A DNA stretch of 34,767 nt from Deltaproteobacteria bacterium (GTDB taxonomy: Bacteria; Desulfobacterota; DSM-4660; Desulfatiglandales; Desulfatiglandaceae), in the NCBI GenBank assembly GCA_021163815.1, contig JAGGTJ010000038.1, forward strand, positions 1 through 34,767, in the 5' to 3' direction. Both the position numbers and the translations under genes were made by a program. Positions 1-34,767 of the stretch are shown in pieces (the stretch's first letter is position 1; every line of letters begins with the position of its first letter). The notes beneath the pieces are model-generated. The model had not been told where the DNA came from and searched no databases. It was given only the letters and a program-made list of their open reading frames with translations.

Positions 1-30
1 CACTTTCTGAAAAAGTTCTGGGTACAACCT

Positions 31-795
31 CTATCTCCGACTGTTGAGCAAAGTTACAACAAGAGAAAACCAGCCGTCGGACAGGACAAACAGCATTAAT
101 TTAAACGGCAGGGAGATCATTACAGGGGGCAGCATCATCATACCCATGGACAGGAGTACACTTGCTACAACCATATCGATAATCAAAAAAGGAATATACA
201 GCATAAAGGCAATCTGGAAAGAGGTCTTAAGCTCACTTATTATAAAAGAGGGAATCAAAACGGATGTAGGTACATCATCAACGTTTTTTGGCCTTGCCTT
301 GCCCGCGATATCTGTAAACAGGGCAATATCTTTTTTGCGCGTCTGCCTGAACATAAACTTTCGCAGTGGTACTATGATCTTTTTTATGGCCTCCTGATTA
401 CCTATCTCACCTCGCATATATGGTTGAACTGCATCCCTGTTGATCTGCTGCCAGACTGGTGTCATTATAAAAAAGGTCAAAAAGAGCGATATCCCCAGTA
501 CCACCTGGTTTGGAGGCATCTGATGTGTCCCTATTGCCTGACGAAGCACTGACAATACAATGACAATCCGGGTAAAAGAGGTAAGCATGATGAGGATTGC
601 CGGGGCAAGGGACAAGACCGTCAACAGGAGAAATATCTTGACAAGGACACTTACCTGTGCCGGATCTTTGAGATTCCCTGTTCCAATAGTGATAAAAGGC
701 ATAGCCTTGGATTGAACACTGCAAAGACAGTCTCTCGGTATAAATATCAGCAAGAAACATATTGCTATAAGTATTGAGCAGTGCCTTAATGCCAT
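31..795 (-). CDS. fliP: Flagellar biosynthesis protein FliP
   Basis: ORF protein has FliP-type sequence ([67 protein letters not shown]); adjacent to fliO/fliN/fliM. Confidence 0.97.
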
Positions 796-804
796 GATTA
801 AACC

Positions 805-1167
805 TTAAGAGTTTGCATCATCTGAGGCCTTTTTCAGATGAGATAAAAAGCCTGTGGCGGATTTGCTTTTCTCCCTGACCTGATTTATCAGGTCCCTGTC
901 TTCGATCTTTGCCAAAAGAGACATGCTGTCCCCGCATATCCCAATAACAAGGATGCACCCAGGGATATCTATTAAGGAGATATATCTTTTAAAGCCTATA
1001 CATGTACTTCCCAATACCTTAACAACATTACCCCCATTAAATCCTCCGGTATTATTTTTTAACATCCTTTTCACTGCATAAAAAAGGACAAGCAATCCAG
1101 CAAGGACAATAACAAGGGAAAGCAATATCTTAAGGCCCGAGGAAACGATATCCACACCAGAATTCAT
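805..1167 (-). CDS. fliO: FliO-like flagellar biosynthesis protein
   Basis: Small protein with one N-terminal TM segment, between fliN and fliP, ATGA-type overlap with fliN. Confidence 0.8.
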   Translation of the reverse strand: MNSGVDIVSSGLKILLSLVIVLAGLLVLFYAVKRMLKNNTGGFNGGNVVKVLGSTCIGFKRYISLIDIPGCILVIGICGDSMSLLAKIEDRDLINQVREKSKSATGFLSHLKKASDDANS

Positions 1168-1616
1168 CTTAGCTTCTCTATACGTTCAGTATGACTAACT
1201 ATCTCTGTTAATCTCACCCCATATTTTCCATCAACAACCACTACATCTCCTTTTGCAATAAGTTTTTGATTCGCAAGAATTTCAAGGTGTTCTCCTGCAG
1301 CTTTTGACAGAGAGATCACCGATCCCTGTCCCAGTTTCAACAGTTCACTTATCAACATGGTTGTCTGGCCAAGTTCAACAGATATCTTCAGGGGAATGTC
1401 CAGGATGAAATTTATATCTTTTGTGCTTACAGAACCTGTATCCTGCTTCAACTCAGAAAATTCGTGGGTTTCTTTCTGTGATTGAGCGGTTTCTGCTTCA
1501 GATGATGCCGCTTCTTCCGGAGGCTGCTGTGGAGCAGTTTTATCCTCGGGCTCAGGGGAATCAACGTCCTGAGCCGGCCCATTCATGCCGGTTTTATCAT
1601 TTTCTGAGGCCGTCAT
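1164..1616 (-). CDS. fliN: Flagellar motor switch protein FliN
   Basis: C-terminal SpoA domain (ILDIPLKISVELGQTTMLISELLKLGQGSVISLSKAAGEHLEILANQKLIAKGDVVVVDGKYGVRLTEIV). Confidence 0.96.
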   Translation of the reverse strand: MTASENDKTGMNGPAQDVDSPEPEDKTAPQQPPEEAASSEAETAQSQKETHEFSELKQDTGSVSTKDINFILDIPLKISVELGQTTMLISELLKLGQGSVISLSKAAGEHLEILANQKLIAKGDVVVVDGKYGVRLTEIVSHTERIEKLR

Positions 1617-1619
1617 TGT

Positions 1620-2591
1620 CTATTCCTCCCTTTCAAGCCTGTTTGTAATCTGTATGGCCCTGTTTCCCCCTACTATTCCCGGCATGCCCAAATACTTGGG
1701 AACGGATTCCACGGTTACAGTCAGTGGATCATAAACACGCGTATCGAGTTGCAGGATATCTCCTGACTTCAAGGCCAAAAGGTCATTGCCTGTAATCTGC
1801 TTTGCCCTTCCAAGCTCAGCAATTACATCAACCTTTACGCTGTTGAGCAGACTGTAAAACTGGGCATTCCATTTTGTTTCCGTTGTAGCACCGACAATGT
1901 ACCTTGCCGACAGTTTTTCTTTTATAGGTTCCAGCATAAAATAGGGGATGCAAAAGTTTATGTTCCCTGTAAACGCCTCATGTTCTATAGAAAAAACCAT
2001 GATTAAGACAAAATCCGTCGGCGAATAGAGATTTACAAAGTCAGGTCTTGTTTCACTCTTTTTCAATGATGTCTTTATAGGACACACAAGTGCCCATGCC
2101 TCTTCGAAACACCCTATTATTGACATGGCCATCTTTTGAATCAATCGCTGTTCAATCAAGGTAAAATCCCTTGGTTTTCCCAGTTCCTTGCCATCACCGC
2201 CAAACATGCAATCAATCATGCTAAAGACCAGATTGGGTTCTATTGCAAGCAGGGCAGAACCACTCAAAGGATCCATGTCAAACACGGTAAAACTTGCAGT
2301 TCCTGAAAAACCGTTTATAAACTCACCGAATTTTATCATTTCAGTTGCAGAGGTCTTTACATCTATCCTTTTCTGCAAGGCAGAAGAGATGGAAGAGCGA
2401 GCCAACTTTGTAAACTTGTCAATGATCTCCTTAAGTGCATGAAACTGATCATGCAGCATGATATCTTTTGATGTAAGGTCATAGGGCTCTACATGAACCT
2501 CATCGTCCTTATCCTGCTCAATATCGACCTCACCATTATTCATGGATGTCAACAGGGCATCTATTTCTTCCTGAGACAATATGTCAGACAT
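1620..2591 (-). CDS. fliM: Flagellar motor switch protein FliM
   Basis: N-terminal MSDILSQEEIDALLTSM motif and FliM body; upstream of fliN. Confidence 0.97.
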   Translation of the reverse strand: MSDILSQEEIDALLTSMNNGEVDIEQDKDDEVHVEPYDLTSKDIMLHDQFHALKEIIDKFTKLARSSISSALQKRIDVKTSATEMIKFGEFINGFSGTASFTVFDMDPLSGSALLAIEPNLVFSMIDCMFGGDGKELGKPRDFTLIEQRLIQKMAMSIIGCFEEAWALVCPIKTSLKKSETRPDFVNLYSPTDFVLIMVFSIEHEAFTGNINFCIPYFMLEPIKEKLSARYIVGATTETKWNAQFYSLLNSVKVDVIAELGRAKQITGNDLLALKSGDILQLDTRVYDPLTVTVESVPKYLGMPGIVGGNRAIQITNRLEREE

Positions 2592-2679
2592 GGCAAGTAT
2601 TCCTCAATATAAGATACTACATAGAACCTGCATAAACTGTTTTCAAAAAGGAATTTATGCTTTTAATATCAGCGAATTA

Positions 2680-2802
2680 TGATGGCGTCGTAAAAAGTCG
2701 AAAATTAGAAATCTAACCTCAATATATATATGGATAATCTTACTTGGCGTCGCAATATATTGTGTCTAAAATTTTTGCAACGGACTTTTTACGGGTTTAT
2801 CA
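2680..2802. mobile_element. MITE-like repeat with terminal inverted repeats (family T), copy 1
   Basis: Ends TGATGGCGTCGTAAAAAGTCG and CGGACTTTTTACGGGTTTATCA are imperfect inverted repeats; related along its length to the reverse complement of 25706-25824 (shared CGCAATATATTGTGT core). Confidence 0.75.
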
Positions 2803-2806
2803 AGAT

Positions 2807-3268
2807 TTACTGAATAACAAATTCGGTAAAATATATGTTTTCAACCAGGTTTCCATTAAGCAGTGTGTTAAGTTTTTTGATAATCTCATCACGCAGGATG
2901 TTTTTTCCTTTGATACTTTGTAGTTCTTCAGACCTCTTTGTAGGCAATATTGTGAGGATTGCATCACGTACCTTTGGAAGCTGACTGTCAATCTTCTCGG
3001 CAGCAGCTTTATTTCTTACCTCGAGGTCCATTTTGACACTGAGGAATCTATCCTGGCCAGGATCTGCAATATTTACAATAAACTTCTTTAATGAGTACAT
3101 TACACCCGGAGTCTCACTCTGTTTTTCAATCTTCTGCTGTACAACTGGCTGTCCTACCTGACTTGCAATCTTGTTTATCTGCTGTGAGAGCATAAAAAAA
3201 CCTCCACCTATAATCCCCAGGACCAGTACAGCAACAATAATAATGATAATAATCACCTTTTTTGACAT
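2807..3268 (-). CDS. fliL: Flagellar basal body-associated protein FliL
   Basis: N-terminal TM followed by FliL domain (MYSLKKFIVNIADPGQDRFLSVKMDLEV); upstream of fliM. Confidence 0.9.
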   Translation of the reverse strand: MSKKVIIIIIIVAVLVLGIIGGGFFMLSQQINKIASQVGQPVVQQKIEKQSETPGVMYSLKKFIVNIADPGQDRFLSVKMDLEVRNKAAAEKIDSQLPKVRDAILTILPTKRSEELQSIKGKNILRDEIIKKLNTLLNGNLVENIYFTEFVIQ

Positions 3269-3984
3269 TCCGTTTTCCCTCCCTTTGTTATCAATATGAT
3301 CTCCACCCGCCTGTTTTTTGCCCTGTGAGAAGGGGTATCATTAGGAAAAATGGGTCTTGAATCTCCATATCCTGCCGCACAAAGTCTGCAAGGCTGAATT
3401 CCTCCTGACCTTACGAGATATTTAAGGACATTTACTGCACGGGCAACGGACAAATCCCAGTTAGATGGGAACCGTCCTGTACTTATAGGCACGTTATCGG
3501 TATGACCCTCTATTCGAACAAGACAGCTTAGCCTTTTTATAATTTCTGAGATCTTGGTTAGAATTGCAAATGCCCTTCCATTGATCTTTGCTACCCCGGA
3601 ATCAAACAATATAGAGCTGTTAAGCCTTATGATTATTCCTTCATCCGTTTTGTTTGTATTTACTCCATCTTCAGAGGCAATACTGGTAATGGAATCATCT
3701 ATCTTATTCAAAATTTTATTATGAATTGAAGTGGGTTGAACTGCCTTTTTCTGTTTGATTTCAGGTTTTATCGATATCCCTACCTTGTTTCCTGCCTCAA
3801 GCACACCAATACCTGACTGCAGGTTGTAGCTGAATTCTTTCATCTTTTTTCTGTCTACTGTACCCATGGAAAAGGTTAGGACAAAAAAAACCATAAGAAG
3901 GGTAATCAGATCATTAAATGTAGTAAGCCACCTTGCTCCGTTCGTATCTTGCTCTTCTAAGTGTGCTCTTACACGCCTGTTCAT
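3253..3984 (-). CDS. motB: MotB-type stator protein with OmpA C-terminal domain; retains the TM aspartate
   Basis: TM segment TTFNDLITLLMVFFVLTFSM contains Asp; C-terminal OmpA domain IEGHTDNVPISTGRFPSNWDLSVARAVNVLKYL...PNDTPSHRAKNRRVEIIL. Confidence 0.92.
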   Translation of the reverse strand: MNRRVRAHLEEQDTNGARWLTTFNDLITLLMVFFVLTFSMGTVDRKKMKEFSYNLQSGIGVLEAGNKVGISIKPEIKQKKAVQPTSIHNKILNKIDDSITSIASEDGVNTNKTDEGIIIRLNSSILFDSGVAKINGRAFAILTKISEIIKRLSCLVRIEGHTDNVPISTGRFPSNWDLSVARAVNVLKYLVRSGGIQPCRLCAAGYGDSRPIFPNDTPSHRAKNRRVEIILITKGGKTECQKR

Positions 3985-4103
3985 ATTTCGTTTAAAAAAA
4001 CTTGTCTTATGGCAAAAGTGTTATAAAAAACGTAACCTTGACATAAAAAGCGGGTTGTACTATACAGGATATACCTCTCTGACAGGTGTTTTATGTTTGA
4101 CCC

Positions 4104-4191
4104 AAACCGGCATAACCGGAAAATGTCCGTGGCCACCTACGGATATGAAGATACGGCCTGGTTTTTCAGCACGGTTTTGGGTGGTAAAAAA
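4104..4191 (+). repeat. Dispersed intergenic repeat family A, copy A1
   Basis: AAACCGGCATAACCGG...GGCCACCTACGGATATGAAGATACGGCCTGGTTTTTCAGCACGGTTTTGGGTGGTAAAAA matches the other family A copies. Confidence 0.8.
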
Positions 4192-4259
4192 TAGCTTGAT
4201 TGTAGAAATACCTGCAACTTTTCAATTCAGACATGTCTTGCAATTATCGAATTAAGGCA

Positions 4260-4985
4260 CTACGGTTTTTGCCTTACAAAGACAATCTCCACCCGCCTGT
4301 TTTTTGCCCTGTGAGAGGGGGTATCATTAGGGGCAATCGGGTGACACTGTCCATAACCTACTACGGAAAACCTTTCTGATGGGATGTTTAGATGTTCTGT
4401 AAAGTAGCGCAGGACATTTACTGCCCGTAATGTAGAAAGCTCCCAATTGGATGGGAACCTGTATGTATGGATCGGAACATTATCCGTATATCCTTCTATG
4501 CGGATATGATTTTTTGTTTTCAGGATTATGGCGGCAATCTTGTTCAGTACAGGTAATGATTTTGGGGATATTTTTGCCTCTCCCTGATGAAACAGCACAA
4601 GGTCAGAGAGTCTCATGACAAGACCTTCTTTGGAATAGGAAAAACCAATCTTGTTTCCCATTCCAAGGCCTTTTATAACCCTTTCCATGTCTTCAGTGAG
4701 ATTTGCAAGGTCACTGTTTTTATCAACTATATCCGGTGACTTGGGAAGTATCTCTTTGCCAGGATCAACTTTTACCCCACCTGACAATATACTTACTGAC
4801 TGAACAAAAGATCTTACAAACTTAAAAACCTTTGATTCTTCTATTGATGTAAAGGACGTCAGCATTATAAAAAAACACAGCAGAATAAGGACAAAACCTG
4901 AATATACTATCTGCCATCCTACAGCGTTATGGGGAGAAGATTCTTTTTCTGATATAAACAACGGTTTTTTCCCTAAGCGTATCAT
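4260..4985 (-). CDS. MotB-like OmpA-domain protein lacking the canonical TM aspartate
   Basis: OmpA C-terminal domain closely similar to the neighbouring MotB; TM segment WQIVYSGFVLILLCFFIMLTSF has Ser where MotB has Asp; directly downstream of motA with overlapping ends. Confidence 0.88.
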   Translation of the reverse strand: MIRLGKKPLFISEKESSPHNAVGWQIVYSGFVLILLCFFIMLTSFTSIEESKVFKFVRSFVQSVSILSGGVKVDPGKEILPKSPDIVDKNSDLANLTEDMERVIKGLGMGNKIGFSYSKEGLVMRLSDLVLFHQGEAKISPKSLPVLNKIAAIILKTKNHIRIEGYTDNVPIHTYRFPSNWELSTLRAVNVLRYFTEHLNIPSERFSVVGYGQCHPIAPNDTPSHRAKNRRVEIVFVRQKP

Positions 4986-5752
4986 TTTGACCTGCTTTTT
5001 AATTTTCTTTCTCTCGGAGAAAGAAATGCCTTCAATTTTTGTTCTACTACACGAGGGTTATCTCCTGCCTGAATCGATATTATCCCTTCCATGATCATCT
5101 CATTGATAATAAGTTCTTTTTTACTCCTTGTCTTTAGTTTGCCGGCAATAGGCAGAAAGAACAGATAGGACAAAAATACCCCATAGAAAGTGGTTAAGAG
5201 AGCAACGGCCATTGGTTTGCCTATATTGCTTGGATCATTCATCTGCATCAGCATCTGTACAAGCCCTATAATGGTACCTAACATGCCTACAGCAGGAGAA
5301 AAATTACCCATTGTAAGAAATATGTCGGCTCCCAGTCTGTGACGTTCTTCTATGGCATATATTTCAGTCCTCAAGATATCTTCTATGGCACCGGAATCCA
5401 TACCATCTATGGCAAGATTCAGGCCTTTTACCATGAATGGATTGTCAACATTTTTAAGCTCCGATTCAAAAGACAGTATTCCCTCTTTCCTGGCCTTTCT
5501 TGCGAACCTGACTAATAGTGATATAAGCTCATTCTGATTTTGATAACGGTGTAAAAAAACATTTTTGGCAACACCAAAAACACTCATAACCTCGGACAGA
5601 GGATAGGCCAACAGGGTTGCCCCCATGGTTCCTCCGATGACTATCATCAAGGATGGATAGTTGATGAACCAGGTTACACTTCCGCCCATGGATATAGAAA
5701 CAATTACAAGACCACTGGCAACGAGTATGCCAATAAGTGTAGATACGTCCAA
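4982..5752 (-). CDS. motA: Flagellar motor stator protein MotA/PomA
   Basis: MotA/PomA family sequence (GGSVTWFINYPSLMIVIGGTMGATLLAYPLSEV; NFSPAVGMLGTIIGLVQML). Confidence 0.95.
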   Translation of the reverse strand: MDVSTLIGILVASGLVIVSISMGGSVTWFINYPSLMIVIGGTMGATLLAYPLSEVMSVFGVAKNVFLHRYQNQNELISLLVRFARKARKEGILSFESELKNVDNPFMVKGLNLAIDGMDSGAIEDILRTEIYAIEERHRLGADIFLTMGNFSPAVGMLGTIIGLVQMLMQMNDPSNIGKPMAVALLTTFYGVFLSYLFFLPIAGKLKTRSKKELIINEMIMEGIISIQAGDNPRVVEQKLKAFLSPRERKLKSRSK

Positions 5753-5992
5753 CAGCGGCTCCTCTTATCAGGACTAACCCTACATTACTCAAAAACTGAT
5801 CTGTGAACAGACTGCTGCCTGTAGTTATGTCAGATTATTTTTAATTACCTGCTATAGTGAGCAAGTATTATGCCAGCCCTTGGTTGTCTGCAAAGGGACA
5901 TTTTCTTATGCAACATATTTGGATATTGCCGCCTGCATATACAGGCAGAGGGAGAGGATACAGGCAAAAAAGTATGATCCTGTATTATGGGA

Positions 5993-6148
5993 GGCATGGC
6001 CAGATTCAAACCTGTCTGTGTGTCAATGCATCTGCCTGTGCGCCAACGCACGCAGACAGGCGTAGACAGGTGCAGACAGGATGCCCTGGCCACCTACGGA
6101 TATGAAAATACAGCCTGTTTTTTCAGCACGGTTTTGTGTGTTTTTACG
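5993..6148 (+). repeat. Family A repeat, long subtype (copy A2), with 10-bp tandem units and fused at its right end to a family T end
   Basis: GGCATGGCCAGATTCAAACCTG...CGCAGACAGGCGTAGACAGGTGCAGACAGG...GGCCACCTACGGATATGAAAATACAGCCTGTTTTTTCAGCACGGTTTTGTGTGTTTTTACGACGCCATCAT. Confidence 0.8.
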
Positions 6149-6474
6149 ACGCCATCATACATTACATCAGACAAGTATTTGACGCTCTGATAAAATCGCA
6201 TGACAGGAACTTGATAGGCAGCATATTATGGGGGATCAAGTCTACATAATACACCTTAATGCCTTATGTGATTGTTAATGGATAGCGAGGCCTAATATTT
6301 TGGTCACTATCGGAAAATGGCCTGATTATGGGAGATGAATTTTGTGAAGGGAATGATTCGTCAGTGTCGAGGGACCTGATTTCTGAATCTGAATTCGTGA
6401 TGAACCTGTAAAAAGTCGAGTAGATGGCTAAGTAAAAAGCTGGTTTTTATGCTGCTTCGCCGCATGCTATGAGA

Positions 6475-6511
6475 CCTAAATCCTGCAAGCATCGAGTTTG
6501 CAGGATTTAGG
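6475..6511. other. Perfect 14-bp-stem hairpin downstream of glnA
   Basis: CCTAAATCCTGCAA-GCATCGAGT-TTGCAGGATTTAGG. Confidence 0.75.
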
Positions 6512-6550
6512 CGATACCAAAATGCATATTTCACGGTTATTCCGCAACAC

Positions 6551-7960
6551 CTATATGTCAAAATAGAGGAAAAATTCGTGTGGGTGCGGTCGCAATTTGA
6601 GGGGATTGATCTCATTCTCAGTCTTGTACTTTATCCACATATCTATAACATCCTGTGTAAAGACATCACCTTTAAGCAGAAAATCATGATCCTCACTCAG
6701 TGCATCAATAGCCTCTTCAAGAGATCCCGGTGCAGATGGGATATCGGCAAGCTCCTCCGGTGAAAGGCCGTAAATATCCTTGTCAAGCGGATCACCAGGA
6801 TCTATCTTGTTTTCAATACCGTCAAGGGCAGCCATCAAGATGGCAGAAAAGGCCATGTAACCGTTACAGGATGGATCCGGTGTTCTGAATTCAAGTCTTT
6901 TGGCCTTTGGCGAAGATGAGTACATGGGAATACGAATCGCAGCACTTCTGTTCTGGCTGGAATATGCCAGGTTTACAGGTGCTTCAAATCCGGGTACCAA
7001 TCGTTTGTAGGAATTTGTTGTAGGATTGGTAAATGCACATACCGCTCGACAGTGTTTAAGTATACCCCCAATAGCATACATTGCTATATCGGAAGTGCCT
7101 GCATATTTGTTTCCGGCAAAGAGAGGCTGTCCCTCCTTCCATATACTCAAATGTGTATGCATGCCTGTTCCATTATCCTCAAACAACGGTTTTGGCATAA
7201 AGGTAACTGTGCGGCCGGCCCTGTGCGCCACATTTTTTATGATATATTTAAACCACATAAGCTGATCACCCATTTTTAGCAATGGGGCAAATCGCATATC
7301 TATCTCTGCCTGGCCTGCTGTTGCTACCTCATGGTGCTGACACTCAACATCTATTCCTACAGATTCAAGAGTAAGAAGCATTTCAGTCCTCAGGTCCTGA
7401 AACTTATCCATGGGAGGAACGGGGAAATAGCCTTCCTTGTGTCTTGGTTTATTGGCCAGATTAGGGCCCTCGTCCCTGGCACTGTTCCATATCCCCTCTA
7501 TGGAGTCAACAAAGTAGGAAGCCCGGTTTGTTGCCGTTTCAAACCTGACATCATCAAATATAAAAAACTCTGCTTCCGGACCTATAAATGCCGTATCACC
7601 GATACTGGTGCTTTTAAGGTATTCTTCTGCCTTTCTGGCAATATTCCTGGGATCACGGGTATATGGTTCATATGTAACAGGATCCACAATATTCCCTATA
7701 AGGACCAGGGTCGGGACCTTAAAAAAGGGATCTATCACTGCAGTATCGGGATCAGGCACTACCAGCATGTCACTTGCATGAATTGGTTGCCATCCCCTGA
7801 TACTGGAGCCATCAAAGCCAAATCCGTCCTCAAAGCTTGATTCGTCCAATTCGCTTACAGGCACAGAGAAATGCTGCCATATACCCACAAAATCGAGGAA
7901 GCGCAGATCAACTACCTTTACCCCCTTTTCTTCAATTATTTTAAAGACTTTCTCAGTCAT
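6551..7960 (-). CDS. glnA: Glutamine synthetase type I
   Basis: Full-length GS I sequence ([84 protein letters not shown]). Confidence 0.98.
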
Positions 7961-7986
7961 AACAAAAACATTCCTCCTTAAAAAAA

Positions 7987-8430
7987 TGATGAGCTCGTAA
8001 AAAATAAAACCGAAATATCAACGAATTATAGCAAGATTGTGCTTGCGCGGCACACATCGATTTGAACGCGGCCTAAACTGGCATGGCCGGATCCAAGACA
8101 TCATGGCCACCCACAGATATGAAAATACAGACTGGTTTTTCAACATGGTTTTGTGTGTTTTTATGGTAAAGGTTATGGTTTTTGGAAACAGGTTACCCCT
8201 AGGACAGCACCGATTTTACTGAAATAGGCGGGGATCCGCCCGAAGGGTGGGGAGTCCGAGTGAAACGAGGACAATCTGCGGTGTTGGCAAGGACGCAGAC
8301 GTACAATAATCTTACTATTCCAACTCTGTGTTTTTATACTATGGAACATTTGCAGAATATTTTGTTTTTGTTCGCAAAAACAGTACGGAAGGGACATTAT
8401 GCAGGCGTTTTACTTTTTGCGATGCCATCA
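7987..8430. mobile_element. Composite repeat element with TIR-like ends between glnB and glnA, containing a nested family A copy
   Basis: Left end TGATGAGCTCGTAAAAAATAAAAC; right end reverse complement TGATGGCATCGCAAAAAGTAAAAC; interior is family B sequence split by family A. Confidence 0.6.
8072..8178 (+). repeat. Family A repeat, short subtype (copy A3), nested in family B
   Basis: TAAACTGGCATGGCCGGATCCAAGACATCATGGCCACCCACAGATATGAAAATACAGACTGGTTTTTCAACATGGTTTTGTGTGTTTTTATGGTAAA; flanking sequence rejoins to match 12098-12245 reverse complement. Confidence 0.85.
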
Positions 8431-8433
8431 AGG

Positions 8434-8805
<372 letters not shown>

Positions 8806-8811
8806 TTATCA

Positions 8812-11406
8812 TCAAATAGTCAGTACAGACAGGATAGCAGTCCTTATTTTTTCTATCTGATTTGGATCATCCACCTTCTGTCCATCAAAATCCCTTACAT
8901 AAAACACATCAACCACCTGATCCACCTTTGTGGCTATCTTTGCCACCCAGATGTCGAGATGACATTCAAACAGGGCATTGGTAACACTAAAAAGAAGACC
9001 GGGAAAATCATATGTAATAACCTCAATTATTGTAAAAAAACTGGAGCTTTCATTGTCCACATTCACCTTGGAGGGACGTTTGTAAAAGGAGCTATCAAGT
9101 GAAACATGGGATGATTTTTTCTCAAGAATCACACCAGGATCAATCTTGCCTGAAATGGCAGATAAAAGGCACTGTTTTGTTTTTCTCCATTTTTCATCCT
9201 CACGTATCAAATCCAGCGGCGGCTTGACCTTGAACACATCAAGGGCAATATTGTTACGCCAGGTGTAGACCTGGCTTTCAAGTATATCAATATGGTTCAG
9301 GGTGAATGTGCCTGCAATTTTTGAAAACAGTCCGGGTTGATCATATGCGCATATGGTTACAACTCTTGTGTTTGATTCAGGGCTTTTTGTCACCTCCCAT
9401 GCAGCAGGTGCATCTTTCATGCTTCTGTACAGATGTATATGCCTTATAATATCATGAGCTGAGGTGTAAAGGAAATAACGGGGTGACATAAATTTAAATA
9501 TCTTTTTCACTTCCTCCTTTTCTTCTTTATCTTCAAAAACAGCCAGAACATCCTGCTTTTTCTGCGCCACACCGTTTACTGCCTTTCCGGAAGCAAGTTC
9601 TCCCCCTTCTAAGATATGCAGAACCTTGATAAAGAGATTCTGCATCAATGCCGCTGTCCAGTCGTTCCACGCAGCAGGCCCTGTAGCGATTGAATCGGCA
9701 ACGGTCAACAGATATAGCATCTTCAGGCGTCCAATCTGCATGACCTTCCTGGCCAGTCTTATGGCAGTCTCTTCATCATTTATATCCCTTCTTGCTGCAA
9801 TCTTTGCCAGAGTAAGATGCTCTTTAATCAAAAATGTCACTGTCTCTATGGCACTATTCTCAAAATGAAATTCCCTGAGTATACGCTCTGCAATAACGGC
9901 CCCTCTGTCCGAATGGTTTTGTCCTTTTTCGCCCTTACCTATATCGTGCAGAAGAGCCGCCCATAACAGCAGTTTCTTTTTATTCAACCCCCTATAAAGC
10001 TGGTGACATAATCGGGTCCGGGGATCATCAGAGATTCTTCCAAATTCCTTGATCGCCTTGACTGTTAGTAGGCAATGTTTGTCCACAGGATGTATGTGAT
10101 AATGATCATGCTGAATCCGGTTCGTTATTAATTTATACTGGGGGATAAGCTGTTGGAGAAATCCCGAAGACAACATCTCGGTTAGTACACTGTGTCTGGT
10201 CTCAGATGCCCTCAAAATATCTTCAAAAGTCTTAACCGTGGATACAGATGTCCTCAGCTTTTCGTCAAAAAGATATGCCATATCCCTTATAAGCAGCTTG
10301 GCCTCGGAACTTAAAGGCATCTTAAGACGCAGACTCTCTTCAAATATCTTCATCAACAGGGATGGAGATTTTGCAATATCTTCAGAGGAAGAAAACGTAA
10401 GCATTCCTTCCTTTACCTTGATACCCCTTACATGGGACTGTTGAGGCAGTTTTTTTAGGGATCTTTTCTTCCTGTAGTAACCATGTTCAACGACAAAGGT
10501 CATATAGATATTTTTCAGGGACTCCATATGTCCATGGAGATCCCCAAGAAATTTCTCTACAGGAAACTGTCCGTTTGAACTGTCGTAATGCAGAATATCG
10601 GCGAGTTTTGTCTGATATTCAAAATAGAGCTGATCACACCTTCTGCCGGCCATACAGTGCAGATGGTTTCTTATCTTCCATATAAAGGAAAGGTCTGTCT
10701 TCAGTGTTTCATAACCTGCATATGAAAGATATCCAAGAAATTTCAGGTCCTTTGATCTCTTTATTTCCGATCTGAGCCTGGCAAGCCACAAAATTGTATG
10801 ATAATCTCTTAGCCCTCCCCGGCCTTCCTTAAGATTAGGCTCAAGCAGAAAACTTGAATCACCATATCGTGCATGACGAATCATACTGTCCTTAACAAGG
10901 GCTGAAACAATTTTTTTTGCCCTTTGCGGAGTGATTCCTGTTTTCATCCGCCGTGTGAAGCTCGTATACAGGGCTGACTGTCCACAGATAAAACGGGCAT
11001 CAAGAAAAGAGGTCAAAACCTGGTTGTTACGAAGCGCAAGTGTTATGCACTCCTTTATCGAACGAGTGGCACAACTGACATCGAAACCGATATCCCAAAG
11101 GGGATAAATTATATCCCTTACAATTGCCTTGGCCTTTTTTGGAACCCTTTTATCAAAAAGCAGCAGGATATCCAGATCGGAATGTATGCACATTTCCCCC
11201 CGGCCATATCCCCCAAGGGCAACAATGGCATAAGGGTTTTTTCGTATATCTATGGCCGAACCAACGGGGCTCTCCTCAAAACTTCTGCGGAAATAGTTAT
11301 CCAGAATATTGCTGTAACGCCTGAAAAAACCAAGCTCCTCTCCCTTCATAAAACTTGATATCAGGGAAGTTCGATCTTTTTCTAAAATTTTCATAGCATC
11401 TTTCAT
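8812..11406 (-). CDS. glnD: Bifunctional uridylyltransferase/uridylyl-removing enzyme (PII uridylyltransferase)
   Basis: NTase motif GGYGRGEMCIHSDLDILLLFD, HD domain LLHDIGKGEKGQNHSDRGA, two C-terminal ACT regions; start MKDAMKILEK preferred because the upstream extension is repeat-derived. Confidence 0.95.
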   Translation of the reverse strand: MKDAMKILEKDRTSLISSFMKGEELGFFRRYSNILDNYFRRSFEESPVGSAIDIRKNPYAIVALGGYGRGEMCIHSDLDILLLFDKRVPKKAKAIVRDIIYPLWDIGFDVSCATRSIKECITLALRNNQVLTSFLDARFICGQSALYTSFTRRMKTGITPQRAKKIVSALVKDSMIRHARYGDSSFLLEPNLKEGRGGLRDYHTILWLARLRSEIKRSKDLKFLGYLSYAGYETLKTDLSFIWKIRNHLHCMAGRRCDQLYFEYQTKLADILHYDSSNGQFPVEKFLGDLHGHMESLKNIYMTFVVEHGYYRKKRSLKKLPQQSHVRGIKVKEGMLTFSSSEDIAKSPSLLMKIFEESLRLKMPLSSEAKLLIRDMAYLFDEKLRTSVSTVKTFEDILRASETRHSVLTEMLSSGFLQQLIPQYKLITNRIQHDHYHIHPVDKHCLLTVKAIKEFGRISDDPRTRLCHQLYRGLNKKKLLLWAALLHDIGKGEKGQNHSDRGAVIAERILREFHFENSAIETVTFLIKEHLTLAKIAARRDINDEETAIRLARKVMQIGRLKMLYLLTVADSIATGPAAWNDWTAALMQNLFIKVLHILEGGELASGKAVNGVAQKKQDVLAVFEDKEEKEEVKKIFKFMSPRYFLYTSAHDIIRHIHLYRSMKDAPAAWEVTKSPESNTRVVTICAYDQPGLFSKIAGTFTLNHIDILESQVYTWRNNIALDVFKVKPPLDLIREDEKWRKTKQCLLSAISGKIDPGVILEKKSSHVSLDSSFYKRPSKVNVDNESSSFFTIIEVITYDFPGLLFSVTNALFECHLDIWVAKIATKVDQVVDVFYVRDFDGQKVDDPNQIEKIRTAILSVLTI

Positions 11407-11416
11407 GACAAATAAT

Positions 11417-11446
11417 TGATAAACCTGTAAAAAGTCGAGTCGATGG
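11417..11446 (+). repeat. Solo family T terminal sequence directly upstream of glnD
   Basis: TGATAAACCTGTAAAAAGTCGAGTCGATGG matches 6398-6427 TGATGAACCTGTAAAAAGTCGAGTAGATGG. Confidence 0.65.
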
Positions 11447-12097
11447 TGTTGTGAAAGGATATACAGCAATACATATGCCATAAGAAAAATTGTACGCTAA
11501 GTGGCATAAATATATATATAACATCAAAAATTAATATTGTATGCATCTTTCATAGTTAATACATTTTTGTAGAATATCAGTCTATAAAAAGACAAAATTG
11601 TAGTAAGCAGGCGTTTTTGTTGCTCTCAAGATCCCTGCATGTAATTTTTTATCGTGAAAACATACAATCTGAAACCTGCTGACATAAAGTTTATCGAAAA
11701 CCAGCCTGAGATGGGTCAAGACAGTAGGGGGATGAACTCTTTTTAAAAGGCCTCCTCCCCCAGCGCTACGTTTGCTGTTATTCCCCTAATTATTGAGCTG
11801 ATACGTCATAACTCTCTATTTATGAATAATTTTTTCAGCCCTTAGGTAAGATGGATTTTTTGATAGGGGTTTATGAAGTTTGAGAAAAAGACCTTGATGA
11901 AAAACGTAAAACCCTGTTGACAAAACCATTGTTCTCACCGTAAAAGATACGAAGCGATCAGCTATCGGTATTACGGTTTAATGAAGACTTCCAACGAACT
12001 TAATTCACAGGAAGTCATACAACCACTTTATGTTATTTGATATTTAACCTAAATCTTGCGCGTCGAATTTGCCGAAGATTTAAGGCGGCAAGGGTGT

Positions 12098-12245
12098 AGA
12101 CGTACTGCGATATTTTAACTTACTGTCAACACTGCGAATTCAGTAAAATTAGGTGTTGCCCTAAGGGTAAACTATTTCCAAAAACTGCCGCATTCAAAGC
12201 GATGCGTGTCACGCAAGCACAACCTTCCTATAATTTTCGTTGACA
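12098..12245 (-). repeat. Dispersed repeat family B, uninterrupted copy
   Basis: Reverse complement TCAACGAAAATTATAGGAAGGTTGTGCTTGCGTGACACGCATCGCTTTGAATGCGGCAGTTTTTGGAAATAGTTTACCCTTAGGGCAACACCTAATTTTACTGAA matches 8017-8071 joined to 8179-8224. Confidence 0.75.
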
Positions 12246-12339
12246 TTAACAGCATGGTTTTCTTTTTGAAAATAGTTTATGCGGGTTTTACGTCTGGAAA
12301 GATCATCTTATGTCTTAAAAATATTCGAGGATTCAAGTT

Positions 12340-13917
12340 ATGGAAAATATATCTGAAGGCAGATCATGGATAAATATCTGCATACCTGAAATAACGCCGC
12401 CTAGCCTAAAAAACAACACTGCGGATACAGATCGCTTAATTAAAGGGATAAAAAAAAGTATTGATTCTGAAAACGTATCAGTAGACCTTTCTCTTATAAA
12501 AAAACTGCCGCATCTTTTAAGACAGTATAACTACGCAGTTAAGGCAGGTGGTTATGAGGACGAAGGCATATGGAACTTAATAGATGTTTTTCCGTCTGAT
12601 CAGGATGACAGGTTTTATGGTCTTGCAGTTGACCTGGGTAGCACTACAGTGGTGGGGCGGCTGATTGACCTGAACAAAAAAAGCATTGTAGATGAAATGC
12701 ACTTTAACAATCCCCAAATAGCTATAGGTTCTGATATCCTTACAAGGATACACTATGCAAACAGCAAAGAAGGAGGGTTGGAAGAACTCCAGAATCTTGT
12801 GATGAGTACTATAAACAGGGAACTGCTTAAGATTACGGAAAAACATGCTATCTCTTCCCGTTATATTGTGGGCATGACAATAGCCGGAAATACAGCGATG
12901 ACTCATTTTTTTCTGGGGCTTACTCCCTATTGGATATGCAGGGAACCCTATATTCCTGTAGTAAATAAACCGCCTGTTATCAGGGCTGGAGAAATAGGCC
13001 TTGGTATTAACCGGAATGCCCCTGTTTTTGTTTTTCCTAATATCGGGAGTTACTTTGGTGGTGATTTGATAGCAGGAATACTGGCCTCACAGATTACACA
13101 TGAAAAGGAGCCATGTTTTCTTGTTGATGTAGGTACTAACGCTGAGGTGGTTATAGGTAATTCTGAGTGGCTGATGGCCTGTGCAGGAGCTGCAGGGCCT
13201 GCACTTGAGGGAGGTGTTGCCAGTATGGGAATGATGGCCGGCCCTGGAGTTATTGACAAGGTTAAAATAGATCCTGATACATTAAAAATAGATGTATCTA
13301 CAATTTCAGGAGATCCGCCTGTAGGCATATGTGGGTCAGGGCTTATAGACCTGGTTGCTCAATTGTTTTTGGCAGGTATGATTGATATCAGGGGAAAATT
13401 TGTGCCGGAGCGGTGCGGAGACAGGTTGGTGGAACAGGATGGCATTATGTGCCTAATCATTGTTCCGGCGGAAGAGTCTGGTACAGGAAGGCCTCTGACA
13501 TTAAGTCAGCCGGATATAGATGCCCTTATCAGGTCAAAAGGCGCCATGTATACCATATTGACAACTATCAGCAATACAGTCGGAATCTCAATGAATGAGA
13601 TCAAAAAATTTTTTGTAGCAGGAACATTTGGCTCTTATATTAATCCCAGATCTGCTATAATACTTGGTATGTTACCGGACATTCCCATTGAAAAATTTGT
13701 ATCTTTGGGTAATACCTCTCTAAAGGGGGCCCAAATGGTACTTTTATCAGCAGATGCAAAACAGGAAACAGAGAAAATACGTGATCAGATTGCCTATCTT
13801 GAATTAAATGTGAACCAGGAATTTATGAATCTTTTCAGTGCGGCAAAATTTATTCCTCATACTGACAGGGCTTTATTCCCCTCAGTGCCAATTGTCTCTA
13901 CAGCAAACAATACCTGA
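12340..13917 (+). CDS. ASKHA-domain / DUF4445 protein, RACo-like corrinoid-activating ATPase, without N-terminal 2Fe-2S domain
   Basis: AVDLGSTTVVGRLIDL, GMTIAGNTAMTHFFLGL, FLVDVGTNAEVVIG, CAGAAGPALEGG, ICGSGLIDLVAQL; the N-terminus begins in the linker-like region (ITPPSLKNNTADTDRLIKGI). Confidence 0.85.
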   Translation: MENISEGRSWINICIPEITPPSLKNNTADTDRLIKGIKKSIDSENVSVDLSLIKKLPHLLRQYNYAVKAGGYEDEGIWNLIDVFPSDQDDRFYGLAVDLGSTTVVGRLIDLNKKSIVDEMHFNNPQIAIGSDILTRIHYANSKEGGLEELQNLVMSTINRELLKITEKHAISSRYIVGMTIAGNTAMTHFFLGLTPYWICREPYIPVVNKPPVIRAGEIGLGINRNAPVFVFPNIGSYFGGDLIAGILASQITHEKEPCFLVDVGTNAEVVIGNSEWLMACAGAAGPALEGGVASMGMMAGPGVIDKVKIDPDTLKIDVSTISGDPPVGICGSGLIDLVAQLFLAGMIDIRGKFVPERCGDRLVEQDGIMCLIIVPAEESGTGRPLTLSQPDIDALIRSKGAMYTILTTISNTVGISMNEIKKFFVAGTFGSYINPRSAIILGMLPDIPIEKFVSLGNTSLKGAQMVLLSADAKQETEKIRDQIAYLELNVNQEFMNLFSAAKFIPHTDRALFPSVPIVSTANNT

Positions 13918-14086
13918 ACTTAGGTAGGTTTTTGCTTGCTTCCAGGCTTTTGCCTGTTTGACACATCAAGCTATGTTTTTTATTTCAAGGGAATGAGTTT
14001 GTGCTGATTTTTATGAGGTTTGTGGGTATGGTTTTGGGATAGATTTTACACACAATATACACAGAATAGCAAAAAGGAGATGTTAC

Positions 14087-15667
14087 ATGAAGGTTCTTGT
14101 CAGTGATCAGCTCTCTGATATAGGAGTAAAACTTTTAAATGAGGCAGAAGGAATAGAGGTAGATGTCAATACAGGGTTAAGTCATGATGAACTCAAGGAA
14201 ATTATAGGTGATTATGATGGCCTTGTTATTCGCAGTGCCACCAAAGTTACTGAGGATATTATAAAGGCAGCAAAAAAACTCAAGGTGATCGGCAGGGCGG
14301 GTATTGGTCTGGATAATGTAGATATTCCTGCTGCCAGCAAACAGGGTATTGTGGTAATGAACACACCGGACGGCAATACCATTACTACTGCAGAACATAC
14401 CATTGCCATGATAATGGCCTTATCGAGAAATATCCCCCAGGCTACTGCATCTCTTAAGGCAGGTAAGTGGGAAAAGAAAAAATTAAAGGGCCGTGAGGTC
14501 TTTAACAAGACACTTGGTCTTATTGGTGTTGGACATATCGGCCGGATTGTGGCAGACAGGGCCAAGGGAATGAAAATGAAGGTAATTGTGTATGATCCAT
14601 ACATAAAACCTGAGGCCATTGAAAAGTTGGGGATAAGATCCGTTTCCTTTGAGGATTTGCTTAAAGAGTCGGATTATATAACAGTTCATACGCCCAAGAC
14701 GGATGAAACCACCAACCTGATCGACCGTGATGCTATGAGCAAGATGAAACAGGGCGCCATGATAATAAACTGTGCCCGTGGTGGAATCGTCAATGAAGAT
14801 GATCTTTACGAGGCACTTAAATCCGGGCATCTTGGAGGGGCTGCCTTTGATGTGTTTACAACAGAACCCCCTGGACAACATAAGCTTATGACCCTTCCCA
14901 ACTTTATTTGTACCCCACATTTGGGGGCATCTACTAAAGAGGCCCAGGATAATGTGGCTAAGGATGTCGCGAATCAGATCATACTGTACCTGCTTCATGG
15001 TACTGTAAAGAATGCCGTTAATGTGCCCAGCATCAGCTCTGAACTTATGAATCTGCTCAGACCCTGGGCCGTTCTTACAGAGAAGCTTGGACGTCTCCAG
15101 GCCCAACTTTCAAACAGTGCCATCATTGAAGTTATAATTGATTATGCCGGTTCAATAACAGAACAGGATGTAGCGCCTTTAACCACTTCCATGCTTAAAG
15201 GTCTTATGGCTCCAATACTTGGCGATGATGTAAACTTTGTCAATGCCCCTTTTATAGCTGCTGATCGTGGTATAAAGGTTATAGAATCAAAGAGCCAGAC
15301 TTCTGAAGATTTTTCAAGCCTGATCACATTGAAGGTAAAGACACTGGAAGATGAAAATGTTGTTTCCGGTACCGTGTTCGGTAAAGACATGCACAGGATT
15401 TTGAGCATAAATGATTTTCGTCTTGAAGCAATCCCCGAAGGACATAACCTGCTTATATACAACGAGGATATTCCAGGCACAATAGGGAAAATCGGAACAA
15501 CTATCGGAAGCCATGGAATCAATATCAATCGTATGCAGGTAGGAGAAGAAAAGGAAAAAGGCCAAAATGTTATTTTGTTGACTACCAGTACCGTGGTTGA
15601 TGATGATACCTTAAAGGAGCTTGAAAAGTTGGACAATATTTTTTCTGTAAGGAGAATAGACTTATAG
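14087..15667 (+). CDS. serA: D-3-phosphoglycerate dehydrogenase
   Basis: Full-length SerA with NAD-binding GLIGVGHIGRIVADRAKGMKMKVIVYDPY, intervening domain and C-terminal ACT (DIPGTIGKIGTTIGSHGININRMQVG). Confidence 0.96.
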   Translation: MKVLVSDQLSDIGVKLLNEAEGIEVDVNTGLSHDELKEIIGDYDGLVIRSATKVTEDIIKAAKKLKVIGRAGIGLDNVDIPAASKQGIVVMNTPDGNTITTAEHTIAMIMALSRNIPQATASLKAGKWEKKKLKGREVFNKTLGLIGVGHIGRIVADRAKGMKMKVIVYDPYIKPEAIEKLGIRSVSFEDLLKESDYITVHTPKTDETTNLIDRDAMSKMKQGAMIINCARGGIVNEDDLYEALKSGHLGGAAFDVFTTEPPGQHKLMTLPNFICTPHLGASTKEAQDNVAKDVANQIILYLLHGTVKNAVNVPSISSELMNLLRPWAVLTEKLGRLQAQLSNSAIIEVIIDYAGSITEQDVAPLTTSMLKGLMAPILGDDVNFVNAPFIAADRGIKVIESKSQTSEDFSSLITLKVKTLEDENVVSGTVFGKDMHRILSINDFRLEAIPEGHNLLIYNEDIPGTIGKIGTTIGSHGININRMQVGEEKEKGQNVILLTTSTVVDDDTLKELEKLDNIFSVRRIDL

Positions 15668-15676
15668 GAGAGAGAT

Positions 15677-16111
15677 ATGGATGAAGAAAAAAAAGGCTTT
15701 GTAATTAAAGACAGGCGTGCTTTTGACAAGGATGGAAAGTTAAAAGAAAACCCTGAATCTATGCATAGTTCTGATGCCAAAGGGGGTGAAAACGCACCAA
15801 AGGAAAAAAAGGCACCAAAGGAAAAAAAGGCAGATAAAGGAAAAGAACGGCAGAGTACAACACCTTTGCCGGAGGTCAACTTTACCTCGCTTGTTTTCAG
15901 CCTTAGCTCATCTGCCCTGTTCTATTTGGGCGAAGTAGCTGATCCAGAGACAAATCAGCCAAAAAAGGATTTATCTCTTGCCAAACATACAATAGATACT
16001 ATTTCAATGTTGAAGGATAAAACAAAAGGTAACCTGACAGATGAAGAAGACAAGTTTATTACTACTGTAATTGCAGATCTGAAATGGCGTTATGTAAAGG
16101 CTCTTGAGTGA
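15677..16111 (+). CDS. DUF1844 family protein
   Basis: C-terminal region VNFTSLVFSLSSSALFYLGEVADPETNQPKKDLSLAKHTIDTISMLKDKTKGNLTDEEDKFI; Lys-rich linker with tandem APKEKK. Confidence 0.85.
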   Translation: MDEEKKGFVIKDRRAFDKDGKLKENPESMHSSDAKGGENAPKEKKAPKEKKADKGKERQSTTPLPEVNFTSLVFSLSSSALFYLGEVADPETNQPKKDLSLAKHTIDTISMLKDKTKGNLTDEEDKFITTVIADLKWRYVKALE

Positions 16112-16179
16112 TTTTGTATGAGTGTCTTCAAACTGATGTGTATCATGTAAACACAACGTTCCAATAACAGCCTGATATT

Positions 16180-16199
16180 AAAGGCATAACGCCTTTTTT
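16180..16199 (+). terminator. Possible rho-independent terminator after the DUF1844 gene
   Basis: AAGGC-ATAAC-GCCTT followed by a T run; short stem. Confidence 0.4.
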
Positions 16200-16218
16200 G
16201 AAAAATGCTTTGTGCAGG

Positions 16219-16272
16219 TTTTACCGTAAAAGCGCACAAAATCGTGCTGAAAAATTAGGCGGTATTTTTCCT
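16219..16272 (-). repeat. Truncated family A copy (A4)
   Basis: TTTTACCGTAAAAGCGCACAAAATCGTGCTGAAAAATTAGGCGGTATTTTT. Confidence 0.65.
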
Positions 16273-16343
16273 TTTGTAACTGAGGCTGTTTCAAAACATT
16301 TGTATGAATATATGCAAAGAGTATTTGAGATAGGAGAACTCCC

Positions 16344-17390
16344 ATGAAAACAGGCGTTGTTATGGATGAACGGTACCTTGCTCATGATATGGGGGCATAC
16401 CATCCTGAAAGCCCAAAACGGCTGGAAGTCATTTATGATATGATAGAACAGCAGGGTGTAAAAGATATTGTTGAGAAGATCTCGCCTGAACGTGCTACCG
16501 AAGAAGAGCTTTCGTGGATACATTCTAAGGAATATATTAAAAGGATTGCAGATACAGCAGGAAAGGGGTATACGGTCCTTGATCCGGATACAAGCACATC
16601 TCCTGGCTCTTATGAGGCGGCATGTCTTATGGCAGGAGGAATTAACAGGGCCATTTCTTCTGTTGTTTCAGGACAGCTTGATAATGCCTTTGTTTTGGGA
16701 AGGCCACCTGGACACCATGCGGAAAAGGCAAGGGCTATGGGTTTCTGCCTTTTCAATAATGTGGCAATTGGTGCCAGGTATGCACAAAAACGACTTGGTC
16801 TCAAACGAGTACTTATAGTTGACTGGGATCTTCATCATGGCAATGGTTCTCAGCACTCTTTTAAAGATGATTCTTCTGTCCTGTACTTTTCGACTCACCA
16901 GTTTCCATATTATCCCGGAAGTGGCGCCGCTGATGAAACCGGTATTGGCGAGGGAGAAGGCTTTACAGTGAATGTCCCGCTGTCACCAGGATATGGCGAT
17001 GGTGAATATGTGGCTATATTCAAAAGGATTCTGGTGCCAATAGCCCTTGAATTCATACCGGAATTGATTCTTGTGTCAGCAGGTTTTGATATATACATGG
17101 ATGATCCACTTGGTGGTATGAGGGTTTCTCCTGCCGGGTTTGCAGCCTTAACAAGGTCTGTAATTGATATAGCGGACAGATGTTGCGGTGGGAAAGTGGT
17201 GTTGACCCTTGAAGGTGGATACTCTCTTAAGGGACTTAGAGATTCAGTCAAGGCAGTTCTTGAGGAGATGTCGGGAACATCAACAACCGATACGGAAAAG
17301 GTGATCTTACAGGCAGATGGGAACAAGCTGGATCGGGCTGTTCCCAGGGTCATTCAAATTCAGTCTGTGTACTGGAAAGGTCTGGAATAA
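16344..17390 (+). CDS. Histone deacetylase family / AcuC-like deacetylase
   Basis: [73 protein letters not shown]. Confidence 0.95.
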
Positions 17391-17392
17391 AA

Positions 17393-17426
17393 ATCCCTGG
17401 TCTTTCAGGGATAAGATTTGTTTTTT
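17393..17426 (+). terminator. Possible rho-independent terminator after the deacetylase gene
   Basis: ATCCCTG-GTCTTT-CAGGGAT followed by AAGATTTGTTTTTT. Confidence 0.5.
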
Positions 17427-17457
17427 GTCTGCACACAAAAGATGTGTCTGCGTCTTT

Positions 17458-18561
17458 TTATTCCTTGTACAGGGGAAGCTGAACCTTGAATGTTGTGCCC
17501 TTGTTCTCTTCACTTTCGACTAAAAGATTGCCTCCCCTGTGATTTTCTATTATCTGTTTGCAGATTCCTAAACCAAGACCTGTTCCGTCTGCTTTTGTAG
17601 TGAAAAACGGATCAAATATTAAGTCCTTAATTTCATCGGGGATACCGCAACCGGTGTCTGAAACAATTATTTCTACCTTGTCGCCTCTTATCATGCGGGT
17701 CCCTATGTAAAGCTCTCCTCCGTTATCCATGGCCTCTATGGCATTTTTTAAAAGATTCAGCAATACCTGTTTTAGCTTATCTGTATCACTTTCCACATAA
17801 CAGTGGCCATTGTTGAGATCTAACCGAGTAACTATTCCCTTTTGTTTACATACCTCTTCTCCTTCAAAAAAAACATCCCTTAGCAACATATTAAGATCAA
17901 CCTTTTTGTATACCATTGCGGGAGGTGTATAATGTGCCCGGATTGTTTTCAGCAGGTTTTCAAGCCTTTTTATCTCATCGGTAATAATCTCCAGCTTTTT
18001 TGTGTCATTATCATTTTTGTGTTCTCGTAAAAGCTGTTGAGCAAATCCGCCAATTATCATTAAGGGATTCTGTATTTCATGGACTATTTCTGCCACTACC
18101 TTTCCAAGAGCGGCGAGCCGTTCTGTCCTTACTACCTGTGACTGAAGGTCCTTGATTACAGTAATATTGGTAATAACGGCGGTAAAATATGTTATCCCTT
18201 TGTATTCAAAACTGGAAAACGATATGTTAACAGGGATTTTTGTGCCATCTTTACGGACAATTGTCATTTCCTTGGAATGGGCAATATGTTCAGGGTGTTT
18301 TGTATCTTTTGTTTCAAGATAGTGTTTTACTGCCATGCGGTGCTTTTTGCTGCACTCAGGTGTCATTATGGTGTCAAGGTCACGACCAAGGACATCTTCA
18401 GCCCTGTAACCAAAAATCTTCTGAGCTGCCTCATTGAAAAAAAATATCTTGTGATTTTGGTCAATAGTAACAAACCCCTCATGTGTACTGTTAAGAGCGT
18501 TTCTCAGTATATAAATCTCCTTAGTGCTGATATGTGGATAAGGATCTGTTTTTTTTATCAT
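17458..18561 (-). CDS. PAS-domain sensor histidine kinase
   Basis: PAS region, H-box [19 protein letters not shown] boxes [56 protein letters not shown]. Confidence 0.95.
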
Positions 18562-18635
18562 CTACTGTTCTCCGGATTTTTTACGATGCCATCAATATTG
18601 GACAGCATTGGCCCTTTATGGGGATACATACAGAT

Positions 18636-19121
18636 CTATGATAACCTGTTTATTTTGTTTATTATGGTTGTTGTTGAAAAACCTTTTTCAAATGGGAGAG
18701 CTATGACTTTTCCTCCCCTGCCTTTTACCAGATCTGAACCGACTATCATATCTTCTGCCCAGTCTCCTCCCTTTACAAGGATGTCAGGTCTTAAAAAATC
18801 TATAACCGAGTAAGGCGTCTCTTCATCAAAGATGATGACGCTGTCTACAAAACCGATTGCTGCAAGTATCTCTGCCCGCACATTTTCATTAAGTACCGGT
18901 CTTTTTTCACCCTTTATGGCTCTTACGGACCTGTCGCTGTTTACTGCCACAATCAGATGGTCTCCCAGCCTGCCTGCAGCATACAGATAGCGGATATGGC
19001 CGGGATGGATAATATCAAAGCAGCCGTTTGTGAATACTATCTTTTTCCCCTGTTGCTTAAGCCCTGTTATCTCTTTTTTTGTCTCTTCGAGGTCTTTTAT
19101 CTTTTTGCGATAGGATTTCAT
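18636..19121 (-). CDS. rfaE2: D-glycero-beta-D-manno-heptose 1-phosphate adenylyltransferase (RfaE2/HldE C-terminal type)
   Basis: KIVFTNGCFDIIHPGHIRYLYAAGRLGDHLIVAVNSDRSVRAIKGEKRPV; start MKSYRKK preferred over the track start. Confidence 0.93.
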   Translation of the reverse strand: MKSYRKKIKDLEETKKEITGLKQQGKKIVFTNGCFDIIHPGHIRYLYAAGRLGDHLIVAVNSDRSVRAIKGEKRPVLNENVRAEILAAIGFVDSVIIFDEETPYSVIDFLRPDILVKGGDWAEDMIVGSDLVKGRGGKVIALPFEKGFSTTTIINKINRLS

Positions 19122-19149
19122 AGTGATAACCTTGAGCCAAATATCGGTT

Positions 19150-19890
19150 TTATATGGTATTATGTGTCCTGGCAATAACAGCACACATGACCCTTTGTGC
19201 CCCTGCCTTTTTTAATACCCTGGCACACTCGTTTAGGGTGTTGGTCGTTGTTGCCACGTCGTCTACAAGCAAGACGGTTTTTTCTTTAAATGGTTCATGC
19301 CCCTTTACACGGAAGGCACCTCGTATATTCTTGCGCCTGTCCTTTTTATCAAGCATGGCCTGGGGCATGGTATTCTGTATCCTTCTCAGGGATAGAAAAT
19401 CCATTCTGGCGTCAAGTGCATCCGCTATATGTCTGGCAATAAGCAGGCTCTGATTAAAACCCCGTTTACGCAGCCTTTTGGGATGAAGAGGTACAGGCAC
19501 TACAGTGATATTTTTATTTTCGCCGATTTGTTTGCAGACAAATTCTGCAACAATAGGCCCAATGATATCTGCTACAAGGGTGTTTTTTTCATATTTGAGG
19601 GTATAAATAGCCTGTTTTATTTTCCCCTCATATATGTAAGGTGCTTTTATGGTGTCGAAAAATGGTCGCTTTTTTAAACATCGGCCACATAGATGATTTT
19701 CCCCGGAACCATTAAAGGGGATCCCGCATATCGGACAAAAGGGAGATGATATTCTATGGAAACCTGAATAGCAGTCTGAGCATAATCCCAACGTGTTATG
19801 CGTAGATATGAATCCATGGCAGAGGATACACCTTGGCGGGTATATGATATTTATGATGTTGTTAAAAATGCCCATGTCTGAGCAGTTCAA
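19150..19890 (-). CDS. comF: ComF family phosphoribosyltransferase-like protein
   Basis: N-terminal Cys motifs (PPRCILCHGF...CPICGIPFNGSGENHLCGRC) and PRTase motif KTVLLVDDVATTTNTLNECARVLKKAG. Confidence 0.93.
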   Translation of the reverse strand: MNCSDMGIFNNIINIIYPPRCILCHGFISTHNTLGLCSDCYSGFHRISSPFCPICGIPFNGSGENHLCGRCLKKRPFFDTIKAPYIYEGKIKQAIYTLKYEKNTLVADIIGPIVAEFVCKQIGENKNITVVPVPLHPKRLRKRGFNQSLLIARHIADALDARMDFLSLRRIQNTMPQAMLDKKDRRKNIRGAFRVKGHEPFKEKTVLLVDDVATTTNTLNECARVLKKAGAQRVMCAVIARTHNTI

Positions 19891-19907
19891 GATTTTTATA
19901 AGATCCT

Positions 19908-20053
19908 TTTACCATGAAAACACACAAAACCATATTAAAAAACCAGTCTGTATTTTCATATCCGTGGGTGGCCAGGATATCCTGTCTGCGCCTGTCTGCG
20001 CCTGTCTGCGTGCGTTGGCGCACAGGCAGGTTTGGATCCGGCTATGCCGGTTT
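19908..20053 (-). repeat. Family A repeat, long subtype (copy A5)
   Basis: TTTTACCATGAAAACACACAAAACCATATTAAAAAACCAGTCTGTATTTTCATATCCGTGGGTGGCCAGGAT, three CCTGTCTGCG units, then GTGCGTTGGCGCAC...GGATCCGGCTATGCCGGTTT. Confidence 0.85.
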
Positions 20054-20213
20054 AGCATCCCAATATACACGAACTATAAGCGGTCTACAAATAGATTTGG
20101 GCACTATTGATACGCAAAAAGTAAAACTAATGGCTAAGTAAAAATCCTTCTACTGCGGTTTGCCCACCTTTTGTTGAGCTGATACGAAAAACGGATACTT
20201 TTACATATGTAAG

Positions 20214-21980
20214 CTACTTACGCAGACGAATATTTTTGGGGGTTACCTCCATTAATTCGTCATCATTGATATATGATATACATTCTTCAAGGCTCATTTG
20301 AGTCGGAGGTGTAAGAATTACGTTTTCATCTGATCCTGATGCCCGCATATTTGTCAGTTTTTTCCCCTTTGCCGGGTTCACTACCATGTCTTGGGGTCTG
20401 CAGTGTTCACCTATTATCTGGCCTGCATAGACCTTTACTCCCGGTCCGTAAAAGAGTTTTCCGCGATCCTGGAGATTAAACAGGGCATAGGCCACTGTTG
20501 TACATGTCTCCTTGACGATCATTACACCCTTGTTACGTGTAGTTATGTCTCCTGCAAACGGGCCATATTCGAGAAAAATATGATTCATTATACCCGTTCC
20601 CTTGGTATCAGTCAAAAATTCGGATCTGAATCCAAGCAGACCGCGTGTAGGAATCTTGTAAATGAGTCGGGTTGTGTTGTTGTTTTGGTCCATTTTCACA
20701 AGCTTGCCTTTACGTTTGCCCAGTTTTTCAATAACAGTGCCCATGTAATCACTGTTTACATCTATTGTAAGCTCTTCATATGGTTCCATCAGCCTGCCAT
20801 CGATTTTTTTCATAATAACCTGTGGCCTTGTGACTTCGAACTCGTATCCCTCCCGTCTCATCTTTTCTATCAGTATTGACAGGTGGAGTTCTCCCCTGCC
20901 AGAGACCTTGAAGCCTCTCCCGTTTTCCAGCTCTTCCACAATAAGGGAGGGGTCGGAAAGCGCCTCCCTTTTTAGACGTTCCGTAAGATGTTTTGATGTG
21001 GAGAACTTTCCTTCTGTGCCTGCAAAAGGAGAATTGTTTGGAAGAAAGTTGGTGGAAATTGTGGCCGGATCAATCTGCATTGGAGGAAGGGGTCTTGGAT
21101 CATCGGGATCGGTGTAAGTTACTCCGAGAGTAACATCATCCATTCCTGCAACTGCTACTATCTCTCCAACACCTGCAATATCCGTGGGAACCTTCCTGTT
21201 TCCCTCAAATGTGTAGACCTTGCTTATACGGGCAGGGACCAATGTCCCATCACGTTTTGCCACTGCTATGTTTTTATTAATATTTAATGTCCCCCCGGTT
21301 ATCTTGCCAACACCGAGGCGTCCGAGATATGAGGAATACTCTATAGAACTTACCAGCATCTGGAGTGGTGCATCAGGGTCACCTTCTGGTGCGGGTATGT
21401 ATGAGATTATTTTTTCAAATAAATCCTCCATGGATTTTTTTTCTCCTGTCTCCTCAGAGAGTATGTATCCTTCCTTGGCAGAGGTAAAAATGACCGGAAA
21501 ATCCAATATTTGATCCGGTGCGTTTAATTCTACAAACAGATCAAATACCTGATCCACTGCCCATTCCGGGCGGGCGGCAGGCTTGTCTATCTTGTTGATT
21601 ACCACTATTGTGGGCAGGTTGAGGGCGAGTGACTTTTTCAGTACAAAATAGGTTTGAGGCATGGGCCCTTCCTGGGCATCAACGAGGAGAAGGACGCCGT
21701 CTGCCATTTTCAGTACCCTTTCTACCTGTCCACCGAAGTCTGCATGCCCGGGGGTATCAATTATATTTATCTTGTATCCGCTGTAACGGAAGGATGCGTT
21801 TTTAGAGGTAATGGTAATACCCCTTTCCCGTTCCAGATCCATGGAATCCATAAAGCGTTCGGCAATGTGCTGGTTTTCTCTAAACATTCCAGCCTGTTTG
21901 AACATCTGATCTACCAAGGTGGTCTTTCCATGATCTACGTGGGCAATAATTGCAATATTTCTTATTTTTTCCTTATTCAT
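20214..21980 (-). CDS. typA: Translational GTPase TypA/BipA
   Basis: [42 protein letters not shown], and characteristic C-terminal domain ([23 protein letters not shown]). Confidence 0.98.
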
Positions 21981-22103
21981 ATTTTTTTGATTTCCTCGAT
22001 GTTATGAAAATATATTTTTTTCCAGAGTCCTATACAGTTAAAGCGGGTTCCCAATGGGTGTAAAGAATTGGAAACCCTGCTGTGTCCTGGATTTGTGGAT
22101 GGA

Positions 22104-22123
22104 GACTTTTTACGACGCCATCA
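22104..22123. repeat. Solo family T end abutting the M48 peptidase stop codon
   Basis: GACTTTTTACGACGCCATCA identical to the outer end of 25706-25824. Confidence 0.7.
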
Positions 22124-23446
22124 TTATTGATGCAGATAGCCCCACTGCAATAAACGGTTATAGGCATATTGGGCAAATTTTCCGGTGTTTACCTGCTGCA
22201 GATAACGGTAGTAGTATCTTGCGGCCTCATTGTATTTGCCCATGCCTTCCAATGCATACCCTTTGAAAAAAATAATGGTGGGATTCCCAGGCAGGATTCT
22301 TTCATTCCGGTCAAGGTCATTGTAAGCGTCTTTGTATCTTTTTAACTGTAATTCAGTATAGCCGCTTATAAAATAGGCCTGGGCCTCCTGGGGATAGACC
22401 TTTTTGGCCATTTTTGCATATGGCAGGGCCAATCGCGGCTCTTCCCTTATTAGATGCAGTTTTGCCATCATCAAAAGGCCTGCGTAATCCCGGGGCATTT
22501 CTTTGAGTGCGCGTATGAACATGGACTCAGCCTTTACATATTGTTTTTTGGCAGTATACTCCTGTCCCTGCTGCAGCTCTTTTATAGCATGTTTTTTGCG
22601 TCGCAGGTCAACGGTGTGAGACATAAAACCTTTGCGGTAAAATCCCAGGTTGGTGGTATTAGAGTACCTGGTTCGTGCCCGTTTAAGGGCTGTTTCATAG
22701 CGTTCTTCACTCATGGGATGGTCTGCAAAGAGTGTTTCGGCGATCCCTCCTTTGTGGTGTGAGTGTCGCCTTAATATATCCATTACTTCTACCATCCCAT
22801 AGGGATTATATCCTGCCTTAACCATATATTCCATGCCAAGTTTATCTGCCTCGCGTTCATCCTCACGACTGTATGAAGCAAGGAAAATACTCTTACCAAA
22901 CATGCCGAGCTGGGAGGCAAGGTCTCCGTATCCTTCGGATGCAGCCAACAGTGAAGCACCTGTTACCACGACTTGACTGATTATATTGACTGTCATCTGT
23001 TGTGCTGTATGACGTGCATTTACATGCCCTAGTTCATGCCCTATGATTGCTGCCAACTGGGCCTCATTTTCAAGCTCTATAAGCATCCCCCGTGTTATTG
23101 CTATACTTCCACCAGGAAAGGCATAGGCGTTCATGTGTACCGCATTGACGCCTCTGAAGGAATAGAGCATGTTGGGACGATGGGTATGGCGCGCAATTTT
23201 CAGGCCTGTCCTGTTAATGTACCTGTTAAGGGCCTTGTTCTGCAATGGCCCGTAATCGGCTGAAAACTGCATGGGAGCATATTTTCTGTCTATCTCGACA
23301 TCTCTTTCTTCCGGAACAAGCATAAGCTGCGGTTTGCCTGTAACCGGATTTACGGCACACCCTGTGGCAAATCCTGCTGCAGTTATGCTGAAGAGTTTGA
23401 GGAAATGCCTGCGATCCATTGGCCGTGGTGTATGATCAGTTTCCAT
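22124..23446 (-). CDS. M48 family metallopeptidase with TPR-like C-terminus, probable Tat/lipoprotein signal
   Basis: IIGHELGHVNARH zinc motif; N-terminal MDRRHFLKLFSITAAGFATGC with RR motif and lipobox-like Cys. Confidence 0.92.
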   Translation of the reverse strand: METDHTPRPMDRRHFLKLFSITAAGFATGCAVNPVTGKPQLMLVPEERDVEIDRKYAPMQFSADYGPLQNKALNRYINRTGLKIARHTHRPNMLYSFRGVNAVHMNAYAFPGGSIAITRGMLIELENEAQLAAIIGHELGHVNARHTAQQMTVNIISQVVVTGASLLAASEGYGDLASQLGMFGKSIFLASYSREDEREADKLGMEYMVKAGYNPYGMVEVMDILRRHSHHKGGIAETLFADHPMSEERYETALKRARTRYSNTTNLGFYRKGFMSHTVDLRRKKHAIKELQQGQEYTAKKQYVKAESMFIRALKEMPRDYAGLLMMAKLHLIREEPRLALPYAKMAKKVYPQEAQAYFISGYTELQLKRYKDAYNDLDRNERILPGNPTIIFFKGYALEGMGKYNEAARYYYRYLQQVNTGKFAQYAYNRLLQWGYLHQ

Positions 23447-23464
23447 TTTTTGGTATCTTATTGT

Positions 23465-25027
23465 CTATTGATGTTCTTTTCTGAGCAGATCGTTAACTGT
23501 CTTGACAGGATTGAATGTGATAAGAGGAACCTCTACAAAGACGGTATTCCAGTATGCCATTCCTCCATTCCACAGGCCGGGCAATTCAAGTGCCTTCAGA
23601 TCCCTGCCTTCTTTTGATTTCTGCGAAATTAATACCGCCCGACTGTCAACGTACTTTTTAAGGTCAAAAGGCTTACCCTGCCAGTTTTTGATACTGCAGG
23701 CAATATCTACGGGATTGAAATGGGTTGATGAGGCAAGTATCTTTTGCTGTTCCTCGGAAAAGGGAGAGACCTGAGCACCTTCTACTATCTGAATGGAGAT
23801 GCTCCCATTGTCTTCAACCCAGAAAGGACCCCCTCCAGGTTCTCCTACATTTTTTACCATGCCGCAGACCCGTAAGGGACGATTCAGCTTTTCAAGGATG
23901 ATATCCCTTTTTTCTTCCAATGTCAGGTCGTTGCCTGGTTCAGGAAGGACGGAGAGTTCCGTTCTTATAAATTCTGCGGCTTCATTCAGAATAACTTTGT
24001 CTATGTTATCTGTTTTTAATTTTTTTATATAATAAAATATCTTCTGCTGTGTCTGTATCAGTTTTCCTCCAAGGATATGTTTCCATAAGAATATGTTATG
24101 CTTGAGTCTATCCGGCACTACATTGTCTATGTTTTTGATAAAAATGATATCCTTGTCAATGCTGTTCAGATTTTCAATAAGGGCACCGTGACCGCTTGGT
24201 CTGAAGAGCAGGGAACCATCATCTAACCTGAATGGCCTGTTATCCATATCTACGGCAATTGTATCTGTTTGTTTTTTCTGTATGGAAAAGCTCACATCGA
24301 GCCTCATTTCAAATAGTTTTTCATAGTATTCCTGTATTTCGTCTAACAACCGGTGAAATTTTTCCATATGTTCAGGAGATACGGTAAAGTGTAAACAGCT
24401 TTGTTTGCGCTTATCCTTTATATACCCTGATGATTCAGCAAGGTGTTCTTCAAAGGCCGTCCTTGCTCTGTCTCTGTAGCGATGAAATTTGATCAATCCC
24501 TTTGGAAGATTTGCATACCCAAGCCCTTTTTCCGTTATAAAAAAGTCGATAATCTGTTTGAATTCTCCTGTCTTAATAAGGGCGTCCATATCAAGGCCGT
24601 TTTTTGACATTACTGAATCTATGTCTTCTATGAATGGAAATTTGTAAATGCCATCCATGAACTCAAGTATGTATTGTGCCTCTTTGTCTCCGCTTTTTGC
24701 AGTTGATTCTATATCATATCTGTTTATTTCCCTGTACTTGTTGTTAAATTTGATCAATGTCCGGAACATGCGGCTGGCTGCTCCTGATGCAGGCACAAAC
24801 TTGATTATCTCCATTTCTGGAGCATATCTGTTGTAAATATCTTTCAGTTTTTTTTGTTCCTCCTCATCAAAAACTTTTATTCCGTCATTTACAGTACAGG
24901 GCCGTATCAGTTTTACATAAGGCGCTCCTTTTTTAAACATCTCTATCTGAGACAGGACATCTTTTAAGGTTATCCCCATTTCATTAATCTGTTTGATATC
25001 TCTGTCGGTAAATGATGGTGCATGCAT
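23465..25027 (-). CDS. DUF4301 family protein
   Basis: Sequence features recognised from the family (DIKQINEMGITLKDVLSQIEMFKKGAPYVKLIRPCTVNDGI, FVPASGAASRMFRTL, RPSGHGALIENLN). Confidence 0.85.
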   Translation of the reverse strand: MHAPSFTDRDIKQINEMGITLKDVLSQIEMFKKGAPYVKLIRPCTVNDGIKVFDEEEQKKLKDIYNRYAPEMEIIKFVPASGAASRMFRTLIKFNNKYREINRYDIESTAKSGDKEAQYILEFMDGIYKFPFIEDIDSVMSKNGLDMDALIKTGEFKQIIDFFITEKGLGYANLPKGLIKFHRYRDRARTAFEEHLAESSGYIKDKRKQSCLHFTVSPEHMEKFHRLLDEIQEYYEKLFEMRLDVSFSIQKKQTDTIAVDMDNRPFRLDDGSLLFRPSGHGALIENLNSIDKDIIFIKNIDNVVPDRLKHNIFLWKHILGGKLIQTQQKIFYYIKKLKTDNIDKVILNEAAEFIRTELSVLPEPGNDLTLEEKRDIILEKLNRPLRVCGMVKNVGEPGGGPFWVEDNGSISIQIVEGAQVSPFSEEQQKILASSTHFNPVDIACSIKNWQGKPFDLKKYVDSRAVLISQKSKEGRDLKALELPGLWNGGMAYWNTVFVEVPLITFNPVKTVNDLLRKEHQ

Positions 25028-25347
25028 TATAGGATCCTCCCTGTTTCGTCTTGTTTTTCGTCTCTTGTCTTTTTGTGCAACAGGTAAAACATCAACTTGA
25101 CTTTATCCTGTCAAGATTTTACCTTGAAAGTCAGCTTTAACGGGTGTAATGATCTTTGAAAATGAGAACCCGTCTTTATTCAGTGCAGATCGGGCCCTCA
25201 GGGAGAGCGAAGGACTGAACACCGTATAATACCTGAAAACTGATCTGTTTTCCATTTATAAAAGATATAGGATACATAGAGGTTTTACATAACGTTCCCT
25301 GTTCTTTGGTTCTGTGCCTGCCTTACGGCAGACAGGACATGCTCAGA

Positions 25348-25395
25348 TTTTACCGTGAAGGTATATCGCACTGAAAGGCCAGGCTGTATTTTCAT
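25348..25395 (-). repeat. Truncated family A copy (A6)
   Basis: TTTTACCGTGAAGGTATATCGCACTGAAAGGCCAGGCTGTATTTTCATG. Confidence 0.65.
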
Positions 25396-25416
25396 GAAAA
25401 TGCTGTAAAAATTTTA

Positions 25417-25647
25417 ATGCCGGAAAAGATGCAGACAGTGGCAAATCTTTTAAGCCAGGTAGGTTTCAAAAATCAGGTTGATGCATTTGTCCTCAGTATG
25501 AACAGGGCTGCTGAAAAAGCGGTTCCTGAGGCAGTTCCACTCTTTGTTGACGCGATAAAGCATATGACAATCAGCGATGCTGTAAAAATCCTTAAGGGGG
25601 GAGATACTAGAAAAAAGGATAAGGAGAGATCCTGCGGGCAAGGGTAA
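25417..25647 (+). pseudogene. Probable fragment of a DUF4197 family gene
   Basis: MPEKMQTVANLLSQVGFKNQVDAFVLSMNRAAEKAVPEAVPLFVDAIKHMTISDAVKILKGGDT resembles an internal DUF4197 segment; N-terminal signal/lipoprotein part and C-terminal half are absent. Confidence 0.6.
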
Positions 25648-25705
25648 CTCATCTTTTAAAAACAGTGTTTGGATCAAACTGATTTTATGCCCGTTTTTTA
25701 TGTTT

Positions 25706-25824
25706 TATGAACCTGTAAAAAGTCCGTCGCAAAAACCTTGAACACAATATATTGCGAGACTTAGCAAAATCCCCCTGTATGTTGAGGTCAATTCTCTGAT
25801 TTTCGACTTTTTACGACGCCATCA
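25706..25824. mobile_element. MITE-like repeat family T, copy 2 (opposite orientation to copy 1)
   Basis: TTATGAACCTGTAAAAAGTCCGTCGCAAAAACC...ACACAATATATTGCGAGAC...TTTTCGACTTTTTACGACGCCATCA; reverse complement aligns to 2680-2802. Confidence 0.75.
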
Positions 25825-25840
25825 TGTTTAAACCCATAAA

Positions 25841-26083
25841 ATGGAGGATATTAAGGTCATGGGTTTGGAAAAGGTTGTTTTTTTTGAGCCATACCCCTTT
25901 GTTACAGGGCAGAAAATACATATAAAAAATGGACCGAGAAAGGGAGACTGGGAAGTCATAGGAGTTAGTGACCGGAAGGTCAGGTTACGCTGTCCCGTAT
26001 CTTTGAGGGAGTTTGAGTGGGATCACTTTTGTTATAAAACAGAAGAGAAAGACGGCGTTAAATGGCCTGACGATGGAGAATAG
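25841..26083 (+). CDS. Small hypothetical protein (80 aa)
   Basis: ORF MEDIKVMGLEKVVFFEPYPFVTGQKIHIKNGPRKGDWEVIGVSDRKVRLRCPVSLREFEWDHFCY with plausible coding composition; family not recognised. Confidence 0.6.
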   Translation: MEDIKVMGLEKVVFFEPYPFVTGQKIHIKNGPRKGDWEVIGVSDRKVRLRCPVSLREFEWDHFCYKTEEKDGVKWPDDGE

Positions 26084-26171
26084 GTAATTCTCTGTCAACA
26101 GATTAATTTTGATGGCGTTGTAAAAGGTCTCCATATTTGAAAATAGTTTATGCAGGTTTTAGGTTTGAGCA

Positions 26172-27167
26172 TTGGGTAAACAGGTTATCGATGTGTTTAA
26201 TAAAAAACTTATAAGTATAACAGAAAAAATCATTAATAACAGGAAGTTTTCTCCCTCTTACGATGATATGGTAAGCCTTACGGGAGAGGATGTGTATGAG
26301 ATCTTGATATGTGCAAACAAGATCAGAGAACGCTATAAGGGGCAGGGCACCTTTACCTGTTCAATAATAAATGCCAAGTCAGGATCCTGTTCCCAGGACT
26401 GTGCCTTTTGTGCCCAGTCTGCCTATAATAAAACAGGCGCTGTAACATACCCCCTTATGAATGAAGCAGATATTGTAAGCAGGGCGGTTGACATGTACAA
26501 CGCCGGCGCCGACAGGTTTTCCATGGTTACAAGCGGTTATATGTTGAAAGACAGGGAGATAGATACCATATGCAGGGCCACTGAAAAGATCAGGCAAAAA
26601 ACGCCCCTTAAGGTATGCACCTCATTGGGTATGTTGACTGAATCCCTGGCACGCAGACTTAAGGAAAGCGGGGTGGATACCTATCATCATAACCTGGAGA
26701 CTGCGAGATCGTATTTTGCCAAAATATGCACTACGCATGACTATGATGAGGATATAGCAACAGTCAGGATAGCAGGCTCCGCTGGGTTAAGGACATGTTC
26801 AGGGGGAATACTGGGGCTTGGCGAGACATGGGAACAGCGTATGGAACTGGCCTTTACCCTGAAGGAGATGGATGTGGACTCCATTCCTGTCAATTTTCTG
26901 AACCCTATACCCGGAACCAGAATGGAGACAAGATCATTGCTTCCTCCCATGGAGGCAATAAAATCAATTGCCCTTTTCCGCATGATAAATCCGGATAAGG
27001 ATATTACCATCTGTGGTGGCAGAGAGGTTGTGCTTAAGGATTTTCAGTCCTGGATCTTTTTGGCCGGTGCTAATGGCATTATGATAGGGGATTATCTTAC
27101 GACCAAGGGACGGAATGCAGGTATGGACATGGAGATGATCCGGCAGATGGGACTTAAACCGGCCTGA
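26172..27167 (+). CDS. bioB: Biotin synthase
   Basis: Radical SAM motif SGSCSQDCAFCAQS; NHNLETA-like YHHNLETA; GLGETWEQR; NFLNPIPGT; TTG start. Confidence 0.97.
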   Translation: MGKQVIDVFNKKLISITEKIINNRKFSPSYDDMVSLTGEDVYEILICANKIRERYKGQGTFTCSIINAKSGSCSQDCAFCAQSAYNKTGAVTYPLMNEADIVSRAVDMYNAGADRFSMVTSGYMLKDREIDTICRATEKIRQKTPLKVCTSLGMLTESLARRLKESGVDTYHHNLETARSYFAKICTTHDYDEDIATVRIAGSAGLRTCSGGILGLGETWEQRMELAFTLKEMDVDSIPVNFLNPIPGTRMETRSLLPPMEAIKSIALFRMINPDKDITICGGREVVLKDFQSWIFLAGANGIMIGDYLTTKGRNAGMDMEMIRQMGLKPA

Positions 27168-27249
27168 CTGCAAGATATCATGGCTATTTCCGGATATGAA
27201 AATACATCCTGGTTTTTCAGCACGGCTTTGTATGTTTTTACGGTAAAAT
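27155..27249 (+). repeat. Family A repeat (copy A7) overlapping the 3' end of bioB
   Basis: CTTAAACCGGCCTGACTGCAAGATATCATGGCTATTTCCGGATATGAAAATACATCCTGGTTTTTCAGCACGGCTTTGTATGTTTTTACGGTAAAA. Confidence 0.8.
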
Positions 27250-27319
27250 AACAGCTTCAATAAGGGGATAGGGGCGTTTTCTCTTTGAGAGGGTTATCTA
27301 CTTTACGGGTTTATCAGAG

Positions 27320-28696
27320 ATGGATACAGCAAAAATGTCAAGAAAAGAGATAGATGCATTGGAAAAAGACGATGTCAGGTATATCTGGCATCCCTTTACA
27401 CAGATGAAAGAGTATGCAGAGGAAAAACCTCTTATTATCAAAGAGGGCAGGGGCTGCATTGTTAAGGACACTTATGGCCGTGAGTATATAGATGGTGTTG
27501 CATCCCTGTGGACCAATGTTCATGGCCACAGAAAACCTGAGATAGATGAGGCGATCAAAAGGCAGGTGGATATGATATCTCATTCCACCCTTCTCGGGTT
27601 GTCCAATATCCCTGTAATAGAATGTGCAAGGGAGCTGGTAAAGATTACACCTGAAGGACTCAACAAGGTCTTTTTTTCTGATAGTGGTTCCACCTCTGTT
27701 GAGATTGCCCTTAAAATGGCCTTTCAGTTTCATCGACAGGCTCCTGACGGGGATCCGAAACGTACCAAATTTATGTGTCTTACCAATGGCTATCATGGAG
27801 ATACCCTTGGCGCTGTCAGTGTCGGTGGAATAGACCTGTTTCATGAGATATACAGACCACTGCTGTTCGATACCATAAAGGCGGAGTCGCCATACTGCTA
27901 CCGGTGTCCGTTCTCCCTGTCTTTTCCTTCATGCGGTTTTGAATGTCTTGGACAGATGGAACGGCTCATGGAAGAGCATGCCCACGAAACAGCCGCACTG
28001 ATTATGGAACCTATGGTCCAGGGAGCGGGAGGAATCATTGTTCATCCTGCCGGTTATCTGAAGAGGGTAAGGGAGTTGTGCGACAGGTTTGATATTATAA
28101 TGATAGCTGATGAGGTTGCGGTTGGTTTTGGAAAGACCGGCAGGATGTTCGGATGTGAAAATGAAGGTGTGCGTCCTGATATTATGACACTTGGAAAGGG
28201 TATTACCGGAGGATATCTGCCTCTTGCAGCAACCGTTACCACGGAGAGGATCTATAACGGTTTTTTAGGCAATTATGATGACTTTAAGACCTTTTTTCAT
28301 GGGCATACCTTTACGGGTAACCAGTTGGCCTGTTCTGCTGCCGTTGCAAGCATGAAACTCTTTGAGGAGGAAGACATCATAAATGGCCTTCAGGAGAAGA
28401 TAGATTTTTTTGCAGACAGACTGAGGCCATTTTCATCTCTTGATCATGTTGGTGATGTGCGGCAGTGTGGTTTTATGGTAGGAATTGAGCTCGTGGCAGA
28501 CAGGGATACAAAGGAGATGTTTCCTGCAGGAGAGAGGATAGGCCACCAGGTTATAATGGAGGCACGCAGGCATGGGCTGATTATCAGGCCTCTCGGCGAT
28601 GTGATTGTTTTAATGCCGCCCCTTGCGATTAGTAAAGAAGAGATAGAAAAGATCTGTACAATAACCTATGAGTCAATCAGGAAGATTACGGAATGA
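27320..28696 (+). CDS. bioA: Adenosylmethionine-8-amino-7-oxononanoate aminotransferase
   Basis: YIWHPFTQMKEY, DGVASLWTNVHGH, FSDSGSTSVEIALKMAFQFH, MIADEVAVGFGKTGRMFGCE, LGKGITGGYLPLAAT. Confidence 0.96.
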   Translation: MDTAKMSRKEIDALEKDDVRYIWHPFTQMKEYAEEKPLIIKEGRGCIVKDTYGREYIDGVASLWTNVHGHRKPEIDEAIKRQVDMISHSTLLGLSNIPVIECARELVKITPEGLNKVFFSDSGSTSVEIALKMAFQFHRQAPDGDPKRTKFMCLTNGYHGDTLGAVSVGGIDLFHEIYRPLLFDTIKAESPYCYRCPFSLSFPSCGFECLGQMERLMEEHAHETAALIMEPMVQGAGGIIVHPAGYLKRVRELCDRFDIIMIADEVAVGFGKTGRMFGCENEGVRPDIMTLGKGITGGYLPLAATVTTERIYNGFLGNYDDFKTFFHGHTFTGNQLACSAAVASMKLFEEEDIINGLQEKIDFFADRLRPFSSLDHVGDVRQCGFMVGIELVADRDTKEMFPAGERIGHQVIMEARRHGLIIRPLGDVIVLMPPLAISKEEIEKICTITYESIRKITE

Positions 28697-28735
28697 ACGA
28701 TGTTGAATGAATATCTTCCTGTCAGACTGGTAGTT

Positions 28736-29740
28736 TCAGAAGATATCCCCATATTTTCTTTGACGTAGCATTTCAATAAAGGTTTCAATTCGCAGGGTGA
28801 TCCGACTGTCTACGGGGCCTGGACGGTCTCCTTCAAGAGTCAGTACAGGAATATTTATCTCTTTTCGTATTATGATATCGTATATCTGCCTGTAACAAAA
28901 TGTTTGTGTATAATGAATGAGCCCGTCTATGTTCCGCTCTTTTATTGCGGCCTGGATATCCCTTAATCTGCCGTTTATATCATAGGGATATGTATATGTG
29001 AGATACTGATCAACTATATTATTGCAATCAAACGGCATGCTGAACTGTCTCTGTACCTCGTTAAAGACAACACCTGCCCCAAGGGAATCAATCAATTCAT
29101 AAAAACCGCTGAAAATGGGAGGAACCCCGAGATAACCCAGCTTGATATCCGGGGATTTTGGTTCTCTTGCCTCTGCCTCCCTAAGAAAGCTGTCTATTTC
29201 TTTCTCAAATGTGTCAGGATCACCGTTGAAATCTGAGCTTTGGACGAGAAACAGATGGTTTTCATATCCTGTGACCTTGCCTTTTTCCCATGTTAGCCTG
29301 TCAAGCCTTTTCAGCTTGTTTCTTATCTGTTTGAACCGTGACCATACGGCCTTGGTTTCCGGCCATGTTACCGAAAGACTTTTCTGCAGTTTTTCCATTT
29401 GCGCAATCAACCTGTCCCTGTTTTTGTCCTGTGGGTATTCAAAGGCCGTTACGTTTATACCAGCATGGTGCAACACCTCACTTAGTGCAATGGTGTTACT
29501 GCAGTCTCCGCCGGTGACTGCTATTACCTCTTTTATATCTTTTGCAAATACAACGGAATAGATGCCTTTGATCCATGAACAGATATTATGGGAAAAGCCG
29601 TGGACTTCTGCCCTTGAAACCAGGTTGTTGGGGGCGCTGTCTGTAATGAAGAGATTGTTTAGATCTACTGGTCGCACCCCGGCTGCAAACAGAATTTCTG
29701 CAGGGAGGGTAGCTGTTATTCCTACGATCCTGTTATGCAT
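28736..29740 (-). CDS. 2-hydroxyacyl-CoA dehydratase D-component / HgdB-BcrB-like protein
   Basis: GITATLPAEILFAAGVRPVDLNNLF, CSWIKGIYSVV, AVTGGDCSNT, DGLIHYTQTFCYRQI; three candidate cluster-ligand cysteines retained; start MHNRIVGIT or MSMHN preferred. Confidence 0.8.
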   Translation of the reverse strand: MHNRIVGITATLPAEILFAAGVRPVDLNNLFITDSAPNNLVSRAEVHGFSHNICSWIKGIYSVVFAKDIKEVIAVTGGDCSNTIALSEVLHHAGINVTAFEYPQDKNRDRLIAQMEKLQKSLSVTWPETKAVWSRFKQIRNKLKRLDRLTWEKGKVTGYENHLFLVQSSDFNGDPDTFEKEIDSFLREAEAREPKSPDIKLGYLGVPPIFSGFYELIDSLGAGVVFNEVQRQFSMPFDCNNIVDQYLTYTYPYDINGRLRDIQAAIKERNIDGLIHYTQTFCYRQIYDIIIRKEINIPVLTLEGDRPGPVDSRITLRIETFIEMLRQRKYGDIF

Positions 29741-30380
29741 GGACATGGTGAAACCTGAGCCCGGGAAGTTCAAGGCAGGTAAGCTGGTTGCCGTATACAG
29801 CACCTGTGTCTATCCCTATCTTGTTTTTCTGTATGAAGGGGGATTTGAACCAGGTGTGACCGAAGATCACCCTCTTTCCAAAATCATAATCAGAATATAT
29901 AAATTCGTCCCGTATCCATATCATGTCTTCCGTAGTCTGCTCCTCTATGGGTACACCCGGTCTGAAACCGGCATGGACCACATAATAATCTTCCAGTTCT
30001 ATATAGGTTTTCAGCCTTTTGTAAAATGCCATATGATCTTCAGGAATGATCTGTTTACCTTCCCCTTGCATATGTGCCTTATAACTGGCAATGGTAATCC
30101 TGCCGCCGTTGTACATGTACATCTCCCTTCTTATGCCGTTAAGATAATCCATGAGCATGGCCTCATGGTTGCCAAGAAGGAAATCAACATGTCCTGATTG
30201 CCGGGCAAGACGGATAAGGTATTCTACCACGCCGTATGGGTCTTCTCCGCGGTCAATATAATCTCCTACAAATATCAGCCGATCCTTTTTTTTGTTCCAT
30301 GCGATCTTATCCATCATCTGCCTGAGCATACCAAGGCAACCGTGAATGTCTCCTATAATTAGAGTTCTCTGTACAGGCAT
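29733..30380 (-). CDS. Metallophosphatase (serine/threonine protein phosphatase-like)
   Basis: IIGDIHGCLGMLRQMM, FVGDYIDRGEDPYGVV, FLLGNHEAMLMDYL. Confidence 0.93.
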   Translation of the reverse strand: MPVQRTLIIGDIHGCLGMLRQMMDKIAWNKKKDRLIFVGDYIDRGEDPYGVVEYLIRLARQSGHVDFLLGNHEAMLMDYLNGIRREMYMYNGGRITIASYKAHMQGEGKQIIPEDHMAFYKRLKTYIELEDYYVVHAGFRPGVPIEEQTTEDMIWIRDEFIYSDYDFGKRVIFGHTWFKSPFIQKNKIGIDTGAVYGNQLTCLELPGLRFHHVHA

Positions 30381-30436
30381 GTTAAAAAAAGGGCATCCGC
30401 ATATGAAGAGATGTTAAAGTTTTATAAAGGGGAGTG

Positions 30437-31141
30437 CTATTCCCGACTGTTGCCGAATATCCTTAACAGCATCAGGAAAAGGTTTATGAAATCGAGATAC
30501 AGGGACAGTGCGCCAAGAATAGCCCCCTTTCTGACAGTATCCCCGGACAGGCCTTCCGGTTGACTAATGGCCATGTTTTTCAATTTCTGTGTGTCATAGG
30601 CAGTCAATCCCACAAATACAATTACACCAATGTAGCTTATAATCATATCCATTGCACTGCTTTTGATAAAGATATTTGCAACGGAGGCAATGATGATACC
30701 TATCAGGCCCATGGCAAAAAAACCGCCTGCGGATGTCAGATCTCTTTTGGTGGTCCAGCCATACAGACTGCAGGCACCAAATGTACCTGCGCAGATGAAA
30801 AATACACTTGCAATTGATGTTTGGGTATAGGCAATGAATATGACGGAAAGGGTGATTCCGTTCAGGGCGGAATATATCACGAAAAGAGTTGTAGCAGTGC
30901 TGGCGCTCATTTTGGGGATCATCCCGCTTATCGTAAATACAAGACCCAGTTCTGCTACTATAAGCAGGATCAGGATGAGGGGATTCCCAAAAACAAGGCG
31001 CATTATAGACGGGCTTGTGGAAACGTAATAGGCAATAAAACCTGTGAGGGCAAGACCTATGGTCATCCAGTTATATACGCTTCTGACAAACTCGTTTACT
31101 TTTACTGCCATTGTGGGGCGTGCGGATGTAATATTATTCAT
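30437..31141 (-). CDS. Bax inhibitor-1/YccA family membrane protein
   Basis: Seven-TM UPF0005-like sequence (FVRSVYNWMTIGLALTGFIAYYVS; VFVGLTAYDTQKLKNMA; GALSLYLDFINLFLMLLRIFGNSRE). Confidence 0.95.
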   Translation of the reverse strand: MNNITSARPTMAVKVNEFVRSVYNWMTIGLALTGFIAYYVSTSPSIMRLVFGNPLILILLIVAELGLVFTISGMIPKMSASTATTLFVIYSALNGITLSVIFIAYTQTSIASVFFICAGTFGACSLYGWTTKRDLTSAGGFFAMGLIGIIIASVANIFIKSSAMDMIISYIGVIVFVGLTAYDTQKLKNMAISQPEGLSGDTVRKGAILGALSLYLDFINLFLMLLRIFGNSRE

Positions 31142-31382
31142 GTTCGTTTTCCTCCTTGATAAGGTTTTTGGTGTTGGCTAAATAAATTAGGATAGCCTGT
31201 GGTAGAAGGACGTTTTTTCTGTGGATATTGAAGAATCAATAATATGTACCCCTAATTATAAGATTAAAAAATAAAACTTCAACTCAAATTAAGGTTTAGT
31301 TTTTGTTTTGATTTTGATAAGGACTAAATAAAAGGTCTCCTGTTTAGAAAAATAAAACAGGGGGAATGTCTGCCTGTTTTTA

Positions 31383-31479
31383 TTTTCCGTAAAAATACAC
31401 AAAACCGTGTTGAATGACCAGGCTGTATTTTCATATCCATGGGTGCCCGGGATATTTTTGAATCCAGTCATGCCGGTTT
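31383..31479 (-). repeat. Family A repeat (copy A8) extending into the track ORF 31439-32356
   Basis: TTTTCCGTAAAAATACACAAAACCGTGTTGAATGACCAGGCTGTATTTTCATATCCATGGGTGCCCGGGATATTTTTGAATCCAGTCATGCCGGTT. Confidence 0.8.
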
Positions 31480-31513
31480 CGGTAAGAAGAACCTCTGGTG
31501 TGAGGATAACCAT

Positions 31514-32356
31514 ATGAAAGACTGTGAAGACATAATAAAAAGATTAAAAAAAAGGCAGCAGGAGGATGAAAAAAAGCTTAGGATACTCTTTGAAATCACA
31601 AGGATGGTTTCTTCCTTTCCTCATGTCAGCAATTTTCTGGATGCCATAGTTCGTTTTCTTGCAAGGGAGTACACATTTGATGCATGTGCAATTTTTCTGT
31701 GTGACACAGGTGGAAACCTTAAGCTTATGAGCAAGACCGGCATAAGCGATGAGTTTGTGGAAAAGGCGGTAAACAGCCCCGTTGTGAGGCAGTGTATGCA
31801 TGATTGCCTTGTAAAAAGGGAAATAATAGTCAAAAATGATTTTGTATTTGAAGAGAGAACACCTTCAATGAAGGCAGAACAGCTTGAATCCTTTGCCGTT
31901 TCCCCTATTATGGCAGAAGAAAAAACCATGGGAGTACTTATTACTGCCTCAAGAAAAAAGGGATATTTTCATGAGCGTTATTTTGCTGCCTTCTTTATCG
32001 TGGTAAATCAGGTTGGTATGGCCATAAAGATAGCTCAGCTTTATGATAAAATTTTTTATTTCAGTCAGAATCTTGAAAAAATTGTCAATGAAAAGGCATT
32101 GCAGCTTGCAGAGGCCCATAAAAAACTTATGAGGGCAGAACGTCATGCTATTATTGGAAAAATGGCCGACAGGGTGGCACATGACCTTAGAAACTCATTA
32201 ACGGTTATAGGTGGATTTGCCCATAGGTTAGAGAAAAAAATTCCTGAGACTGATCCTAACTACAGATATGTAAAAATAATTCTCGATGAAACTTCAAGGC
32301 TTGAGCAAAAGGTTGCCAGGATTATTGATATGAAAAATTCACGGGAGGGTAGCTGA
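31514..32356 (+). CDS. GAF-domain protein with HisKA-like dimerisation/phosphoacceptor region but no visible HATPase_c domain
   Basis: GAF-like N-terminal half; C-terminal ERHAIIGKMADRVAHDLRNSLTVIGGFAHRLEKK; stops shortly after the H-box helices. Start MKDCEDIIK preferred over the repeat-derived start at 31439. Confidence 0.8.
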   Translation: MKDCEDIIKRLKKRQQEDEKKLRILFEITRMVSSFPHVSNFLDAIVRFLAREYTFDACAIFLCDTGGNLKLMSKTGISDEFVEKAVNSPVVRQCMHDCLVKREIIVKNDFVFEERTPSMKAEQLESFAVSPIMAEEKTMGVLITASRKKGYFHERYFAAFFIVVNQVGMAIKIAQLYDKIFYFSQNLEKIVNEKALQLAEAHKKLMRAERHAIIGKMADRVAHDLRNSLTVIGGFAHRLEKKIPETDPNYRYVKIILDETSRLEQKVARIIDMKNSREGS

Positions 32357-32404
32357 TTTTTGTCTGAAATCCACATGAACTGTTTTCAAAAAGGAAGTTA
32401 TGTA

Positions 32405-32740
32405 GTATCAGCTCAGTAATTAGGGGGATAACAGCGAATGTACTATGGGGACAAGAGAATTTTTCTTCCGCTCCGGGTCTCCCGGGCTGGTCTCTTCAGT
32501 GACTTATCTGCGGGGGACACTGGCCCCCTCCGCATTCCCGGCACTCAACTATTAATCAGAAAATGGTTTGCCGAGAGGCTTGGGTCGCCTGATGAAGGAC
32601 TATACTTTCTATAGGGTTTTTGGAGAGTTGAGTGCCGGGCTGCGGCTTCCCCCACTGATAAGTCACGAAGATACGGCGCCCTCCCGACAGTCGCGTCAGA
32701 AAAACCCTCTTGCCCCTAATTATTATTGAGCTATTACCGT
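32405..32740. repeat. 336-bp near-palindromic (long imperfect hairpin) intergenic element
   Basis: Outer ends GTATCAGCTCAGTAATTAGGGG and CCCCTAATTATTATTGAGCTATTAC; internal arms GTGACTTATC(32499-32508)/GATAAGTCAC(32657-32666) and CCCGGCACTCAACT(32537-32550)/AGTTGAGTGCCGGG(32626-32639). Confidence 0.8.
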
Positions 32741-32826
32741 AACTTCTCAATAAGTTGGGGCAATACAGTGTTCCCCCTCACCACAAGATATTGAGCTATT
32801 ACGATTTTTTTGATGTTTTCAGTTTG

Positions 32827-32922
32827 TTACCGTGAAAAAACATAAAACCGTACTGAAAAAGCAGGCCGTATTTTTTTATCCGTGAATGGTCAGAATGTCT
32901 TGGATCCGGCCATGCCGGTTTT
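32827..32922 (-). repeat. Family A repeat (copy A9) extending into the track ORF 32882-34150
   Basis: TTACCGTGAAAAAACATAAAACCGTACTGAAAAAGCAGGCCGTATTTTTTTATCCGTGAATGGTCAGAATGTCTTGGATCCGGCCATGCCGGTTTT. Confidence 0.8.
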
Positions 32923-32965
32923 GGGATCAGTTTCTGTAGCTTGCTGTTGTCAGGCAGAAAACATT

Positions 32966-34150
32966 ATGACTAACAGGAGACAAGATGTGAAGGTTCCCCT
33001 ACTTGATTTAACGGAACAGTATAATGGGATTCGGGACGAGGTGATGTCTGCAGTTGTGGAACTGTTTGATTCTCAGCAGTTTATTCTCGGGCCAAAGGTG
33101 ATGGAGCTGGAAAACAGGGTAGCTGATTACTGTGGCTGCAGGTATGCTGTTGGAGTATCCTCTGGTACGGATGCACTGTTGATTTCCTTGATGGCCATCG
33201 GTGTAAGTCATGGGGATATGGTTATTACAACTCCCTACACCTTTTTTTCTACAGCAGGAGTTATCGCAAGGCTCGGGGCATTGCCTGTCTTCGTTGATAT
33301 TGATGATAAAACCTATAATATGGACCCTGCAAAACTTGCAGAAACCATATCGTCAATGAAGGAGAGCGATAGGGCACGTCTGAAGGCCATAATCCCCGTG
33401 CATCTTTTTGGGCAATGTGCCGATATGGAAGAAATAATTCGTGTGGGAGATTTGTATGATTTGCCCATAATCGAAGATGCCGCTCAGGCCATAGGGGCTG
33501 AGTATCAGTTTGAAGATGGCGAGGTTAAAAGGGCTGGGTCCATGGGGAAGTTCGGATGTTTTTCCTTTTTTCCTTCTAAAAATCTTGGAGGATTTGGGGA
33601 TGGGGGAATGGTTACTACCAATGAAGAATCTGCCTATGATTTTTTGAAGAGAATGCGTGTTCATGGATCGGAGCCCAAATATTATCATTCGGTTGTGGGG
33701 GGGAATTTCAGACTGGATGCGTTGCAGGCGGCAGTGCTCTTGATAAAGATAAATTTTTTAGATGATTGGACCGAAAAAAGAAAAAATAATGCGGGGTACT
33801 ACAGAAAGCTTTTTGGTGAAGTTTTGACAAATGAAATAGAATTACCTCTTGACAAAACGGTGAGGCATGTATATAATCAATTCATCATTAAAGTTGGAAA
33901 CAGACGAGATGAACTTAAGAAGTTTCTCAATGATAATGATATTGGTTGCGAAATTTATTATCCTGTTCCATTGCATATGCAGAGTTGCTTCTCGTACCTG
34001 GGTTATAGACAAGACAGTTTCCCTGTGAGTGCAGAGGCGGCAATGACAACATTGGCTTTGCCTGTGTATCCTGAATTGACCAGGCAACAGATGGAATACG
34101 TGGTGGACAGGATATATTGTTTTTTTAAAAAAGATAAGAAAATATCTTGA
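32966..34150 (+). CDS. DegT/DnrJ/EryC1/StrS family PLP-dependent aminotransferase
   Basis: VPLLDLTEQYNGIRDEV, GVSSGTDALLISLMAIGV, PVHLFGQCADME, IEDAAQAIGAEY, FSFFPSKNLGGFGDGGMV; start MTNRRQDVK preferred over the repeat-derived start at 32882. Confidence 0.95.
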   Translation: MTNRRQDVKVPLLDLTEQYNGIRDEVMSAVVELFDSQQFILGPKVMELENRVADYCGCRYAVGVSSGTDALLISLMAIGVSHGDMVITTPYTFFSTAGVIARLGALPVFVDIDDKTYNMDPAKLAETISSMKESDRARLKAIIPVHLFGQCADMEEIIRVGDLYDLPIIEDAAQAIGAEYQFEDGEVKRAGSMGKFGCFSFFPSKNLGGFGDGGMVTTNEESAYDFLKRMRVHGSEPKYYHSVVGGNFRLDALQAAVLLIKINFLDDWTEKRKNNAGYYRKLFGEVLTNEIELPLDKTVRHVYNQFIIKVGNRRDELKKFLNDNDIGCEIYYPVPLHMQSCFSYLGYRQDSFPVSAEAAMTTLALPVYPELTRQQMEYVVDRIYCFFKKDKKIS

Positions 34151-34174
34151 CAATTATTTTTCTTTTGATACAAT
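34147..34174 (+). promoter_or_regulatory. Upstream rRNA promoter P1, sigma70-like
   Basis: TTGACA-16 bp-TACAAT; the -35 overlaps the DegT stop codon. Confidence 0.65.
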
Positions 34175-34242
34175 TATTGTTTCAGTAATCAACGCTTATT
34201 TGAAACAGGCGCTGTGTTAAAAAGTTTTTTATTGTTTTTTTC

Positions 34243-34271
34243 TTGACAGCAGGTTTTTGTGTTGTTATAAT
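34243..34271 (+). promoter_or_regulatory. Downstream rRNA promoter P2, perfect sigma70 consensus
   Basis: TTGACA-17 bp-TATAAT upstream of 16S, followed by a boxA-like TTGCTCTTTGAAAACTG leader. Confidence 0.85.
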
Positions 34272-34389
34272 AGTAAAATTCAAGTTTGCTCTTTGAAAAC
34301 TGAATAGTGATGCCGTTTTAGGCCCTTAGTTATTTTTTTAAGGTTTTAAAATTAAAGATTAAACCTTCACTTTTAAGGTTTAGATATTT

Positions 34390-34767
<378 letters not shown>

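Follow-up and report, generated by a model that had tools for sequence, protein, structure and literature searches.

The window, i.e. the whole stretch of DNA analysed here (34,767 bp), is the complete contig C7 of a draft genome (G000) which comprises 1.60 Mb in 176 contigs and is 71 % complete. Copies of two dispersed repeat families, A and B, are found in it, and at one locus a family B repeat is broken by a copy of family A (Table 1). At the contig end a 16S rRNA gene (34390–34767, plus strand) runs off the sequence. A further pair of repeats of the GATGGCGTCGTAAAAAGTC type, in inverted orientation and 78 % identical over 125 bp, is located at 2679–2803 and 25704–25825.

Table 1 Family A and family B features of the window and one family B copy on contig C75
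Feature	Position	Strand	Basis
Diverged family A copy	4104–4183	+	
Family A long variant (loop of hairpin 1 enlarged by an additional palindromic stretch), left end missing	6032–6148	+	
Family B MITE, left part, broken by family A	8014–8073	+	BLAST to 12247–12187 and other B copies
Family A element interrupting B: TAAA, hairpin 1, hairpin 2, TAAA	8074–8170	+	Profile match, sharp ends, empty-site alignment
Left terminal TAAA	8074–8077	+	Conservation; single TAAA in empty sites
Right terminal TAAA	8167–8170	+	Conservation among near-full copies
Family B MITE continuing after family A (GGTTATG...)	8171–8223	+	BLAST, junction alignment
Family B copy without family A; atypical empty site, without ATAAAGGTTATG	12131–12255	−	
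Partial family A copy, right end only	16220–16268	−	
Family A long variant	19908–20055	−	
Diverged family A copy, starting just before the stop codon of a bioB-like ORF	27156–27248	+	
Family A copy	31383–31480	−	
Family A copy	32826–32922	−	
Family B copy	L102 (C75) 6066–6367		

The host repeat, family B, is a separate dispersed MITE, mostly 262–290 bp long, with ACCTAAAWCCTGC terminal inverted repeats; apparent or probable 3-bp duplications were read by eye. In the 1.18 Mb of G000 that were fetched as stretches of contigs, and to which all counts of families A and B in this genome refer, 131 family B matches are present. As 22 of them touch the end of a retrieved stretch, family B may break assemblies.

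According to the initial annotation, the B sequences on both sides of the interruption rejoin in the B copy at 12 kb, and a 107-bp family A unit lies between them. The rejoining is borne out by BLAST, which aligns 8014–8072 to 12247–12187 (84 %) and 8178–8223 to 12185–12139 (85 %). The stretch 8072–8177 is missing from the 12-kb copy, and the interrupter is indeed a copy of family A. Its description as a discrete unit stands, but its boundaries have to be moved to 8074 and 8170, giving 97 bp. Six other B copies (L065, L110, L083, L070, L052 and L057) have GCGGCC-ATAAA-GGTTATG or a near match at the junction, so that the last bases of the proposed 107-bp unit, GGTTATG, belong to B. The longer figure resulted from the use of the 12-kb copy, which lacks ATAAAGGTTATG, as the reference.

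Family A recurs far beyond chance. An iterated profile search of these 1.18 Mb (E<1e-3) yielded 214 matches (about 18 per 100 kb), 113 of them full-length (about 10 per 100 kb). The consensus in G000 is 97 bp long (TAAACCGGCATGGCCGGATYCAAAATATCCTGGCCACCCACGGATATGAAAATACAGMCTGGTTTTTCARCAYGGTTTTGTGTGTTTTYAYGGTAAA), and in its alignment conservation at both ends mostly amounts to 1.0–1.9 bits per position. Around the 113 full-length copies the flanks are unrelated and conservation drops within a base or two beyond both ends, the first base outside reaching 0.33 bit on the left and 0.20 bit on the right; the ends are thus constant and not ragged. Of 111 near-full copies, 79 keep the left TAAA and 86 the right one. 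When the consensus end TAAACCGGCATGG is compared with the reverse complement of the other, TTTACCATGAAAA, any terminal inverted repeat is limited to about two bases. With 97–98 bp and no ORF the unit is too small for a transposase, none of which had been seen in it before, and a trans-acting enzyme is needed. Five linked diagnostic positions (20, 58, 70, 73 and 91) divide the G000 copies into subfamilies, as successive master copies would give. A role of family A as transcription terminator was considered and rejected, since no enrichment between convergent genes was found (14 '+-' against 36 '-+' neighbours).

From left to right, family A consists of TAAA, CCRGCA, hairpin 1, a linker, hairpin 2, three to four bases and TAAA. 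The stems are TGGCYGG/CCRGCCA in hairpin 1 and TGAAAAT/ATTTTCA in hairpin 2, and in four lineages the hairpin region runs from position 11 to a point seven bases short of the right end. Pairing of the stems in 30 sequences amounts to 91.7 %, compared with 33–51 % in slid controls, and both sides changed in five pairs. In a shuffle test of hairpin 1, 25 of 500 shuffles did equally well; the covariation of the stems within the alignment is modest. Covariation inside G000 alone was discarded as evidence for pairing because it mostly represents subfamily linkage. Separate folding of the consensus sequences of G000 and of three further genomes introduced below (G026, G070 and G072) predicts both hairpins in identical positions each time, with stems that differ among the lineages and are still complementary (TGAAAATACA/TGTGTTTTCA, TGAAAATAC/GTATTTTCA, GAAAATAGCC/GGGCGATTTTC and TGAAAGTTC/GAACTTTC). 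These predicted folds are stronger evidence for the hairpins than the covariation within the alignment. For the single copy of G071 the two-hairpin fold was not obtained. A long variant in G000 contains an additional palindromic stretch in the loop of hairpin 1 (e.g. window 19908–20055).

The conserved structure and the master-copy subfamilies would also be compatible with spreading via an RNA intermediate, i.e. reverse transcription of a small structured RNA. This is very improbable: Rfam gives no hit over family A, whether at the gathering threshold or at E<=1, a tail is missing, no linked reverse transcriptase was noticed, and both DNA ends are retained exactly, TAAA included.

For six family A insertions in the terminal repeats of B (L067, L068, L032, L053, L066 and L052) the junction was rebuilt with zero, one or two terminal tetranucleotides and each version was scored against the B profile; the version with one TAAA scores best in all six. 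At the window site the three versions reach 103.0, 101.6 and 101.0 bits, respectively, which is not discriminating. One more insertion interrupts a member of a third repeat family; in the alignment of five empty copies of that family the site is TAAATATCAAA, and the junction is less simple. The earlier statement that there is no clear target-site duplication can thus be refined: a resolved empty site possesses one TAAA-like tetranucleotide and a filled site TAAA at both ends of the element. Target duplications of other lengths or offsets were searched for around family A and nothing stood out.

Further filled and empty pairs come from relatives. A covariance model of family A found copies in four of 46 genomes of the window's family, namely G000, G026, G005 and G031. 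G026 has 21 closely alike, young copies with a mean pairwise identity of 94 %. At four of its insertions (L139, L136, L138 and L146) the orthologous intergenic spot in the sister species G005 is without the element, the G005 DNA at these spots being too diverged for an exact placement of the junction. A base-exact pair is provided by a G026 copy which sits in a dispersed repeat with many copies in G005: the empty copies read CCAGGGC-CAAA-ATGACG (or CGAA, CGAC instead of CAAA) and the filled one CCAGGGC-TAAA[CCAGC..CACGG]TAAA-ATGACG. Filled and empty pairs therefore recur and related organisms differ at the sites, and the mobility of family A proposed in the initial annotation holds with the corrected boundaries. 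That the window pair reflects a deletion in the 12-kb B copy or chance shuffling of repeats, with family A immobile, has next to no probability. The 12-kb copy has lost extra junction bases and this pair alone could indeed be a deletion, but the unrelated flanks of the 113 full copies, the repeated one-TAAA pairs, the species-specific insertions and the base-exact pair are contrary to it, and we regard this reading as refuted.

One insertion, with identical flanking bases, is common to G026 (L135) and G005 (L148), two species whose identity at many other loci is about 80 %; this may reflect recent transfer or misbinning.

Beyond the family, a GTDB-wide scan with the left end matched further Deltaproteobacteria and Desulfobulbaceae MAGs. 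In G070 (Dive100_bin10.32) 210 left ends with at most one mismatch were counted, in G072 (Desulfobulbaceae) 17 and in G071 one. The distribution is patchy, as the CAGC form of the left end was matched in 5 of 85 genomes of the window's class. Viral contigs scanned with the left-end pattern gave no match.

Family A is inserted nearly always at TAAA, a non-palindromic target which is read in one orientation throughout. The preceding base is C in nearly all G026 copies (mostly GGC) and in about half of the older G000 copies; it is A in 23 of 24 single copies or array starts of G070. Among the young copies of G026 the left tetramer is TAAA in 21 of 21, and the right one is TAAG twice and TAAT once. 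The end variants of the G000 copies are likewise mostly not mirrored; two older copies do have mirrored ends, CAAA/CAAA and TAAG/TAAG. Unmirrored variants make a target duplication less probable. This bears on the rather unlikely reading that family A is a MITE of a DDE transposase with a 4-bp TAAA duplication and very short or lost terminal inverted repeats. A single TAAA in empty and a double one in filled sites is what a 4-bp duplication would also give, the two mirrored copies fit it, and other MITEs are active in these genomes. DDE MITEs such as family B are, like family A, short, non-coding, of high copy number and mobilised in trans. However, they have terminal inverted repeats (the ACCTAAAWCCTGC repeats in B) and usually target duplications, whereas an inverted repeat in the family A consensus is no longer than about two bases, the target is non-palindromic with a constant orientation, and most end variants, those of the young copies included, are unmirrored.

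An orientation bias relative to GC skew (66 of 181 copies on the G-rich strand, p=0.0003) was rejected as evidence for lagging-strand transposition because it is explained by the C-rich strand being richer in CTAAA and CCTAAA: tested against 0.44, the 36 of 96 full copies give p=0.22.

Many of the left ends in G070 belong to head-to-tail arrays; the units measure about 95 bp, one TAAA being common to each pair of neighbours, and no genes are present between the units in the arrays seen. The right end is GGATAAA in G070 and GGTAAA in G000 and G026. Since ATAAA corresponds to the target in G070, each insertion would create a new ATAAA target; the GTAAA end deviates from the CTAAA preference, which would be a simple explanation for no arrays being seen in G000 and G026. 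Units joined via a shared TAAA, a short and constant junction and the missing terminal inverted repeat could also point to a serine or tyrosine site-specific recombinase (IS607-, IS110- or integron-like) acting at TAAA, the arrays being cassette-like additions. We consider this unlikely: the hundreds of scattered sites have only (C/A)TAAA in common and no extended attachment site, and integron attC sites combine one long hairpin with gene cassettes, in contrast to the two hairpins and gene-free arrays of family A.

Missing terminal inverted repeats, subterminal hairpins, a target used in one orientation and mostly unmirrored end variants fit single-strand transposition in trans by a Y1 HUH enzyme, as described for IS200/IS605 elements and their transposase-free relatives, the PATEs (PMC7290912, PMC3119063, PMC5934647). 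Family A would move in single-stranded, folded form; the enzyme, with its gene at another locus, would bind both hairpins, cut at the two terminal TAAA and attach the element to a new TAAA, which is mostly CTAAA in the case of G000 and G026 and ATAAA in G070. There, the element's own ATAAA right end would serve as a target and give rise to the head-to-tail arrays. A Y1-type HUH transposase acting in trans is the most likely candidate, and family A would then be a PATE. The explanation as a whole, a discrete non-autonomous transposable element of 94–98 bp with constant ends and without an ORF which is moved by such an enzyme, has in our judgement an even chance of being right.

The PATEs of Haloquadratum walsbyi share palindromes with IS605-type transposons of the same genome (PMC3119063). 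Family A resembles them in its transposase-less size, the absence of terminal inverted repeats, near-terminal palindromes, high copy number and strain- or species-specific insertions, often within other mobile elements; it differs by the lack of a detected IS605-type partner and by its arrays in one lineage. With the IS200/IS605 elements IS608 and ISDra2 it has in common a hairpin near each end, a target of four or five fixed nucleotides and no terminal inverted repeats (PMC5934647, PMC7290912). Unlike these elements it is without tnpA, the Y1 gene being located elsewhere, and where IS608 uses TTAC (left) and TCAA (right) (PMC5934647, PMC7290912) it carries TAAA at each end. Guide sequences were looked for by eye with the IS608 pairing scheme, and none was recognised at a place, or with a match, consistent among all lineages. 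REP/REPIN sequences, presumably mobilised in trans by the Y1-type RAYTs (TnpA-REP), are likewise short, structured, intergenic and of high copy number (PMC3116915, PMC8266576). REPs are palindromes of 20–50 nt following a GTAG-like tetramer and paired in inverted orientation, whereas the two hairpins of family A are unlike, its TAAA ends are direct and its arrayed units lie head to tail.

A transposase with matching ends, as envisaged in the initial annotation, was not found. G000 contains a single IS200-like tnpA (Y1) in L102 (C75, 6524–6883), adjoining a B copy; it was rejected as the partner because its own ends form different hairpins (CCTTGCCC/GGGCAAGG). In G026, which has the youngest copies, the search for Y1 transposases gave only a fragment and a degraded match, and neither the retrieved stretches nor the left-end scan of G026 contained an autonomous element with family A ends. 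Three unpaired left ends of G026 were rejected as autonomous copies, one being cut by another repeat and two being diverged short copies. RAYT-type genes of G070 and G072 were discarded as partners too, as they are not bounded by family A; an array lies near one gene fragment only. As G000 is 71 % complete and the search covered about three quarters of its assembly, the absence of the enzyme is weak evidence. Because a relation to an IS605-type end was looked for without success, family A may be called PATE-like in behaviour rather than a proven PATE. Going further, its members in distant Desulfobacterota may together represent a class of mini-elements which are flanked by TAAA, possess two hairpins, lack terminal inverted repeats and are moved by an enzyme not yet described; where their own end equals the ATAAA target they would insert beside themselves and build arrays. 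This is a tentative proposal which, taken in full, is more doubtful than the explanation given above. A literature search of limited coverage found no report of such elements in Desulfobacteraceae or Desulfobacterota.

Family A has a high copy number in an uncultured lineage, its boundaries are well set, filled and empty pairs occur naturally and several lineages carry related sets. How targets are chosen, what the hairpins do and how arrays form can thereby be tested directly, and the search for the missing enzyme is a defined one. Furthermore, repeats like family A probably add to the fragmentation of such metagenome assemblies.

L240 (QNBZ01000161.1), which is filed under a Planctomycetota MAG, is 98.5 % identical to G000 contig C25 without gaps over 4,439 bp, including one filled family A site, and is therefore probably misbinned. 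In G026, about 138 hairpin ends of the CCCGTGAGAAAWGCGGG type were noticed, often as inverted pairs and with YTAR-like flanks such as CTAA/TTAG (L150–L179; G026 and G005). Several family A copies directly abut such CCCGTGAGAAAWGCGGG ends.
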